Shown here: in pieces, positions 1 through 64,000 of the stretch | Numbering within the stretch: position 1 is the stretch's first letter | How the letters are laid out: each line of letters starts with the position of its first letter | Source of the DNA: an uncultured Pseudomonadales bacterium | GTDB lineage: Bacteria > Pseudomonadota > Gammaproteobacteria > Pseudomonadales > Azotimanducaceae | Direction of reading: 5' to 3' | Assembly (NCBI GenBank): GCA_958296195.1 | Contig: OY282455.1 | Coordinates: forward strand, 2,170,001 to 2,234,000 | DNA: 64,000 nucleotides | Translations under genes and position numbers: made by a program | Notes under the pieces: generated by a model | Seen by the model: the letters and a program-made list of their open reading frames with translations, nothing else | The model's database searches: none | What the model was told of the DNA's origin: nothing

Positions 1-1583
1 TCGGCGGAAATGAGCCAGTCGCCCAAATACTGAACGAAACGATGCCTTTCCCTGAGCAGGCCGTGATAGGCGATGTAGCCGTCCGGCCGAACAAGATGGA
101 AGTGCCCCGCCTTGTTGCGGCCGTAACGCTCCGCAAAGGTGCCGTTTGCGCCAAGGATCTTGGCATCATGCCTACCGGCGGGCGGAGGTGCGGCGGATAC
201 GGTTATCGGCTTGATGATGGCGCCATAACGCTTGGCAACGACGCTAGACAGTTCTGCCGCCAACTCATCTTCATGCTCAGACGCAATCACCAGCGTCAAC
301 CGGGGATGACGCAGAAGATCGAATAGCCTGAGGCCGTCCGCCAGCTCCGCGTCCGGCGCTCGGGCACCCGGTGGCGGGCCATCCAGCGCAGCCCCTTCGA
401 CAGGGGCTTGCACCATGTCCTTGTAGTTGTAGGTTAATCCGGAGATGCCGCCGACCGTCCGTTCGTGCCACCCCTCCGCTCGGATGAGCGCCAGCCTGTC
501 CTCCATGCCGTGGCCGTGGGCCATGATGATGTCGTGCATGGCGTCCGTGTTGGCGATCACCTGTTCGCCGACGGGCTTCCGTTCGGGCGCGTAGCTGTCA
601 AGCAATTCAGCCTTGGCCAAGCCCTGAACGACCAGCGCCAACTTCCACCCCAAGTTATAGGCATCCTGCATGCCCGCGTTCATGCCCTGCCCGCCGGAAG
701 GCGAATGCACATGGGCCGCATCGCCGGCGAGAAAAATCCTATCGGCCCGATAGTCACTGGCGATGCGCCGCCAGATCTCCCACTTGGTTGCCCAACGTGG
801 CGCCGCCAGGCTTGACCCCTGCACATGACCCTCAACCAATCTCTGAAAGGCGTCTCGGACGTTTAGGTTCGGATCATCAGCCTCGCCCATGTCGCTGATC
901 AGCACACGGTGGTCGCCGGAGGGCAGCTTGGTGACCAGAAGAAAATTGTCCTTGGACATGTAGTAGTGGATCCAGTCGTCGTCGCCGGGAAAGCCCTCAT
1001 AGGCCACATCCATCATCTGCATGACCATGCCTTGGTAGTTGGCGCCTGAAAAGTCCAGGCCGGCAGCGCTGCGCACGAAGCTGTGCACACCGTCGCATCC
1101 CACAACCCAATTCGGCTCGATCACCTCCTTGCGTCCGTCCTTGCAACGGAGCTCCGCCCGGCAGCCATCATCGGCCACGCTGAGTCCACTGAGTTCGGTG
1201 GACCACTCCGGACGGACGCCGTAGGCGCAGTCCAGATGTTCACGCAGCCGGCTTTCCGTCTGATTCTGGTTGTACACAAGAATGTAGGGAAAGGGGGAGT
1301 CCAGTGCGGTGAAGTCCAGCGTTGGACGCACATCCTTGCCCTTGAAGTTGAAGACGAAGCCACGGCTGCGAATCCCGTCCTTCAGGAACTTTTCCGAGAT
1401 GCCCATTTGCTCGAACATCTCCAACGTCCTTGCATGAAGCGTAAATGAGCGGGACGTGAAGCTGGGACCGCTGCGCTTATCGATCATGCGATAGGGGATG
1501 CCGCGCCGGGCCAATTCGATGCCCAACACCATGCCTGTGGGACCGGCGCCTACAATCAGCAAGTCATTTTTATCGGAACTCAT
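1..1583 (-). CDS. FAD-dependent aromatic monooxygenase (PheA/TfdB type), cut by left window edge
   Basis: The gene runs off the window, so only the first 527 codons are visible and no stop is seen. It starts at ATG 1583, preceded by a GGGGTGA ribosome site. The dinucleotide-binding motif GAGPTG lies at residues 12-17, and the second FAD-binding motif AGDAAHVHSP near residue 286 is followed by GGQGMN. These are hallmarks of class A flavoprotein hydroxylases (phenol, chlorophenol and resorcinol hydroxylase type). The visible C-terminal third resembles the thioredoxin-like domain of phenol hydroxylases. Such enzymes use NAD(P)H and O2 to hydroxylate phenolic rings in the cytoplasm. It is the third gene of a minus-strand run after a ring-cleavage dioxygenase and a TonB receptor, which supports a role in aromatic breakdown. 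The exact substrate is unknown. Confidence 0.88.
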   Translation of the reverse strand, partial: MSSDKNDLLIVGAGPTGMVLGIELARRGIPYRMIDKRSGPSFTSRSFTLHARTLEMFEQMGISEKFLKDGIRSRGFVFNFKGKDVRPTLDFTALDSPFPYILVYNQNQTESRLREHLDCAYGVRPEWSTELSGLSVADDGCRAELRCKDGRKEVIEPNWVVGCDGVHSFVRSAAGLDFSGANYQGMVMQMMDVAYEGFPGDDDWIHYYMSKDNFLLVTKLPSGDHRVLISDMGEADDPNLNVRDAFQRLVEGHVQGSSLAAPRWATKWEIWRRIASDYRADRIFLAGDAAHVHSPSGGQGMNAGMQDAYNLGWKLALVVQGLAKAELLDSYAPERKPVGEQVIANTDAMHDIIMAHGHGMEDRLALIRAEGWHERTVGGISGLTYNYKDMVQAPVEGAALDGPPPGARAPDAELADGLRLFDLLRHPRLTLVIASEHEDELAAELSSVVAKRYGAIIKPITVSAAPPPAGRHDAKILGANGTFAERYGRNKAGHFHLVRPDGYIAYHGLLRERHRFVQYLGDWLISA

Positions 1584-1656
1584 GGCATGTCACCCCAACG
1601 GAAGCGTTTTTCGAACCTGAATGGCATGGCTTGACGAATCACACCGCGAAGCCAAG

Positions 1657-3927
1657 CTAGAACCTGTAGGCCAAGCGACCGCTTATCTGACGAGGTGGGT
1701 TGTAGGTAATGGTTTCAGTTCCGCCGCCGCCAGGCACATCGATGAATCCGATGCCGCGGAGGATGTTTCCCTCTTGCGCTTCGTCGGTCAGGTTGGTGGC
1801 GGCTAGTTCGATTGTCCATTTCCCATCCGCGCTATACCGAAACAGCCGAACATTGAGATTTTCATAGTCATCGGCAAGATCGCTGCCGCCCGGGTCCGCA
1901 AAACCGGCGTCGCGGTTCAAGGCGGTGTAGAAAATCTCGTCAGTGTAGGCGTATTCGATGCGCAATCTCCAGGACGCCCCGCTGCTTTGGTTCCAGTCCT
2001 TGGACAGGCCGAGGCTGTAGGTCAGATCCGGTGTGCGCTGCACTTGGTTGCCGCCAATTTGTGCGCCGCTGATCACTTGGTCGTCGAATTCCGAGTCGGT
2101 GATGCCTATGGACAGATCCGCGCCGAGCGTCTCGGTAATGACCGCAAGCAGCTCCACTTCGATTCCCTGCACCTTGGCCCCGGAAGCATTGAACGCCTCC
2201 GGGCCGGCTGGGCCGAATATCTGAAACTGCAGGTCATCATATTCGTTGCGGTACGCTGATGTGTTCCATTGCAGCCGGCCGTCAAGCAATAAGGTCTTGA
2301 TGCCGACTTCAAAGGCATCCACTTGCTCCGGGTCGTAAATTGCATTGATTGCGCCGCGTGAAGGTGCCGCAACCTGATTGATGCCGCCGGACTTGTAGCC
2401 GGTTGAATAGCTGGCGAACAGCATGGCGTCCGGCGTCAGTCTCCAGTCTGCGGAAAACCTGTAGGACACCTCGTCCCAGGAATCCGCGACCGGGTCGCTA
2501 TACGGCGCACCGGCAAATTGGAACCCGTTATTGAAACCGTCCTTTTCGTCGTTGGTGTAGCGAATGCCGCCAGTGAGACTGAAGCTATCGGAAACATCCC
2601 AGGTCGCTTGCCCGAAAATCGCCCAGGACTCGGTTTCGGCGGAACCACCGACATCAAACCCGGACTCTACGCCAAAGATGCTGGCGAAAACGTCGTAACG
2701 GTTTCTGAAGAACCGCGACTGACGGGCGGCATCCTCAGTGAAGTAGTAGGCACCGACAATCCATTGCAGGCCGGCGTCCGCGGCTGAGATTACCTGCAAT
2801 TCCTGGCTGAACTGCTCGGCTTCCTCGGTTAGCAGAAGTTCCGCCAAGTCAACGGAGCTGTAGTCCTCGTCCTTGCGGGATTCAAAGCTGGTTTCCCCAT
2901 AAGCGGTGATGGACTTGAAGGAGACGCCGGGCAGATCCCAGTTGAAGGTTGCGGACAGCAGCAGGAAGTCGTTGTCTTGGTTTTCCCGCAAGTCCTTGCT
3001 TTCCCGGAACGCCTCAAGGTCGTTCACCACAACTCGGCCGTCGCTGTCCACATAGGTGTTGCCGGCCGGAATGCCGCTGGCCGGACCCATCGGGCTGAAT
3101 GCAAATCCGGGAGGGCCGGCCAAGGGAATCATTGGATTGGATGTGCTGCCGGGAAAGGCCTCGCGCAATTCCGCCTGTGAGCCGACGCCGCCGGATTCAA
3201 CGTAGGTGCCGGTTAGCAGCAATGATGCGGCGTCGGTCAAATCAATGTCCAGATGGGCACGGAAGCCGAAGTTGTCCGCGTCATTGCCCCTCGTTCCTCC
3301 AGGCACGGCGTTCTTCGTGTAGCCGTCCCGCGTTTCTCGGAAAGCGACCAAGCGGCTGCGCGCCCTGTCGCCCAAGGGCAGGTTGATGACCCCCCGGGTG
3401 CGCAGCCAATCGTAGTCGCCCACCGTCAAATCCAATTCCCCTTCGAGTTCATCGGTTGGCTTCTTGGTGACGTAATTGATGGAGCCGCCAGTGGCGTTGC
3501 GCCCGTACAGGGTGCCTTGCGGCCCGCGCAGAATCTCGACGCGCTGGCTGTCGAAGGCCGTGAACAGGTAGGCCACCGGGCGGCCCAAGTAAACGCCGTC
3601 GTAATGCAAGGCAACTCCAGGGTCGCCCCCAGCGGTGGTGTTTTCATTGCCGATGCCGCGCATGTTGATGAAGGTCACGGAACCGAAATTGCCAATTTGC
3701 AAGGACGGGCTCATCATCGTCAAATCGGCGAAACTGTCGAAGCCCGAATCCTCCAGCCGCTGCCCTGAAAACGCGGCCATGGAAATGGGCACGTTCTGCG
3801 CACTCTCGGTGCGCTTTTGGGCGGTGACCACAACTTCTTCAATGAAGTCCGATGCGACGGTCGCTTCCGTCGTGAAGACAACTGCGCCGATTGCCAGCCC
3901 CATCTGCGCACACTTGGAATTTCTCAT
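1657..3927 (-). CDS. TonB-dependent outer-membrane receptor
   Basis: This 756-residue protein has an N-terminal export signal (hydrophobic stretch about residues 8-25) and a TonB-box-like EEVVVTAQKR at about 30-39. A plug domain follows with LRGPQGTLYGRNATGG, then a long beta-barrel ending in aromatic Phe (RLAYRF), as outer-membrane barrels do. The family imports large or scarce ligands across the outer membrane using energy from TonB-ExbBD. The signature is of the large receptor class with the VTAQKR box that is abundant in marine and sphingomonad-like bacteria. It lies 31 bases after the ring-cleavage dioxygenase and 73 bases before the FAD monooxygenase on the same strand. An aromatic or plant- or algal-derived ligand is therefore plausible but not shown. 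Confidence 0.93.
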   Translation of the reverse strand: MRNSKCAQMGLAIGAVVFTTEATVASDFIEEVVVTAQKRTESAQNVPISMAAFSGQRLEDSGFDSFADLTMMSPSLQIGNFGSVTFINMRGIGNENTTAGGDPGVALHYDGVYLGRPVAYLFTAFDSQRVEILRGPQGTLYGRNATGGSINYVTKKPTDELEGELDLTVGDYDWLRTRGVINLPLGDRARSRLVAFRETRDGYTKNAVPGGTRGNDADNFGFRAHLDIDLTDAASLLLTGTYVESGGVGSQAELREAFPGSTSNPMIPLAGPPGFAFSPMGPASGIPAGNTYVDSDGRVVVNDLEAFRESKDLRENQDNDFLLLSATFNWDLPGVSFKSITAYGETSFESRKDEDYSSVDLAELLLTEEAEQFSQELQVISAADAGLQWIVGAYYFTEDAARQSRFFRNRYDVFASIFGVESGFDVGGSAETESWAIFGQATWDVSDSFSLTGGIRYTNDEKDGFNNGFQFAGAPYSDPVADSWDEVSYRFSADWRLTPDAMLFASYSTGYKSGGINQVAAPSRGAINAIYDPEQVDAFEVGIKTLLLDGRLQWNTSAYRNEYDDLQFQIFGPAGPEAFNASGAKVQGIEVELLAVITETLGADLSIGITDSEFDDQVISGAQIGGNQVQRTPDLTYSLGLSKDWNQSSGASWRLRIEYAYTDEIFYTALNRDAGFADPGGSDLADDYENLNVRLFRYSADGKWTIELAATNLTDEAQEGNILRGIGFIDVPGGGGTETITYNPPRQISGRLAYRF

Positions 3928-3958
3928 CAGTTCAACCTCCCCGGTTTTCTTGGTGGCT

Positions 3959-4927
3959 TTATTCCCTGATCTCGCCGATGATCTTCAGTACATCCTCCTT
4001 GTTGGCCTTGACCTGCGGTGACATCATCAAGGTTGTGCCAAGGGACTCCTGCGGTTCGTCGCACAAAAACGAAGACGGGTGCGAGCAGCAGGCCTCGAAC
4101 AACGCGCCGGACGGCGTCCGAACGTAGATGGAATCAAAATAGCCCCGATCCTTGACATCCGAAAAATCAGTGAAGCCAAGACCCTCGGTGAAGAACTTAA
4201 TGTCCCGCTGATGCTCGGGCTTCTCAACCCTGTAGGCCATGTGGTGAATGACCCCGGCGCCGAGCGCCCAACTGCCGGGCTTGGTGTCCGGCTCCACCCT
4301 GAAGTCCGTGTAGGCGCCGCTAGCGTCCTTGCCAGTGCGATAGCGAATGAGATTGCCGTCGTCGGCCACCCGATCACTGCCCCAGGCGATTTGCAGGAAC
4401 TCCTCCATGAACTCCATGTCCCGGGTGAGGACTCCTGCTGCATGAGTGCCGCGAATCATCATTTCCGCCGGAACGGGACCATCGGAGCGGGGCCTGCGCT
4501 GATCGCCATCCGCCCCAACGATGGCGAGATTGATGCCGTGGGGACTCACAAAATCCAAGTGACGTTCGCCAAAGCGCTCCGTTTCCGTGACATCGAAGCC
4601 ATGTGCGCCCAGCCGTTTCCTCCAATAATCCACGGCATCGGTTGGGACGGACAGGCTCACGCTGCTCACTTGACCGGTGCCTGGCTTGCCCATCACCCCC
4701 ACATGGGCGACGGGGAAAGTCGTCAGCAAGGTGCTTTCCTCCCCCTGCTCGTTGCCATAGTAGAAGTGGTACACCGGCGTTGCCCCATCGTAGAACAGAG
4801 TGCGCTTCACGCACTTCAGGCCGAGCACCTTGGTGTGAAAGTCAAAATCCTCCTGCGGGTTTAGCGTCGCCATCGTAATGTGATGATGGCCATCAAGTTT
4901 GCGACCGGGCAATTCCTGAGGCTGCAC
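3959..4927 (-). CDS. VOC-superfamily ring-cleaving dioxygenase (hydroquinone dioxygenase PcpA/LinE-like)
   Basis: This is a two-domain vicinal-oxygen-chelate protein of about 322 residues. Candidate Fe(II) ligands fit the PcpA pattern: a His in the N-terminal GHHHIT motif, a His in VIHHMAYR near residue 228, and a Glu in GALFEACC near residue 277. PcpA and LinE cleave (chloro)hydroquinones between the hydroxyl and the neighbouring ring carbon. Two GTG codons compete as start. The one at 4927 is preferred because AGGAGG sits 8 bases upstream, whereas the GTG at 4933 nearly abuts it. It is the first gene of a minus-strand unit with the TonB receptor and the FAD hydroxylase. The family also contains glyoxalase-like proteins of unproven function, so the substrate is inferred. 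Confidence 0.82.
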   Translation of the reverse strand: MQPQELPGRKLDGHHHITMATLNPQEDFDFHTKVLGLKCVKRTLFYDGATPVYHFYYGNEQGEESTLLTTFPVAHVGVMGKPGTGQVSSVSLSVPTDAVDYWRKRLGAHGFDVTETERFGERHLDFVSPHGINLAIVGADGDQRRPRSDGPVPAEMMIRGTHAAGVLTRDMEFMEEFLQIAWGSDRVADDGNLIRYRTGKDASGAYTDFRVEPDTKPGSWALGAGVIHHMAYRVEKPEHQRDIKFFTEGLGFTDFSDVKDRGYFDSIYVRTPSGALFEACCSHPSSFLCDEPQESLGTTLMMSPQVKANKEDVLKIIGEIRE

Positions 4928-4933
4928 AGGCAC

Positions 4934-5199
4934 CTCCTCCTTAGGCGTTCAATGTGGTACAACAGCACTTTCCTACGCGACAAATAGGCATGTAAAGCCT
5001 TTTTTTGGCATAGCTTGTATGCGCAAAAAGGAATTAAGGTCATTCGGTGGGCAAATATATACTTGCCTCTTTGGCCGTGCGGTCGCCGATGTCCAGGCCG
5101 AGTTCAGGATCGGGTCAAGCCCTCCGCTGGGCTGTGGACAGCATCCCGTCGGCCGGCTTGGTGGGGCGTTGAATTGTCGAGGATGATCAGGGTGGCGCC
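4934..5199. promoter_or_regulatory. Divergent intergenic region upstream of dioxygenase and CoA-transferase genes
   Basis: This gap separates divergent operons and includes an A+T-rich core at about 4,975-5,065 in otherwise GC-rich DNA, so it should hold promoters for both directions. An imperfect inverted arrangement, GGCATGTAAAGCC followed by GGCATAGCTTGTATGC, lies near 4,987-5,022 and might bind a regulator. No coding frame is convincing here. No canonical -35/-10 pair stands out enough to assign a start site, and no regulator gene adjoins it. Confidence 0.35.
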
Positions 5200-6546
5200 A
5201 TGAAGACAGTACCGCAGATCAGCGCCGCCGAAGCGGCGCAATTGGTGCGTTGCGGGCAGACCCTGCTGGCCGGCGGCTTCGGCATGACGGGCCATCCGGT
5301 GCATCTGCTGCACGCATTGGCGGAGCGCCTGGAGGTGCGGGAGCTGACCTATGTGGGCAACAACGTCGGCGAGGCGGGCCTCGGCGCCGGCCGGCTGCTG
5401 CGCAACGGCCAGATTCGCAAAGCTATCGGCTCCTTCTTCACCAGCAATCGCGAGGCGGTGCAGGCGCATCATTCCGGCAGCTTGGAGATTGAACTGATTC
5501 CCCAGGGCACCTTTGCTGAGGCCTTGCGGGCCGGGGGCGCCGGCATCGGCGGCTTCTTCACGCCCACCGGCGCCGGAACCGCATTGGCCGAAGGCCGGGA
5601 AAGCCGGAAGATCGGCGGTGTGGAGCAGGTGCTGCAACCCGCCTTGCGCGGCGATGTGGCCTTCGTCCGGGCTTGGATGGCGGATGCCGCCGGCAATCTC
5701 CAATACCGAATGACGGAGAGCAACTTCAACGCGGCCATGGCCACCGCTGCCGACCTCGTGATCGCCGAAGTCGAATCCTTGGTGCCGGTGGGAACCCTGG
5801 ACCCAAACCAGATCCACACGCCCGGCTGTTTCGTGGACTATCTCGTGCAGGCGAGCACAACCTTGGCGGACCTTGGCAGTTCCGCATCCGTCGCCGCCAG
5901 CGACAAGGTGGTTGACAACGCCCGTCTTAACATCGCCCGGGCCGCCGTGCAGGAGCTGCGGCCGGGGGATGTGGTGAACTTGGGCATCGGCATTCCCACG
6001 CTGGTGGCGGATCTGCTGACGCCGGAACGCGGAGTTGTGCTGCACACCGAAAACGGCATGATGGGCGTTGGGCCGGAGCCGGAGTCCGGCGGTGCCTTGG
6101 AGCATCCTGTCAACGCCGGCAAGGTGCCGGTGACGGCGTTGCCGGGAACCAGCTATTTCGACAGCGCCGCCTCCTTCGGCATGATCCGGGGCGGCCATGT
6201 GGATGTTGCGATCATCGGCGGCCTGCAGGTGGACGAGCAGGGCAACCTGGCCAATTGGGCCGTGCCCGGCAAGCCCTTGCTGGGCGTCGGCGGTGCCATG
6301 GACTTGGCCTTGGGCGCCCGCAAGCTGATCGTGACCATGACCCACAGCGACCGGAGCGGCCGCTCCAAACTGGTGCCTCGCTGCAAGCTGCCCCTGACGG
6401 CCCGGCAGGCGGTGAACGTTTTGATCACGAATTTGGCCGTGTTCCGCTACCCTGATGGCGTCCTGACGCTGACCGGATTGATGCCGGGCGTTGACCTGAA
6501 TCAAGTGCGGGCCAACACGGAGGCAGCCTTCGCGATCGCCCTGTAG
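5200..6546 (+). CDS. 3-oxoacid CoA-transferase, fused A and B subunits (SCOT-like)
   Basis: The 448-residue protein carries both halves of a family I CoA-transferase in one chain. The A half spans about residues 1-225 (GGFGMTG near the start, GGFFTPTG in the middle). The B half spans about 235-448 and contains [12 protein letters not shown] and the catalytic Glu284 in TENGMMG. Family members move CoA from succinyl-CoA to a 3-oxoacid through a glutamyl-CoA intermediate. Possible substrates are acetoacetate (ketone body use) or 3-oxoadipate (end of the beta-ketoadipate pathway). It lies opposite a ring-cleavage dioxygenase unit, which favours an aromatic end-product role but does not prove it. 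Fusion in the order A-B resembles the mitochondrial SCOT layout. Confidence 0.9.
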
Positions 6547-7367
6547 CACCAAGCTGCCGCTCGCGCAGTCTTGGTGAAGCAACCGCCGCCCGCGCAGTCG
6601 GCCCGATGATGCGCCCTGCACATAAATTTCAACCCACTTTTCGACGGTGGGATGCGGGTTTGCGGGTCGTTGGGGGTCGGATTCGGGAGTTTCCAACCCA
6701 TTTTTGCGGGATGGGATTTGGAGAAAAGCGCCGCCACGGGCATCATGTCAGTCTCACGCAAGACTAGGAGATGCAGCATGGCGACGTCGGAGCGGAGCTT
6801 ACTCTTTTCCTAGGACGACGTCGAACTTTGCCGGACTTGCAGCGTCTTAAGTTCATGCTCGACCATTTGCCTGACGAGGGGATTTTGGCCGTCTTGGAGC
6901 GTCGGCGCGGGCGCGGGCTTGGCCTTGGCGGTGATGATGGCGCTCGCCCTCGGCAGCGTCCGCGCCAATGCGCATGAGCGGATGCGCTCGCTCATCCGCC
7001 CCCCGCCGGCGCAAGCCGCCCAGCGTCCCTTCGGGACCGACCTGCGGAGCAACGCTCCGGGACGCCGCTCGCCCAGACGGCGGGAAACGCCCCCAAAACA
7101 CGCCCACGCCCCGCCAAAAACTGAAAAACACACCCGAAACGACCCGAACTGGGCCGTTCCGCAGCGCTCTGAGGACGCCGGCGGGTGCCGGCGGAGGAAA
7201 GCATGCGGCAAAAAGGGGCTGGAAAAGCCCACAGCGCAAGTGTCTCAACGCCGTCTCCTCCTTGACCCAAGCCGAATTGTTCCTGAAGGGGGCTAGGCGG
7301 CCGGGTTGGGTTGCATCGCTGCGGCTTGTCCGCAAAACTGATGCCGCGTTCGCACTAGGGAGGAGTT
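6547..7367. other. 820-base non-coding stretch with two hairpins and a possible transposase scar
   Basis: No intact gene is supported. Two similar imperfect hairpins lie at about 6,629-6,661 and 6,692-6,721 and are described separately. Around 6,904-7,005 the plus-strand frame reads GLALAVMMALALG followed by ERMRSLIRPP. This resembles the C-terminal tail of a transposase-like remnant elsewhere in the window (47,188-47,330), so it may be a decayed insertion sequence. Overlapping open frames at 6,810-7,399 on both strands have low-complexity Arg/Pro/Ala composition typical of GC-rich shadows and are not called. Confidence 0.4.
6629..6721. repeat. Pair of related imperfect hairpins
   Basis: At 6,629-6,661, CAACCCAC pairs with GTGGG...GGGTT around a short loop. 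At 6,692-6,721, CCAACCCAT pairs with ATGGG...TTGG. Both begin with TTTC(C)AACCCA and share the same layout, so they look like two diverged copies of one element about 60 bases apart. They lie 80-175 bases after the CoA-transferase stop. They could be REP-like units, a processing or terminator region, or part of a decayed mobile element. No poly-T tract follows either one. Confidence 0.35.
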
Positions 7368-8354
7368 ATGGGAGAGCCGCAAATGATCGGCGCTTATAGG
7401 CTGCACGAGCACGGCGGCCCGGAAGTGATGCAATGGGAGCAAGTGGAGTTGGGGCCGCCCTCGGATGCACAGGTGTTGGTGCGCCATACGGCGGTGGGCC
7501 TGAATTACATCGACACCTACCATCGCAGCGGCCTGTATCCGCTGCCGCTGCCGAGCCGCCTTGGGGTGGAAGCGGCTGGAGTGGTAGAGGCCGCAGGTCC
7601 GGACGCGGATGTCGAAGTCGGCGAACGGGTGGCCTACGCCGGCGCCTTGGGCGCCTATGGGCAGGCCAACTTGGTGGCGGCGGACCGGCTGGTCAGAGTG
7701 CCGGGCGGCGTTGGCGATGAACTGGTCGCCGCCGGCTTGCTCAAGGGCCTGACCGCTTGCTACCTGTTGACCCGCACGTTTCCGGTGCGGGCCGGGCACA
7801 GCATTCTGGTGCATGCCGCCGCCGGCGGGGTCGGCCTGATCCTGTGCCAATGGGCGCGCTACATGGGCGCCACCGTCATCGGCACCGCCGGCAGCGAGGC
7901 CAAGGCGGAGCAGGCCAAGCAGGCCGGCGCACAGCACATGATCCTCTACAGGGAGGAGGATGTCGCCACTCGGGTTCGGGAGCTTACGGATGGCGCCGGC
8001 GTCAACGTCGCCTATGACTCGGTGGGGAAGGACACCTTTCAGGCGACCTTGGACTCCCTGGCTCGGCTGGGCATGTTCGTCAGCTACGGCAACGCCTCCG
8101 GCCCCGCGCCGGCGGTGCCGCCCCAGGAGCTGGCGCGGCGCGGCTCCCTGTTCTTCACCCGCCCCTCGCTTTTTGACTACAGCGCCAGCAGCGAAGACCT
8201 GCAGGCCATGGCCGGCGAACTCTTCCGCCTGATGGCGGACGGCATCGTCGCCATTCACGTCAATCAACGCTACCCGCTTGCCGAATTGGTGCAGGCGCAC
8301 CGAGACCTAGAGGCTCGGGCCACCACCGGATCAACCGTCATCGATCCCGCCTGA
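7368..8354 (+). CDS. NAD(P)H:quinone oxidoreductase, zinc-independent MDR family (QOR type)
   Basis: This 328-residue protein fits the length of zeta-crystallin/QOR enzymes. It has the early LGVEAAGVVEAAG segment and the nucleotide-binding signature HAAAGGVGLILCQWA at about residues 145-160. The structural-zinc cysteines of alcohol dehydrogenases are missing. QOR reduces quinones with NADPH in the cytoplasm. GGGAGGAG directly upstream supports ATG 7368; ATG at codon 6 is an alternative. It stands alone on the plus strand about 820 bases after the CoA-transferase. A role handling quinones made during phenol oxidation would suit the neighbouring dioxygenase and monooxygenase genes; that link is inference. 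Confidence 0.9.
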   Translation: MGEPQMIGAYRLHEHGGPEVMQWEQVELGPPSDAQVLVRHTAVGLNYIDTYHRSGLYPLPLPSRLGVEAAGVVEAAGPDADVEVGERVAYAGALGAYGQANLVAADRLVRVPGGVGDELVAAGLLKGLTACYLLTRTFPVRAGHSILVHAAAGGVGLILCQWARYMGATVIGTAGSEAKAEQAKQAGAQHMILYREEDVATRVRELTDGAGVNVAYDSVGKDTFQATLDSLARLGMFVSYGNASGPAPAVPPQELARRGSLFFTRPSLFDYSASSEDLQAMAGELFRLMADGIVAIHVNQRYPLAELVQAHRDLEARATTGSTVIDPA

Positions 8355-8437
8355 GTGGTTGCTCGCCTATCTTGTTCGGCTCCTGTATGTCCCTAATCTA
8401 TTGATAAAAAGGGAAAAACTCGTAAATGTCGAGCACC

Positions 8438-8473
8438 TTGCAGCCGGTTGCAATGCCCTGCAACTTGGTGCAA
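8438..8473. promoter_or_regulatory. Repeated TGCAA boxes, possible HicB operator
   Basis: TTGCA (8,438-8,442) and TGCAA (8,449-8,453) form an inverted repeat with a 6-base spacer. Two further TGCAA boxes follow at 8,459-8,463 and 8,469-8,473. The cluster lies about 105-140 bases before the first start of the hicBA-like pair in an intergenic region with no other gene. Antitoxins of this type commonly repress their own promoter through inverted repeats. Binding is inferred from placement only. Confidence 0.4.
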
Positions 8474-8576
8474 TGTTGGCAATGACAGCTTGGTCGCAGC
8501 CTGCGTGCGTCCTAGCCAAGTCTTTGTAATGCCAAGGAAACAGGACTGCTCAAAGTCGTAACCGAGGAAATAGGGC

Positions 8577-8978
8577 ATGGAGCGACCAGAAAGCGCCGCA
8601 GCAATAGGCAGGTTTGCGACCGATGAGGGGGATATGGAGCTTGCCATCAACGTGTTGGGCGTCCGCGAGGATGGCGCTTGGTGCGCCATCGCTTTGGAGA
8701 TGAGCCTGCGCGGCTACGGCGAGACGTTCCAGGAGGCCCTGAATGAACTCACCCAAGCCATGGAGGCACAGGTTTCATTTGCGGTGCAGCACGACAATCT
8801 TGATCAGATATTCATTCCCGCCGAGCCGCATTACTTTAGGCTTTATGCGGATATGAAGCGCGAAGCGCTGAAGCGCAAGCTCTCTAATCTGAAGCAATCC
8901 GGACTCCCGGACTACCGGGTTGGAGACATCCCGCTGCCGATGCCCAAGGCGGGTGAATTCACCTATGCCGCAGCTTGA
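8577..8978 (+). CDS. hicB: HicB-like antitoxin
   Basis: This 133-residue protein has a HicB-type partial RNase H-like fold from about residue 20: MELAINVLGVREDGAWCAIA, then a GYGETFQEALNEL helix. The C-terminal half is less typical, with no obvious ribbon-helix-helix or HTH domain that I can identify with confidence. GAGGA sits 8 bases before ATG 8577. A second good start exists at ATG 8634, with GAGGGG just upstream and exactly at the HicB domain boundary, which would give 114 residues. The next gene encodes a HicA-like toxin, giving the B-then-A order. HicB normally binds HicA to block its mRNA-cleaving activity and represses the operon. Confidence 0.68.
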   Translation: MERPESAAAIGRFATDEGDMELAINVLGVREDGAWCAIALEMSLRGYGETFQEALNELTQAMEAQVSFAVQHDNLDQIFIPAEPHYFRLYADMKREALKRKLSNLKQSGLPDYRVGDIPLPMPKAGEFTYAAA

Positions 8979-9040
8979 GTCGTTGAATAACGAAGTGGCG
9001 ATAGAACATACACCTATAGAGCCTACAACTGGAGGTGCAA

Positions 9041-9274
9041 ATGAAGCAGCGGGACTATCGCTACGTTGTTGGCAGGTTGCGGAAGCATGACAGTCGGTTC
9101 GAGATTCATATCCAGCGCGGCAAGGGCAGCCATCGCATGATTTGCCATCCTGATGTCGAGGGCAACAAGCGGCATTACCCTCTTCCCCATCATGGCCCAA
9201 AAACAGCGATAGCGCCGGGGATGCAAAAGGACTTGGTCCGCATCTTCCAACTTCCTGAAGACATTTTCGACTGA
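9041..9274 (+). CDS. hicA: HicA-like mRNA interferase toxin
   Basis: This 77-residue protein has the double-stranded-RNA-binding-like HicA pattern. The conserved GKGSHRMI segment holds the likely catalytic His, and the downstream YPLPHHGPK and GMQKDLVRIF match the HicA C-terminus. HicA toxins cut mRNA when unbound. ATG 9041 is chosen because GGAGG ends 5 bases upstream; a GTG 6 bases earlier overlaps that site. It follows the HicB-like gene by 62 bases and ends 8 bases before the amidase, so the three genes are probably co-transcribed. That is an unusual arrangement for a toxin unit. Confidence 0.72.
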   Translation: MKQRDYRYVVGRLRKHDSRFEIHIQRGKGSHRMICHPDVEGNKRHYPLPHHGPKTAIAPGMQKDLVRIFQLPEDIFD

Positions 9275-9282
9275 GCACTATC

Positions 9283-10740
9283 ATGAGTGAAATCACCTTT
9301 CTTTCCGCCACGGAGTTGGCGGCCAAGATTCGCAGCCGGGAAATCGGTTGTGAGGAATTGTTGCGCCACTATTTGGAGCGGGTGGACCGTTACAACGACG
9401 GCATCAACGCCATTGTGGTTGATTTACGCGAACAGGCGCTGGCGGCCGCTCGGGCTGCGGACCGAGCTCTTGCCGCCGGGGATGAGGTTGGTCCTTTGCA
9501 TGGGGTGCCCATGACGGTGAAGGAGTCCTACAACCTCGCCGGCGCCCCCACCACCTGGGGCAACCCCGAATGGCGGGACAACGTGGTTGAAGAGGACGCG
9601 GAGTCCGTCAAGAAGCTCAAGGCGGCCGGCGCGGTGGTGTTCGGCAAGACCAACGTGCCGCTGCTGCTTGCGGACTTTCAGAGCTACAACGACGTCTATG
9701 GAACCACCAACAATCCCTATAACCTGAAGCGGGGCCCCGGCGGCTCCTCCGGCGGTTCGGCGGCGGCTTTGGCGGCCGGCCTTGTGGCCCTCGAAACGGG
9801 TTCCGACATCGGTGGCTCCATTCGCAACCCCGCCCATTTCTGCGGCCTCTTCGGCCACAAGCCCACTTGGAATTTGCTGTGGATGCGCGGCCATGCGCCG
9901 CCGGGGGACATGCGCAGCACACCGGACATCTCCGCCATAGGTCCACTGGCCCGCTCAGCGGTGGACTTGGAGGCCGCAGTTATGGCCATGGCCGGGCCGG
10001 ATCCCATCGGCGCGCGCGGCTACCGCTTGGACTTGCCAACCTTGGCCGGTCGTTCCCTCAAGGATCTGAAAGTGGCGGTTTGGTCGGACGACCCCTTGGC
10101 GCCGGTGGAGGCCGAAGTGCGGCAGCGGGTGGAGCGAGTCGCCGCCGCCTTCCGGGACGGCGGCGCCTTGGTGGACTTTGAGGCGCGGCCTGACTTCAGC
10201 CCCGACCTTAGCCACCGTACCTACCAAAACCTGCTGTGGGCCACCATGGCGGCGCGGATGCCGGAGGCGGACTACGAACGGCTTAGGCAGCAGGCCGCCG
10301 CCCTGCCGGCCGATGACGACAGCCCCAGCGCCCGGACCGTCCGCGCCCAGGTGTCCTCCTTCAAAATGTGGAAGCAAAACGACGAGCGACGCGCCCATTT
10401 GCGCTGGCAGTGGCACGAGTTCTTCAACGACTATGACCTGTTGTTGACGCCGATCATGGCCACCGCCGCCTTCGCCCATGACCATCGGTCCTTCGGCGAG
10501 CGAACCATTCAAGTCAACGGCCAGCAAAGGCCGTATTTTGAACAGTTGTTTTGGGCGGGGCTCACCTGCGGCGTCTATCTGCCCTCCACCGTCATTCCCA
10601 CGGGATTGAACGACGAAGGGCTGCCCATCGGTGTGCAGATCGCCGGGCCGGAGTACGGGGACCTGCTCACCATCGGCGCCGCCAAGCTGTTGGAGGGGGC
10701 CGGCTTCCGCTTCACGCCGCCGCCGGGCTACTTGGATTAG
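9283..10740 (+). CDS. Amidase-signature family hydrolase
   Basis: The 485-residue protein shows the full Ser-cisSer-Lys triad of the amidase signature family: Lys80 in MTVKES, the cis-Ser at about 155 in GPGGSSGGSAAAL, and the nucleophile Ser179 in GSDIGGSIRNPA. These enzymes cleave carboxamide C-N bonds of diverse amides; GatA belongs to the same fold. No GatB or GatC gene is nearby and the C-terminal region differs from GatA, so a catabolic amidase is more likely. It begins 8 bases after the HicA-like toxin and ends 21 bases before the diphosphomevalonate decarboxylase, which suggests a long plus-strand operon. The substrate is unknown. Confidence 0.9.
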   Translation: MSEITFLSATELAAKIRSREIGCEELLRHYLERVDRYNDGINAIVVDLREQALAAARAADRALAAGDEVGPLHGVPMTVKESYNLAGAPTTWGNPEWRDNVVEEDAESVKKLKAAGAVVFGKTNVPLLLADFQSYNDVYGTTNNPYNLKRGPGGSSGGSAAALAAGLVALETGSDIGGSIRNPAHFCGLFGHKPTWNLLWMRGHAPPGDMRSTPDISAIGPLARSAVDLEAAVMAMAGPDPIGARGYRLDLPTLAGRSLKDLKVAVWSDDPLAPVEAEVRQRVERVAAAFRDGGALVDFEARPDFSPDLSHRTYQNLLWATMAARMPEADYERLRQQAAALPADDDSPSARTVRAQVSSFKMWKQNDERRAHLRWQWHEFFNDYDLLLTPIMATAAFAHDHRSFGERTIQVNGQQRPYFEQLFWAGLTCGVYLPSTVIPTGLNDEGLPIGVQIAGPEYGDLLTIGAAKLLEGAGFRFTPPPGYLD

Positions 10741-10761
10741 CGGCTGGCGGATCATGCTCCC

Positions 10762-11742
10762 ATGCGAACCACGGCTGTCGCGCACCCGAACATTGCGCTG
10801 TTGAAGTATTGGGGCAAGCAGGACGCTCCAGGCAACCTGCCGGCGACCCCGTCCCTGTCCATCACTTTGGACAGCTTGACCACCACCACCACCGTTGCGG
10901 AGGCGGACTCCGATCAGTTCCGCCTCAACGGACAGGTGGCGGCGGACGCCAAGGTGCTGCGCACCCTCGCAAATTGGCGGCGGGATCACCCCATACCACC
11001 GCTGGCGATATCGAGCCGCAACAACTTCCCGACCGCCGCTGGCTTGGCGTCCTCCGCCTCCGGCTTCGCCGCCTTGGCCACCGCGGTGGACGCCCATTGC
11101 GGGCTGGGCTTAACCAAGGCGGAGAGGTCCGAACTGGCGCGGCGCGGCTCCGCCTCCGCAGCTCGCTCCATCCACGGCGGCTTTGTCACCTTGGCGGGGC
11201 CGGACTGGCGGGCGGCGCAACTGTTGCCCGGCGCGGCTTGGCCGTTGCGGGTGGTGGTCGCCATCGCGGCAACCGGGCCGAAGGCGGTTCCCTCCACGGA
11301 GGGCATGGAGCGCTCCAGAACCACCTCTCCACACTTTGATGCTTGGGTGGCGTCTGCGGCGCCTGATTTCGCCGCCATGAAGCAAGCGGTCAGCACGAGG
11401 GACTTCGCCGCCTTGGCGGATTTGGCGGAGGCTAGTTGCCTGCAGATGCACGCCCTGATGTTCAGCAGCCGTCCGCCCTTGCTGTACTGGACCGGCGCCA
11501 CGGTGGAGTGCTTGCGCACTATCCGTGAACTACGGGCGGAAGGTTGCCAAGTCTTCGCCACGGTCGATGCCGGCCCACAGGTCAAGGCGGTTTGCGAGCC
11601 ACGGGACGCGGAGCGGGTTGAGGCTGCGCTGCGCCGCATCGGCGGCGTGGCGGAGACGCTCCAGGCCGGCCTCGGCCCCGGCGCTACTGCTTCAATCCAA
11701 AGAGCAATTTCAGCAAATGCTTGCTGTTCCTTACATTCTTGA
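10762..11742 (+). CDS. mvaD: Diphosphomevalonate decarboxylase
   Basis: This GHMP-superfamily enzyme of 326 residues opens with AHPNIALLKYWGKQD, a hallmark of the family. The phosphate loop FPTAAGLASSASGFAAL lies at residues 89-105, and AARSIHGGFV follows. It uses ATP to convert diphosphomevalonate to isopentenyl diphosphate, CO2 and ADP, the last step of the classical mevalonate route. The rest of the pathway (phosphomevalonate kinase, HMG-CoA reductase/mevalonate kinase) lies about 0.8 kb downstream. The last 17 or so residues read into the end of the convergent PD-(D/E)XK gene. The native C-terminus may therefore have been altered when that gene arrived. Confidence 0.93.
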   Translation: MRTTAVAHPNIALLKYWGKQDAPGNLPATPSLSITLDSLTTTTTVAEADSDQFRLNGQVAADAKVLRTLANWRRDHPIPPLAISSRNNFPTAAGLASSASGFAALATAVDAHCGLGLTKAERSELARRGSASAARSIHGGFVTLAGPDWRAAQLLPGAAWPLRVVVAIAATGPKAVPSTEGMERSRTTSPHFDAWVASAAPDFAAMKQAVSTRDFAALADLAEASCLQMHALMFSSRPPLLYWTGATVECLRTIRELRAEGCQVFATVDAGPQVKAVCEPRDAERVEAALRRIGGVAETLQAGLGPGATASIQRAISANACCSLHS

Positions 11743-12220
11743 ATTGCCCCTTATTAACAATACGGGTGTTGGTGCGCTCCCTCTTCTTTCCTTTCGAATC
11801 AACCTTGGTGTGCTTAGCCCTTCGGTTTTGCTCCATGGACGGCAGCGGCTTCCCCGGTCCGCTTCCAAAGAAACGGTACGCCAAGCTCATGCGGCACTTT
11901 TTTCGGTCTTCGTCCCGGAGTATCCATACGATGCAGCCACTTGGTTTGTTCGATAGGGCAACGTTGATCGTTTGATAGGTGGCTGTTGCATCGGCCTTGG
12001 AGGATTTAAGCTGCACATGGCGCAGCACTCCACTGCACTCAAGAACGATGTCGTATCCGGAATCATCTACTTCGGAGCGCAATACTTCGACTTTCCTATC
12101 GAATCCCAACCAAGCTTCCTGAAGGATCTCCGCAACGAATAATTGCTCTGTCATTTTCTCATAGAATGCGGAGTTCCGATAAAACACGGAGTTTGAAGGA
12201 CTTTTCGTGGTCAATGCCAA
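11684..12220 (-). CDS. Putative PD-(D/E)XK nuclease-like protein inserted in mevalonate cluster
   Basis: This 178-residue protein contains a compact nuclease-fold core: Asp57 in SGYDIVLE followed by HVQLKSS with Gln70 and Lys72, a D...QxK version of PD-(D/E)XK. The N-terminal part has an FYEKMTEQLFVAEILQEAW helix and the tail is very basic (RRAKH, KGKKRER). I do not recognise a named family member, and the substrate is unknown. Start is uncertain: TTG 12220 gives the longest form and ATG 12154 is a plausible alternative. It is antiparallel to the flanking pathway genes, overlaps the 3' end of mvaD by 59 bases, and is less GC-rich than its neighbours. All of this fits a recent insertion. Confidence 0.6.
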   Translation of the reverse strand: MALTTKSPSNSVFYRNSAFYEKMTEQLFVAEILQEAWLGFDRKVEVLRSEVDDSGYDIVLECSGVLRHVQLKSSKADATATYQTINVALSNKPSGCIVWILRDEDRKKCRMSLAYRFFGSGPGKPLPSMEQNRRAKHTKVDSKGKKRERTNTRIVNKGQFKNVRNSKHLLKLLFGLKQ

Positions 12221-12564
12221 CCCCTTAATGTATTGAAGTATGGGTGGGTTGCGGCGAACCCAAATCCCGACAGGCTGCTAGCAGCACCCGTGCATACGGT
12301 CAGCAAGGCGGCCTGGAGCTACGCGGGGGAAGATGATGATTATCTCCGAGACACCCAAATCATCAAGTGCGCTGCAAATCAACTTCGTGATCTGCGGTGC
12401 CGCTCTGCGTAGTCATGGCCAGACCGTCCTCGGTCAGCCAATCCTGTGCTCTTGCGGGCGCAAACGGGGTGGGGCAAAGTTACAATCCCCACGTTTCTTG
12501 ACCCGGCCGGCCGCCGCAGTGCAGCGGTCCGGCCTTTGTCGTTTTTGGTTGGCAGCATGAGTGC
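12221..12564. other. Intergenic region between inserted nuclease-like gene and phosphomevalonate kinase
   Basis: About 340 bases with no supported gene. A short hairpin, TGGGTTgcggcgAACCCA at about 12,245-12,262, lies just upstream of the minus-strand nuclease-like gene and could be part of its control region. The remainder must supply expression for the plus-strand kinase at 12,565 if transcription from mvaD is blocked by the insertion, but no clear promoter stands out. Confidence 0.3.
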
Positions 12565-13503
12565 ATGATCTTCGGGCGGGCCCCAGGCAAGGCGGTTCTT
12601 TGGGGGGAGTACGCGGTTCTGGCGGGTGCCCCGGCCGTGGTCGTCGCCCTCAACCAACATGTGGTTTGCGAGGTGGCGAAAGCTCCGGTCTATCGTTTTG
12701 CCGCTCGCGGCTTCAAGGCGCCGGCGGTGCAGTTCAAGCGTCCGCCAGTACACCCTCCCACTAGCCGACCAGCGGCGCTGCTGGCTTGGCATGTGTTGGA
12801 GCTGGTCGGCTGGAAGCGCGTTGGCCCAGCCTCCTTTCTGCTGAACACTGGTGCCTTTTACCACCAAGGCACGAAACTCGGCCTCGGCTCCAGCGCCGCC
12901 CTTTGCGTGGCTGTGGAGGGCGCATCCGCCCATTTGGCGGGGGAGGTGCCGAACTTTCACCGAGCGCGGGAGGCGCATCGGCGTTTTCAGGGCGGCCAAG
13001 GCAGCGGCATCGACGTGGCGGCGGCGTTTTTCGGCGGCGCCCTGCGTTGCCAGGACGAACGGGTTGCCCCGCTGCAACCAGATTTGCCTCCTTGGCGCAT
13101 CCTCTGGACGGGGGAGGGCGCCAGCACCCCGCAACGGCTTGGCCGCTTCACCGCCTATCTCAAGCGGGGCGACCTAGGTGCCCTAGAGCGTCTAGGCGTT
13201 TGTTCGGAGCGGTTATGCCAGGCGCCGGTCGCCGACGCGGTGCGGGAATATGCCAGTGCCTTGAAACATCTTGACGAAGCGGCGGATTTGGGCATATTCA
13301 CGCCCGCCCACCGCCGGGCGGAGCGGCTTGCGAGCCGCTATAATTTGGCTTACAAGCCCTGCGGTGCCGGGGGTGGGGACATCGGCGCTGTTTTCGCCGG
13401 GACGCCCGAGCGGCTGGACGAGTTTGCAGCCGCCGCCGTCGCCGCGGGGTTGATCGTTTTGAACTTGGAGATTTCGAGGCATGGGGTTGAAGTCCGCGCC
13501 TAA
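12565..13503 (+). CDS. Phosphomevalonate kinase-like GHMP kinase
   Basis: The 312-residue protein has the three GHMP kinase motifs: N-terminal APGKAVLWGEYAVLAGAPA (residues 6-24), the ATP loop KLGLGSSAALCVA (104-116) and the C-terminal PCGAGGGDIG. The GEYAVL form and HQGTKLGLGSSAA loop are characteristic of phosphomevalonate kinases, which phosphorylate 5-phosphomevalonate with ATP. The gene overlaps the HMG-CoA reductase/mevalonate kinase fusion by 23 bases, consistent with translational coupling. With mvaD it fills the phosphomevalonate kinase slot of the pathway, since the downstream fusion already supplies mevalonate kinase. Specificity is inferred from motif style and context. Confidence 0.82.
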   Translation: MIFGRAPGKAVLWGEYAVLAGAPAVVVALNQHVVCEVAKAPVYRFAARGFKAPAVQFKRPPVHPPTSRPAALLAWHVLELVGWKRVGPASFLLNTGAFYHQGTKLGLGSSAALCVAVEGASAHLAGEVPNFHRAREAHRRFQGGQGSGIDVAAAFFGGALRCQDERVAPLQPDLPPWRILWTGEGASTPQRLGRFTAYLKRGDLGALERLGVCSERLCQAPVADAVREYASALKHLDEAADLGIFTPAHRRAERLASRYNLAYKPCGAGGGDIGAVFAGTPERLDEFAAAAVAAGLIVLNLEISRHGVEVRA

Positions 13504-15724
13504 GCGCAATTCGCGGATATCGAAGTTTTTCCGCATGAGTGTGCCGGAGCGCCTTGAGGCCCTGCGCCAGCGCGGGCTTTTGGGCGGCAACGATGTTCGC
13601 CTGCTTGCCAACGGCTCGCATGGGCTGACGGTGCCGGTGGCGGACAAGATGATCGAGAACGTAGTCGGCGTTTTCGGCCTGCCCTTGGGGTTGGGGCTGA
13701 ACTTCCTCGTCAACGGGCGGGATTATGTGGTGCCGCTGGTGGTGGAGGAGCCTTCCATCGTCGCCGGTCTGTCGGGGGCCGCCCGCATCGCCCGCCTCGG
13801 CGGTGGTTTTGCCGCTGAAAGCACGGACCCGGTGCTCATCGGGCAGGTGCAGGTGGTGGGTGCGCCGGACCCGGAGGCGGCGCGTTTGCAACTGTTGGCG
13901 GAGAAGGAGGCCATCCTGGCCTTGGCCAACAGCCTGCATCCGAAGATGGTGGCCCGGGGCGGCGGCGCCCGCGACGTGGAGGCTTTTGTCCACTGGGGGC
14001 CAACCGACGGCGCCGGCATGGTGGTGCTGCATTTGTTGGTGGACACCCGGGACGCCATGGGCGCCAACTTGGTCAACACCATGTGCGAAGGCGTTGCTTC
14101 CCTAGTGGAGACCATCACCGGCGGCAAGGTCTTCCTGCGCATCCTCTCCAACCTGACCGATCGGGCCATCGCCAAGGCCAGCGTCCGCATTCCCGTGCAG
14201 AACCTGGAGGGCAAGAACTACAGCGGCGAAGAGGTGCGGGACGGCATCGTGCTGGCCAGCGACCTTGCCTTGGTGGACCCCTACCGAGCCACCACCCACA
14301 ACAAGGGCATCATGAACGGGGTCGATGCTGTGGCCATCGCCACCGGCAACGACTGGCGGGCCATCGAGTCCGCCGCCCACGCCTACGCCGCCCGCAAGGG
14401 CCGCTACGCCGCGCTGACCCAGTGGCGCTGCAACGAGGCGGGGGATTTGGAGGGCGAGATCGAAATCCCCATGAAGGTGGGCACCAAGGGCGGCTCTCTC
14501 GAAACCAACCCCAGTGTGCGCATCAACCATCAGATTCTTGGTGTGCAGTCGGCCACGGAGCTTGCCGAAGTGATGGCGGCGGTGGGCTTGGCGCAGAACT
14601 TCGCCGCCTTGCGGGCGCTTTCCACCGACGGCATTCAGCAGAACCACATGACCCTGCACGCCCGCAGCGTCGCCAGTTCCGCCGGGGCGCCGACGGCGAT
14701 CTTCGATCAGGTGGTGGATGCGTTGATCGAAAGCGGCGAGATCAAGGTTTGGAAGGCGCAGGCGATCATTCGCAACCTGTCGCGCAACGTCGTCAGCCCG
14801 GAGGACGCCCCGCGCAGCTCCGCCTGCGGCAAGCTCATCCTGCTTGGCGAGCATGCGGTGGTCTATGGCCGTCCGGCCATTGCGCTGCCTGTTCATTTGG
14901 CCGTGGAGGCCCATGTTCACGAAGGCGGCGAGGGGGTGCAGCTCATCATTCCCCGCTGGGGCCTCGAACAGCGCGTTCGGCCCGACCAAGCGCCCGGCGT
15001 CAGCGGCATCATGACCACCATTCTGGAAGCGCTTGGCCTGGCCGGGCGCTCCATGCTGATCGAGGTGATGCCGCATCTGCCAAGGGCGATGGGCCTTGGC
15101 GCCTCGGCCGCCTTGGCCGTGGCGGTGATCCGCGCCATCAGCGACGCCTTCAAACTGCGCTTGACCGACGATTTCATCAACCAATTGGCGTTCGAGTGCG
15201 AAAAGGCCGCCCACGGCACCCCGTCCGGGATAGACAACACGGTGGCCACCTACGGCAATGCGGTGCAGTACCAAAATGCCGGCCAGCCCCGCTTCCAGGA
15301 TCTACGCATCGCCGAGCCTCTGCCCTTGGTGGTCGGCATGACCGGCAAGGAAAGCCTGACGGCGCAGACCGTCGCGCAGGTGCGCACCGCTTGGGAAAGC
15401 CGTCGGGAGCGTTACGAGGGCATCTTTGACCAAATCGCCGACTTGACCAATGCCGGCGCCGACGCCATCGCCAGCGCGAACCTCGCGGAACTCGGCCAGC
15501 TCATGAACCTATGCCACGGCTACCTAAACGCCTTGCAGCTGTCCACCCCGGAATTGGAGGCGTTGATCCACATCGCCCGGAACCACGGCGCCCTAGGCGC
15601 CAAGCTGACCGGTGGGGGTGGGGGCGGCTCCATGATCGCGCTATGCCCGGACAATCAGGAGGAAGTGGCCGAGGCCATGCAGGCCGCCGGATTCAAAACC
15701 TTGCAGGTGACCGTGCGCGAATGA
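13481..15724 (+). CDS. HMG-CoA reductase fused to mevalonate kinase
   Basis: One 747-residue chain carries two enzymes. Residues about 20-440 are a class II-like HMG-CoA reductase. They include the catalytic Glu in VVEEPSIVAG, the DAMGANLVNTMCEG dinucleotide motif near 191, the Lys and Asp in HNKGIMNGVDAVA near 275-282, GTKGGSLETNPS near 334 and a His in QNHMTLHARS. Residues about 445-747 are a mevalonate kinase: CGKLILLGEHAVVYGRPA, RAMGLGASAALAVA near 535, HGTPSGIDNTVATYG, and KLTGGGGGGSM near the end. The fusion would make mevalonate from HMG-CoA and then phosphorylate it. GGAG lies 10 bases before ATG 13481; ATG 13535 is an alternative. It overlaps both neighbours. No HMG-CoA synthase is present in the window. 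Confidence 0.9.
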   Translation: MGLKSAPKRNSRISKFFRMSVPERLEALRQRGLLGGNDVRLLANGSHGLTVPVADKMIENVVGVFGLPLGLGLNFLVNGRDYVVPLVVEEPSIVAGLSGAARIARLGGGFAAESTDPVLIGQVQVVGAPDPEAARLQLLAEKEAILALANSLHPKMVARGGGARDVEAFVHWGPTDGAGMVVLHLLVDTRDAMGANLVNTMCEGVASLVETITGGKVFLRILSNLTDRAIAKASVRIPVQNLEGKNYSGEEVRDGIVLASDLALVDPYRATTHNKGIMNGVDAVAIATGNDWRAIESAAHAYAARKGRYAALTQWRCNEAGDLEGEIEIPMKVGTKGGSLETNPSVRINHQILGVQSATELAEVMAAVGLAQNFAALRALSTDGIQQNHMTLHARSVASSAGAPTAIFDQVVDALIESGEIKVWKAQAIIRNLSRNVVSPEDAPRSSACGKLILLGEHAVVYGRPAIALPVHLAVEAHVHEGGEGVQLIIPRWGLEQRVRPDQAPGVSGIMTTILEALGLAGRSMLIEVMPHLPRAMGLGASAALAVAVIRAISDAFKLRLTDDFINQLAFECEKAAHGTPSGIDNTVATYGNAVQYQNAGQPRFQDLRIAEPLPLVVGMTGKESLTAQTVAQVRTAWESRRERYEGIFDQIADLTNAGADAIASANLAELGQLMNLCHGYLNALQLSTPELEALIHIARNHGALGAKLTGGGGGGSMIALCPDNQEEVAEAMQAAGFKTLQVTVRE

Positions 15725-16587
15725 ACGAAATAAACTCTCTGGCTGCCCGGTACCGCTACACTCCGGGCGCGGCCATTGAGGACTATCCCACCAGCGTCAA
15801 CCTGTTCGAGCGGCCCAAGGAGGTGCTGCGCAGTAGCGTTCAGACCGTTGGCGAACTGCAGCAAAGGCTCTACGCCGAGCATCGGTTTTCGGTCCTGTTG
15901 GTGTTCCAAGGCATGGATGCGTCCGGCAAGGACAGCACCATCAAGCACGTCACGAGCGGCGTCAATTCGCAAGGCTTCATGGTCTATAACTTCCGCCAGC
16001 CCACCTACAAGGACATCGAGCACAACTACCTGTGGCGCTACTGGCGGGCCATGCCGGAGCGGGGACGCATCGGCATCTTCAACCGCTCCCACTACGAGGA
16101 GGTGCTGGTGGTGCGGGTGCGCCCGGAAATTCTCGAGGCCCGGCGCTTGATCCAGGAGAAGTTCGACGAGCGCTTTTGGCGCAACCGCTTTCAGGAAATC
16201 CGCGCCTTGGAGCGGCATCTTGGTGAAAACGGCACCAAGGTGGTGAAGTTCTTCCTCAACCTTTCCAAAGGCGAGCAAAAAAAGCGCCTGCAAAGGCGGC
16301 TTGAGGATCCGGAGAAGTATTGGAAGTTCGACCCCAGCGACATTGATGAGCGCGCCCTCTGGAGCCCCTACCAGCAGGCCTACCAGGACGCCATCGCCGC
16401 CACCCACACGGAGGACGCTCCTTGGTATCTGGTGCCGGCGGACGACAAGGGCACCATGCGGGCCATCGTCGCCTCCGTCATCGCCACCGAACTGGCGGCC
16501 TTGGACCTCAAGTTTCCGGAACCCACCGCAGAACAGTTGGCGAAGATCAACTGGGCCCGGGAGCAGTTGGCGGCGGAGGCGGATTGA
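15721..16587 (+). CDS. Polyphosphate kinase 2 (PPK2) family protein
   Basis: This 288-residue single-domain kinase shows the PPK2 signature: Walker A GMDASGKDST at about residues 64-73, the RQPTYKDIEHNYLWRYWRAM region, and the lid segment FNRSHYEEVLVVRV. The family moves phosphate between polyphosphate and nucleoside mono- or diphosphates; single-domain members of this type often regenerate ATP or ADP. The longer in-frame start upstream is rejected because ATG 15721 overlaps the preceding stop in ATGA, a classic coupled arrangement. Being translationally coupled to mevalonate kinase is striking, because the pathway consumes three ATP per isopentenyl diphosphate. Direction and nucleotide preference cannot be read from sequence alone. 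Confidence 0.87.
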   Translation: MNEINSLAARYRYTPGAAIEDYPTSVNLFERPKEVLRSSVQTVGELQQRLYAEHRFSVLLVFQGMDASGKDSTIKHVTSGVNSQGFMVYNFRQPTYKDIEHNYLWRYWRAMPERGRIGIFNRSHYEEVLVVRVRPEILEARRLIQEKFDERFWRNRFQEIRALERHLGENGTKVVKFFLNLSKGEQKKRLQRRLEDPEKYWKFDPSDIDERALWSPYQQAYQDAIAATHTEDAPWYLVPADDKGTMRAIVASVIATELAALDLKFPEPTAEQLAKINWAREQLAAEAD

Positions 16588-16841
16588 CCTTCGGAACCGC
16601 CAGCTCTGGCCGACGCCAGCGGACCGACCGCGCCCTCGCTGGTCTTTGCGGCACCCTAGGTGACGTCTAGGCCGCCCTTGTTTGTTCTTCGCAGAAATTT
16701 GGGCGGATGCTTGACTGCCCCTATTTTTATATGTGAAATATTAGCTTAATCTTAGTGGGAATTTGCTCAGAAGGTGGCTTTCCACCTAAAGTCACCAATC
16801 TAGAAGGTGCCCCCGCAGCCAACGCAAGCAAGGAGACGCAA
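16588..16841. promoter_or_regulatory. Intergenic region with A+T-rich promoter-like core
   Basis: After the PPK2 stop, CCGCCC (about 16,672) and GGGCGG (about 16,702) could form a long-loop hairpin but lack a following T tract. A clearly A+T-rich patch at about 16,722-16,757 contains TATATG and TAATCT hexamers. It is the best promoter candidate for the AhpD-glutaredoxin gene that starts 85 bases later. No further gene is seen. Confidence 0.35.
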
Positions 16842-17780
16842 ATGGCTTTGACCGAAGAGTCCCCGAAGATCATCGACCAGGTGGTGGACGAGGGCGAATC
16901 ACAGGCGTTCATTCCCTACGCGGACCTTGGGGAGAATTTCGAGAAGGCGCCCATCTACCTGCGCGCCGATCTGTTCTACTACTCGTCGCGGATGGGCTTC
17001 ATGCCGAACTGCAACAAGGTCTATATGCATGTGCCTTGGATCGCCCAGCACCTTTTCCACCTCAACAACGCGGTCATGCGCGATGAGCGCAACAGTTTGA
17101 GCGAGCACCTGAAGTACCGCATCGCCTTGGCGGTTTCGCGCACCAACGAGTGCCCTTATTGCGTCTCCCACCACACCGGCACACTGAAGCGCCGCTGGCG
17201 GTACGACGACGCTGAGGTGCAGAATCTCCTGCACTTGGACCAGCCCAGCGACGAGCGGGAGGCTGTGGCCATGGAGTTCGCCACCCAGGCGTCGCTGGAC
17301 TCCGGCGGCGTCACCGACGAGTTGCGGGCCAAGCTGGCCGCCCACTTCAAGCCCCAGGAGGTCATGGAGATCGTCACCCTGATCGGCTTCTGGAAGATGT
17401 ACAACCTGATGCACGCCGCCATGGCGCTGCCGATCGAGGATCCGGTGGCCGGCTTGGAGGAGTGGATGCATGTGCAGCCCTCTGGTGCGGACAGCGGCCC
17501 CATTGAGGTCAAGGCGAACGTGGAGATCTACTGCAAGCAGCTATGCCCGTCCTGCCGCCGCGCCAAACGCCTGCTGGCGGCGCGGGGCGCGGCCTATCGG
17601 GAATACGACATCGACGGTGACGCCGCCAAGCTGGAGGAAATGCTGGAGCGCACCAACGGCCGGCCGACGGTGCCGCAAATCTTCATCAACGGCGAACTGA
17701 TCGGCGGCATGGATGAGCTGGCGTTGCTGGACCGGCAGGGGGACCTGTCGGCCAAGCTGCTGCAAAGCCCCGCCGCTTGA
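16842..17780 (+). CDS. AhpD-like carboxymuconolactone decarboxylase domain fused to glutaredoxin
   Basis: The 312-residue protein joins two thiol domains. Residues about 45-215 are AhpD/CMD-like, with the redox motif ECPYCVSHHTG (Cys104, Cys107, His111). Residues about 225-300 are a glutaredoxin: YCKQLCPSCRRAK gives a CPSC active site, and RPTVPQIFINGELIGG is the glutathione-binding TVP...GG region. AhpD-type proteins reduce peroxiredoxins or act as alkylhydroperoxidases, and glutaredoxin could recycle the first domain with glutathione. AAGGAG precedes ATG 16842. A flavin reductase and an HpaB-type oxygenase follow on the same strand, and both can leak hydrogen peroxide; a protective role is an inference. 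Confidence 0.88.
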   Translation: MALTEESPKIIDQVVDEGESQAFIPYADLGENFEKAPIYLRADLFYYSSRMGFMPNCNKVYMHVPWIAQHLFHLNNAVMRDERNSLSEHLKYRIALAVSRTNECPYCVSHHTGTLKRRWRYDDAEVQNLLHLDQPSDEREAVAMEFATQASLDSGGVTDELRAKLAAHFKPQEVMEIVTLIGFWKMYNLMHAAMALPIEDPVAGLEEWMHVQPSGADSGPIEVKANVEIYCKQLCPSCRRAKRLLAARGAAYREYDIDGDAAKLEEMLERTNGRPTVPQIFINGELIGGMDELALLDRQGDLSAKLLQSPAA

Positions 17781-17832
17781 AGGCGTCGCGGCTAGGGATT
17801 GGCGGGGGCCTTTGTTGGATGGAGAGGCTTGC

Positions 17833-18399
17833 ATGAGTGGTCCACCCGCGAAGGGCGGTGCGCCGGCGGCGGCCGAGGGCGCTTTGGACGGGCGGGCCTT
17901 TCGCAACGCCTTGGGCCAGTTCCCCACTGGCGTGTGCGTGGTCACCGCCCAGGCCCCGGATGGCGAAGACTTGGGGACGACCATGAGCTCCTTCAACTCC
18001 CTGTCGCTTGACCCGCCCTTGGTCTTGTTCAGCGTTGACCGGCGGGCCTCAAGCCTGCCCAAGTGGCAAATGGTGCAGGGCTGCGCCATCAATGTTCTGG
18101 CGGAGAGCCAGAAGGAGGTGTCGGGCCGCTTCGCCCGGTCCAGGAGCAACAAATGGGCCGGCATCGACTTTGACCGCGGCTATGCGGAGGCACCGCTGCT
18201 GCGCGGCGTGGTCGCCCGCTTTGAATGCCGCCCTTACGCCATCTACGACGGCGGCGACCATCTGCTGTTCATCGTTGAGGTCGTCCGCTTTCGCATCTTC
18301 GCCAACCGGGCGCCGCTGATCTTCTGCCGAGGCAACTACGGGGCCTTGAAGCCCACCGATGAGCCGGCGCCCCTCTGGCCCTTGGACATCCACTATTAG
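17833..18399 (+). CDS. Flavin reductase of two-component monooxygenase (HpaC/HsaB-like)
   Basis: This 188-residue protein has the flavin-reductase-like FMN-binding split-barrel pattern: FRNALGQFPTGVCVVTA near the start, TTMSSFNSLSLDPPLVLFSV, and FARSRSNKWAGI. The family uses NAD(P)H to make free reduced flavin for a partner oxygenase in the cytoplasm. GGAGAGG upstream supports ATG 17833. The next gene, 48 bases away, encodes an HpaB-type FADH2-dependent monooxygenase, so the two probably form a two-component system. The preceding AhpD-glutaredoxin gene ends 52 bases before this start, so all three are likely co-transcribed. Confidence 0.9.
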   Translation: MSGPPAKGGAPAAAEGALDGRAFRNALGQFPTGVCVVTAQAPDGEDLGTTMSSFNSLSLDPPLVLFSVDRRASSLPKWQMVQGCAINVLAESQKEVSGRFARSRSNKWAGIDFDRGYAEAPLLRGVVARFECRPYAIYDGGDHLLFIVEVVRFRIFANRAPLIFCRGNYGALKPTDEPAPLWPLDIHY

Positions 18400-18447
18400 C
18401 CCGGCGCCGTCGTTGGCGAAGCGGCGCCCTAGGAAGGAGAACGGAGC

Positions 18448-19932
18448 ATGATCAAGACTGGCGAACAGCACACCGCGTCCTTGCGGGACGGACGGCAAAT
18501 TTACCTGAACGGGGCCGTGGTGGAGGACCCCACCACCCATCCGGCGTACCGCAACGCGGTGGCCTCCGTGGCCAAGCTCTATGACTTCCAAAGCCGCCAG
18601 GACAACCTGGAGTTGATGACCTACGCCACCCCCGCGGGCGGGCGCGCCAACCGCATCTGGCAGCTTCCGGAAAGCTATGCGGACTTGGTGGAGCGGCGCA
18701 GGGCCTTGGAGGCCTGGACCGAACTGCACGGCGGCTTCCTGGGCCGGGCGCCGGACCATGTGGCCTCCTGCATCGCCGGCATGTACATGGGCCTGGAGGT
18801 CTTCGAGGCCTACGACAAGGCGCGGGCGGGGGCGCTTGCGGACTACTACGCCCACGCTCGGGACAACGAGCTTTATCTAAGCTACGTCATCGTCAACCCC
18901 CAGGCCGACAGGTCCAAGGCCGCCCACGAGCAGGCGGACGAATTCCTCACCGCCGGAGTGGTTGATGAGGACGCCGAGGGCCTGACCATCCGCGGCGCCA
19001 AGATGCTCGCCACCGGCGGCATCATGGCCAATGAGGTGCTGGTCTCCTGCATTCAGCCGTTGCAGCCGGGGGATGAGAAGTACGCCCTTTCCTTCACCGT
19101 CCCGATGAACGCCAAGGGCCTGAAGATTCTCTCGCGCAAGTCCTACGAACAGCACGCGCCCAGCGTCTTTGACAATCCTTTGGCGCACCGCTTTGACGAG
19201 AACGACGCAGTGCTCTACTTTGACGACGTGAAGGTGCCTTGGGAGCGGGTGTTCGTCAACCAGAACACCGAGATGTGCATGAAGCAGTTCCACGCCACCC
19301 CAGCCCATGTCTATCAAAACTACCAAGCGCAAGTCCGCCTGATGGTGAAGATGCGCTTTCTTTTGGGCATCGCCAAGCGCATCACGGACACTAACGGCAT
19401 CACCGGCTTTCCGCAGGTGCGGGAGATCCTCGGCAACTTGGCCGCCGAGACGACCATCGTTGATGCCTTGGTCCACGCCATGGAGGTCAAGGGCCAGCAG
19501 CGCGGCCCCTACTTCATCCCGGACCGCCACAGCGTGTACGCTGCACAGGTGCTCACCCAACAGCTGTATCCGCAGGTGATAAACACCTTGCGCGATCTGG
19601 CCGGCGGCGGAATGATCATGCTGCCATCCTCCGCGGCGGACTTCGCCAACCCGGAAATGCGCGCGATTATCGACAAGACTCAAAAATCCCCGGCCAGCGA
19701 CTCCGAAAACCGGGTCAAGTTCTTCAAGCTGGCTTGGGACGCGGTGGGTTCGGAATTCGCCTCCCGCCACACCCAGTACGAAATGTTCTACGCCGGCGCC
19801 ACCTTTGTCACCAAGGGGCACAGCTTCCGTACTTTCGACTGGGATCGCTGCACCGGCATGGTCGATCAGATGCTGGACAGCTATTCTTTGGAGGATGAGC
19901 TGGCCCGCCTGCAGGCCGCCGCCAAAGACTGA
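18448..19932 (+). CDS. HpaB-family FADH2-dependent aromatic monooxygenase
   Basis: The 494-residue length and sequence fit the 4-hydroxyphenylacetate 3-monooxygenase / chlorophenol monooxygenase (TcpA, HadA) / PvcC family, which has an acyl-CoA-dehydrogenase-like fold. Recognisable segments are RPYRNAV-like HPAYRNAVASVAKLYDF, LSYVIVNPQADRSK, and LRDLAGGGMIMLPSS near the C-terminus. Such enzymes use reduced FAD from a partner reductase and O2 to hydroxylate phenols. The strong ribosome site GAAGGAGAACGG precedes ATG. The partner flavin reductase lies immediately upstream. A phenolic or chlorophenolic substrate would connect to the PcpA-like ring-cleavage enzyme at 4 kb, but that is inference. 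Confidence 0.9.
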   Translation: MIKTGEQHTASLRDGRQIYLNGAVVEDPTTHPAYRNAVASVAKLYDFQSRQDNLELMTYATPAGGRANRIWQLPESYADLVERRRALEAWTELHGGFLGRAPDHVASCIAGMYMGLEVFEAYDKARAGALADYYAHARDNELYLSYVIVNPQADRSKAAHEQADEFLTAGVVDEDAEGLTIRGAKMLATGGIMANEVLVSCIQPLQPGDEKYALSFTVPMNAKGLKILSRKSYEQHAPSVFDNPLAHRFDENDAVLYFDDVKVPWERVFVNQNTEMCMKQFHATPAHVYQNYQAQVRLMVKMRFLLGIAKRITDTNGITGFPQVREILGNLAAETTIVDALVHAMEVKGQQRGPYFIPDRHSVYAAQVLTQQLYPQVINTLRDLAGGGMIMLPSSAADFANPEMRAIIDKTQKSPASDSENRVKFFKLAWDAVGSEFASRHTQYEMFYAGATFVTKGHSFRTFDWDRCTGMVDQMLDSYSLEDELARLQAAAKD

Positions 19933-20023
19933 CCATCGCCGGCCCTCGCTTGGCGGCCAAACCCGGGTGGGTGGGGGCGCTGACCGCCTTGGCTACTGCT
20001 TGGTCTGTTGCGTTGGCCCACCC

Positions 20024-21160
20024 TCATAAGGACCGATGCGCCGCCTGCAGCAGCTTGAAGCCGCGCAGGTCGCCCATCAGGTTGCCCTCCATGCGGTTCA
20101 TCACATAGGAAACGCACATCCGAGCGTCCTGATCGATCACCGCGGTGGAGCCGCCCCAGCCGCCCCAATAGGCGATGCGCTCGTTGGGGCCCATGGGCAG
20201 CAAGTCCGTGGTGATGCCGTAGCCCATGCCGAACTTGATCGGGACGCCCAGCACCAGATCCTTGCCGAAGGTTTGCGTATCGAAAATGGCCCGGCAGCCG
20301 GCTTCGGACATCAGCCGCTTGCCGTTGGCGCATCCCAGATTGGCGGCCAAGGTCTGCACGGCCACCACGGAGCGGGCGTTGCCATGACCGTTGGCGGCGG
20401 GAATTTCCGCCGCCCGCCAAGCTCTGCTGGCGGCGGCCTTGGCGAGTATGGAAGGGTTGGCGAAGGTGCGGGCGGCGATGGAGTCCGGCGCCGCTTGGCC
20501 GGCCGGCGCCGCCTTGGGTGGAACCAACTGGCCGATGCGGTGGTCGTGCTCCGGGCCGATGCCGATGTGGAAGTCCGCGCCTAGAGGTTCCGCCAATTCC
20601 TGGCGGAAGAACGCGCCGAGGGTCTGGCCGGTGATGCGCCGCACCACTTCGCCGATCAGGTGCCCTTGGGTCAAGGCGTGGTAGCCGCTCTGGGCGCCGG
20701 GTTCCCACCAAGGCGCTTGGCGGGCTAGGGCGGCGGTCATCTTCTCCCAGTCGTAAACGTCCGCTTCGGACATGGGTTCGTCCATGCCGGAAAGGCCCGC
20801 CGAGTGGCTGAGGAAATGCCGCACCTGCACCCCGTCCTTGCCGTTTTGCGCAAACTCCGGCCAGTAGGCCTTGACGGGCGCATAAAGGTCCAGCTCCTCT
20901 CGGTCCGCCAGCAGCAGGAGGGTCAGCGCCGCCATGGTCTTAGTAGTGGAATAGACATTGACGATGGTGTCCTGCTCCCAGGGCAGGGTGCGGCCCCGGT
21001 CCCGGTGGCCGGCCCAAAGGTCCACCACCAACTCCCCCTCCAAGCTGACCGCCACGGACGCCCCTAGGTCGCCGCGTTTCTCGAAATTCTCCTCGAACGC
21101 GGCCTTGACGCCGCCGAACTCCGGTTTGCAGGTGCCGTGAATCTCCAAAAGCATCTCCAT
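20024..21160 (-). CDS. Serine hydrolase / class C beta-lactamase-like esterase
   Basis: This protein of about 378 residues belongs to the beta-lactamase/transpeptidase-like family. The SxxK nucleophile motif is STTK in VYSTTKTMAALTLLLL near residue 72, and the tyrosine motif appears as GYHALTQGHLIGEV near 160. Family members include EstB-type carboxylesterases and lactone hydrolases; absence of a signal peptide argues against an antibiotic-resistance beta-lactamase. A GTG 18 bases upstream is also open, but ATG 21160 is preferred. It is convergent with the HpaB-type gene, separated by about 90 bases with no clear terminator. Substrate unknown. Confidence 0.85.
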   Translation of the reverse strand: MEMLLEIHGTCKPEFGGVKAAFEENFEKRGDLGASVAVSLEGELVVDLWAGHRDRGRTLPWEQDTIVNVYSTTKTMAALTLLLLADREELDLYAPVKAYWPEFAQNGKDGVQVRHFLSHSAGLSGMDEPMSEADVYDWEKMTAALARQAPWWEPGAQSGYHALTQGHLIGEVVRRITGQTLGAFFRQELAEPLGADFHIGIGPEHDHRIGQLVPPKAAPAGQAAPDSIAARTFANPSILAKAAASRAWRAAEIPAANGHGNARSVVAVQTLAANLGCANGKRLMSEAGCRAIFDTQTFGKDLVLGVPIKFGMGYGITTDLLPMGPNERIAYWGGWGGSTAVIDQDARMCVSYVMNRMEGNLMGDLRGFKLLQAAHRSL

Positions 21161-21326
21161 ATAAGCCGTAGGCCGCACAACTTACCCCACAACCGCCCGG
21201 AGGTCAGCCCAATAGTCGACGCAAATGGACTGTCCTTGCCGGCGCCCCAACTGCGACCTGTTTGTGCAATGCGCTGTCTTCCAAATCAAGCCGTCCGCCC
21301 GCAGGTCTTTCCGCTAAGGTATGGCT

Positions 21327-22937
21327 CTAAAGCGTCCAGACTGTCACCCCGCGGCCGATCTGTTGGTGCTCGCCGGCCTCCGCCTTGCCTTGCCGCTCAG
21401 GTTCTCCCGCCCCTTCCCGCCGGTCGAACAGCACCAAATGCCCTTGGTCGGCACGGCACTTGGCCATGTAGTCCAAGGTCTGCTCCACGCCCCGCTGTGT
21501 CGTGCTTTCCAAGCTCCGCTTGTCCCAATCCCGCAGCACCTTGCATTCGATCACGATGCGCTGCCATAGGTCCGACGGGTCGCCCGCCGCCTGCGGCCAG
21601 AGCACCAAAAGGTCCGTCCTGCCGCGGCCCAGCCCGTACTCTCGGTCAATGCGCCCACCGCCGTTCACGATTCGATGCAAATAGGATTGCAGGATGAGCT
21701 GGTGCGCCGCTTCCCGGTACTCGTCGAACCGCTCAAGCCAGTGCTCGGCGTGTTCGGTGTAGAAAGTCATGAAGGCTGTCAGCAGCTTGCGCATGTTCAA
21801 GCGGCCGTCGGCGTCAATGTACCAGACCGCCCGCTCATCCAAGCTGCTTTGCAGGATGTAGCCCAGCTCCCGGGGCACCACCTCCGCGTAGATTGGGTTT
21901 GCCATGCGCGGCGGCTGGCCGCCGTCAATCAGCCCCAAGTCGCGGAGGTACTCTAGATCGCGCACCTGATGCTGGGCCTCGCCGCCACTCAGCATGGGCA
22001 CGACGACGCGCCGCACCCGCTCTTCCTCCAGCTTGTGTGCTAGCTGGTCTAGATGTGTACGCCGCGACAGGATCAGCTCCTCCCGCACAGCGAAGATGTC
22101 ATCCTTCCCAATGGCCTGCGAGCGGTCACGCCCCGCCTTGCTGTCGAAGCAGGCGCCGGCGCACAGCGCGTTCACCAGCCAAGGCTGGCCGTTGGTCTGC
22201 GCCCACACCGCGTCCAGCGCTTCCGGCGTGAACCGCTGCCCGGTTGCTTCGGTGTGCTGCGCCGTTAAAGCTCGGGTCTCCGCTTCGGTGAAGTTTCCTA
22301 AGCGCAGGGATTTGGCTGCCACGTTGAATGGGCTGCCGCCCGCGACGACCTCGCCGGAACTAGAGTGAATGCGATAGTCTCGTATGTCGCGCACACCGCA
22401 CAGGACGATGCTCTGCGGGAAGCCTTCTGGGCGCTGCTCGTAGCCGGAGCGCAACTGGCGCAGCACGGACAGCAGCGTGTCCCCCACCAACGAGTCAATC
22501 TCGTCCACCAGCAGCACCAGAGGCACCGGGCTGGCGCGGCTCCAGCGGGTGAGCAGCAGGTTGATTGCGCCATCGGCGCCCACTGCCGCCAAAATATCCT
22601 GCCAGACTCTGCTCGGATAGTCGTCGCCCAACGCAAGAGCGTTCTCCGCCAGGAGGCCGAGGATGGTGCGAATCCCCCGCGCTGCGTCATCCCGCGCCAC
22701 TTGACCGACCTCGACGTTGACATTGATGCAGCGGAAGTTGCCGGCCTCGCCGCTGTTCAGCAGGTCGCGCAGCGCGATCAGCGCAGAGGTCTTGCCGGTC
22801 TGCCGAGGCGCATGCAGCACGAAGTAGCGCTGGCCTTGAATCAGCCCCAGTAGCTCATCGATGTCCATCCGCTCCAGCGGCGGAATGGCGTAGTGCATGT
22901 GCGGGCGCACTGGCCCTTCGGTGTTGAAGAAGCGCAT
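21327..22937 (-). CDS. AAA ATPase with C-terminal PD-(D/E)XK nuclease-like domain
   Basis: The 536-residue protein has a STAND/AAA-like ATPase in its N-terminal half: Walker A APRQTGKTS at 43-51 and Walker B VLLVDEID near 140. The middle is a helical winged region. The C-terminus carries a restriction-nuclease-like core, with Asp in GRGRTDLLVLW near 442 and IVIECKV near 462 (D...ExK). This architecture is common in bacterial proteins of the AAA-ATPase-like/PDDEXK group, which are often mobile and suspected of defence or element-maintenance roles, but their biochemical job is unproven. It has its own gap of over 100 bases on both sides. No adjacent transposase or phage gene is seen. Confidence 0.82.
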   Translation of the reverse strand: MRFFNTEGPVRPHMHYAIPPLERMDIDELLGLIQGQRYFVLHAPRQTGKTSALIALRDLLNSGEAGNFRCINVNVEVGQVARDDAARGIRTILGLLAENALALGDDYPSRVWQDILAAVGADGAINLLLTRWSRASPVPLVLLVDEIDSLVGDTLLSVLRQLRSGYEQRPEGFPQSIVLCGVRDIRDYRIHSSSGEVVAGGSPFNVAAKSLRLGNFTEAETRALTAQHTEATGQRFTPEALDAVWAQTNGQPWLVNALCAGACFDSKAGRDRSQAIGKDDIFAVREELILSRRTHLDQLAHKLEEERVRRVVVPMLSGGEAQHQVRDLEYLRDLGLIDGGQPPRMANPIYAEVVPRELGYILQSSLDERAVWYIDADGRLNMRKLLTAFMTFYTEHAEHWLERFDEYREAAHQLILQSYLHRIVNGGGRIDREYGLGRGRTDLLVLWPQAAGDPSDLWQRIVIECKVLRDWDKRSLESTTQRGVEQTLDYMAKCRADQGHLVLFDRREGAGEPERQGKAEAGEHQQIGRGVTVWTL

Positions 22938-23063
22938 GGGCCAATTATGGCATCCTAATTAGGGAAGCTGCCTCCCTGCACGGGATGGCCTGCCATCGGT
23001 AGTTCTCCATGAGGCCGAGTCCGCCCCAAGGAGCACGCTAGGATGGTGCTGCAACATGGGGGG

Positions 23064-24188
23064 TTACCCCCAATTCGGCATCACCTTGCGGGCGAAGAGG
23101 TCCAGGGAGTCCTCGATTTGCTCCGGGGTGTGGATGCCGGCGGGGATGAGCAGGAAGGCTTCGTCAACGGGTACGGCCTTGGTGATGCGCTCGATGCGTT
23201 GGTTTAGGGTGCTCGGGGAACCGACCAGCAGTTCCGGCATGTGCTGGCCGAAGGGGACGGCCCAGGAGTTCCAGAACCACTCCATGTCTTGGAACAGGGC
23301 TTGCGCCTTGGCGTCGGTTGCGGCGCAGACCATGATGCCGCCCCAGCAGGCTTCATCGCCGGGGTTGACCTCATGGCCGTGGCCTAGGGCCTCCTCCCGC
23401 CACTCGCGCCAGAGCATCCGCAAAAACTCCGTGTTGCCGGACAGCACGATGGGCCGCCCCTTGTGGCGGGCCCAGAACTTGGCGGTGCGCAGGCTGGCGG
23501 AGAAGCCGCCGTACAGGGGGATGGCGTCCTGCAGGGGGCGCGGCGCGATGCCGACTTCATGAATGCCCATGTTCGCGTCCACCCCTTGGCCGAAGCGGGC
23601 ATACACTGGATGCTCGTGGGGGTTGACGAATCCCTTCGGCGGAAAGGTCCAGAACTTGCCTTTGTGGGAGAAGGTTTCGTTGGTCAGCGCCTTTAGCACC
23701 ACCTTGACGAATTCGGCGAAGTATTCGCGGTTCAGGTCGTCGTCGGCGCTTTTCTTGTTCCAAGGACCGACCGCCTTGAGTTCCGGCCGCACCTTGAAGT
23801 TCTCCACCCAGCGGGCTTGGTAGCCGCGCACCAAGCCGACGCCGAAGCGCCCGCCGAGCATGTGGTCCAGGGTGGCGATCTTCTCCGCCGTGGCCAAGGG
23901 ATTGTTGGCGGTGGAGACGAAGCCGCAGGTGATGATCCGCAGGCGCTCGGTGTGGCGGCCCAGCCAACTGGCCATCAGGCAGGGATCGTTGGACGCCTCA
24001 AAGCCCTCGATTTGCAGATGGTGCTCCGGGTGGCCGAAGCCGAAGTAGCCGCCCCGCTCCGCGAATTCGGCGTAGCGGCCAAGTTCTTGAATCATGCGCT
24101 GATAGAGTTCCGGGTTGCGGCCGGCCATGCCGGCTTCAAGCTCCTGGCGGCGCCCGACCGTGCAGTAAACAAAGAGGTTGAACTTCAT
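23064..24188 (-). CDS. LLM-class flavin-dependent oxidoreductase
   Basis: This 374-residue protein is of the bacterial-luciferase-like monooxygenase class. The N-terminus MKFNLFVYCTVGRR begins the TIM barrel, GHPEHHLQIEGF and SWLGRHTERLRI are typical of the class, and the substrate/flavin segment MLGGRFGVGLVRGYQARW matches the family. Members use reduced FMN or F420 to oxidise varied small molecules. No dedicated reductase adjoins it. It stands alone on the minus strand between the AAA protein and two acyl-CoA dehydrogenases. Substrate and cofactor cannot be assigned from the sequence. Confidence 0.87.
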   Translation of the reverse strand: MKFNLFVYCTVGRRQELEAGMAGRNPELYQRMIQELGRYAEFAERGGYFGFGHPEHHLQIEGFEASNDPCLMASWLGRHTERLRIITCGFVSTANNPLATAEKIATLDHMLGGRFGVGLVRGYQARWVENFKVRPELKAVGPWNKKSADDDLNREYFAEFVKVVLKALTNETFSHKGKFWTFPPKGFVNPHEHPVYARFGQGVDANMGIHEVGIAPRPLQDAIPLYGGFSASLRTAKFWARHKGRPIVLSGNTEFLRMLWREWREEALGHGHEVNPGDEACWGGIMVCAATDAKAQALFQDMEWFWNSWAVPFGQHMPELLVGSPSTLNQRIERITKAVPVDEAFLLIPAGIHTPEQIEDSLDLFARKVMPNWG

Positions 24189-24478
24189 TCCGCCACTTGC
24201 CTATCCCGGACGTCCGGCCGCGCCGTTGTGGTGGGTGACCACGGATTGCAATGGTGTGCGCCTAGCATTCGCCCTAGTCGTGCTTTCGGCCTGACATAGC
24301 GCAGCGATGGCCTCCGATCGACTGGCTGGTCAGCCCATGCTCGCCAACCCACCCGACACCGATGCTTGCAAGCCTGATGCCGCTCGGGGCGGCGCAAGCC
24401 CTGCCAACCGCATTGGCCAGTCCACGTTCGGCCTCCGCCATGCGCATTATTGCCGCATTCCCGTTGCGGCCCGCTCCC
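24189..24478. other. Intergenic region, nothing recognised
   Basis: About 290 bases between the LLM oxidoreductase start and the acyl-CoA dehydrogenase stop. I see no convincing gene, RNA or repeat; short open frames here have no recognisable protein features. Confidence 0.3.
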
Positions 24479-25693
24479 TTAACCGGCGCCGGTGGGCACT
24501 TCGTTGAAGGGTATGCCCTTGTCCAGGCGCGGCTCCTGGGGCAGCCCCAGCACTCTTTCGGCGATGATGTTGGCCATGATCTCGTCGGTGCCGCCGGCGA
24601 TGCGGAAGCCGGGGATGGCCATGAACATGGCTTGGAACAGGCCGGCGTCGGGCGAGTAGCCCTCATCCCAGACGGCGCCGGACATTTCCATCAAGTCCAT
24701 GGCGAAGGAGGCGATGTCTTGGGTCATGGGCGCGGCCACCAGCTTGCCGATGGAGTTCTCCGGCCCCGGCGTCTCGCCCCTGGACAGGGCGCTCAAGGAA
24801 CGGTAGCCGGTGTACTTCAGCCCGGACCGTTTGCAGTGCCAGTTCGCCAGCTTGGCCCGCACCGCCGGGTTTTCGATGGCCGGCCTATCGTCAATGGTGA
24901 CCGTCTGCGCCAGCCTCAGCAGCGCCTTGAAGTCCCCCCCGGCGCTGCCGCCGCCGATGGCCGCCCGCTCGTTCATCAGGGTGGTGAGGGAGACCTGCCA
25001 GCCTTGCCCCACTTCGCCAAGGCGCTGGTCGTCCGGGATGCGCACGTCGGTGAAATAGACTTCGTTGAAGTTGGCGTCCCCGGAGAGCTGCTTGATCGGC
25101 TTGGTCTCAACGCCGGGGGACTTCATGTTCAAGAAGAAGTAGGAAAGGCCCTTGTGCTTGGGCACCGTCGGGTCCGTGCGCACCACGATGATGCCGTAGT
25201 CCGAATAATGGGCGCCGGAGGTCCAGATCTTCTGGCCGTTGAGCACCCATTCGTCGCCGTCCCTCTCCGCCCGGGTGCGCAGCGCCGCCAAGTCGGAGCC
25301 GCCGGCGGGTTCGCTGAACAGCTGGCACCAGATTTCCTCGCCGCTGGCCAGCTTGGGCAGGTAGCGCCTCCTGTGCTCCTCCTTGGCCCAAGCCATCAGC
25401 GTGGGCGCCGCCATGCCTTGGCCGATGCTGAACACGGCGCCCGGCAGGTTTGGATGCTTGGCCTCCTCCTGGTTCCAGATGACTTGCTCGATGGTGGTGG
25501 CGCCGCGCCCGCCGTACTCCTTCGGCCAGCGGATGCAAGCCCAGCCGGAATCGTACTTGCGCTTTTGCCACAGCTTCGCTTGGCCGATGGGATCCAAGCC
25601 CTCCAATTCCGTCGCGGTGGGCACGTTGCCCCGCAACCAAGCCCGCGCCTCTTCGCGGAAGGTGGCCTCGGCCGGGGTGTCGTTGAAGTCCAT
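24479..25693 (-). CDS. Acyl-CoA dehydrogenase, larger subunit-like
   Basis: The 404-residue protein has the acyl-CoA dehydrogenase fold: EEARAWLRGNVPT near the start, WCQLFSEPAGGSDLAALRTRAERDGDEW spanning the FAD site (visible as two adjoining motifs), and the C-terminal GGTDEIMANIIAERVLG. FAD-dependent enzymes of this kind introduce a trans-2 double bond into an acyl-CoA. A second dehydrogenase gene lies 65 bases upstream on the same strand. Paired genes of about 400 and 370 residues resemble the heterotetrameric FadE types used for steroid side chains or other bulky acyl-CoAs. That link is inference from architecture. Confidence 0.9.
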   Translation of the reverse strand: MDFNDTPAEATFREEARAWLRGNVPTATELEGLDPIGQAKLWQKRKYDSGWACIRWPKEYGGRGATTIEQVIWNQEEAKHPNLPGAVFSIGQGMAAPTLMAWAKEEHRRRYLPKLASGEEIWCQLFSEPAGGSDLAALRTRAERDGDEWVLNGQKIWTSGAHYSDYGIIVVRTDPTVPKHKGLSYFFLNMKSPGVETKPIKQLSGDANFNEVYFTDVRIPDDQRLGEVGQGWQVSLTTLMNERAAIGGGSAGGDFKALLRLAQTVTIDDRPAIENPAVRAKLANWHCKRSGLKYTGYRSLSALSRGETPGPENSIGKLVAAPMTQDIASFAMDLMEMSGAVWDEGYSPDAGLFQAMFMAIPGFRIAGGTDEIMANIIAERVLGLPQEPRLDKGIPFNEVPTGAG

Positions 25694-25758
25694 CCTATGT
25701 CTCCTTCAATCCTGTGGTGGGTTAATTCCGCTTGTCGTGTGCATTTGCCGCCGGCGGT

Positions 25759-26877
25759 TCAGGCGGCGTTGCTTTGCTCCAGCGCCTGCACCAGCTTGTT
25801 CCGCCATTGAGTTTCGCTGCCGATGTTCACGGACAGCAGCTTGGCCCGCCGGTAGTGGAATTGGCAGTCGAACTCCCAGGTGTAGCCCATGCCGCCGTGG
25901 GTTTGGATGTTCTCCTTGGAGGCGTAGTAATAGGCTTGGGTGGCGGACACCCGGGCGGTGGCCGCCGCCAGCGGCAGTTCGGCGGCGTCCTTGCTGAGCG
26001 CCCAAGCGCCGTAGTAGCCGTTGGAGCGGGCTAGGGTATTGTTGACGTAGGCATGGGCCAGCTTGTGCTTGATGGCTTGGTAGGAGGCGATGGGCCGCCC
26101 GAAGGCGTAGCGGCCTAGGGCGTACTCCTTGGCCATCTCCAAGGCGGCCTCGGCGCCGCCGATCTGCTCCCAGGCGAACAGCACCGCGGCCCGGTCGAAG
26201 AGCTTGTTGACCAGCGCCCAGCCTTGGCCGGACGGGCCAAGGGGCTCCGCCGCGGCGCCAGTGAACTCCAAGCGGGCGTGGCTACGCGAGAAATCCAAGG
26301 TGCGCTGTGGGTTGATGGACACCCCGTCGCCGCCGAGCTCCACGAGCTGGAGGCTGGCGCCGTCGCCGCTGTCGGCCTTGGTGACCACCACGGCGATGTC
26401 CGCCACGTCGCCATCGGCAACGGCAACCTTGGTGCCATGCAGGGCGCCGTTGTGGGCGGCTGCGGTGAGGTTCGCCGCCGTGGTGCGGCCCGGCCCCTCC
26501 GCCATGGCGAAGGCGCCTATGGTTGTGCCGTTAGCGAGATTCGGCAGCCAACGCTCCTTCTGCGCGGTGCTGCCGGCCAAAAGCAGGGCCTCCGTAGCCA
26601 GATAAACGGAGGAGGAGAAGGGCGTGGGCGCCACCGCCCGGCCCAGTTCCTCGGCGATGACCGCGAGCTCCAGATAGGAAAGCCCCAACCCGCCGAACTC
26701 CTCCGGAATGACCGTGGCGGTCCAGCCCATTTCCGCGATCTTTGCCCAGAGCTCCCGGTCCGTGGGCTGGTCTCCATCCAAAACCGCGCGCACTTTGGTC
26801 ATGGGGCAGTGCTCGCCCAAAAAGCCGTGCGCCTGCTCCCGCAGCAGATTCTGCTCCTCAGAGAACTCGAAGTTCAT
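25759..26877 (-). CDS. Acyl-CoA dehydrogenase, smaller subunit-like
   Basis: This 372-residue protein begins MNFEFSEEQNLLREQAHGFL, a normal acyl-CoA dehydrogenase start; ATG 26877 is chosen over an upstream in-frame codon for that reason. It keeps the YAFGRPIASYQAIKH and IQTHGGMGYTWEFD segments that form the FAD and substrate interface. The active-site base is hard to place by eye. In paired FadE-type enzymes only one subunit is catalytic, so this gene and its downstream partner may encode one alpha2beta2 complex. It is the first gene of the two-gene unit. The divergent R-M methyltransferase starts 183 bases away. Confidence 0.9.
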   Translation of the reverse strand: MNFEFSEEQNLLREQAHGFLGEHCPMTKVRAVLDGDQPTDRELWAKIAEMGWTATVIPEEFGGLGLSYLELAVIAEELGRAVAPTPFSSSVYLATEALLLAGSTAQKERWLPNLANGTTIGAFAMAEGPGRTTAANLTAAAHNGALHGTKVAVADGDVADIAVVVTKADSGDGASLQLVELGGDGVSINPQRTLDFSRSHARLEFTGAAAEPLGPSGQGWALVNKLFDRAAVLFAWEQIGGAEAALEMAKEYALGRYAFGRPIASYQAIKHKLAHAYVNNTLARSNGYYGAWALSKDAAELPLAAATARVSATQAYYYASKENIQTHGGMGYTWEFDCQFHYRRAKLLSVNIGSETQWRNKLVQALEQSNAA

Positions 26878-26974
26878 GTTTTCCCCAGTGGCCTCAATCG
26901 AGGGGCGCAATTGTGTACGGTTTGCGGGGAAAAGGCGAGTTTTTGGGCCGAGGGGGACCGCTACGCCACTCCGT

Positions 26975-27050
26975 CAAGTAGCCCACCAAGTAGCCCACCG
27001 ACCAAACCGAATCAACAAAATGTTGATAAAACTGTCAACAGCGCTCAACA
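26975..27050. promoter_or_regulatory. Tandem repeat and palindromic operator array before R-M methyltransferase
   Basis: A 12-base unit CAAGTAGCCCAC is repeated without a gap at 26,975-26,986 and 26,987-26,998. Next come hexamers TCAACA (27,012-27,017), TGTTGA (27,021-27,026), TCAACA (27,035-27,040) and TCAACA (27,045-27,050). The first two form a perfect palindrome with an AAA spacer, and the second and third form another inverted pair. The array ends 10 bases before the ATG of a methyltransferase with an N-terminal repressor-like HTH, so it is a likely self-regulatory site. TTGATA at 27,023 could be a -35 element within it. Confidence 0.6.
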
Positions 27051-27060
27051 TAGCAGACCT

Positions 27061-29556
27061 ATGGAAGTTGGAGCATTCATACGCCAGCGCCGGGTTGAGC
27101 TTGGTTTGTCCTTGCGTGGTGTGGCGCAGCGGCTTGATCTGGACGTGGCGTACCTTTCGCGGATTGAGAGTGGGCAGGTTCCGCCATCGGTGCAGATACT
27201 GAGAAAACTGGCGGACTTGCTTGGCTGCAGTGAGGACGAGTTGCTGTTTCTTTCTGGGCGGCTGCCGGAGCGGATTCGGGCGTTGATCTCGCGTCAGCCA
27301 GAAAAGGCTGCGGCTGCGTTGGCGACCATGGCCGAGCTGTGCTTGGCGGAACCAGGTTCGGCCGCCGGTGTGGCGCTGGTTGCGGAGCGAGGCCGGCGTG
27401 TCGTCGAAGATGGCTTCCCGTTCGAGTGGGTCAGCGAGGTTGCGGAAATCGAAAGCTGGCGGAAGGAGTTGTATCGACCTATCTACCACATGCACAAGTG
27501 GTGGGCGCAACGTTTGGGATCGGTCTTTCGGGCAGCGATCATCGCGGCTGCCGCCCCGAAGGGCTCATCGGTGATGGACCTTTTTTACGAACCTGTGCGG
27601 TTGCCGGGGCTAGTGGTGTTTGACCCCTTCATGGGTAGCGGCACCACGGTGGGCGAAGCGCAGAAACTCGGCTGCACGACCGTTGGCCGCGACATCAACC
27701 CGGTGGCGCACCGAGCGGTTCGGGTTGCTCTCGGGGAGATTAGTCGAGCCGAGGTCCACGCCCAATACAGGCGGGTTGAAGCAAGCGCTGGGCGCGAAAT
27801 TAGACGCCTATATCAATCCACTGACGGCGATGGGCAGCCCTGCGAGGTACTCTACTTCTTTTGGGTGAAATTCCTGCCTTGTCCTCAATGCGGGGAGGAC
27901 GTCGATCTCTTTTCCAGCTACATCATCGCCTCCCACGCAAACAAAGCCCGGCATCCTCAGGCAAGGGCGCTCTGCCCTGACTGCGGCGCACTACCTGTGT
28001 GCCGTTACGACGCCACATCCGTAAGTTGTTCATGCGGCTTAACATTCGACCCGCGAAATGGCCTGGCCCGGCGCACGACCGCTGTTTGCGGAGGCTGCGC
28101 CCATGAATTCCCGATCGCGAGGACTGCCGCAGGCGCTGGTGGCCCACCTAGTCACCGGCTCTACGCCAAGCTTGTTCTTAGAGCGAATGGCATCAAGGAG
28201 TATCTTCCTGCAACGACGGAAGATGTGCGTGCCTTTGCTGCAGCCCGCAAACGCTTGACGGAAGTTAATCCGCCGATTCCGTCCACACCAATAGAGGACG
28301 GGCACAACACCAAGCAGATTCTCAACTACGGCTACCGCTACTGGCACGAACTATTCAACGCCCGTCAACTTCTCGCGCTCACCACTTTAGCGACCTCGAT
28401 CAGAGACTTGCCCGATGGTGGTGCCCGCGATGCGCTGTCGCTACTCTTTTCGGGGGTTTTGGAGTTCAACAACATGTTCGCCTCCTATAAGGGCGAAGGA
28501 ACAGGTGCCGTGCGCCATATGTTTGCCCATCACATCCTGAAACCAGAACGAACGCCCATTGAAGCGAACCTGTGGGGCACATCCAAGAGCTCCGGCGCGT
28601 TCTCAACGCTTTATAAAAGCCGCCTGCTTCGAGCTCTGGCATATAGAGAAGCTCCGTTCGAGATTGCTGTGGAATACAAAGGCAAGCGGAAGTCAGGCCG
28701 AAAGGTTTTTGGCGCAAGCTCGCCTATGGGAGGCGAAGTGCTGGACGGCCTGCCAAAACGCGCCCTAAAGGCCGGGGCCACCTACATTTCCTGCGGTGAT
28801 TCTGCGAAAACTGACCTGGCCGACCAAAGCGTGGACCTCGTTGTGACCGATCCACCATTCTTTGACAACGTTCACTACTCAGAATTAGCGGATTTCTTTT
28901 TCGCATGGCAGCAGACCTACTTCTTTCAGGGTGGCGGTCAGCATACGACCAGACGTGCGGAGGAAGTGCAGGACACGGATGTTCGCATGTTTGCGAAGAA
29001 GTTAAGGATGGTTTTCACGGAGTGCAATCGGGTGCTTCGGGACCGGGGGCTAATGGTGTTCAGCTACCACCATTCCAAGGAAAGCGGATGGACGGCCTTG
29101 GCGGAAGCCGTAGTTGGTGCGGGATTTTCGATTATTCAATCCCAACCCGTGAAATCGGAGATGTCGGTGGCGGCGCCCAAAAGCCAAGCCAAGCAACCCA
29201 TCAATTTGGACATGCTGATCGTTTGCCGTAAACGGCAAATGGACCGGCGTGAGCGCAAGACCGAGAGTGCCGCGTTTGCGGCGTCTCAGGAGACGGGGGT
29301 AGATCAGGTTCGGCGATTCAATGCAGTCGGCAGGAAGCTGTCGCGCAATGACGTGCGAGTCGTGCTCTTGAGTCAATTGTTGGTTGAGTTGTGCGCGGAT
29401 AGAAGCATTGATGATGTTCGAATGAGCTTGGATATGCTTCTCCCGAGAGTGGATCGAATAGCTGAGGGCATTTGGTACGCTCAGACCATCCGGGAGTCAC
29501 CGGAGCAATTGACGTCGATAGGCGGGGCCGAACAGCTTTCCATGCTTGAGGCGTAG
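27061..29556 (+). CDS. DNA methyltransferase with N-terminal XRE-type HTH and internal zinc ribbons
   Basis: ATG 27061 starts an 831-residue protein; a longer upstream open frame runs antisense through an acyl-CoA dehydrogenase and is rejected. Residues 5-60 form an XRE/lambda-repressor helix-turn-helix (FIRQRRVELGLSLRGVAQRL, then YLSRIESGQ). Motif I for S-adenosylmethionine, VFDPFMGSGTTVGEA, lies near 186-200, and the catalytic motif IV, VTDPPFFDNVHYSEL, near 597. Between them are four Cys pairs (CPQCG, CPDCG, CSCG, CGGC) that look like zinc ribbons, probably in the target-recognition region. DPPF suggests an amino-methyltransferase (N6-adenine or N4-cytosine). The KWWAQRLGSVFRA segment resembles DUF1156-type methylases. 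A PD-(D/E)XK nuclease gene lies tail-to-tail 1 base away. Confidence 0.87.
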   Translation: MEVGAFIRQRRVELGLSLRGVAQRLDLDVAYLSRIESGQVPPSVQILRKLADLLGCSEDELLFLSGRLPERIRALISRQPEKAAAALATMAELCLAEPGSAAGVALVAERGRRVVEDGFPFEWVSEVAEIESWRKELYRPIYHMHKWWAQRLGSVFRAAIIAAAAPKGSSVMDLFYEPVRLPGLVVFDPFMGSGTTVGEAQKLGCTTVGRDINPVAHRAVRVALGEISRAEVHAQYRRVEASAGREIRRLYQSTDGDGQPCEVLYFFWVKFLPCPQCGEDVDLFSSYIIASHANKARHPQARALCPDCGALPVCRYDATSVSCSCGLTFDPRNGLARRTTAVCGGCAHEFPIARTAAGAGGPPSHRLYAKLVLRANGIKEYLPATTEDVRAFAAARKRLTEVNPPIPSTPIEDGHNTKQILNYGYRYWHELFNARQLLALTTLATSIRDLPDGGARDALSLLFSGVLEFNNMFASYKGEGTGAVRHMFAHHILKPERTPIEANLWGTSKSSGAFSTLYKSRLLRALAYREAPFEIAVEYKGKRKSGRKVFGASSPMGGEVLDGLPKRALKAGATYISCGDSAKTDLADQSVDLVVTDPPFFDNVHYSELADFFFAWQQTYFFQGGGQHTTRRAEEVQDTDVRMFAKKLRMVFTECNRVLRDRGLMVFSYHHSKESGWTALAEAVVGAGFSIIQSQPVKSEMSVAAPKSQAKQPINLDMLIVCRKRQMDRRERKTESAAFAASQETGVDQVRRFNAVGRKLSRNDVRVVLLSQLLVELCADRSIDDVRMSLDMLLPRVDRIAEGIWYAQTIRESPEQLTSIGGAEQLSMLEA

Positions 29557-29557
29557 G

Positions 29558-30439
29558 CTACAACTCGAACGGTAGAGTGAAGCGGCCTCTGGGCCGGGTT
29601 CTTATGTTGCGCACTGGTGTCAAAAAGGGATCTTCTAGAACTCGAATGGGGTCGCTCTGCGCATCCTGAGCATAACGATAGCAATGAAATTCTCGAACTT
29701 CGCCTTCCGGAATGGATCGCTTTAGAATGAAAATCTTCTGTAAGTCATCGGACTGTTCCGCTAGTGTGTCATCGGCATGAATCAGCGTCGCCGCCTGATC
29801 GAGCTCGGGTGTCCCAAGAGGGTTGCCGAAGATTAGCATCGGTCGGACGCGGTTAACGCCGTCAGAATAACTGCCAAGCCCAATCCTCTTGGTGCGCTCA
29901 CCAGTAATGTTCAGATAAAGTTCAAAATCTTCATTCAAGGCATTGCCGTCCACGAGAGCAAGCGCTGAAACAATCACAAGTCCCTTGGGTGGGGATGCCG
30001 GCTCGACGCAAACGAATAGATAGAACCCGCGGATGTCACATGGAATTGCATTTATGTCAAATACTCGGATTTGGCCGCAAGGGGGTGTCGTATTGAAGTC
30101 TATTCCGGAAGCACGCGCAACGCGGCCCGAACCAGCCCGCTCCACCTTTTTTACCTCAATGCCCACTATTTGCGTTAGGTCATCGGGGCGACTGATTTGC
30201 GTATCGGACTTATGGAGCACCATATCTGGCGTGATCAAAGGTCCCGGTGCCTTTACGCAATTCATGCCGCTCCATCGCGAAAAGACAGTGTTTGCAAGAA
30301 ACTCATCAAAAGGGTCATCTTGAGTATTGCGCTTATCGCGCAGCCGGAAAGGAACAGGATGGCCGCCATCATCAAAAAACTGCCTTTGAAGCCTTAGAAA
30401 TGCGAGCGCCGGAATATCCACCAATTGATGACGCCTCAT
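29558..30439 (-). CDS. Putative type II restriction endonuclease (PD-(D/E)XK)
   Basis: This 293-residue protein shows a restriction-nuclease active-site pattern. Pro71-Asp72 lie in GPLITPDMVLHKSD, and after about 20 residues comes IVGIEVKKVER with Glu95 and Lys97. This PD...ExK spacing is typical of type II enzymes, which cut DNA at a site protected by a partner methylase. ATG 30439 is preferred over an in-frame TTG upstream. The gene ends 1 base from the end of the HTH-methyltransferase gene on the opposite strand. It starts 32 bases after the S9 peptidase stop, so it may also receive read-through transcription. It is lower in GC than its neighbours, as is usual for transferred R-M genes. 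Recognition site unknown. Confidence 0.78.
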   Translation of the reverse strand: MRRHQLVDIPALAFLRLQRQFFDDGGHPVPFRLRDKRNTQDDPFDEFLANTVFSRWSGMNCVKAPGPLITPDMVLHKSDTQISRPDDLTQIVGIEVKKVERAGSGRVARASGIDFNTTPPCGQIRVFDINAIPCDIRGFYLFVCVEPASPPKGLVIVSALALVDGNALNEDFELYLNITGERTKRIGLGSYSDGVNRVRPMLIFGNPLGTPELDQAATLIHADDTLAEQSDDLQKIFILKRSIPEGEVREFHCYRYAQDAQSDPIRVLEDPFLTPVRNIRTRPRGRFTLPFEL

Positions 30440-30470
30440 GCGCCTACGCGGCAAGGACGCTTTCCTTCTC

Positions 30471-32459
30471 CTAATCCTTCAGCCCGCAGGTGTCGTCCAG
30501 CCAGTTGATCATGGCGGGGAACATTTGCATCCAGTGGCGGTAGTAGATGGTGCCGTAGAAGTGGTTGGCGCCCTCCAGTTCGATGTACTCGTGCTGCTTG
30601 CCGTGCTTTTTCAGTTGAGCGACGAACTTGCGGCTTTCCGCCACGGGCACCCGCTCATCCAGTTCCCCATGCACCACCAGCAGCGGCACGTCCACGCTCT
30701 TGGCCATGTCCAGGGCGTTCAGGCCGTCCACCGTGGTTCGGTAGGCTTTTTCCCTGAAGTCTCCGTAGTCCGCCAGCCGTGCTCTGAAGAACGGCAGGTC
30801 GGCCACGCCGGCGCCGGAGATGGCGCACCGATAGGGGTTTGGGTCCCGCGCCGAACCGACGAAGGCGGCGTAGCCGCCGTAGCTCCAGCCGAAAATGGCC
30901 AGCCGCTCTGGGTCCGCAAGGCCGCGCTTCACCAAGTATTGGGCGGCGTCGTCCAAGTCGTCCTGCAAGGCTAGGCCCCACTGGGCGAAGCCGGCCTCCA
31001 AATGCGCCCGGCCAAACCCCAGGGAAATGCGGAATTGGGGTTGAATGACCACATAGCCTTGGTTGGCCAGCAACTGCGCCCATAGTTCGAAGCCCCAAAG
31101 GTCCCTAGCCACGGGGCCGCCGTGGGGATGGACCACCGCAGGGAAGGGCCCCTCGCCCTTGGGCAGGGTCACCAAGGCGGGAATCTCCATGCCGTCCCGC
31201 GCCTTATAGGACACCCACTCCACTGGCGAGAGCATGTCCTCCGTCAGCAAGGGCATGGATTTGCCTAGTTCGTCCATACGGGACTTGTCCCGCAGTAGAT
31301 GCCAGGTGCGGGGATGGCGCGGCCCTTCGGCCTTGACGACGACCACGCTGTCGTCCCGGGAGCGGGAGACGATATTGTTGTGGGTCTCTGGCAAGATGGC
31401 GTCAATGGCGGCCATCAACGCCTTTTCCTCCGGGTCAAAGTAATACTGCTCAATGGTCCGGCCGTGATGGTTGAAGGCCACGGGCACATCGCCCTTGCCT
31501 TCAACGTATTTGGTGGCTACGTCGATTGCGTCGTACTTGGGGTGGCGGAACAGCAGCTCGGTGAACTTGCCGCTGGCAATGTCATAGGCGAAAACGCCGG
31601 CGGTGTCGGCGTCATGGTTGGAGATCACCCAGACCTCGTTGGGATTCTCGTCGTTGTAGAAGCCGACAGTCCCGAAGTGCTTGCTGACCGCACCGGGGTT
31701 GGCCACGGTGCGGCCGATTTCCAACCATTCCTTTTGCCCTTTCAAACGGGCGTAGAAAATGGCGGCGTTACTGCCCTCGTCGTAGAGGGACGCCAGCCGG
31801 GGTTGACCGGAGGAATCCACAAAGTCCAATCTCAACCGTTGGCCATTGCGAAACACCATCTGCGCCTTGCCGGTGGCTACGTTCACCTTGAAGGCATCGG
31901 CCACGCCATCCTGGTTGTCGTCATAGACCAACAGAATGTGGTCGTCGTCCCAGCGCATCTCGGATAGGATGCTGCCCGTCACCAAGTTCTGCATCCACTT
32001 GCTGAGCTCGCTGCGGCGGTCCATTTTCCTGGCCGGTAGGGGCGTCCACTGCTTGCCGGCCTTGTCGATGGACGCCCAACGGGAAACTTGGCGGGTGTGA
32101 ACGCCCAGATCCTCCAGCATGTCCACGTCTTGGCGAAACCGGACCACCAGCCGTTCATTGTTCGCCCAGAAGAAGCCCATGATTTCCATGGGATCCGCGG
32201 ACAGGGTCACCGGTTTGGCGGCCAAGTCCGCCGCGTCGTAGATGAGCAGGAACTTGTCCCCGTCCTTGCTGAAGCGCTGCACAGCGGCCACGGAATTGCC
32301 GTCCGGGGAGACGGCCACCTGGGTCATCTGCGGATCCATGGCGAACTTCTCGTACAGGCCCAGCTCTTCGGCCTGCGCGGCGCCGGCGCCGGGCCAGCAC
32401 AGCATTGAACCCACCAACAGACTGGCGGCCTTGAACTTGCGGTGGACGTTTCTTAACAC
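30471..32459 (-). CDS. S9 family prolyl oligopeptidase-like peptidase, exported
   Basis: The 662-residue protein starts with a signal peptide (basic start, hydrophobic core about residues 11-28, AQA before EELGLYEK). An N-terminal beta-propeller contains VAVSPDGNSVAAVQRF, and a C-terminal alpha/beta hydrolase domain follows. The catalytic Ser lies in FGWSYGGYAAF near residue 526, the acid in HGELDERVPV near 601 and the His in EGANHFYG near 634. These enzymes release dipeptides or cut prolyl bonds, here in the periplasm. GTG 32459 is supported by a GGAGGAAG ribosome site. A TonB receptor gene ends its upstream partner by 53 bases on the same strand, which suggests coupled peptide uptake and digestion. 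Confidence 0.92.
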   Translation of the reverse strand: MLRNVHRKFKAASLLVGSMLCWPGAGAAQAEELGLYEKFAMDPQMTQVAVSPDGNSVAAVQRFSKDGDKFLLIYDAADLAAKPVTLSADPMEIMGFFWANNERLVVRFRQDVDMLEDLGVHTRQVSRWASIDKAGKQWTPLPARKMDRRSELSKWMQNLVTGSILSEMRWDDDHILLVYDDNQDGVADAFKVNVATGKAQMVFRNGQRLRLDFVDSSGQPRLASLYDEGSNAAIFYARLKGQKEWLEIGRTVANPGAVSKHFGTVGFYNDENPNEVWVISNHDADTAGVFAYDIASGKFTELLFRHPKYDAIDVATKYVEGKGDVPVAFNHHGRTIEQYYFDPEEKALMAAIDAILPETHNNIVSRSRDDSVVVVKAEGPRHPRTWHLLRDKSRMDELGKSMPLLTEDMLSPVEWVSYKARDGMEIPALVTLPKGEGPFPAVVHPHGGPVARDLWGFELWAQLLANQGYVVIQPQFRISLGFGRAHLEAGFAQWGLALQDDLDDAAQYLVKRGLADPERLAIFGWSYGGYAAFVGSARDPNPYRCAISGAGVADLPFFRARLADYGDFREKAYRTTVDGLNALDMAKSVDVPLLVVHGELDERVPVAESRKFVAQLKKHGKQHEYIELEGANHFYGTIYYRHWMQMFPAMINWLDDTCGLKD

Positions 32460-32512
32460 GGCTTCCTCCTCGGAATTCCCCTGATGCTCTCGCTTGACTC
32501 CGGCAAGCGCCC

Positions 32513-35500
32513 CTAGTAGCCCCGCGCCCGGCCGCGCAGCAGGCCGAGAGTGCGGCTGACACCGGCGAAGAAGGAGCGCCCAACATGATGGCTTAGGCCG
32601 TACACCCCCAAGGGCACGTTGTTCAATTGGGTGCCGGGGGCGTCGTTGTCCAGCAGCCGCGGCTTTTCATCAAAGAGGTTGCGTATGCCGAAGGTGACCC
32701 GCCAGTCATTGGGGCTCCAGGTGAGGGACGCCGTGTGGATCCAGGAACTCTTGGTGAAGTGGAGGGGCCGGCAATCCACGCCCAAGCCGGTGCAGGTGTC
32801 GTTGCTGTCAAACTCCTCGGGCTCCTCCTTGCCGCCATCGGTGTAGATGGCCCGCCAATTGAACCTGAAGTCGTCATATTCGGCTTGGAAGGTCAGATTC
32901 CCCTGCCATTCCGGTGCGAAGGTGCGGCCGGCGGAATCCTCCCTGACGTCATCAAGCACGAAGAGCAACTGATTGGTCCTGGTGGCCCGGAGGTCCACTT
33001 CCAGACTAAGGTTTTTGTCCCTGACGATCACGTCTGCCTCAAACAGCACATTCCAGTCCCAGCCGGCGGCGACCTCCTTGTGGACGTTGAAATAGCTGGA
33101 GTCTATGAAGTCCAAAAGGCCGTCGCTGCCGCGGGTGATGAACCGGCAGTAGGCGCTGCTGGCGGCGCCTTGGTCCACATAGCAGTCCTGAATGAAGAAG
33201 GCGGGGTTGAGCTGGGCGATGCTGTCCTCCACCTCGATGCGCCAATAGGTGCCGGAGAAGTTCAGGTCAAAGGCTTCGAACCAAGGCTGCCGAAACACCA
33301 TGCCGGCGGTCACCGCCTTGGACTCCTCCGGATCTATGGTGGATTGCAGGGTTTCGCCGCCGGCGCTGAATATCTCCACCGAGTAGGACTCCTGTGAGTT
33401 GTTTTGCAGGCCCAGCATGGTGGGGTCCACGCCTTGCGCCCGGCAGTTGCCCAAAACCTGCTGCGTGCGGTCGTCCTGAGTGGGGTCGTAGTCCGGCGGC
33501 TGATTTGGGTCCACGGTGGGAACCCTAGCCTCCACCGGCACGATGCAGGGGTCGGCCAAGGTGAGGAAACCGGACTGGCCGAGCAGGAACTGCTCCCTTG
33601 CGTTTGGCGCCCGGAAGGAGGTGCCGTGGCCGATGCGGATGTCCCATGCCTCCACGGGGCTGTAGCGCAACTTCGCGCTGTAGGTGAAGTTGGACCCGTA
33701 GGTGCTTTCATCGGTCCAGCGGCCGGACAGGTTGAGCAGCAGTTCGTCCGCCAAGGGCTTGCCCTCCAGAAAGCGGAACTCCGTCTCCAGATAAACCTCC
33801 TTCAAGTTGCGGGTGCCCTTTGCCCCCCGGTCGGAGAAGAACCCGAACAGCAGCCCGTCCCGGGCCACGTCGTTGGGCTGCGAATCCACCACGTCCTTGC
33901 GGTACTCCACGCCCACCACCAAGGGAATCTCGATGTTGTTCCAAGGCAGCCGCCCGATGTCCCCTTGGACGATGGCGCCGAGAACGGTCTGCTTGAACAC
34001 CGTATCGAACTTGCGGGTTCCGAACAGGTAGTCCCGCTCCGCTTGGGTGGCGAAGTCTCCGCCGCCGGGCTGGTACAGCGAGTCTGCGAACAGGTTCACC
34101 GGAACGCAGCCTTGGCCGTCCGGAATGCCGTCGCCGTTGCCGTCCTCCCCGCAGACGACATTGCCGGTGTTCGGGTCCAAGGCCGCGGTTTGTTGGGAAA
34201 GGTTCAGTTCCCGGTCCAGGATGCCGTCGCGGCTGGATTTCCCGTTTGACCAAGTAAAGCTGCCGAATGCCTCGTAGCTCCAAGTGGTTCCCCAAGGCAG
34301 GTCGCCTTCGATGCCGGCCACCGTTCGGACTTGATCCTGCTCCACATCGACTGTGTCCCGGTCACCGCGCACCATGATGATGGGCACCGCCTCAATGCCG
34401 CCGAAATTGAACGGGCCGAACACCGGATGCACGAAGAAGCCCCAGCAGTTCACCCCGCCGGGCGCCTGCTGATTGCAGGGATTGTAGGGGTTGCCGGCCG
34501 GAACGTCGGGGAATATCGCGCTGCCTGGGGAGAAGATGCTCGACTTGCGCCGATTGTAGAGCAGTTCAAAAAACACGGACGTGTTGTTGGCGTCCTGCAG
34601 CTCGTAGCTGCCGAAGGAGTATAGGTTGAACCGCTCCAGTTCGGAGATGTAGTCCCCGCTCCGGTCCCGGGCGGAGCCGTTGAAGTTGTACAGGCTGTTC
34701 TTGAGGTCCACCTCCGTCCTGCCGTTGCCGTCCGGGTCAATGATGCCGAAGTCCGGTGCGCCGTCGCCATTGACGTCCACCGGGTTGATGGTGGGGTTGA
34801 AGCCGGCGAGGCTGGGGCTTACGGTCGTATCGGAGAAATTCGGGATGCCGATGTTGGTTGCGCCGGGGGTGTACCAGATGTTGCCGAAGGGGCCGGCGCG
34901 CAGAAACACGCGGTTGATGGTGTCCAGCTTGCAGCCGTTGATGGTGGTGCCGGGGGCCAAGCTCAGATCGTCACTGCGGATGGCGCCGCGCTCGTCGATT
35001 TGCAGGTAGCGGTTGCATTCGCTGGTGTGGCCCCGGTCCCGCCACTGCATGTTGGACTGGTTGTAGTACTCCGCGCCCACGCCGAAGGAGCCGCGGTCGA
35101 AGTCCTGGCCCCAAGCCGCTGACAGAATGGCTTCCTCGGCGGCGGAGGCTTCAGGGTGAACATAGTCCGCTTCAAACTCGAAGCCTTCGAACTGCTGCCG
35201 CATGAGCACGTTGACCACGCCGGCCACGGCGTCCGAGCCGTATATGGAGGAGGCCCCGTCCGTCAACAGTTCCACCCGCTGGATCATGATGGAGGGAATG
35301 CTGTTCAAGTCCGGTGCCGTGGGGGCTCCGCCCACGCCGGAAGGCGCCATGCGCCGGCTGTTGACCAGCAGCAGCGTGCGCGTCGGGTCCAACCCGCGCA
35401 GATTGATGTTGGCGGCGCCTGGGCCATTGTCCAGCACGAAGGCGTTGAAGGTGTTGTCTATTTGTACGCCGCTGGCGGCGGTGCTGCCTTGCAGCAGGCC

Positions 35501-35806
35501 AGCGGTGTTGATCAGGCCCAGTTCCCGGGAGCGTTGGCCCTGAATGATCTGCACTGGCGAGATGCTGGTGAATTCGTTGCGCTTAATGCGGGAGCCGGTG
35601 ACCACCACCTCCTCAAGCAGCGGCTCGTCTTCGCTCGCTTCGGTTTCCTGCGCTGCCTGTGTGAGCACCCCTGTCACTACTTCGTCCTCCACGGCGCCGG
35701 GGCCTTCCGCTTCTGCAGCGAACCCGGCGGTAGGGCAGATTGTGCAGAAGCAAAGCGGCAGAGAAAGAAGAGATGGCTGCAATGCGCGTCGGATTTTTAC
35801 CCTCAT
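32513..35806 (-). CDS. Large TonB-dependent receptor, probable peptide-type
   Basis: This protein of about 1,097 residues has an N-terminal signal, a TonB box LLEEVVVTGSRIKR, a plug with NLRGLDPTRTLLLVNSRRM and ELLTDGASSIYGSDAVAGVVN, and a long barrel. These features match the large receptors that often accompany peptidases. ATG 35806 is preferred over upstream starts because GAGAGGA sits 10 bases before it. The barrel holds several Asp/Asn-rich loops resembling calcium-binding segments (PNTGNVVCGEDGNGDGIPDG type). The S9 peptidase gene follows 53 bases later in the same direction, so this receptor may import oligopeptides that the peptidase then cuts. Confidence 0.92.
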   Translation of the reverse strand: MRVKIRRALQPSLLSLPLCFCTICPTAGFAAEAEGPGAVEDEVVTGVLTQAAQETEASEDEPLLEEVVVTGSRIKRNEFTSISPVQIIQGQRSRELGLINTAGLLQGSTAASGVQIDNTFNAFVLDNGPGAANINLRGLDPTRTLLLVNSRRMAPSGVGGAPTAPDLNSIPSIMIQRVELLTDGASSIYGSDAVAGVVNVLMRQQFEGFEFEADYVHPEASAAEEAILSAAWGQDFDRGSFGVGAEYYNQSNMQWRDRGHTSECNRYLQIDERGAIRSDDLSLAPGTTINGCKLDTINRVFLRAGPFGNIWYTPGATNIGIPNFSDTTVSPSLAGFNPTINPVDVNGDGAPDFGIIDPDGNGRTEVDLKNSLYNFNGSARDRSGDYISELERFNLYSFGSYELQDANNTSVFFELLYNRRKSSIFSPGSAIFPDVPAGNPYNPCNQQAPGGVNCWGFFVHPVFGPFNFGGIEAVPIIMVRGDRDTVDVEQDQVRTVAGIEGDLPWGTTWSYEAFGSFTWSNGKSSRDGILDRELNLSQQTAALDPNTGNVVCGEDGNGDGIPDGQGCVPVNLFADSLYQPGGGDFATQAERDYLFGTRKFDTVFKQTVLGAIVQGDIGRLPWNNIEIPLVVGVEYRKDVVDSQPNDVARDGLLFGFFSDRGAKGTRNLKEVYLETEFRFLEGKPLADELLLNLSGRWTDESTYGSNFTYSAKLRYSPVEAWDIRIGHGTSFRAPNAREQFLLGQSGFLTLADPCIVPVEARVPTVDPNQPPDYDPTQDDRTQQVLGNCRAQGVDPTMLGLQNNSQESYSVEIFSAGGETLQSTIDPEESKAVTAGMVFRQPWFEAFDLNFSGTYWRIEVEDSIAQLNPAFFIQDCYVDQGAASSAYCRFITRGSDGLLDFIDSSYFNVHKEVAAGWDWNVLFEADVIVRDKNLSLEVDLRATRTNQLLFVLDDVREDSAGRTFAPEWQGNLTFQAEYDDFRFNWRAIYTDGGKEEPEEFDSNDTCTGLGVDCRPLHFTKSSWIHTASLTWSPNDWRVTFGIRNLFDEKPRLLDNDAPGTQLNNVPLGVYGLSHHVGRSFFAGVSRTLGLLRGRARGY

Positions 35807-36163
35807 TTTTGTAATCCTCTCCATATCAGTGGAAGGGAGCATATTCCTTCAAATAATGCGAATCAACCACATTTTTCGGGCTGGGGGAACGCCGTGCACT
35901 ACCCGTCCGCAAGCAAAGCTCCTCCTTCGCCAAGAGTTGGGACGAAGCTGCTGCAATGGCCCAGCCAGTACCCGTGGCACCCGCAACCCTCGCCAACAAT
36001 GACTAGGTAACTTATTGAAGGAAAAGAACATTTTGGCTTGGAAAAGCGGCTTGGCGGAATATGCGGGTTAGCTGGCGGCTTCATTATTCAGGAGTTTTCC
36101 GCCACACTTCCGCTTTCCCCGTGAACTGGGCGGCCGGACTCAACAGGCCCCAAGGAGCAGAGC
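35807..36163. promoter_or_regulatory. Divergent intergenic region before YkoF-like gene
   Basis: This 357-base gap separates the divergent TonB receptor and the vitamin-related genes. It is locally A+T-rich next to the receptor start. I searched the plus strand for a thiamine-pyrophosphate riboswitch (CTGAGA ... ACCCTT ... GAACCTGA) and found no match. No gene is supported here. Confidence 0.3.
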
Positions 36164-36427
36164 ATGAACGTTTTGGCGGAAATCAGCATGTATCCGTTGC
36201 GGGAGGACCACATCCCGCCCATTGACGACTTTCTGGCCGCGCTGGCGGCGGAGGGCGCCGTGGAGGTCAAAACCAACCGCATGAGCACCCAGCTCTACGG
36301 AGAGCACGATGCGGTGTTCGACTTGCTCAAGGAGGCGGTGCGCCAATCCAAGGAGCGGCATGGCAGCGCCGCCTTCGTGTGCAAGTTTCTCCCCGGCGCG
36401 GCGCGCAGCATCAATGGCTATGAGTGA
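36164..36427 (+). CDS. YkoF/MTH1187-like thiamine-binding small protein
   Basis: The 87-residue protein matches the single-domain form of the YkoF family: AEISMYPLREDHIPPIDDFLAAL at the start (two adjoining segments), MSTQLYGEHDAVFDLLKEAV and VCKFLPGA at the end. YkoF-type domains bind thiamine or its hydroxymethylpyrimidine part; many short relatives have no proven ligand. AAGGAG sits 6 bases before ATG. A PnuC-family transporter follows about 105 bases later, and PnuC homologues beside thiamine genes often carry thiamine. Together they may form a small vitamin B1 scavenging unit. The ligand is inferred. Confidence 0.75.
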   Translation: MNVLAEISMYPLREDHIPPIDDFLAALAAEGAVEVKTNRMSTQLYGEHDAVFDLLKEAVRQSKERHGSAAFVCKFLPGAARSINGYE

Positions 36428-36532
36428 ACGCCGCCTTGGCCTGCCGAAGCTCTGTCCCCGGCCGGCTCACTGTTCCCATTCCCATAGCCATGTGGCCGCC
36501 AAGCAATCCCATTTTGAGAAAGGTTCATAGCT

Positions 36533-37117
36533 GTGCATGAAATGCTGCCGGCGCTGGTGGAGGCGGGCGCCGTTTCCCTAGGCGTGGCTTACCTCCTGCT
36601 GGCCGCACGGGAAAAGATCCTTTGTTGGCCGGCCGCCTTCCTCAGCACGGCGCTCTCCGTATATGTCTTCTGGAATGTGGCCCTGCTGATGGAGTCCGCC
36701 CTGAACCTTTACTACATGGGCATGGCGGTGTACGGCTGGCGGCAATGGCGGCGCGGTGGCCCCAGCGGTACGGCGCCAGTGCGCCGTTGGGGTGCCGCCG
36801 CCCACGTCTTGGCCATCGGCGCCATATTGGCGGCGGCGGCACTGTCTGGGCACCTGCTGGCCGCCAACACGGAAGCCGCTTGGCCCTACCTGGACTCCTT
36901 CACCACCTGGGCCAGTGTGCTGACCACCTTCATGGTGGCCCGCAAGATACTGGAGAACTGGATTTACTGGTTCGTCATAGACGGCGTTTCCATCTTCCTG
37001 TACCTCGACAAGGGGCTTTACCTGTACGCCGCCCTGTTCACCTTCTACTTGGTCATCTGCGTCATGGGCTTCCTGAGCTGGCGGCGCAGCCTGCTGATGA
37101 CGGCCCAACCGCCATAG
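36533..37117 (+). CDS. PnuC-family vitamin transporter (nicotinamide riboside or thiamine)
   Basis: The 194-residue protein has about seven hydrophobic segments and the family signatures ILCWPAAFLSTALSVYVFW, NLYYMGMAVYGWRQWRRGG and the C-terminal NWIYWFVIDGVSIFLYLDKG. PnuC proteins facilitate diffusion of nicotinamide riboside across the inner membrane; the PnuT branch carries thiamine. Start GTG 36533 is preferred because GAGAAAGG lies 9 bases upstream, while the ATG three codons later is too far away. The preceding gene is YkoF-like, favouring thiamine. No NadR or thiamine kinase gene lies nearby. Confidence 0.88.
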   Translation: MHEMLPALVEAGAVSLGVAYLLLAAREKILCWPAAFLSTALSVYVFWNVALLMESALNLYYMGMAVYGWRQWRRGGPSGTAPVRRWGAAAHVLAIGAILAAAALSGHLLAANTEAAWPYLDSFTTWASVLTTFMVARKILENWIYWFVIDGVSIFLYLDKGLYLYAALFTFYLVICVMGFLSWRRSLLMTAQPP

Positions 37118-37214
37118 TCGCACACTCCTAAAACCAACTTGGCCCAAGCCTTCCCGCTTTGTGGAACAACTAGCGCCGCCCAGCGCAACTAGGCCTGCTG
37201 ATCGATCCGGGAAA

Positions 37215-37865
37215 TCAAGGCTGCAACCGTGTCACCGTCCAGCCGTCCGGGCCGTTTCTGCGGAAGGCGAAGCGGTCGTGCAGGCGGCCTTCGCGGCCCT
37301 GCCAGAACTCGTATGCATCGGGGCGCAGGCGGTAGCCGCCCCATTGCGGGGGGCGGGGCGGGGCATCGTTGGGGTGGCGGCGGCGCAGTGCTGCCAGCGC
37401 TTGCTCCAGGGTTTTTCGGTCTGGGACCGGCGCCGATTGCACGGAGGCGGCGGCGGCGAAGCGGCTCTCCGCCGGGCGGGATTGGAAATAGGCGTCGGAC
37501 TGCGCCGCCGGCAAGCGCTCCACTGTGCCGCTGATGCGCACTTGGCGGTCCCATTCGCGCCAGTGGAACAGAAGGGCGGCGTTGGGGTTCCCGGCCAACT
37601 CCCGGCCCTTGCGGCTGCGGTAGTCCGTGTACCAGCAGAAGCCGTCCGCATCGAAGTGCTTGAGCAGCACCGTGCGCAACGACGGTTCGCCGGCGGTGCC
37701 GACCGTCGCCAAGGCCATCGCCGTGGGGTCCTTGATGCCGCTGGCCGCCGCCTCCTCCAGCCAAGCTGCGAACTGCGCCAACGGGTCCGCCGCCAAGCTG
37801 CCCCGGCTGAGCGCCGCCGCCTGATATTCGCGGCGCTGGTCGCGCTGATCGAATTCCGCATCCAT
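37215..37865 (-). CDS. pdxH: Pyridoxamine 5'-phosphate oxidase
   Basis: The 216-residue length and sequence fit PdxH. The FMN-binding barrel holds PSLRTVLLKHFDADGFCWYTDY, split here by the RTVLLK phosphate-binding segment, then SRKGRELAGNP, and the C-terminal dimerisation domain has PPQWGGYRLRPDAYEFWQGREGRLHDR (key RP...EFWQG...RLHDR motif). The enzyme oxidises pyridoxine or pyridoxamine phosphate to pyridoxal phosphate using FMN and O2. ATG 37865 is chosen; an in-frame start 9 bases upstream is also open. It is convergent with the PnuC-like gene, with 97 bases between the stops. Confidence 0.95.
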   Translation of the reverse strand: MDAEFDQRDQRREYQAAALSRGSLAADPLAQFAAWLEEAAASGIKDPTAMALATVGTAGEPSLRTVLLKHFDADGFCWYTDYRSRKGRELAGNPNAALLFHWREWDRQVRISGTVERLPAAQSDAYFQSRPAESRFAAAASVQSAPVPDRKTLEQALAALRRRHPNDAPPRPPQWGGYRLRPDAYEFWQGREGRLHDRFAFRRNGPDGWTVTRLQP

Positions 37866-38101
37866 AGGGCGCAAGTATGCCCGTAACCCGGTTGGCGAAA
37901 AAACCGCAACATCCCGCCATCTCCCCGTCTCGACAGGGAATTTTGGGACGCCGGCAGTCCCTTTCGCCGCAGCGTTCGCCAGCCACTCCGGTTGTCTCCA
38001 CCGGGAGCTTAGGGCGCTGCCGCCGACCGGGAGGAACGGCCAAGCGCACCTTGGTTCGGAAATGAACCTGTATAATCGCCGGCTTGCGCGTTGGAGCGGC
38101 C

Positions 38102-38518
38102 ATGGACCAGGTCTTCACATTCGTCGTCAACCATCCCTATCTTTGCGGTGCTTTCCTGCTGCTGCTGGCGTTGTTCATCCACAACGAGATGCGGCGTGGC
38201 GGGCGATCCGTCTCCGCCCAGCAATTGGTGGAGCTGGTCAACAAGGAAAACGCCTTGGTCCTCGATGTGCGGGACAAGAAGGAATACGAGGCCGGCCACA
38301 TCGTTCGCGCAGTGAACATCCCCTTCTCCTCCTTGGACAGCCGCCTTGACGAACTCAAGAAGCACAAGGAGCGGGCCATAGTCATCGCCTGCAAGATGGG
38401 CCAGCACTCCGGCTCCGCCGGGGCGCTGCTGCGCCGCAACGGCTTCCAGAACGTGGTTCGGTTGACCGGCGGCTTGGCTGAATGGCGCAACCAAAGCCTG
38501 CCGGTGGTCAGGTCCTGA
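38102..38518 (+). CDS. Membrane-anchored rhodanese-like sulfurtransferase (YibN-like)
   Basis: The 138-residue protein has one N-terminal transmembrane helix (about residues 12-27) and a rhodanese domain with LVLDVRDKKEYEAGHI and the active-site loop CKMGQHSG starting at Cys97. Rhodanese domains carry persulfide sulfur on that Cys. The anchor places the domain at the inner membrane, probably on the cytoplasmic face. ATG 38102 is chosen because the upstream frame adds only a few residues without a better ribosome site. YibN-like proteins often sit beside SecB, GrxC or phosphoglycerate mutase genes, but none is present here. Confidence 0.88.
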   Translation: MDQVFTFVVNHPYLCGAFLLLLALFIHNEMRRGGRSVSAQQLVELVNKENALVLDVRDKKEYEAGHIVRAVNIPFSSLDSRLDELKKHKERAIVIACKMGQHSGSAGALLRRNGFQNVVRLTGGLAEWRNQSLPVVRS

Positions 38519-38623
38519 GCGAAGCGTTCACCAGCGCAACGCAGCAACCAAGCCTGAGCGTCTCGTGCGGATTTTCGGCAATCGACCGCGCCGGCCGCAT
38601 GGCCGGCGCGGCGCAAGGCTGTG

Positions 38624-40942
38624 CTACATATTGGCCTTCAAGGTCAGGCCGTAAGTGCGTGGCGGATTGAGGAAAGTGTGCCAACTGCCGCCCTGAAACA
38701 CGGAGTCGAACACTAGGGTGTTGACCCGCTTGTCGCCTAGGTTGCGGCCCCAGAAGACTGCTTCGTAGCGGCCGCTGGCGCTCTTGACGCCTAGCTGGGC
38801 GTTGCAGAGATCATAGGCGTCGCGCCATTTTTCCGGATCCAAATCGGATCCGGTGTTGGCTCTGCCGATGTGCGACCAGTTGAGGTTGAAGGTCCAGCGC
38901 AGCTCGGTGCTGGGGATGGGCTGGTCGAGGAACAGGGAGACGCTGCTCTGCCAAAAGGGCGACTGGGTCAGCCGCTTGCCCTGCAGGTGGGCGTTGGCGG
39001 GGAGCAGGTCGTCATCGTAGCGGGCATCCGCATAGGTGGCGCCGGCGGTCAGGAAAACACCTTCGGCGAGGGTCAGGAAGGACTCCACCTCCACGCCCTT
39101 GGCGACGGCTTCCTTGACGTTGCCGACAGTGAAGCCCCAGCCGGTGAAGCTGTTGAGCTGAAAGTCGTCAAAGGTGGTGTGGAACAGGGCGCTGTTGACG
39201 GTCAGGCGCTGGTCCATGAACCTGCCTTTCAAGCCCAGTTCAAAGGAGTGGGAGGTTTCCGGGTCAAACCGGCTTTGGTCCACTAGGTTGCCGTCGGCGT
39301 CCCGGAAGCCCACCGCCTCTTGGTCCAAGTTGTAGCCGCCGGCCTTGTAGCCGCGGCTGTAGCTGGCGTAGGCGTTGACGTCATCCGTCACCTGCCAAGC
39401 CGCCTTCAGGGTTCCGGTGAGTGCGCTTTCGCTTTTCTTGTTGTTGTAGCTGGCGTTGTCGCACAGGGCGCCTAGCGGCCCGCCAAACAGGGCGCAGAAG
39501 GGATCGTCCACGACTTCGCCGAAGGCGGCGCCGTTGATGATGGCGCCGGCGTCCTTCTCCTCCCAGGAGTAGCGCAGGCCCAAGGTGACGTCCAAAACCG
39601 GGGTGGCCCGCCAAGTGTTGTGGGTGAACAGGGACCAGCCGACGCTCTCGGAGAAGAACAGCGCGTCGTAGCCCTGCCCGGGAACGCCGCGCCCAGCCGG
39701 GTCGCCCATGAACAGCGGCGCAAAGGCGGGATTGCCGAACAGCGCCGCCAAATAGGCGCCGCCATCGTGGGAGAGGACGATGTATTCGTCGGAATCCAAG
39801 TCCTCAGTGTAAAAGTAGGCCCCGGCCAGCCAAGAGAAGCCCCCCGATTCGCTGTGCAGCTGAAACTCCTGGGAGAAGTTCCGGAACATCTCGTCGGAAT
39901 CCTGGGGATGCAGGATGTCCGCATTGCCGAAGTCGAAGTCTTGGCCGCGCGACACGTCGTAGTCCCTATAGGCGGTGATGGAGCGGAAGTTCATGGTGTC
40001 GTTGACCCGCCACAGGACGTCCGCGGACAGCCCCCAGTCCTTCACGTCTTCGTGTGGCGGATAGTTGACGCCGACGTTTTGCTCGCCATCCACCTCGAAC
40101 GGCGTGATGTCGCCGCCCAAGGCCGCCACCACCGCGCTGGTGGGGCCGGCAATCCAAAACGCCGCCGGGCAGCAGGATTCGTTTTTGATGGTGTAGTCGC
40201 CGATGAGGCGCACCTCCACGGCTTCATTGGGCGTCCACAGCAGTTGGGCGCGGAAGCTGTGCCGGTCCCGGTTGTCATAGGCGTCGCTGGAATCGACATC
40301 CTGATAGAACCCGTCGCGCTCGCGGTAGGCGTAGCTGACCCGGCCGGCCAGAACGTCTGGTGACAGCACCGCATTGCCGATCAAATCGAACTCCCGGGAA
40401 TTCAAGTTGCCCAAGCCGACGCTGAAGCCCAAGCTGTTTGCAAACTCCGGCCTCTTGGTGATGACGTTGAGCGCCCCCGCCACCGTGTTCTTGCCGAACA
40501 GGGTGCCTTGGGGGCCGCGCAGGATCTCCACCCGATCCAGATCCACCAAGTCGCTGAAGGCCAAGCCGGCCCTGGAGCGGTAGATGCCGTCGATGAAGGT
40601 GCCTACGGCCGCCTCCAAGCCGGGATTGTTGCCGGTGGTGCCCACCCCGCGAATTCGCAGGGTGCCGCCGTTGGAGGTGCTGTTCGAGCTGTACACCACA
40701 ATGGAGGGGGATACCTCCTGCAGGCCGTACAGATCCTGAACGCCCCTTTGCTCCAGAACCTCGCCAGCGAAGGCGCTGACCGCGATGGGCACGTCCTGAA
40801 TGGACTCTTCGCGCTTGGTCGCCGTGACGATGACCTCCTCGACAACGCCTTGGGCAGCGCCGCCTTCCTCGGCGAAAAGGGCCTGTGGCGCCCAAGCAAG
40901 CAAGGCCCAAGACGCTAGGCCGACCAGCAGCTTTTTCTTCAT
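38624..40942 (-). CDS. TonB-dependent outer-membrane receptor
   Basis: The 772-residue protein starts with a classic signal peptide (MKKKLL, hydrophobic core, AlaPheAla-type cleavage near residue 24). A TonB box VVEEVIVTATKREES follows, then a plug with LRIRGVGTTGNN and VEILRGPQGTLFGKNTVAGALN, and a barrel. AAGGAGAGGAACC precedes the ATG. Its barrel and box resemble the receptor at 1.7-3.9 kb. The neighbouring divergent gene encodes an N-acyl-D-amino-acid deacylase-like amidohydrolase, so the ligand could be an acylated amino acid or a related amide; this is inference. Confidence 0.93.
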   Translation of the reverse strand: MKKKLLVGLASWALLAWAPQALFAEEGGAAQGVVEEVIVTATKREESIQDVPIAVSAFAGEVLEQRGVQDLYGLQEVSPSIVVYSSNSTSNGGTLRIRGVGTTGNNPGLEAAVGTFIDGIYRSRAGLAFSDLVDLDRVEILRGPQGTLFGKNTVAGALNVITKRPEFANSLGFSVGLGNLNSREFDLIGNAVLSPDVLAGRVSYAYRERDGFYQDVDSSDAYDNRDRHSFRAQLLWTPNEAVEVRLIGDYTIKNESCCPAAFWIAGPTSAVVAALGGDITPFEVDGEQNVGVNYPPHEDVKDWGLSADVLWRVNDTMNFRSITAYRDYDVSRGQDFDFGNADILHPQDSDEMFRNFSQEFQLHSESGGFSWLAGAYFYTEDLDSDEYIVLSHDGGAYLAALFGNPAFAPLFMGDPAGRGVPGQGYDALFFSESVGWSLFTHNTWRATPVLDVTLGLRYSWEEKDAGAIINGAAFGEVVDDPFCALFGGPLGALCDNASYNNKKSESALTGTLKAAWQVTDDVNAYASYSRGYKAGGYNLDQEAVGFRDADGNLVDQSRFDPETSHSFELGLKGRFMDQRLTVNSALFHTTFDDFQLNSFTGWGFTVGNVKEAVAKGVEVESFLTLAEGVFLTAGATYADARYDDDLLPANAHLQGKRLTQSPFWQSSVSLFLDQPIPSTELRWTFNLNWSHIGRANTGSDLDPEKWRDAYDLCNAQLGVKSASGRYEAVFWGRNLGDKRVNTLVFDSVFQGGSWHTFLNPPRTYGLTLKANM

Positions 40943-41143
40943 GGTTCCTCTCCTTAAGGAACTCTTTGCAAGCTATGCGGGCACCGTATCTGCTGCCAGG
41001 CGCCCATCCCCATGCAGACACTCCGCACACTATCCCAATGGTTGTGCGGCTTCAATTCGGTTGGAAAATATGGCGGGATGGCTTCAATGCGGGTCGCCAA
41101 CAGGCATAAAATCGGCGCAACAAACAGCTGCAGGAGCAGGGAC

Positions 41144-42904
41144 ATGCATGACTGCCTCATCAAGGGCGCCACCATCGTCGATGGCACCGGGGCGTCGCCC
41201 CGCAATGGGGACATCGCCATCGCCGGCGGCAAAATCGCCGCGGTCGGCAAGGTTGACGGGCCGGCCAAGGAGACCATTGACGCCGCCGGCGCCTACGCCA
41301 CCCCTGGCTGGGTGGACGTCCACACCCACTACGATGGGCAGGTGAGCTGGGACGATCAGCTAAACCCCTCCTTCAGCCACGGCGTCACCAGCATCGTCAT
41401 GGGCAATTGCGGGGTTGGCTTCGCACCCTGTCCGCCCGGTGGCGAACGGCGCATGGTGGAGCTCATGGAGGGCGTGGAGGACATTCCCGGCACCGCCCTG
41501 TACGAGGGCATCGAATGGGGCAACTGGGAGACCTTCCCGGAGTACATCTCCTACTTGGCCGGCCGCGCCTTCAGCATGGACGTGGGCACCCAGGTTCCGC
41601 ATTCCGCGGTGCGCAACTATGTGATGGGGGAGCGCGCCCTGCGCCATGAGGACGCCACGGACGAGGACTTGGCCGCCATGGGCCGCATCGTGCAGGAGGG
41701 GCTGCAGGCCGGGGCCTTGGGCTTCTCCACCTCCCGAACCGTCGGCCATCGTTCGGTCTCCGGGGAGCCGATACCCGGCACCTTCGCGGAGAAGGCCGAA
41801 CTGCTCGCCATCGGTCGGGCCATGCAAGCCGTTGGCCTCGGAGTGTTTCAGGCGGTGCCGGCCGGCGTGGTTGGCGACATCGCCGGCCCGGAAAAGTGGA
41901 CCACGGAACAGGAGGTGGCGCTGTTTGCGGAGGTGGCGCGGACCAGCGGCCGCAGATGCACCTTCACCTTGGTGCAGAACGGCAACCGTCCGGAGCAGTG
42001 GCGCAACTGCCTGAAGATCGTCGAGGAGGCCAACGCCTCCGGCCTGTCCATCCGCCCGCAAGTGGCCAGCCGGCCCATCGGCTTCGTCACCAGCCTGCGC
42101 TCCTACCACATGTTCCAACGGCGGGAGACCTATCTGAAGCTGGCCGATTTGCCCTTTGCGGAACGGCTGGCGCAGATGCGCAAACCGGAGGTGAAGGCGG
42201 CCATCCTCAAGGACAGGGACGTGCCGCCGGAGCAACTCGGCGTGATGGCCAACGTTTACGGGTTGCTGGCCATGGCGGCGCCGGCCATGTTCCCCATCGA
42301 GATGCCGATCAACTACGAACCGGAACCCGCCGGCAGCATGGGCGCCTTGGCCGCCGCGGCCGGCCAGGACATCGCCGAATACACATACGACTATCTGACC
42401 GGCGGCGATGGCGACCGCTTCGCCATTCTGTTGGGCGCCAACTTCGCGGACGGCACCTTCAGCGTGATCGAGGAAATGCTCCGGCATCCGCACACCACCA
42501 TCGGCCTTTCCGACGCCGGCGCCCATGTGAACCTGATCTTCGACGCCGTGGCCCCAACCTACCAATTGACCCATTGGGTGCGGGACCGCAGCCGCGGGCC
42601 GAGGCTGCCGATCGAACTGATCGTCCACAAGCAGACCCAGCGCAACGCCGAACTGTTCGGCCTGCACGACCGGGGCAGCCTAGAGGTGGGCAAGCGCGCG
42701 GACCTCAACCTGTTCGACCTGCAGCGCCTGCAACTAGGCCGCTTGGAGGTGCATGACGACCTGCCGGCCGGCGGCAGCCGCATCCTGCAGTCCGCGAAAG
42801 GCTACTTGAACACCTTTGTGGCCGGGGTGAAAACCCGCCAGAACGACCAAGACACCGGTGCGAGGCCAGGGCGGGTAATCCGCGGAACCGCCCTATCCGC
42901 GTAG
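41144..42904 (+). CDS. D-aminoacylase-type amidohydrolase (copy A)
   Basis: The 586-residue protein belongs to the N-acyl-D-amino-acid deacylase branch of the amidohydrolase superfamily. The metal motif HTHYDGQ (His60, His62) follows GWVDV, the family block [14 protein letters not shown] comes next, and the late catalytic Asp is in GLSDAGAHVNLI. These zinc enzymes hydrolyse N-acyl bonds. ATG 41144 is preferred after GGAGCAGGG; a longer frame upstream lacks family similarity. Its last 596 bases (42,309-42,904) recur at 44,013-44,608. A paralogue (copy B) lies at 49.6-51.3 kb on the other strand. Copy A appears intact. Confidence 0.9.
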   Translation: MHDCLIKGATIVDGTGASPRNGDIAIAGGKIAAVGKVDGPAKETIDAAGAYATPGWVDVHTHYDGQVSWDDQLNPSFSHGVTSIVMGNCGVGFAPCPPGGERRMVELMEGVEDIPGTALYEGIEWGNWETFPEYISYLAGRAFSMDVGTQVPHSAVRNYVMGERALRHEDATDEDLAAMGRIVQEGLQAGALGFSTSRTVGHRSVSGEPIPGTFAEKAELLAIGRAMQAVGLGVFQAVPAGVVGDIAGPEKWTTEQEVALFAEVARTSGRRCTFTLVQNGNRPEQWRNCLKIVEEANASGLSIRPQVASRPIGFVTSLRSYHMFQRRETYLKLADLPFAERLAQMRKPEVKAAILKDRDVPPEQLGVMANVYGLLAMAAPAMFPIEMPINYEPEPAGSMGALAAAAGQDIAEYTYDYLTGGDGDRFAILLGANFADGTFSVIEEMLRHPHTTIGLSDAGAHVNLIFDAVAPTYQLTHWVRDRSRGPRLPIELIVHKQTQRNAELFGLHDRGSLEVGKRADLNLFDLQRLQLGRLEVHDDLPAGGSRILQSAKGYLNTFVAGVKTRQNDQDTGARPGRVIRGTALSA

Positions 42905-42972
42905 AGCCTCCGTAAACTTTTTGGTTCCCCAAATTCAAGACCAAGCACTTTGCTCACCAACAGGAGTTCGCC

Positions 42973-43179
42973 ATGCAATACAAGGTCGTTCTGCAGAAGT
43001 CGGAGGAAGGATACAGCGTCTCCTGCCCCGGGCTGCCGGGATGCTGGTCCCAGGGAGCTACCGAACCTGAAGCGTTGGAGAACATACGCAGCGCGATTGA
43101 AGAATACCTCGCCACTATTGACGACTTGCTTCAGGATGCTCCCAACGCCGAGGTACGCAAGCTCGACATCGCGGTGTAG
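42973..43179 (+). CDS. hicB: HicB antitoxin (second pair)
   Basis: The 68-residue protein is a compact HicB: YKVVLQKSEEGYSVSCPGLPGCWSQGAT followed by EALENIRSAIEEYL (shown as two motifs). The SCPGLPGC signature is characteristic of HicB antitoxins. It lacks a C-terminal DNA-binding domain, as short HicBs often do. It would bind the adjoining HicA toxin and block its RNA cleavage. The HicA-like gene starts 2 bases after the stop, so the pair is one unit with antitoxin first. CAGGAG precedes the ATG. The pair sits 68 bases after intact copy A of the amidohydrolase, at the edge of the rearranged segment. Confidence 0.88.
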   Translation: MQYKVVLQKSEEGYSVSCPGLPGCWSQGATEPEALENIRSAIEEYLATIDDLLQDAPNAEVRKLDIAV

Positions 43180-43181
43180 CT

Positions 43182-43394
43182 GTGCCGAAGCTGCACGGAG
43201 TAAACCATCAGCGGGCTGTCCGTGCGCTGGAAAAGTCAGGTTTCCGCATTGTCCGCCAAGGCAAGCACATTGTGATGTCGGATGGCATCCGTGTCCTCAC
43301 CATTCCGCGACACAATCCCATCAACGCCATCACTATGGGGGGCATTGTTCGGGATGCGAATTTGACCAATGAGGAGTTTCGCCGTTTCTTGTAA
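43182..43394 (+). CDS. hicA: HicA mRNA interferase toxin (second pair)
   Basis: The 70-residue protein has the HicA pattern: RALEKSGFRIVRQGKHIVM with the catalytic His in QGKHIVM, then IPRHNPINAITMGGIVRDANL. HicA toxins cleave mRNA during stress when their HicB partner is degraded. It starts with GTG 2 bases after the antitoxin stop, so it is translationally linked. Unlike the first pair near 9 kb, this one is compact and looks intact. Its position next to duplicated and truncated genes fits a small stability or hitchhiking module. Confidence 0.88.
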   Translation: MPKLHGVNHQRAVRALEKSGFRIVRQGKHIVMSDGIRVLTIPRHNPINAITMGGIVRDANLTNEEFRRFL

Positions 43395-43449
43395 TGACCG
43401 TCTCTAGGACCGTGAACTAGTTGAACAATCCGCTGGCCGCCGTTCAAGC
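43395..43449. other. Short gap before duplicated segment
   Basis: This 55-base stretch between the HicA stop and the first base shared with copy B (43,450) contains no recognised site. It marks the left boundary of the duplicated block, because the corresponding sequence upstream of 49,565 is different. Confidence 0.4.
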
Positions 43450-44016
43450 CCGGTACAGGCCGCCCGGGCGGGCGCCGGTGTCGAGGCCCTCGCGGCTGGT
43501 GACTTGGCCGCCAACCAGCGTCGCCACATAGCCGCTGGCCGCTTGCAGCAGCCGCGGGGCGCCGCTTGGGAGATCATGCTCCACACGCGGGGGGCCAAGG
43601 CGGATGCGGTTGAGGTCGATCACGTTCAGGTCCGCCCGCCGGCCCTTGGCGACCAAGCCGCGGTCCTTCATGCCGAGCAGTTCGGCTGGGTCCCGCGTCA
43701 ACATGCGCACCGCCTGCTCCACTGGAAGGCGCGGTCCCCGCGTTCGCTCCCGCACCCAGTGCTGAAGCATGTAGGTGGGGTAGCTGGCGTCGCAGATGAC
43801 GGTGACATGGGCGCCGCCGTCGCCGCCGCCGACCAAGGTGCCGGGGTGGGAGAGCATTTCATGCACGGCGTCCAGGCTGCCTTCGGCGTAGTTGCCCATG
43901 AAGACGTTGAGGAAGCCGGGGCCGCTCGGCTGTTCGGCGGCGTCGCAGAGTGCGTCGTAAAGGCCCTCCAGCGGCGTGGCGCCGGTGCGTTCGATGCGGC
44001 GGGCCAAGCTGTTCAA
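43444..44016 (-). pseudogene. Truncated tail of amidohydrolase copy B (fragment B2)
   Basis: This is a partial duplicate of the C-terminal third of the intact gene at 49,559-51,304. Bases 43,450-44,014 match 49,565-50,129 without any length change, and only scattered substitutions are visible. The fragment keeps the late Asp motif (GGDGGAHVTVI) but lacks the first metal motif, so it cannot be an active enzyme. It has no ribosome site of its own and starts inside the junction with fragment A2. Its last codon differs from the full gene because the duplication ends at 43,450. Confidence 0.88.
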
Positions 44017-44608
44017 CTACGAACCGGAATCCGCCGGCAGCATGGGCGCCTTGGCCGCCGCGGCCGGCCAGGACATCGCCGAATACACATACGACTATCT
44101 GACCGGCGGCGATGGCGACCGCTTCGCCATTCTGTTGGGCGCCAACTTCGCGGACGGCACCTTCAGCGTGATCGAGGAAATGCTCCAGCATCCGCACACC
44201 ACCATCGGCCTTTCCGACGCCGGCGCCCATGTGAACCTGATCTTCGACGCCGTGGCCCCAACCTACCAATTGACCCATTGGGTGCGGGACCGCAGCCGCG
44301 GGCCGAGGCTGCCGATTGAACTGATCGTCCACAAGCAGACCCAGCGCAACGCCGAACTGTTCGGCCTGCACGACCGGGGCAGCCTAGAGGTGGGCAAGCG
44401 AGCGGACCTCAACCTGTTTGACCTGCAGCGCCTGCAGCTAGGCCGCTTGGAGGTGCATGACGACCTGCCGGCCGGCGGCAGCCGCATCCTGCAGTCCGCG
44501 AAAGGCTACTTGAACACTTTTGTGGCGGGGGTGAAAACCCGCCAGAACGACCAGGACACCGGCGCACGGCCAGGGCGGGTGATTCGGGGAACCGCTCTGT
44601 CCGCGTAG
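44013..44608 (+). pseudogene. Truncated tail of amidohydrolase copy A (fragment A2)
   Basis: Bases 44,013-44,608 repeat 42,309-42,904 with no length change, including the stop codon. Substitutions increase toward the 3' end. The fragment encodes the last 197 residues of copy A, with GLSDAGAHVNLI, but not the HTHYDGQ metal motif. It is joined head-to-head with fragment B2: the shared TC at 44,013-44,014 could belong to either parent. It reads open from 43,976 only because the opposite-strand sequence happens to be open. Confidence 0.9.
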
Positions 44609-44644
44609 AGCCCCCGCCAACCGATTCTTCCCATCCGGCTTGGG

Positions 44645-47050
44645 CTACTGCGCCGTTTCTTGGAGGTTTCGCACCCACTCCAAGCGCCAGTTGGGGGTGC
44701 CGGCGGGGGCGAACTCGACGGTGACGGTGAGGGTGATGGATGCGGAGGGGCCGTCGGGGTCGGTCGCTGTCACGGTGACGACGGCGGTTCCCTCCAAGCT
44801 GTCCTCGTTGGCGTCGAGCACCAGCTGGCCGTTGGCGATGCGCACGGCGAGCAGGTCCGGGCGGTCGGAGCGGGCCTCGTAGGCCAGCCGGCCGCCGGCT
44901 TCGGCGGGGGCGATGAGCCCGTCCAGGGCGAGCGACGCCCGGTCGCCGTTGGCGGAGAGCGCCGGGGCCGGGGGCTGACCGGTCGGCCTCGGCGGCGGCT
45001 TGAACAGGAGCAGGGGCGGGCCGGCCTGCGGGACTAGGCCGCGGAAGCAGGGGTATTGGCCGTCCTGCACGTCGCCGCAGACGCCCTCGGGAACAGCGGG
45101 GTCGCCGGCCAGGGACAGGCGGGCCGCCCCCGGGCCGGCGGGCGCGGCTTGAACCGAAGGGCCGGCGGCGGCGCCGGCCGGCACGGACGCTTGCGTTGCG
45201 GACAGTTCGGCGCCCTCCGCCAGCAGCGCCGCGGACAGGGGGATGGGGGTGCCCTCGGCGACCTGCGCCTGCACCCGCGCCGGTCCGGGCGCCCAGGGCT
45301 TGGCGTCCGTCCGCACCAGGCGCATGACCAGCGGGAACGGAGCGCCGGGGTTGTCCGTAAGGTTCAGCTCCGAGAGGCTGGCGACGCCGGCGAACAGGCC
45401 CTCCGGCAGCGATTCGATGCGGTTGCCGTCCAGGCGCAGGCGCTCCAGGGCGCCCAGCCCATCGAGCAGGCCGGCCGGCAGCTCCGCCAGCCGGTTGCGG
45501 TGCAGGTGCAGAACCCGCAGCCCGGAAAGCCCCAGGAGGTCCTTCGAGCGCAGCGCCGCGACGCCCTTCCGGTGCAGGCCCAGATACCCCCGCTCCGCCA
45601 ACTCCGAAGACGTCGGCGCCCAACAGTCCCGCGGCCCGCGCAGCGCCTCCCGAACCGCCGGCGAGCGGTCGCACACGCCCTCCTCAACCGCAAGCGTCGC
45701 CTCGGCAAGGCCCAGCGCCCAGTCCGCCCCCTCCGGCGGTGCCGCCAGCGCCACCGCCAGGAACTCCCGGGCCGGCTCGATGTCGCCGTCGTCGCGCACC
45801 GCAACCTCAATGAAAGCCTCCGTCCCGCCGGGCGCGAACGCGGCTGTCCCGCTCATGGCCCCCAGGTCGGCGGCGTCCGCGTCCGCGGTGTCCGGGTCCC
45901 CGTCGGGCCGGGCGACCCAGGGAACGGACATGGCCGCCGACGCCGGCCGGCTCAGCGCCAGCGGCAGCCGAACCACGCCGCCCTCCGGCGCCGAGGCCGA
46001 GGGCGCCGCGAACGACAGCACCCGCCCCACCCGCGCCCGGAAGCTCAGTTGGGCGCTCAGGCCGCCCCGGTCGGTCGCCGTCACCGTCATCGTCGCCAGC
46101 CCTTTCGACAGGGCCTCCACCCGCAGCACGGCGTTGCCCGAAACCCGCACCGAAGCCACCGACGGGGCCGAAGACTCCACCCGGTACGACAGCGGTCCCT
46201 GGTCCGCGAACGCGCCAGCCAGCCGAAGCTCCGCCGATTCCCCGACATCCAGGTCCAGGTCCGCGAACGAACCCACCGCCCGCGGCGGGAGGTTGACCAC
46301 CGTGGGCGAGAACACCAGCGTGGGGGAGTGGCGGTCGACGCCTGCGGAGTTGGCGGCGGCCAGCACCCGCACCGCTATCGTCGCGCTGACGTCGAAGACG
46401 TAGCCGGCGTCGGTGGCCAGCGTTAGGATGGCGGTTGTGCTGCCGGCGGTGCCGCCCGTGACGCTGCCGATGGACAAGCCGGTGAGGGCGGGGCTGGTCA
46501 CCAACACGAAGCTCGATGCGGAGACGCCGCTTGAGAAGGTGACGCCGGTTGGCAGCGTCACGGTCAGCGTGGCGCCGTTCAAGTTCGCGTCGGTGAGCGG
46601 GGCGGGGTTGGCGGAAATGTACGCGGGGCTGCCGATGACCTTGTGCGCGGATTGGTTCAACAGTGCGCCATGGTTGCGGTTGATGAAAAAGACCGTCCCG
46701 CCGACGCGGGTGCGCCATGCGGAGCCGGAGATGGAGTTGGCGGGGATGCTGATGCCGTCGGTGTCGAGGTCCGCCGCTGTGACGGTGTAGGAGAAGTTGA
46801 TACTCCTACGGTTTGAGATGAAGCCGTCGGTGCTAGCCGCCATGCGCTCCGTGCCGCCGATGTTGAGCCTCATCCTGGCGTTGAGGGGGTTGCCGGCAAC
46901 GAGTGGGGGGATGGTGATCCGGGTGGTGATCGCCTCGCCGGCGACGTAGTAGGCGCCGTTGTTGGGGGTGGAAGTTATGCTCACCTGCGCGAGCGCCGGG
47001 GCAGAGGCCGCGGCGAGGGCGAGCGTCAAGGCGAAGGCGGTGCGCTTCAT
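44645..47050 (-). CDS. Secreted leucine-rich-repeat / Calx-beta protein
   Basis: ATG 47050 starts an 801-residue protein with a clear signal peptide (MKRTAFALTLALAAASAPALAQ cleavage near residue 22). The order of domains is: an N-terminal beta-rich region with a recurring VTLPTGVTFSSGVSASSFV-type segment, an Ig/cadherin-like repeat near 260-330, a Calx-beta repeat near 345-455 (SAPEGGVVRLPLALSRPAS ... DDGDIEPAREFLAVAL), about three leucine-rich repeats near 490-565 (LRVLHLHRNRLAELPAGLL and similar), and a C-terminal cadherin-like repeat. Such exported modules bind proteins or glycans outside the cell. A longer upstream frame is rejected because it lacks a signal. It lies between duplicated fragments, consistent with insertion. 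Confidence 0.82.
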   Translation of the reverse strand: MKRTAFALTLALAAASAPALAQVSITSTPNNGAYYVAGEAITTRITIPPLVAGNPLNARMRLNIGGTERMAASTDGFISNRRSINFSYTVTAADLDTDGISIPANSISGSAWRTRVGGTVFFINRNHGALLNQSAHKVIGSPAYISANPAPLTDANLNGATLTVTLPTGVTFSSGVSASSFVLVTSPALTGLSIGSVTGGTAGSTTAILTLATDAGYVFDVSATIAVRVLAAANSAGVDRHSPTLVFSPTVVNLPPRAVGSFADLDLDVGESAELRLAGAFADQGPLSYRVESSAPSVASVRVSGNAVLRVEALSKGLATMTVTATDRGGLSAQLSFRARVGRVLSFAAPSASAPEGGVVRLPLALSRPASAAMSVPWVARPDGDPDTADADAADLGAMSGTAAFAPGGTEAFIEVAVRDDGDIEPAREFLAVALAAPPEGADWALGLAEATLAVEEGVCDRSPAVREALRGPRDCWAPTSSELAERGYLGLHRKGVAALRSKDLLGLSGLRVLHLHRNRLAELPAGLLDGLGALERLRLDGNRIESLPEGLFAGVASLSELNLTDNPGAPFPLVMRLVRTDAKPWAPGPARVQAQVAEGTPIPLSAALLAEGAELSATQASVPAGAAAGPSVQAAPAGPGAARLSLAGDPAVPEGVCGDVQDGQYPCFRGLVPQAGPPLLLFKPPPRPTGQPPAPALSANGDRASLALDGLIAPAEAGGRLAYEARSDRPDLLAVRIANGQLVLDANEDSLEGTAVVTVTATDPDGPSASITLTVTVEFAPAGTPNWRLEWVRNLQETAQ

Positions 47051-47715
47051 CCTCGCGTTCCTGATCAGGAGCGCTTCCCACTTCCTATGCTGAAATCCGG
47101 CGCTGGAATATTCGCTCAACGGCATGGGGGCTCTACCTAGTTTCTCCAAGACTTGGCAAGTGTAGGATCGAGCCTCGAAATGGTCAAATGGCTTTGGAGG
47201 GTGCGGGGCGCAGCGCCCTGGAGCGCATGAACGTGCGCCTGGACAATGACTTCGGGTTCGAGAGGCACACCGTCCGCGGCAAGGACCGGACGACCGCCCA
47301 CATGGGGCTGGCCTTGCCGCTGACGATGGCGGTTCGGTGGGTTGCGGGTACCCGTTGCGGTCGCCTTTGCACAAAATTCGGTTCGCTATGCCATGGTCAT
47401 CAACCTCGTGACAGTCGTGATTGGTAGCCTACTCTACTGGCACGGAGGCGCTCGTTACCGCAGCGTCATCGACAAGCAACGGCCGGCTTCCGCAGCGTGA
47501 AGATTGGCATGGTGTTTCCGCATTCGGTGGATGGCTTGGTTCTCTTGCCGATGATAGCGGCGACAGCCGTTGGAGCCTTGGTGGAGGCCGTCAGCCCCGT
47601 TTCCAGGCCTCGGCGAAAACGGCATTGATGTGTTCGACGAAGCGACAAAGGCCACCCTGAAAGACATCGACCGTTGCGCCGGCGTTCTGTACCAAGGGTT
47701 TAAGGAGATGCTAAA
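47051..47715. other. Gene-poor stretch with transposase-like remnant
   Basis: About 665 bases between the repeat protein and the carbonic anhydrase. The only recognisable coding trace is the remnant at 47,188-47,330 described separately. From about 47,430 to 47,700 the frames are short and unfamiliar; a Leu/Ala-rich run (LLPMIAATAVGALVEA) appears but cannot be assigned. Confidence 0.35.
47188..47427 (+). pseudogene. Possible transposase C-terminal remnant
   Basis: The plus-strand frame encodes SALERMNVRLDNDFGFERH, then VRGKDRTTAHMGLALPLTMAV. This resembles the tail of IS transposases in which an ERxNxRLKDxFG segment precedes the last catalytic region and a hydrophobic end. After about 47,330 the similarity is lost. 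There are no terminal inverted repeats or target duplications that I can see. A similar GLALAVMMALALG tail appears near 6.9 kb. Both are too short for a firm family name. Confidence 0.4.
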
Positions 47716-48456
47716 GTGGGCGGCATGAAAGCGATGATGTTTGCGGCGAGCGTATTGGTTTTGTTCGGGCTTGCGCGGGCGGGCGCTCAGCCGCATTGGA
47801 GCTATTCCGGCGCCGACGGGCCAGAGCACTGGGCTGGGCTCTCCCCGCATTACGGTGCCTGCTCGGGGAAGAACCAGGCGCCGATCAATCTGGCCGGATT
47901 CATTGAGGCGAACCTTGAGCCGATTGCGTTCTCCTATCGGGCCGGCGGCGACGAAATTCTGAACAACGGCCACACCGTGCAAGTGTCCTACGCGGCCGGC
48001 AGCAGCATTGCCGTGGACGGGCACGTGTTCCATCTAAAGCAGTTTCATTTTCATGCGCCGAGCGAGAACCGCGTCAACGGAGTATCGTTCCCGATGGAAG
48101 CGCATCTCGTGCATGTCGACAAAGACGGGAACCTGGCGGTCGTGGCGGTTCTGTTCCGGCGGGGCGAAGCCAACGAGGCGTTGGCCGAAGCGTGGGCGAA
48201 AATGCCGCGGCGCAACGGCGACAGGCACGCCTTTCCCTCCCGCATAGACGCTGCCGGCCTGCTGCCCGCCGACCGCGTCTACTACCGCTTTAACGGATCG
48301 CTGACGACGCCCCCGTGTTCCGAGGGCGTCCTGTGGCTGGTTATGAAAAACCCAGTCCCGGTATCGCAACAGCAGATGGAAAAGTTCGCCGGCACGATAG
48401 AGCAGCCCAACAACCGCCCGATTCAGCCGCGCAATGCGCGCGCCGTGTTGCGGTAG
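47716..48456 (+). CDS. Alpha-class carbonic anhydrase, exported
   Basis: The 246-residue protein has a signal peptide (hydrophobic core about residues 7-20, ending ARAGAQ) and the alpha-carbonic anhydrase fold: HWSYSGADGPEHWAGLSP, SGKNQAPINL, zinc ligands His111 and His113 in QFHFHAPSEN and His130 in EAHLVHVD, and SLTTPPCSEGVLW near the C-terminus. It reversibly hydrates CO2 in the periplasm. GTG 47716 is preferred because AAGGAG lies 8 bases upstream; ATG 47725 is a more distant alternative. It stands alone between IS traces and the decayed amidohydrolase fragment B3. Confidence 0.92.
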   Translation: MGGMKAMMFAASVLVLFGLARAGAQPHWSYSGADGPEHWAGLSPHYGACSGKNQAPINLAGFIEANLEPIAFSYRAGGDEILNNGHTVQVSYAAGSSIAVDGHVFHLKQFHFHAPSENRVNGVSFPMEAHLVHVDKDGNLAVVAVLFRRGEANEALAEAWAKMPRRNGDRHAFPSRIDAAGLLPADRVYYRFNGSLTTPPCSEGVLWLVMKNPVPVSQQQMEKFAGTIEQPNNRPIQPRNARAVLR

Positions 48457-48489
48457 AGCCGACTCCATTCAGTTGCCGTCAAAAGCCCC

Positions 48490-48841
48490 TCTCATAGATG
48501 GAATTTGCTTCAATTCCATCGACAAAAAGATCGTCAAATAATCCAATGCCGTGTCGTGGCGAACCTTCATCTCCGGTACAGGCCGCCTGGGCGGGCGCCG
48601 GTGTCGAGGCCCTCGCGGCTGGTGACTTGGCCGCCAACTAGCGTCGCCACATAGCCGCTGGCCCCTTGCAGCAGCCGCGGGGCGCCGCTTGGCAGATCAT
48701 GCTCCACACGCGGGGGGCCAAGGCGGATGCGGTTGAGGTCGATCACGTTCAGGTCCGCCCGCCGGCCCTTGGGACCAAGCCGCGGTCCTTCATGCCGTGC
48801 AGTTCGGCTGGGTCCCGCGTCAACATGCGCACCGCCCGCTC
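48490..48841 (-). pseudogene. Decayed fragment of amidohydrolase copy B and DUF2283 gene start (fragment B3)
   Basis: Over most of its length this segment aligns with the region about 992 bases further on (49,480-49,832 or so), covering the start of the DUF2283-HTH gene and the end of amidohydrolase copy B. It has more changes than fragment B2, including a one-base loss near 48,770 (TTGGGACCAAG against TTGGCGACCAAG) that shifts the frame, and a change in the DUF2283 part that alters its reading. It ends abruptly at about 48,841 against the transposase remnant. It is not expected to make protein. Confidence 0.8.
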
Positions 48842-49115
48842 CGGCGGTGCGCCAGTAGTGGCTGCCTCAGTCCTCCGTGCGCAGCTCGCAGAAAAGCCCT
48901 TTTGACTCAAGGACTTCGCGCACCCCCAGCAAGCTGCTCACGGTGCCTTCCTCGTCGCGGAAGAACGCCGAGTAAATCTCGTTCGTGGCGTCGTCCATCG
49001 TCACCACCAAGTCCCACATCACGCCCGGAACCCACGCATGGGTGCTAGCGTCCTGGTGCAGCACCATGCCCGGCATGGGCGTCGGCCCGCGCCGCTCCCG
49101 GTGGGTCCCTTCGGC
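48842..49115 (-). pseudogene. Broken ISNCY/IS1202-type transposase fragment
   Basis: The minus-strand frame reads THRERRGPTPMPGMVLHQD, then WDLVVTMDDATNEIYSAFF and GVREVLESKGLFCELRTED. This matches the core of ISNCY-type transposases, where HQDxSxHxW is followed by a DDAT catalytic segment. The frame is then stopped by a TGA where the family usually has a TDRG-type continuation, although GSHYWRTAG is still readable past it. Both ends are missing and no inverted repeats are visible. It directly abuts fragment B3, so transposition or recombination at this element may have helped create the local duplications. Confidence 0.78.
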
Positions 49116-49247
49116 GCAGCGCCGGCCTGCTGCAGATGCTTGCGCACTGCCTTCTGGTGACCTTGCGTCAGTTTAATTTTCAGGCAACGTATTGATTTGG
49201 TATGAAAAGACCAAAAAATGTCGAAAAATTACGAACGGCTAGCCAAA
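49116..49247. other. Short gap between transposase remnant and DUF2283-HTH gene
   Basis: A 132-base, partly A+T-rich stretch with no gene recognised. It may hold the 3' end or terminator of the minus-strand operon that finishes with the DUF2283-HTH gene. Confidence 0.3.
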
Positions 49248-49558
49248 TCACCCATCCAGATTGATGATGTCGGCCTTCTTGAAGCGATATCGATTGCCTT
49301 CCTTGACGTGCTTGATTTTCCTGGCTCTGATGCGCCGCCTGATGGTTGATTCGGAGACCCCGAGATAATCGCAAACCTCCCGCAATGACATCAGGTCCGA
49401 CTTGGAGAACAGCCTCATTGAATCGGTGATGTCGATGCCGACCACATTGCCCGACTTGCCGTAGCGGACAATGATGCCGTTCTCATAGATGGACTTTGCT
49501 TCAATTTCATCGGCAAAATCGATCGTCAAATAATCCAATGCCGTGTCGTGGCGAACCT

Positions 49559-49562
<4 letters not shown>
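49248..49562 (-). CDS. DUF2283 domain fused to excisionase-type HTH
   Basis: The 104-residue protein has two small domains. Residues 1-48 fit DUF2283 (KVRHDTALDYLTIDFADE, then SIYENGIIVRYGKSGNVVGIDI). Residues 58-100 are a MerR/excisionase-like helix-turn-helix, SLREVCDYLGVSESTIRRRI followed by KEGNRYRFKKADI. DUF2283 proteins are often one half of small two-gene modules with DUF4258 partners, whereas the HTH suggests DNA binding. The ATG overlaps the stop of amidohydrolase copy B by 4 bases (ATGA), so it is translationally coupled. No DUF4258 gene is seen. A decayed copy of its start lies in fragment B3. Function unknown; a small regulator is the simplest reading. Confidence 0.78.
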
Positions 49563-51304
<1,742 letters not shown>

Positions 51305-51349
51305 AAGGCGTTCCCCGCAAAACCTCGTCAAAGAATTAAGGAATCCGAA

Positions 51350-51703
51350 TTACGCAGCGCGAGGCGCCACTTCGCGCTCGACCCGCTGCCACAGGCTGTG
51401 CTTGGCCATGTCCAAGTCGTAGTGCGCCTGCAGGTTGATCCAGAATTCCGGTGTGGTTCCGAAGTAGCGGGCCAGACGCAGCGCCGTGTCGGTCGAGACC
51501 GTGCGTCGTCGCCGCACAACGTCGCTGATGCGCGACCGGGACACCTTCAGTTCCTTGGCGAGCCCTAGAACGCTCATCCCGAACGGCTGCAGAAAGTCGT
51601 CACGGAGAATGTCGCCCGGATGCACTGCCGGCAAGCGGCCTCCAGCAATTACTTCCGACAGATCCACACGCCCGCTGTCCAAGTCTTCGCGTTTGATGGT
51701 CAT
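51350..51703 (-). CDS. higA: HigA-family XRE antitoxin
   Basis: The 117-residue protein has the HigA layout: AVHPGDILRDDFLQPFGMSV at the start, the helix-turn-helix VLGLAKELKVSRSRISDVVR, and TALRLARYFGTTPEFWINLQ. The PGDIL...FGTTPEFWINLQ pattern is diagnostic. HigA neutralises the HigB mRNA interferase and represses the operon. ATG 51703 follows GAGAGAAAAC; an upstream in-frame start belongs to the remnant of the toxin frame. Only about 23 codons of a HigB-like tail remain upstream. This HigA therefore has no complete toxin partner in the window and may act as an orphan regulator. Confidence 0.9.
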   Translation of the reverse strand: MTIKREDLDSGRVDLSEVIAGGRLPAVHPGDILRDDFLQPFGMSVLGLAKELKVSRSRISDVVRRRRTVSTDTALRLARYFGTTPEFWINLQAHYDLDMAKHSLWQRVEREVAPRAA

Positions 51704-51713
51704 GTTTTCTCTC

Positions 51714-51791
51714 TCAATGGTAATCAACAATTCCGACTTCCAAGGCGTCGCCGCCATCCCAAACGAAACAGATTCGCCAATGCCGCCTTAC
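51714..51791 (-). pseudogene. higB: C-terminal remnant of HigB toxin gene
   Basis: In the minus-strand frame ending with TGA at 51,714, the sequence reads RRHWRICFVWDGGDALEVGI ending in VDYH. RICFxWxxGxAxxVxIVDYH is the highly conserved end of HigB toxins. Nothing of the N-terminal toxin remains: the frame begins right after the stop codon of the acyl-CoA ligase at 51,792. It lies 10 bases before higA, which is the normal HigB-HigA spacing. So a complete higBA pair existed, and the ligase gene or its flank has replaced the first three-quarters of higB. Confidence 0.85.
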
Positions 51792-53345
51792 TCAAACAAT
51801 CCGTGAGCCTTCCCTGCCCCAGTAGCGGTCCTTGAGCAGGCGTTTGTAGAGCTTGCCGGTGGGCAGGCGGGGGAGTTGCTCCATGAAGTCGATGCTGCGC
51901 GGGCACTTGTAGTGGGCGAGATGATCGCGGGCGTAGGCCAAGAGCTCCTCCGCCAGTTCGCCATCGGCCTGTGCGGTGGCGGCGGGCTGCACCACCGCCT
52001 TCACCTCCTCGCCCATTTCTTCGTTGGGGACGCCCACCACGGCCACGTCGGCCACCTTGGGATGCATGATCAGGGCGTCCTCAATTTCCTGGGGATAGAT
52101 GTTGACGCCGCCGCTGATGATCATGAAGGTGGCGCGGTCGGTCAGGTAGAGGTAGCCCTCGTCATCGACGTAGCCGACGTCGCCGAGGGCGGACCAGTTG
52201 GGGTGTTGCGGGTGCTGGGCGTCCTTGGTCTTGCCGGGGTCCTTTAGGTATTCGAAGGGCATTTGCGGCATTTCAAAATAGACGATGCCGGGCTGGCCGG
52301 TGGGCAGTTCGGCGCCGCTTTCGTCGCAAACGTGGATCACGCCGAGAATCGACCGGCCCACCGTGCCGGGATGGGCCAGCCATTCCTCCGGCGAGGCGTG
52401 GGTGAAGCCGTTGAGTTCCGTGGCGCCGTAGTATTCGTAGATGATCGGCCCCCACCAGTCGAACATCTGCTGCTTGACGGCAACCGGACAGGGGGCGGCG
52501 GCATGGATGGCCACTCGATGGGAGGACAGGTCGTAGCCCTGCCGCTGCTCCTCCGGCAATTTCAACATGCGCGTGAACATGGTCGGCACCCACTGGCTGT
52601 GGGTGACCTGGAAGTTCTCAATGGCCTTGAGGGCACTCACCTCGTCGAAGCGGGGCATCATCACCACGGTGCCGCCTAGGGCTTGGGCGGCGGTGCAGAA
52701 GGAGATGGGCGCGGAGTGGTACAGGGGGGCCGGCGATAGATAGATGGTGTTCTGGTCGAAGCCCCAAAGGCCCTGCTGCAAGCCTCCCACCGGGCCGGCG
52801 TCCTCGTGGATCTTGTTCGTCGGCAAGGGCCGATAAATTCCCTTGGGGCGGCCAGTGGTGCCGGAACTGTAAAGCATGAAGGAGCCGGCGGGTTGGTCGG
52901 CGAGATTTTCGGGGGAATGGCCGGCGATGGCTTCCTCAAAGGCTTCAAAGCCGTCCTCGGCGTCCCCAGCCATCAGCCAAGTGCGGCAGTTGGGGGCGTG
53001 GGCGGGCAGCTCTCTGGCCATTTCGCTGAGGTGGCTTGAGGTGATCAGCGCCAAGGATTCGCTGTTGTCGATGATGTAGGCGGCCTCCTCGGCGGTGAGG
53101 TAGCGGTTCACCGTGGTCAGGTAAAGGCCGGATCGCAGGGCCGCCCAGACCACTTCAAAGTAGCGCAGGTTGTTCTCCATGAAGATGGCGATGTGGTCGC
53201 CTCGCCGCAGCCCCCGCGCCCACAGCAGTTGCGCCAAGCGATTGGAGCGTTCGTTCAGTTCGCCGTAGGTCAGGGTTTCCCCGGTCACCGCATGGATGGC
53301 GGCCGGCTTGCTCGGAAATTCGATCCCCCACTTGCCTGGATACAT
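51792..53345 (-). CDS. AMP-dependent acyl-CoA synthetase/ligase
   Basis: The 517-residue protein belongs to the ANL family. It has the P-loop YSSGTTGRPKG, the GATELNGFTHAS-type A5 motif (YYGATELNGF), GDVGYVDDEGYLYLTDR and the C-terminal PRLPTGKLYKRLLKD with the catalytic Lys. These enzymes activate carboxylic acids to acyl-AMP and then acyl-CoA. ATG 53345 follows GGGAGTGG. It is the first gene of a minus-strand run with the higB remnant, higA, amidohydrolase B and the DUF2283-HTH gene. A fatty or aryl acid freed by the amidohydrolase could be its substrate; inference only. Confidence 0.92.
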   Translation of the reverse strand: MYPGKWGIEFPSKPAAIHAVTGETLTYGELNERSNRLAQLLWARGLRRGDHIAIFMENNLRYFEVVWAALRSGLYLTTVNRYLTAEEAAYIIDNSESLALITSSHLSEMARELPAHAPNCRTWLMAGDAEDGFEAFEEAIAGHSPENLADQPAGSFMLYSSGTTGRPKGIYRPLPTNKIHEDAGPVGGLQQGLWGFDQNTIYLSPAPLYHSAPISFCTAAQALGGTVVMMPRFDEVSALKAIENFQVTHSQWVPTMFTRMLKLPEEQRQGYDLSSHRVAIHAAAPCPVAVKQQMFDWWGPIIYEYYGATELNGFTHASPEEWLAHPGTVGRSILGVIHVCDESGAELPTGQPGIVYFEMPQMPFEYLKDPGKTKDAQHPQHPNWSALGDVGYVDDEGYLYLTDRATFMIISGGVNIYPQEIEDALIMHPKVADVAVVGVPNEEMGEEVKAVVQPAATAQADGELAEELLAYARDHLAHYKCPRSIDFMEQLPRLPTGKLYKRLLKDRYWGREGSRIV

Positions 53346-53570
53346 GCTCCACTCCCTAGTCAAACAACCTGATTCACCAACGAGGTCATCCCGTTGGCGA
53401 ACCGGCCCCTAAGACGGGCCTTGAGTCCCTGATTGGTCCGCTGAACATAGCCTAAACCCGAATCACTGCAACGCGCATCCCGAAATTCCCATTACCTTAA
53501 GGTTTCCGAAGATGCGAACGCCGACCGCCAAATTCATCCATTGCCTCTGGATGCAGTGGCAGGTTGGACA

Positions 53571-54626
53571 CTAGAGGCCAGGCTCCGCGTTGAGCCGGGC
53601 GCACTCGGCGGCGAAGCGGATGGCCGGCTCGTCGCCGCTGATGGTCAGGCCGGTGAGGCCGACCTCCTCCCAGTCGCGGAAGCGGCGGCGGATGCGCTCC
53701 TTGGGGCCGACTAGCGCACCTTGGTCCACGAACTCGTCCGGCACCGCCGCCACGGCCTCGTCCTTGCGCTTGGCGAGATACAGCTCCTGAATGCGGTCCG
53801 CCGCATCGCCAAAGCCCCGGCGGATCATCATCTCCTTGTGGAAGTTCTTGTTCTTGTGGCCCATGCCGCCCACATAAAGGGCGATGTTGGGCTTCATGCG
53901 GTCCAATGCGGCCTGCACCGCGGCGCTGGAGTCCTCGGTCACAATGACGGCGGTTCCGGCCTGGGCTTCAAAGTCAGAAGGGGATTTGCCGCCTCGGGCC
54001 AGCCCTTCGTCGAGCCAGTCCCGGTACAGATGCGCGGATTCGGGCACGAAACCGAGGGGCAGCCAGCCATCGGCGATCTCGGCGGTCAGCCGCACCGTCG
54101 ATTCCATGCCGGTGCCCAGCCAGATGGGGATGTCCGGGTTCATGTGCAGGATGGACTTCAGCGGCTTGCCCACGCCCAAGGCGCCTTCGCCCGTGTAGGG
54201 CAGGCTGATCTCCTTGCCGTCGTGGGTCAGAGGTTCCTGCCGCGCCCAGATTTTCTTCATGATGGAGACGTAGTCCTTGATGCGGTAGTAGGGCCGGCCC
54301 CAAGGCTGGCCGTACCAACCCTCGACGATTTGCGGGCCGGAAACGCCGATGCCGCAGATGGCCCGCCCGCCCCCAGCCAGTTGGTCCAAGGTGGCGATGG
54401 CCATGGCGGCGTTGGCCGGAGTGCGCCCCGCCAACTGAATGACCGCCGTGCCGAGGCGAATGCGCTCCGTGTGCGCGGCAATGAACGCCAAGGGCGTGAT
54501 GGCGTCCGAACCATAGGCTTCCGCCGTCCACACCGAGTCATAGCCCAGCCGCTCCGCCAGTTGCACCTTCTTGATGGGCAGGGCGAGTTGCGGGCCTGAG
54601 TAACCGAGCGAAAGTCCGAGTTTCAT
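53571..54626 (-). CDS. LLM-class F420-dependent-like oxidoreductase
   Basis: The 351-residue protein has an N-terminal MKLGLSLGYSG, then LAERLGYDSVWTAEAYGSDA, TERIRLGTAVIQLAGRTPAN and the GGGRAICGIGVSGPQIVEGWYG core of luciferase-like monooxygenases close to F420-dependent members. ATG 54626 is preferred after GGGGAAA. It could use F420 or FMN; the F420 biosynthesis genes are not in the window. It lies about 225 bases upstream of the ligase in the same direction. A second LLM oxidoreductase lies at 23-24 kb. Substrate unknown. Confidence 0.88.
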   Translation of the reverse strand: MKLGLSLGYSGPQLALPIKKVQLAERLGYDSVWTAEAYGSDAITPLAFIAAHTERIRLGTAVIQLAGRTPANAAMAIATLDQLAGGGRAICGIGVSGPQIVEGWYGQPWGRPYYRIKDYVSIMKKIWARQEPLTHDGKEISLPYTGEGALGVGKPLKSILHMNPDIPIWLGTGMESTVRLTAEIADGWLPLGFVPESAHLYRDWLDEGLARGGKSPSDFEAQAGTAVIVTEDSSAAVQAALDRMKPNIALYVGGMGHKNKNFHKEMMIRRGFGDAADRIQELYLAKRKDEAVAAVPDEFVDQGALVGPKERIRRRFRDWEEVGLTGLTISGDEPAIRFAAECARLNAEPGL

Positions 54627-54892
54627 TGATTTCCCCAATGGTTTAGGGCGCTTGCGGCCTTAGTGGGCGCATATCCTCTCAAACTGCGAAGCGCTTGGGA
54701 ATCCCATTGCGCCGCTTAGCCACATTGGCCGGCGGCGGCCTTATGGCGACCATCAATGTTGCGAGCACTAGAGTGTGCTGCTTTTGTGCGGAATCGGGGT
54801 TTTGATCCGGTTGGCGGCCGTGTCGATGAGATTCCCGGCTTGGAGAAACATAGGGGCTAAAATGCGCCTTTGTCGGGCGAGTGAACTTGGGC

Positions 54893-56833
54893 ATGGCGGC
54901 AAGGGCGACGGATTTTTCGGCTTTCGGCTATCTGCGGGCGGCGGCGGTGGCACCGAGGGTGCGGATTGCCGATCCGTTGGCCAATGCTCGGCAGATCGTT
55001 GACCACCTGGAGCGCTTGGCGGATTCCGGCGCAGCCGTGGCGCTGTTTCCCGAACTGAGCTTGACGGGCTATACGGCGGAGGACCTCTTCGGCAACACGG
55101 GCCTGCTGCACGAGGCTTGGCGGGGGTTGGCGCTGGTCTGCGAATGCAACAGCCCGGTCGTCGCCGTCGTCGGCCTTCCTTGGGCAAGCCCGGACAGCCG
55201 CTTGTTCAACTGCGCGGCGGTGGTGAGCGGCGGGTGCGTGGTTGGGTTGGTGCCGAAGACCTGCATTCCCAACCACGGGGAGTTCTATGAGGGCCGCTGG
55301 TTCGCCTCCGGCGCCGGCCTCGACCTGGAAGTGCAGTCGGACCTCGGCGCCTTCCGCGTTGGTCCGAACCAGCTCTTTCAGATCGGCCGGCATCGTTTCG
55401 CCGTTGAGCTCTGTGAAGACCTCTGGGTGCCGCAGCCGCCCGGGAGCGCCCACAGCTTGGCCGGGGCGGAGTTGCTGCTGAACCTCTCCGCCAGCAATGA
55501 ACTGGTCGCCAAGGCGGACTACCGGCGGGACTTGGTGCGCATGGCCAGCGGCGCATGGCTGTGCGGCTATCTTTACGCCGGCGCCGGTGCGTCTGAATCG
55601 ACCAAGGACTTGGTTTTTGGCGGGCATCTGCTGGCGGCGGAGAACGGGGCGCTGCTGGCGGAGAGCGAGCGGTTTGCAAGCGGCGGCGGCGAGCTGTTGG
55701 TGGAGTTTGACTTGGACAGACTGCGCCAAGACCGTTTGCGCAATCAGGCGTTCGGCGCCTCGCCCCGGCCTGGCGGGCATCATCTGCGCCGTCTCGCTGC
55801 CGTGCCGCCGCGCCTCGACGAACTGCGCCGCCGCCTCGACCCGCACCCCTTCGTCCCCGACGACGCAGCAGTTTGCGACGCCCGCGCCCAGGAAATCCTA
55901 GCCATTCAGAGCGTCGGCCTAGCCCGCCGAATGCGGGCGGCCGGCGTCGAACGATTGGTGCTGGGCCTGTCCGGCGGGCTGGACTCCACCTTGGCGCTGC
56001 TGGTTTGCCTGGACGCCCTGAAGCGCTTGGACTTGCCGGCCGCCAATCTGCACGGACTGTCCCTGCCCGGACCGGGCACCTCCGAGCATACGCAAACCAC
56101 GGTCGCCAACCTGGCCACCGCCACGGCCATCGGTCTGCGCGAGGTTTCAATCTCCTCGGCGGTGGCTCGCCACCTTGAGGACTTGGACCATCAAACCGAG
56201 AATGACGTCGTCTTCGAGAACGCCCAGGCTCGCCAACGAACCCAGTTGCTCTTCAACGCCGCCAACAAGGTGGGCGGCATTCTGGTCGGCACGGGCGATC
56301 TCTCCGAACTGGCGCTGGGCTGGTGTACCTTCAACGCCGACCAGATGGCCGGCTACAACGTCAACGCCAGCGTGCCGAAGACGCTGGTGGCCCATTTGGT
56401 GCGTTGGTATGCGCAGCATCGGGCGGAGGCGGGCTTGGCGGCGGCCTTGGAACGGGTCTTGGCGACGCCCATATCGCCGGAGCTGCACAGAACCCAGGCG
56501 GGGGGCATCGGCCAGCAAACGGAGGCCATCATCGGCCCCTATGAGCTGCATGACTTCTTTCTATACCACTACGTTCGCAACGGCTTCTCCCCGGAGAAGA
56601 TCTTCGCCTTGGCCGGGCTGGCGTTTGCCGGGCGCTATACCGGCCAGGAAGTGAAGCGTTGGTTGAGGGTCTTCTTCGAGCGGTTTTTCGCCCAGCAGTT
56701 CAAGCGCACCACGCTGCCGCCGGGGCCTAAGGTGGGCAGCGTCAGCCTGTCCCCGCGCGGCGACTGGCGCATGCCGGATGAGGCCGAAGCAGCCAGCTTG
56801 TTGGCCGCCATCGACGCGCTGCAAACGGACTAA
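54893..56833 (+). CDS. nadE: Glutamine-dependent NAD+ synthetase
   Basis: The protein of about 646 residues combines an N-terminal nitrilase-type glutaminase (Glu in PELSLTGYTAED, Lys in VPKTCIPNHGEFYE, Cys in ELCEDLWVP) with a C-terminal NAD synthetase domain. The latter has the ATP pyrophosphatase loop LGLSGGLDSTLALL and GTGDLSELALGWCTF. Glutaminase releases ammonia that is channelled to adenylated nicotinic acid adenine dinucleotide. ATG 54893 is used; a GTG four codons upstream is possible. The next gene starts 41 bases after its stop. The large size, including an extra C-terminal extension, matches the long type of NadE. Confidence 0.94.
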   Translation: MAARATDFSAFGYLRAAAVAPRVRIADPLANARQIVDHLERLADSGAAVALFPELSLTGYTAEDLFGNTGLLHEAWRGLALVCECNSPVVAVVGLPWASPDSRLFNCAAVVSGGCVVGLVPKTCIPNHGEFYEGRWFASGAGLDLEVQSDLGAFRVGPNQLFQIGRHRFAVELCEDLWVPQPPGSAHSLAGAELLLNLSASNELVAKADYRRDLVRMASGAWLCGYLYAGAGASESTKDLVFGGHLLAAENGALLAESERFASGGGELLVEFDLDRLRQDRLRNQAFGASPRPGGHHLRRLAAVPPRLDELRRRLDPHPFVPDDAAVCDARAQEILAIQSVGLARRMRAAGVERLVLGLSGGLDSTLALLVCLDALKRLDLPAANLHGLSLPGPGTSEHTQTTVANLATATAIGLREVSISSAVARHLEDLDHQTENDVVFENAQARQRTQLLFNAANKVGGILVGTGDLSELALGWCTFNADQMAGYNVNASVPKTLVAHLVRWYAQHRAEAGLAAALERVLATPISPELHRTQAGGIGQQTEAIIGPYELHDFFLYHYVRNGFSPEKIFALAGLAFAGRYTGQEVKRWLRVFFERFFAQQFKRTTLPPGPKVGSVSLSPRGDWRMPDEAEAASLLAAIDALQTD

Positions 56834-56874
56834 GCCGCTTTGACGCTGTCTTGGTCAATCGCTTGGGGGGCACC

Positions 56875-57870
56875 ATGATCGCTTGGCGTTGGTTTTGCGT
56901 CATTTCCTGGCTCGTTTGCGCACTGCCGACGGCGGCCGGCGAGGCGCCGTTCTGCGGCGAGGAGGGCGTTTGGATTCAGATCCTCGGCGCCGGCGGAGCG
57001 GAGCTTGACGACGGCCGGGCTGGGCCGAGCTACCTGCTGTGGAGGGACAATCGGGCGCGCCTGCTGGTGGACGCAGCGCCGGGGGCCTCGGTGCGATTTG
57101 ACGAAGCGGGGGCCGCCTTTGCCGATCTTGACGCCGTGGTGTTCACTCAGTTGAGCGTTCATCATGCGGCGGCCTTGCCGGCCTTTTTGGATGGTGCCCG
57201 CTTGCAGGACCGGGAGCGCCGCTTGCCCGTGTTCGGCCCGGAAGGGCAAGGCGAATATCCGGGCATGGCGACTTTTCTGGAACGCTTGGTCGGCGCCGCC
57301 GGCGCCTATCCCCATTTGGCGGATTTGCTGAGGCCGCGCTCCAGCAATCGACTGCCACGGCCATCCCGCGGCGGCGCGGACGCCAGCGCCGCGAATGCTC
57401 CCGCGGTGCCCTCCCGAGGCGGCTTTCGGCTCAGCGCCGGCGACGTGCCGGCCGCTGGGCGCCGCCGTTGGGCCAAGTTCGGCTCCCCAAACCTGCGCTT
57501 GGCGGCGCTGCCGGTGCATCATGGCGGCCGGCCGGCGCTGGCTTGGCGAGTGGAGGCGGGCGGCTATGCGGCGGTCTTCGCTGGGGACCTTTCCAACCGC
57601 AAGAACGTCCTGGCTGACTTCGCCGCCGGCGCCGACGCCTTGGTGGTGTCCCACGCCTTGCCGGAACACATGCGGGGGGAGCTTAGGGAGCGGCACCTCA
57701 TCCCCAGCCAAATCGGCCGCATTGCCGCCGCCGCCGGCGTGCGCATGGTCATCCTGGGCCACCGCATGAACCGCACCCTAGGCTGGGAGAGCCAAAGCCG
57801 TGCGGTCATGGAAGCCCACTACGGCGGCGCCTTGATCTTCGCCAACGATCTGGAATGCTGGGGGTTGTAG
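56875..57870 (+). CDS. Exported metallo-beta-lactamase-fold protein with degenerate metal motif
   Basis: The 331-residue protein has an N-terminal hydrophobic signal (residues 4-20) and the metallo-beta-lactamase fold with VDAAPGASVRFDEAG early on. The canonical HxHxDH metal motif appears instead as TQLSVHHAAAL: Q92, S94, H96, H97 replace His, His, Asp, and keep only the last His. Later motifs (LAALPVHHGG, FAGDLSNRKNVLAD, VVSHALPEHMRG and ILGHRM) still look family-like. It may therefore be a structural or non-canonical member. GGGGGG upstream supports ATG 56875. It follows nadE by 41 bases, so co-transcription is likely. Confidence 0.78.
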   Translation: MIAWRWFCVISWLVCALPTAAGEAPFCGEEGVWIQILGAGGAELDDGRAGPSYLLWRDNRARLLVDAAPGASVRFDEAGAAFADLDAVVFTQLSVHHAAALPAFLDGARLQDRERRLPVFGPEGQGEYPGMATFLERLVGAAGAYPHLADLLRPRSSNRLPRPSRGGADASAANAPAVPSRGGFRLSAGDVPAAGRRRWAKFGSPNLRLAALPVHHGGRPALAWRVEAGGYAAVFAGDLSNRKNVLADFAAGADALVVSHALPEHMRGELRERHLIPSQIGRIAAAAGVRMVILGHRMNRTLGWESQSRAVMEAHYGGALIFANDLECWGL

Positions 57871-57885
57871 CCTTTTCGGCAGTTG

Positions 57886-59640
57886 TCAGAACTGCACCTG
57901 CCAGATGCTGGTGGCCTGCTTAGCCATCCAGTTTTGCCGCTCTTCAATCTTATCCACTGTCCAGATGTCGTAGTTTTGAGCCAGATCACGGCTGACTTGG
58001 AGTCTGCTCGCTTCCAGAACGGGGCGCTTTTGCTCATAGCCGAAATTGCCTAGTTTGCGGTTCACCGCTGTCTCCAGCAACGTGAGGTTGCCCAATCGAT
58101 AGATGAAGGCCTCGCGTTGGCGATCACCGAATTGCGGCCAGGCATCGCTGGGGTTCTCCGGCAGCACATGCTCAATGCTGTATTTGGCGCTTTCAAAGGC
58201 AAGTTCCCGGCCTGATAGGTGCGCCTCCATGTTGAATAGAATGAAGCGCGAAATTCGCTTGTTGCGGCTGTTGGTCGTGCGCAGAGTCTTGTCCGCAAAT
58301 GCGGCGCGGAATTCATCGTCGTCTGGGTAAACCGGCCGCAGCGCCTGGACTGCTTGGGCCACGTTGATAATGCGTTTTTCGTTTAGCTTGACGGCGATGT
58401 CGTTGTACAGCATCTCCTGTTCGTTGGCTTGGCGGGAGCAAATCACGTTGTAACGGAAGGACAGGGTGACGATTGCCCTTAGAAAGCGCTTGAATTCAGG
58501 GCTGTCCTCGTGCCCGAAGCGCTCATACGCCGCCAAAAGAACGGCTAGCGGCTGGCGTACATTGAACATTTGCAATTCCTTTAGGCCATTGCGCACCGGT
58601 GCCGACCAATCGCCGGTTTCGGGGTTGCGCAATGCGGCGTAAACCCTCGCTTGGCGATCCAGGTCGCGGATCAACGCGAACGCCTCGGCTCTATTGCCGA
58701 TCGCGTTGCGAATGGTCTTGAACAGGTTGGGCTTGCGCACCAGCTTGTTGCGGCTGTTCCAGAAGGTGCGCAGGAATTCGGGGAAGCTCTCGCTGCCGAG
58801 AAGTTCAACGATGCTCTCCCAACGGTTCTCCAAAACGCCTAATTCAGATTCGTGGGCCTTCTCCCTTGCAACTAGGGCGAAGAGGTAGTTCTTAAGCAGA
58901 TCGGTCGTGGAAAGGCGTACGCCGCGTGCGTTCAAGGTTTCGAAGACCGTAAAGGCGTTCAGCTCGTCGGTTACCGTAATGACGGTAAAGAACAGCTTGT
59001 CCACAACGGTGTCGATGAAGCGCGCTATGGCCTCCCCATTCTCGTCTGATCTTTGCCGTATGCGCTCCTTAAACCACAAGAAGGATCGTCGCAACAGACG
59101 CTCCGATGGATTCAAGCCCGATCGCGGCAGTTGTTCAAGAGGAACGAGATAGTTTTGGTAGAAGCGGTCGCTGTGCCTGTTCAGCTTCAGCTTGGAGCTT
59201 GGAACTAGGCTTACCGGGTCTAGGTAGCCAATGTAGTTGCCGCGTAGTTGTTCAGCTCGCCGGAACTGCGGATCCTTGGGGTCATCGGGCGTCGCCAACT
59301 CCATTAGGCGCGATATTGCCGCCAGCATCAAAAGGCTTAGCGTTGTCATGCGCTGTTGCCCGTCTATGATGTCAAAAGCCTTGTTGTCCCCAGACTGCAG
59401 CACCAAGTAGCCTAGGTAGTGCGCCGGTTCCGACGCTTCTCCAAACAGCCCTTCAATGTCTTGCCACAGGTCGTCCCACTCGTCAGCATCCCAAGAGTAG
59501 TCGCGTTGGAAAGAGGGCACTCGATAGGTTAGCCCGTTGCCCATGAGTTGGCGGAAGGTTTGGTTGGCGGTGTTGAAGTTCAATCGAGGTTTCTCGCGTT
59601 GGCCGGGCTTGGTGTGCAGCGCTTTAGGGCGCGGATGCAT
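57886..59640 (-). CDS. DUF262/DUF1524 protein (GmrSD-type putative nuclease)
   Basis: The 584-residue protein has a DUF262 domain with FQRDYSWDADEWDDLW and the IIDGQQRMTTLSLLMLA motif typical of this ParB-related NTPase-like fold. A C-terminal DUF1524 domain of the HNH class follows, with SIEHVLPENP and FIYRLGNLTLLE. Paired domains of this kind form GmrSD, a type IV restriction enzyme acting on modified DNA; other members have unknown function. The gene overlaps the end of the M20 amidohydrolase by 17 bases on the same strand. No start closer to the domain is obvious. It may be an anti-phage gene lodged behind a metabolic gene. Confidence 0.85.
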   Translation of the reverse strand: MHPRPKALHTKPGQREKPRLNFNTANQTFRQLMGNGLTYRVPSFQRDYSWDADEWDDLWQDIEGLFGEASEPAHYLGYLVLQSGDNKAFDIIDGQQRMTTLSLLMLAAISRLMELATPDDPKDPQFRRAEQLRGNYIGYLDPVSLVPSSKLKLNRHSDRFYQNYLVPLEQLPRSGLNPSERLLRRSFLWFKERIRQRSDENGEAIARFIDTVVDKLFFTVITVTDELNAFTVFETLNARGVRLSTTDLLKNYLFALVAREKAHESELGVLENRWESIVELLGSESFPEFLRTFWNSRNKLVRKPNLFKTIRNAIGNRAEAFALIRDLDRQARVYAALRNPETGDWSAPVRNGLKELQMFNVRQPLAVLLAAYERFGHEDSPEFKRFLRAIVTLSFRYNVICSRQANEQEMLYNDIAVKLNEKRIINVAQAVQALRPVYPDDDEFRAAFADKTLRTTNSRNKRISRFILFNMEAHLSGRELAFESAKYSIEHVLPENPSDAWPQFGDRQREAFIYRLGNLTLLETAVNRKLGNFGYEQKRPVLEASRLQVSRDLAQNYDIWTVDKIEERQNWMAKQATSIWQVQF

Positions 59641-60946
59641 TCATTGTCAAATAGTCATAGGCCAAGCTGGCCATGACTCGTACGCCTGGCAGCAAGGCGG
59701 TTTCATCGACGAAGAAGAACGGGGAGTGATTGGGAATCGCCTGCTCGGCGGGGATGTCCGCCGGGCGCCCGCCGATGAAGAAGAAGAAGCCTGGAATCTC
59801 TTGTTGGTAAACGGAGAAGTCCTCGGCGCCCGTAATTCGGTCCGCGATGGCTACGTTGTCCGCTCCGTAAACCCGCTCCAGTGTGGGCGCCATGGCGGCC
59901 GCCAACTGCGGATCGTTGTAGGTCACCGGCACCCCTTCGTCGATCTGTACCTCCACTTCGGCGCCCATGTTGGCGGCCGCGTTGGCGGCGATGGTGCGGA
60001 TCCTTTCGTGAATCTGCGCCCGCATCTCCGGGTCGTAGGTGCGAATGGTGCCGCTCAGATGGGCGCTGTCCGGGATGATGTTGTTGCGTACGCCGCCGTG
60101 GAAGGTGGCGATGGTGACCACGGCCGGCGCCCGGGTGATGTCAACTTGGCGGCTGACGATGGTTTGCAGCGCCGTGATGATCGAAGCGCCGGCGGCGATG
60201 GGGTCCACTCCGGCCCAGGGCCTAGCGCCGTGGGTTTGCCGGCCCTGCACCCGGATGTCCAGCCGCTGGGCGCTGGCCATGGCGCCCTTGGGCCGATACT
60301 GGGCGGAGCCGACCGGCCCCGCTTGGGAGACGTGCAGGCCGAAGATGGCGCTGACTTCGGGATTTTTGAGCACTCCCGCCTGCACCATCATCCTGGCCCC
60401 GCCGTCCTCTCCCTTGGGGGGGCCTTCTTCGGCGGGTTGGAAGATGAACTTCACGGTGCCGGGCAGTTGTTCGCGCAGGCCGCTCAGCACTGTTGCCACG
60501 CCCATGAGGATGGCCACATGGGTGTCATGGCCGCAGGCGTGCATCACTCCGACCTCCTGGCCGTTGTAGGTGCTCTTGACCTTGGATGCGTAAGGCAGCC
60601 CGGTCCGCTCCACCACCGGCAGGGCGTCCATGTCCGCCCGCAGCGCCACCACCGGCGACTCCTTGGCGCCGCGCAGCAAGCCGACGACGCCGGTGTGGGC
60701 GACCCCACGGGTGACCTCCAAGCCCAAATCCTCCAAGTGCGCGGCGACCAGTGCGGCGGTTTGGCGTTCGCGGTTGGAAAGTTCCGGATGCTCGTGAATG
60801 TGCCGCCGCCAGCCGATGACCTGCTCCTCCACCGCCGCCGCGGCCGCATCGACCTGTGCGCGTAGGTCAGCATGGGCGGCGCTGGTGGCGAGGGCGAACA
60901 ACCAAGCCGCCGTTGCCATCCCGGAACGAACTGCAATGCCAATCAT
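59624..60946 (-). CDS. Exported M20-family amidohydrolase
   Basis: ATG 60946 with AGGAGAGGA upstream gives a 440-residue protein with a signal peptide (hydrophobic core about residues 10-24, AHA cleavage). The M20D-type metal motifs are visible: GVMHACGHDTHVAILMG, FQPAEEGPP, and QTHGARPWAGVDPI. These zinc or manganese enzymes remove acyl groups from amino acids (hippurate, IAA-conjugate and N-acyl-amino acid hydrolases). Periplasmic export is unusual for the family and may link it to scavenging. It overlaps the DUF262 gene by 17 bases. The nitroreductase gene lies divergently 93 bases away. Confidence 0.9.
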   Translation of the reverse strand: MIGIAVRSGMATAAWLFALATSAAHADLRAQVDAAAAAVEEQVIGWRRHIHEHPELSNRERQTAALVAAHLEDLGLEVTRGVAHTGVVGLLRGAKESPVVALRADMDALPVVERTGLPYASKVKSTYNGQEVGVMHACGHDTHVAILMGVATVLSGLREQLPGTVKFIFQPAEEGPPKGEDGGARMMVQAGVLKNPEVSAIFGLHVSQAGPVGSAQYRPKGAMASAQRLDIRVQGRQTHGARPWAGVDPIAAGASIITALQTIVSRQVDITRAPAVVTIATFHGGVRNNIIPDSAHLSGTIRTYDPEMRAQIHERIRTIAANAAANMGAEVEVQIDEGVPVTYNDPQLAAAMAPTLERVYGADNVAIADRITGAEDFSVYQQEIPGFFFFIGGRPADIPAEQAIPNHSPFFFVDETALLPGVRVMASLAYDYLTMNASAP

Positions 60947-61039
60947 CGAGTCCTCTCCTAATCCTGCCCAATAGCGGGGGCCGAATAGGATACACTGCCG
61001 CGCAACAACCCGCTCAATTTGGAGGCTTAGGAACAAAAG

Positions 61040-61669
61040 ATGGAATTTGACGTCGCCATGACCGATGAACTGCTCGCCACCACCCGCGCCGTGCGCAAAC
61101 GGCTGGACTTGCAGCGGGCGGTGCCGCGGGAGGTGATCGACGAATGCCTGGAGCTTGCCGTGCAGGCCCCTACAGGCTCCAACTCGCAAGGTTGGCGTTG
61201 GCTGGTGGTCGATGACGCCGGCAAGCGCGAAGCCTTGGCGGAACTCTACCGCAAGGGTGCCGAGGGCTACCTTTCCACCGCCGCGGGGCAAGCCCCGAAA
61301 GGCCAGACCAAGCGGGTGTTTGAATCCGCCCTGTACTTGATGGAGCATCTGCACGAGGTGCCGGTGCATGTCATCCCCTGCGTGGCTGGACGGCCTGGGG
61401 AAGGCGCTTCCATAGTGGAGGTCGGCAGCCTGTTCGGCTCCATTTTCCCGGCGGTTTGGAGCTTTCAGTTGGCTTTGCGCGCCCGGGGCCTAGGCTCCGC
61501 CCTCACCACCCTGCATCTGCTGCATGAACGGGAGGCTGCCGCCCTGCTGGGCATTCCCGACAACGTCCTGCAGGTTGCCCTGTTGCCGGTGGCCTACACG
61601 CTGGGCACGGACTTCAAGCGGGCCAGCCGGCCGCCAGTGGCGAAAATCACTCACTGGAACCAGTGGTAG
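61040..61669 (+). CDS. Nitroreductase family protein
   Basis: The 209-residue protein has the FMN-binding nitroreductase pattern: TTRAVRKRLDLQRAVPREVI with the RxxR motif, the substrate-loop APTGSNSQGWRWLVVDD, and the C-terminal GIPDNVLQVALLPVAYTLG. Family members reduce nitro groups, quinones or flavins using NAD(P)H. It begins divergently from the M20 gene, separated by 93 bases in which CCTAATCCTGCC marks the opposite-strand ribosome site region. Role and electron acceptor are unknown. Confidence 0.9.
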   Translation: MEFDVAMTDELLATTRAVRKRLDLQRAVPREVIDECLELAVQAPTGSNSQGWRWLVVDDAGKREALAELYRKGAEGYLSTAAGQAPKGQTKRVFESALYLMEHLHEVPVHVIPCVAGRPGEGASIVEVGSLFGSIFPAVWSFQLALRARGLGSALTTLHLLHEREAAALLGIPDNVLQVALLPVAYTLGTDFKRASRPPVAKITHWNQW

Positions 61670-61746
61670 GGGTTTCCGCCTAGGCGGCGCCGGCCGAGAA
61701 CGACGCCCTGCAAGAGCGGTTGCGACCGCGGCCGCCCCTAGGGTGG

Positions 61747-62091
61747 CTAGTAGGATTCGTAACGCTCGCCGCCGTCCAGCTGAAAGCGCAACGTGCTGAT
61801 GACGCCGTGCATTCGGCTGGGCGCCCCATCGACGACCGCCGCCCGATAGCGCCATTGCGCCACCGCGGCCAAGGCGGCGGCGTCGAACAACCCAGGCGGG
61901 TTGGATGCAACCACGACTAGGTTCTCGACCAGCCCCGCGGCGCTGACGTCGTAGCGAACCTTCACCCAGCCTTCGGCGTCGGCGGCTCTGGCCGCTTCAG
62001 GATAGGCCGGGCCGACGTCATGGATGAGCAGCATTGGCCGGTCGCCGCCGGCGGCGCAGCCTTGCAGCCAAGCGGCTACAATAGCGGCCAT
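61747..62091 (-). CDS. TonB C-terminal-domain lipoprotein (energy transducer-like)
   Basis: The 114-residue protein contains a TonB C-terminal domain: VGPAYPEAARAADAEGWVKVRYDVSAAGLVENL (only the YPEAARAAxxEGWVxVxY core is diagnostic) and LAAVAQWRYRAAVVDG. Before it lies a lipoprotein-type signal: AAIVAAWLQGC with the Cys lipobox. TonB domains normally pass inner-membrane energy to outer-membrane receptors, but a short lipid-anchored version lacks the Pro-rich span and TM anchor of true TonB. Its ATG at 62,091 overlaps the divergent start at 62,090. Longer starts upstream are possible. Confidence 0.72.
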   Translation of the reverse strand: MAAIVAAWLQGCAAGGDRPMLLIHDVGPAYPEAARAADAEGWVKVRYDVSAAGLVENLVVVASNPPGLFDAAALAAVAQWRYRAAVVDGAPSRMHGVISTLRFQLDGGERYESY

Positions 62092-62245
62092 GAGCGAATG
62101 CAACGACCATTCCCGCAAGGACCAGAACGCCTCTTCCAGCGGCGCATGGCGGCATATTCTGATGTGGACCGTCTTTGGCCTGACCTTAGTGGTCACCATC
62201 ATCATCGTCTTGCAGGCCATGCTGCTCACTACGGGCTTCGCTTAA
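62090..62245 (+). CDS. Small single-span membrane protein
   Basis: This 51-residue protein has a polar N-terminus (SECNDHSRKDQNASSSGAW) and one transmembrane helix (WTVFGLTLVVTIIIVLQAML). The helix suggests an inner-membrane peptide of unknown role. Its ATG overlaps the ATG of the divergent TonB-domain gene by two bases, and its end overlaps the convergent sugar-kinase gene by 60 bases. Both overlaps make the call tentative. It could be a true small membrane protein or a chance open frame. Confidence 0.4.
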   Translation: MSECNDHSRKDQNASSSGAWRHILMWTVFGLTLVVTIIIVLQAMLLTTGFA

Positions 62246-63259
62246 GTCCATTCCTTGCAGCGCTGCGGCGGCGCAGTCCGTCAGCTCGGCTTGCCGCGCC
62301 TCCAACGCTTCGAGCAGGCTGAACTGCTCCAGCGCTCGCTGATGGTTCTTTCCAGGCGCAGCAACCTTGAAGTAGCGGTCCCCGGCCAAGTGGTCGGTTA
62401 GGAAGCGAATGCCCAGCATGAACGCCGCATAGCGTGGCGCCAACACCAGGTCACGAGCGTTCGCCGGTACTGCGGCTTCGGTCAGGTAGCCCTTGGCGAT
62501 GGCGGAGAAACGCGCCGGCGACACCTCGCCGCCCAATGCGGAGCGCACTAGGTCGCCGAACTCCCAAGCCCAGTGCCCCCACATCAGGGTGTCCAGGTCC
62601 AGCACCGCCGCCACCTCGTCCCCGTCGTCGAAAACTAGGTTGTCGATCTTGCAGTCCCCGTGAATGTAGCCGTTTGGGCGGCGGAAGCGTTCGGCAAGAC
62701 TGCGCCGGGCGTCGATGAATGCCGCCAACTGAGGTTCGGCCCTTGGCCCGGCGGCGTAGGCAGCCAGATAGTGCCGCAGTTGCAGGAAGCCGGGGATGAC
62801 TTCCCGCCGGTCCACTCCGTCGATGTCCTGCAGCCAACGGCGGGTGCGGCCAAAGGCCCGGCCGGCCGCCTCCGCTTGAGCGTCACTTTCCAAGCGGGAC
62901 AGGCTGCGTCCGTCGATGTAGGACCACAGGCGCCAGACTTCGCCGTCAAACTCCGCCCACGACTGCCTATCGGCGGTGGGCGTCAGGGCCGGCGTCCAGC
63001 CGGGCCGCTTGCGGTTGAGATGGGCGGACGCCGCGGCGACGTTCTCCATTAGAAGCTGGGGGTCGCGGAAAACCGTTTGATTGATGCGCTGCAATACCCG
63101 CCGTCCAGTGCCGCCGTTGGATGGTTCGGCAGCGGTGCCGGCAAGTGAATCCGTATGCGGAATGCGGGCTAGGTATGTGTCGTTGATGTGCCCTTCGCCC
63201 AGGGGAGAGACGGCGGCATGGACGCCCCAGCCCCGCAGCAAGGCTTCCTTCGGCCTCAT
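62186..63259 (-). CDS. APH-fold kinase, N-acetylhexosamine 1-kinase-like
   Basis: The 357-residue protein has the aminoglycoside-phosphotransferase-like fold. Substrate-binding VLQRINQTVFRDPQLLMENV is followed by the catalytic loop YIHGDCKIDNLVF (Brenner motif HGDxxxxN) and the metal site LDLDTLMWGHWAWEFGD. The QRINxxVFxxPxxLMEN pattern is shared with N-acetylhexosamine 1-kinases (NahK). ATG 63259 overlaps the upstream hexosaminidase stop in ATGA. A GlcNAc-releasing enzyme followed by a coupled kinase suggests salvage of N-acetylglucosamine. Substrate inferred. Confidence 0.82.
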   Translation of the reverse strand: MRPKEALLRGWGVHAAVSPLGEGHINDTYLARIPHTDSLAGTAAEPSNGGTGRRVLQRINQTVFRDPQLLMENVAAASAHLNRKRPGWTPALTPTADRQSWAEFDGEVWRLWSYIDGRSLSRLESDAQAEAAGRAFGRTRRWLQDIDGVDRREVIPGFLQLRHYLAAYAAGPRAEPQLAAFIDARRSLAERFRRPNGYIHGDCKIDNLVFDDGDEVAAVLDLDTLMWGHWAWEFGDLVRSALGGEVSPARFSAIAKGYLTEAAVPANARDLVLAPRYAAFMLGIRFLTDHLAGDRYFKVAAPGKNHQRALEQFSLLEALEARQAELTDCAAAALQGMDLSEARSEQHGLQDDDDGDH

Positions 63260-64000
63260 CCGCGCCCTAACCATTCTTCGACCATGGGTGCGATGGCGAC
63301 CAGATATTCGCCTTGGGGTTTGCCGCCCCGGACCACCCGCCGCCAGGCGGCGTCGGTGTCGATGCGTCCCTGCGCTTGGTCGAGCACCGTCTTCAAGACC
63401 AGCGCCAGGGATTGGATTGGGGCGGTCAATTCCGGGGCAAAGCCCGGCTCTTCGCAGATGGCCAGCAATCGTTCGCATTCTGCGATCAAGGGGGTGCCGC
63501 CTTGGGCCAGCAAGCTCTTGAACCGGGCGGCGGCGAAACTCTCCGGCAGCAGGGCGTCTATGGGGCAGTCTAGGGGCGTATCCACCCGATAGGGTCTGGC
63601 TTGGGGCATTGCGGTGCCCTGAATGCGGGCCGCGAGGGCCGCTTCGCCCAACAACCGGGCGTACCACTTGACCGGCTCGAGCAGCTCCACGGCGGGAAGC
63701 TGCCGCTCGCTGACGCCCAACGCCCTGAGCAGCTCCTGGCTGCGCCCCTGCACATCGACGATGCCGGCCTTGGCGAGCCTATCCCGCGCCGCTTCCAAGC
63801 AAGCGGCCAGGTCCTGGGGTGCTTCCCGATTGGACCAGAAGCGATCCGCCAAGGCCGGCATTCTTGACCAGAGGCGCACTGGCAGCAACTCTTCGCTCAC
63901 CAATTCGGACCAGAGGCAGGCTTCGCCGCCGAGCACCGCGCCGCCACTGGAGGACTGATGCTGCGCGGATTCGCGCCAGCCTTGGGTCCACTTCAGGCCG
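63256..64000 (-). CDS. GH20 beta-N-acetylhexosaminidase, C-terminal part, cut by right edge
   Basis: The frame is open through the right edge, so only the last 247 codons are visible. VLGGEACLWSELVSEE and RLWSRMPALADRFWS match the C-terminal block of GH20 hexosaminidases, where the W-E-L tryptophan lines the GlcNAc pocket and RxWPRxxAxAERxWS is a strong signature. GH20 enzymes release terminal N-acetylglucosamine or N-acetylgalactosamine. The extension after the barrel (about 200 residues) is longer than usual and unassigned. It is translationally coupled to an APH-fold sugar-kinase-like gene, suggesting chitin oligosaccharide or glycan use. Confidence 0.83.
   Translation of the reverse strand, partial: GLKWTQGWRESAQHQSSSGGAVLGGEACLWSELVSEELLPVRLWSRMPALADRFWSNREAPQDLAACLEAARDRLAKAGIVDVQGRSQELLRALGVSERQLPAVELLEPVKWYARLLGEAALAARIQGTAMPQARPYRVDTPLDCPIDALLPESFAAARFKSLLAQGGTPLIAECERLLAICEEPGFAPELTAPIQSLALVLKTVLDQAQGRIDTDAAWRRVVRGGKPQGEYLVAIAPMVEEWLGRG

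Follow-up and report, generated by a model that had tools for sequence, protein, structure and literature searches.

The window, a stretch of 64,000 nucleotides from an uncultured Pseudomonadales bacterium, carries a pair of genes encoding an HTH-fused DNA methyltransferase (M) and a PD-(D/E)XK nuclease (R). The genes are convergent (tail-to-tail) and their stop codons lie one base apart, as a previous reading made from the sequence alone had described. The features of the locus are the following.

27014..30452, no strand: mobile two-gene cassette (M promoter, M and R), delimited by a 90% alignment to a same-genus copy
27022..27039, no strand: predicted operator GTTGATAAAACTGTCAAC, overlapping the predicted M promoter; 12/12 to GTTGAYN6RTCAAC
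27023..27051, plus strand: predicted M promoter, with -35 TTGATA (27023-27028), a 17-nt spacer and a -10-like CAACAT (27046-27051)
27061..29556, plus strand: M, HTH-fused DNA methyltransferase of 831 aa, ATG at 27061, TAG at 29554-29556
27064..27246, plus strand: XRE/Cro-type HTH domain of M, residues 2-62 (Pfam HTH_31 and HTH_3)
27619..27645, plus strand: methyltransferase motif I, FDPFMGSGT, residues 187-195 (DPFMGSG at 188-194), located by sequence
27880..28098, plus strand: Cys-pair (zinc-ribbon-like) insert of M, residues 274-346, with eight cysteines
28846..28860, plus strand: methyltransferase motif IV, TDPPF, residues 596-600 (DPPF at 597-600)
29558..30439, minus strand: R, PD-(D/E)XK nuclease, 293 aa from ATG 30439; alternative start GTG 30421
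30149..30157, minus strand: R catalytic E95-V-K97, with E95 and K97 invariant in 38/38 sequences
30224..30229, minus strand: R catalytic P71-D72, invariant in 38/38 sequences

The methyltransferase, the nuclease and their mobility

The N-terminus of M matches Pfam HTH_31 (1.3e-14, 54.6 bits against a cut-off of 27) and HTH_3 (1.3e-14, 54.4 bits against 23), and the top HTH row of a fold search with M is the HTH of DdrO (6rnz; 35% identity, rmsd 1.4 over 62 columns). The catalytic part matches N6_N4_Mtase (PF01555; 3e-13, 50.7 bits against 26.7), which is the methyltransferase family above cut-off, and no C5 methylase family occurs among the 11 families listed; these matches bear out the fusion of an XRE HTH to an 831-residue methyltransferase that had been read from the sequence. 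The AlphaFold2 model of M has a mean pLDDT of 84.4, and a search of phage records with M returned no match. Conservation was followed in 81 loci, namely the window and the best 80 of 214 confirmed relatives. D188, P189, F190, G192 and G194 of motif I are invariant in 81/81, as is the DPPF of motif IV, with DPPY in four plasmid relatives. The four Cys pairs noticed earlier inside M are 274/277, 305/308, 323/325 and 343/346, of which 323/325 is a CxC and not a CxxC. This insert, which is predicted to bind zinc, had been considered unusual, but it is a property of the family and not an oddity of the window protein: in the best 80 of 214 relatives and the window all eight cysteines are invariant (81/81), and they are partly lost in the four plasmid relatives.

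The assignment of R as a PD...ExK nuclease, also proposed from the sequence, agrees with the invariance of P71, D72, E95 and K97 in 38 aligned relatives, drawn from the 80 loci with R (23/24 convergent and 15/56 same-strand loci, with the split R of L040 left out). The AlphaFold2 model of R has a mean pLDDT of 84.2, and the first 45 VIA rows of its fold search are all Type II endonucleases, representing six enzymes, with middling Z scores. Identity to SwaI, EcoRV and HincII is 10-16% in the rows shown, with no sequence match. Window R matches no Pfam or NCBIfam profile, and PADLOC recognizes neither it nor seven relatives, so that R represents a nuclease family that no profile of these collections matches; two PDB sequence searches gave no hit and a third gave a single hit at E 1.6, and a plasmid search with R gave no match. 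Two subfamilies of the nuclease were compared by profile with a probability of only 11.7%, from shallow alignments, and are joined by the intermediates L031 and L048, by both HMM and alignment. The start position of R is uncertain: ATG 30439 is absent from a 90%-identical copy, which keeps GTG 30421.

That copy lies in a genome of the same genus (L016, identical to L026) and aligns at 90% over 3439 bp, while the window flanks, on the left to 26934 and on the right from 30477, match other places in the same-genus genome. M and R are thus a mobile cassette with two copies in different genomic places. In the locus set, L026 is a copy of G001 and L030 a copy of G046.

Gene order, HTH fusion and neighboring genes in the family

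An R of the same family adjoins M in 79 of the best 80 of 214 relatives, as well as in the window, and is partial or split in nine of them (L040, L041, L058, L075, L086, L093, L097, L098 and L099). With SAM-binding and catalytic motifs in M (PF01555; DPF.G.G and DPPF in 81/81 loci of the same sample) and a separate endonuclease gene beside it, the pair would be a Type II-like restriction-modification (R-M) system, a function that domains and linkage suggest. The sequence-only reading had named a close match to a characterized R-M system as one finding that would speak against it, and none was found for the pair in Pfam, NCBIfam, PADLOC or PDB sequences. Members of the family come from records of one archaeon and of numerous bacterial phyla.

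The fused HTH follows gene order. In the best 80 of 214 relatives plus the window it occurs in 21/24 convergent pairs versus 1/56 same-strand pairs, L071, where no R was found, being left out of these counts. The same-strand exception, L057, stands at the threshold for HTH_31 (27.0 against a cut-off of 27) and above it for HTH_3 (25.7 against 23). Of the 60 loci lacking a family-HMM match, 53 were covered by the N-terminal Pfam scan, the other seven having fewer than 25 aa there, and relatives without the HTH retain a complete methyltransferase core. A single M clade uniting the 21 convergent HTH loci was rejected (p-AU 0.003). On the unrooted M tree the HTH changes eight times with L057 and seven without it, and gene order changes five times; set A6 used 40 of the 81 M sequences. 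In 16/24 convergent pairs the two stop codons overlap or are separated by at most 16 bp, and the remaining 8/24 have gaps of 27-187 bp.

No obligatory third subunit was seen among shared neighbors (ORFs of at least 110 aa), the largest cluster covering 3/24 convergent and 4/56 same-strand loci. A small ORF recurs upstream of M in 8/29 M-R loci, 0/27 R-M loci and 0/24 convergent loci (best 80 of 214 plus the window), and RHH_1 was found below cut-off in two of the five tested; the other large clusters of small ORFs are reading frames overlapping the M start. In the same-strand loci, 137 small upstream ORFs occur in 49/56, and among 90 such ORFs scanned there were one HTH_3, one HTH_31 and one YdaS match. 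No separate small XRE controller gene was recognized, and in the window the HTH is fused to M.

A conserved palindrome at the predicted M promoter

The predicted operator lies across the predicted promoter of M, and none of 200 shuffles reached its score in the window. The 4.31-Mb genome holds four exact GTTGAYN6RTCAAC sites, one at the M promoter and three inside open reading frames. The -10-like CAACAT, picked as the best hexamer over five spacings, is weak (three of six positions to TATAAT) and ends 9 nt before the ATG, a distance from which the M mRNA may be leaderless; a generic sigma-70 scan of the region upstream of M found no promoter. The same arrangement recurs in the family: in 20/21 convergent HTH loci (best 80 of 214 plus the window) the palindrome stands 17-23 nt ahead of the ATG, its left half could act as a -35 box, and a -10-like hexamer ends 6-10 nt before the ATG.

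Palindrome and HTH go together. Among the 22 fused-HTH loci (best 80 of 214 plus the window) the palindrome is exact in 17, scores 10/12 in four and only 7/12 in L057, while none of the 59 loci without an HTH reaches 11/12 or more; three of the latter score 10/12, their distances to the M core being 168, 3 and 178 nt. The association has a Fisher p of 2e-13, a value that ignores the relatedness of the loci. Both deep clades of the M tree contain the palindrome, which is exact in 4/8 HTH loci of the clade without the window, and exact copies occur in records titled planctomycetes, Thermodesulfobacteriota and Gammaproteobacteria. Around the R start, by comparison, a search reaching from 250 nt upstream to 60 nt within the gene gave best scores of 7-10 of 12 in 24/24 convergent loci, with no operator; the highest, 10 in L048, lies about 200 nt upstream. 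Since no palindrome accompanies the R start in these 24 loci, M appears to be the target of the switch, and direct control of R by the HTH is unlikely.

A probable autorepressing methyltransferase and its wider context

These observations make it likely, in our judgement, that the locus is a mobile Type II-like R-M cassette in which the methyltransferase doubles as an autorepressor. That the methylase itself may be the regulator had been suggested from its sequence, and the conserved palindrome over the predicted M promoter, present with the HTH in convergent loci and missing without it, strongly supports predicted self-repression of M through its HTH. In a new host, the M promoter would start out unrepressed and yield M, probably from a leaderless mRNA, and M would methylate the chromosome. 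With rising M levels, a pair of N-terminal HTH domains would bind GTTGAY-N6-RTCAAC across the -35 region and spacer, and the occupied operator would exclude RNA polymerase and cap the level of M. R, as a PD-(D/E)XK endonuclease, would cut unmethylated incoming DNA.

Self-repression has a precedent in the regulatory C5-methyltransferases, of which M.SsoII, M.Ecl18kI, M.EcoRII, M.MspI, M.ScrFIA and M1.LlaJI are named in the literature (PMC3978073, PMC3695355; for self-repression also PMC12707154 and PMC3874152). In these accounts SsoII/Ecl18kI have a 71-residue N-terminal HTH region, modeled on the 434 repressor and followed by a flexible linker, and an inverted repeat over the M promoter (the 15-mer AGGACAAATTGTCCT) that places M under negative feedback; the other regulatory C5-methyltransferases repress their own genes and leave R unaffected (PMC3978073, PMC3695355). 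Window M shares with M.SsoII and M.Ecl18kI the N-terminal HTH and a palindrome over its predicted promoter (17 exact and four at 10/12 among the 21 convergent HTH loci), but it is of the N6/N4 type with a large Cys-rich insert, and the C5-cytosine catalytic domain that defines that group is missing from it. Its operator sequence also differs, and its genes are convergent with no site at R, whereas SsoII/Ecl18kI have divergent genes with competing promoters. A literature search, with most subscription journals outside it, found no N6/N4-type regulatory methyltransferase in print. C-protein systems such as AhdI, Esp1396I and PvuII also combine an XRE-type HTH with a palindromic operator in the timing of R and M, some with convergent gene order, and the AhdI C transcript is described as leaderless (PMC3978073, PMC3850674, PMC5333194); the window, in contrast, has no separate C gene, its HTH being fused to M and its site lying at the M promoter.

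Whether the HTH serves repression at all can be questioned, because extra HTH-like domains are found in Type-3 BREX methyltransferases, and a role in target recognition has been proposed for them (PMC12839542). The HTH of M could likewise be an accessory target-recognition or DNA-anchoring domain and the palindrome a host-regulator site or a promoter feature, as the closeness of its left half to a -35 box and the presence of a fused HTH without palindrome in L057 would allow. This reading appears improbable: in convergent loci the palindrome is tied to the HTH and is absent from the three HTH-less relatives (L030, L035 and L039, scoring 7-8 of 12), one host regulator is unlikely for a site found exactly in three distant groups of records, and the methyltransferase core is complete without the HTH. 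The closest profiles to M belong to the DUF1156/HmaB/PglXI (Type-3 BREX) lineage, whose COG1743 name suggests a zinc ribbon. Among long profiles, M is matched best by DUF1156_antiphage, DUF1156_MTase, HmaB and PglXI, and a large insert inside the core, described as a target-recognition insert in PMC12839542, is common to both. The pair might then belong, as a fragment, to a BREX-like or DUF1156/DUF499 system and not be a classical R-M system, but we give this very little credence, as NF042963 reaches 124.5 bits against a cut-off of 1000, the DUF1156 domain PF06634 13.4 against 24, no neighbor cluster exceeds the small counts given above, and a dedicated nuclease nearly always adjoins M. Unlike the multi-gene systems of that lineage, the window system consists of two genes, a methyltransferase with an XRE HTH at its N-terminus and a dedicated nuclease.

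A further reading keeps the autorepressor and makes convergence itself the timer: early strong transcription of M would run antisense into R and keep its expression low, and self-repression of M would then end the interference and let R rise. It would account for the link between the HTH and tail-to-tail order, is consistent with stop codons so close in 16/24 convergent pairs that little room is left for a terminator, and has parallels in the convergent-promoter collision and antisense control reported for other R-M systems (PMC12707154). The 27-187 bp gaps in the other convergent pairs, the three convergent pairs and the viral-contig pair L106 without an HTH, and a phylogenetic support of only two independent pairs count against it, and we hold it to be possible but rather doubtful. 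A broader proposal, more speculative as a whole, is that of an unnamed, widespread R-M family with control tied to gene order. Convergent members would have an XRE head, and their leaderless promoter would contain an operator, with self-silencing of M lifting antisense transcription from R; same-strand members would lack head and operator (55/56), and part of the M-R operons would carry a small, possibly ribbon-helix-helix gene upstream. If true, a regulatory methyltransferase of the N6/N4 type would be described here for the first time, and the direction of the genes would be its timing device.

It is a standing question how a cell survives the entry of an R-M system. The family offers a natural experiment on it, with related enzymes that carry the repressor head in convergent pairs and lack it in same-strand pairs, and self-repressing methyltransferases would have arisen outside the C5 enzymes too.

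Family conservation and gene order

One genome per species was scanned for relatives, and 81 loci are compared here: the window and the best 80 of the 214 that were confirmed. A PD-(D/E)XK nuclease (R) of the same family adjoins the methyltransferase (M) in 80 of these 81, the exception being L071, and it is partial or split in nine; M itself keeps eight cysteines and DPPF in 81/81. The R family comprises two linked subfamilies, across which PD...ExK, K36, R109, D114 and N116 are invariant (38/38 aligned). The window R matched no profile in Pfam, NCBIfam or PADLOC, the R proteins of seven relatives matched none in PADLOC, and those of three plasmid relatives matched nothing in Pfam beyond one sub-threshold DUF956. 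Four plasmid relatives of M keep the cysteines in part and have DPPY in place of DPPF. A small mobilizable plasmid of Tabrizicola piscis (L021, 8.2 kb) bears an R-M system of this family as well as GmrSD-like DUF262 and MAE_28990-type HEPN genes. The own genome encodes two more methyltransferases of the same broad lineage, at G000:C1:3543820-3545802 (L018, 32% identity) and 1362142-1363860 (L019, 31%), with no match to R's family of nucleases across the 10-12 kb retrieved at either locus.

Among the window and the best 80 of 214 relatives, 24 loci, the window included, have R and M convergent, and 56 have them on the same strand (29 in M-R and 27 in R-M order). The helix-turn-helix (HTH) lies in the M reading frame in 21 of the 24 convergent loci and in 1 of the 56 others, an association with a Fisher p of 4e-15 that is inflated because the loci are related. 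On the M tree the convergent HTH loci fall in two deep clades, with 8 changes required for the HTH and 5 for gene order; their grouping as one clade was rejected (p 0.003). Only 2 informative pairs lie on well-supported branches, both agreeing with the association (sign test p 0.5). The sole same-strand fused HTH found (L057, 5716-6054) is a weak match (HTH_31, 5.8e-6) unlike that of the family, and the palindrome described below is absent there (score 7). Convergent pairs without an HTH are L030, L035 and L039, plus a contig of a viral collection (L106, 3944-7209) with an HTH-less M and a convergent R of the same family.

A small ORF 5' of M is common to 8 of the 29 M-R loci and absent in the 27 R-M and 24 convergent loci (Fisher p 1e-4).

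Small conserved ORFs upstream of M in M-R loci
L074, 5798-6001
L073, 126-383
L063, 5953-6147
L091, 3188-3436
L056, 5694-5873
also L082, L087 and L090

RHH_1 fell below cut-off against this ORF (0.0045 in L091, 0.097 in L074) and gave no match in three other loci tested. It is possibly a ribbon-helix-helix protein and a candidate separate regulator, and its recurrence means that some same-strand systems may have a separate regulator of another fold. Additionally, 90 of the 137 small upstream ORFs found in same-strand loci were scanned, yielding one HTH_3, one HTH_31 and one YdaS.

The predicted operator of M

Upstream of M, the palindrome GTTGAY-N6-RTCAAC is exact in 17 of the 21 convergent HTH loci and matches at 10/12 positions in the remaining L042, L044, L047 and L054. 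The first three keep the left half-site and have a degenerate right half, while L054, archaeal by title, carries a symmetric TTTGAC-N6-GTCAAA farther upstream. Dinucleotide shuffles reached the exact score in 0 of 197-200 cases per locus and 10/12 in 2-11 of 200. In the 59 HTH-less loci (best 80 of 214 plus window), the palindrome was sought in the 200 nt preceding the methyltransferase core rather than a start codon; none scored at least 11/12 and three scored 10/12. A sequence-blind palindrome test was significant in 8/21 convergent HTH loci versus 3/60 others, and the strength of the prediction therefore lies in an identical sequence recurring at an identical place.

In 20 of the 21 loci, the palindrome stands 17-23 nt upstream of the ATG, and its left half can serve as a -35 region. 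The -10-like hexamer that fits best among five spacings ends 6-10 nt upstream of the ATG in these loci, and the M mRNA is accordingly predicted to be leaderless. The window has a weak -10 of its own, and a generic scan found no promoter at this position. The own genome contains three further exact palindromes, all within open reading frames; at the exact-match site of L118, more than one frame could be the gene.

Mobility and a possible R promoter

Positions 27014-30452 are common to the window and a same-genus genome (90%), where the pair lies at 2.22 Mb. The genes flanking the pair in the window are found at other places in that genome: the one for the acyl-CoA dehydrogenase at about 2.44 Mb, the one for the S9 peptidase at about 1.27 Mb. 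R is present in 3 of 117 genomes searched, its own included. The shared stretch extends from 8 nt ahead of the operator to 13 nt upstream of R's ATG, which leaves hardly any common sequence that could hold a promoter for R itself; we infer that the window R may be transcribed from the side of the peptidase gene. The R genes of L042, L044 and L047 have in common an upstream TCTGTTATGATATACTC element, which may be an R promoter. Near the same-genus cassette (L016) are two copies of GTGCGGGGGAACCC, at 1632-1645 and 2122-2135, which by eye look CRISPR-repeat-like. About 4 kb from the window pair, 21327-22937 (minus strand) encodes a protein of 536 aa that combines an AAA_22 ATPase domain with a C-terminal PDDEXK_9 match below threshold, possibly another nuclease/ATPase module.

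Proposed working and known systems

In the working proposed from these sequences, M would be produced early, host DNA would then be methylated, and M would later repress its own gene via the palindrome. The HTH probably exerts no direct control on R; no palindrome above 10/12 was found at the R start region in any of the 24 convergent loci. In a possible further step, M transcription would enter R until M silences itself, which would explain the tie of the HTH to convergent order and agrees with the placing of the M and R stop codons, overlapping or at most 16 bp apart in 16/24 convergent pairs.

The proposed control of M matches that of M.EcoRII, M.MspI, M.ScrFIA and M1.LlaJI, which PMC3978073 describes as repressing themselves with R unaffected, and resembles that of M.SsoII and M.Ecl18kI. 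For M.EcoRII, PMC12707154 reports repression only when its sites are methylated. By analogy, M would act like a regulatory methyltransferase; it differs in the catalytic domain by which that family is tested, which in M is not C5. The self-repressing methyltransferases named here are C5 enzymes (PMC3978073), and the literature searches made found none of the N6/N4 type. What is probably new in this family, judging from these searches, is that self-repression would be put on an N6/N4-type enzyme, having previously belonged to C5 enzymes among the named cases.
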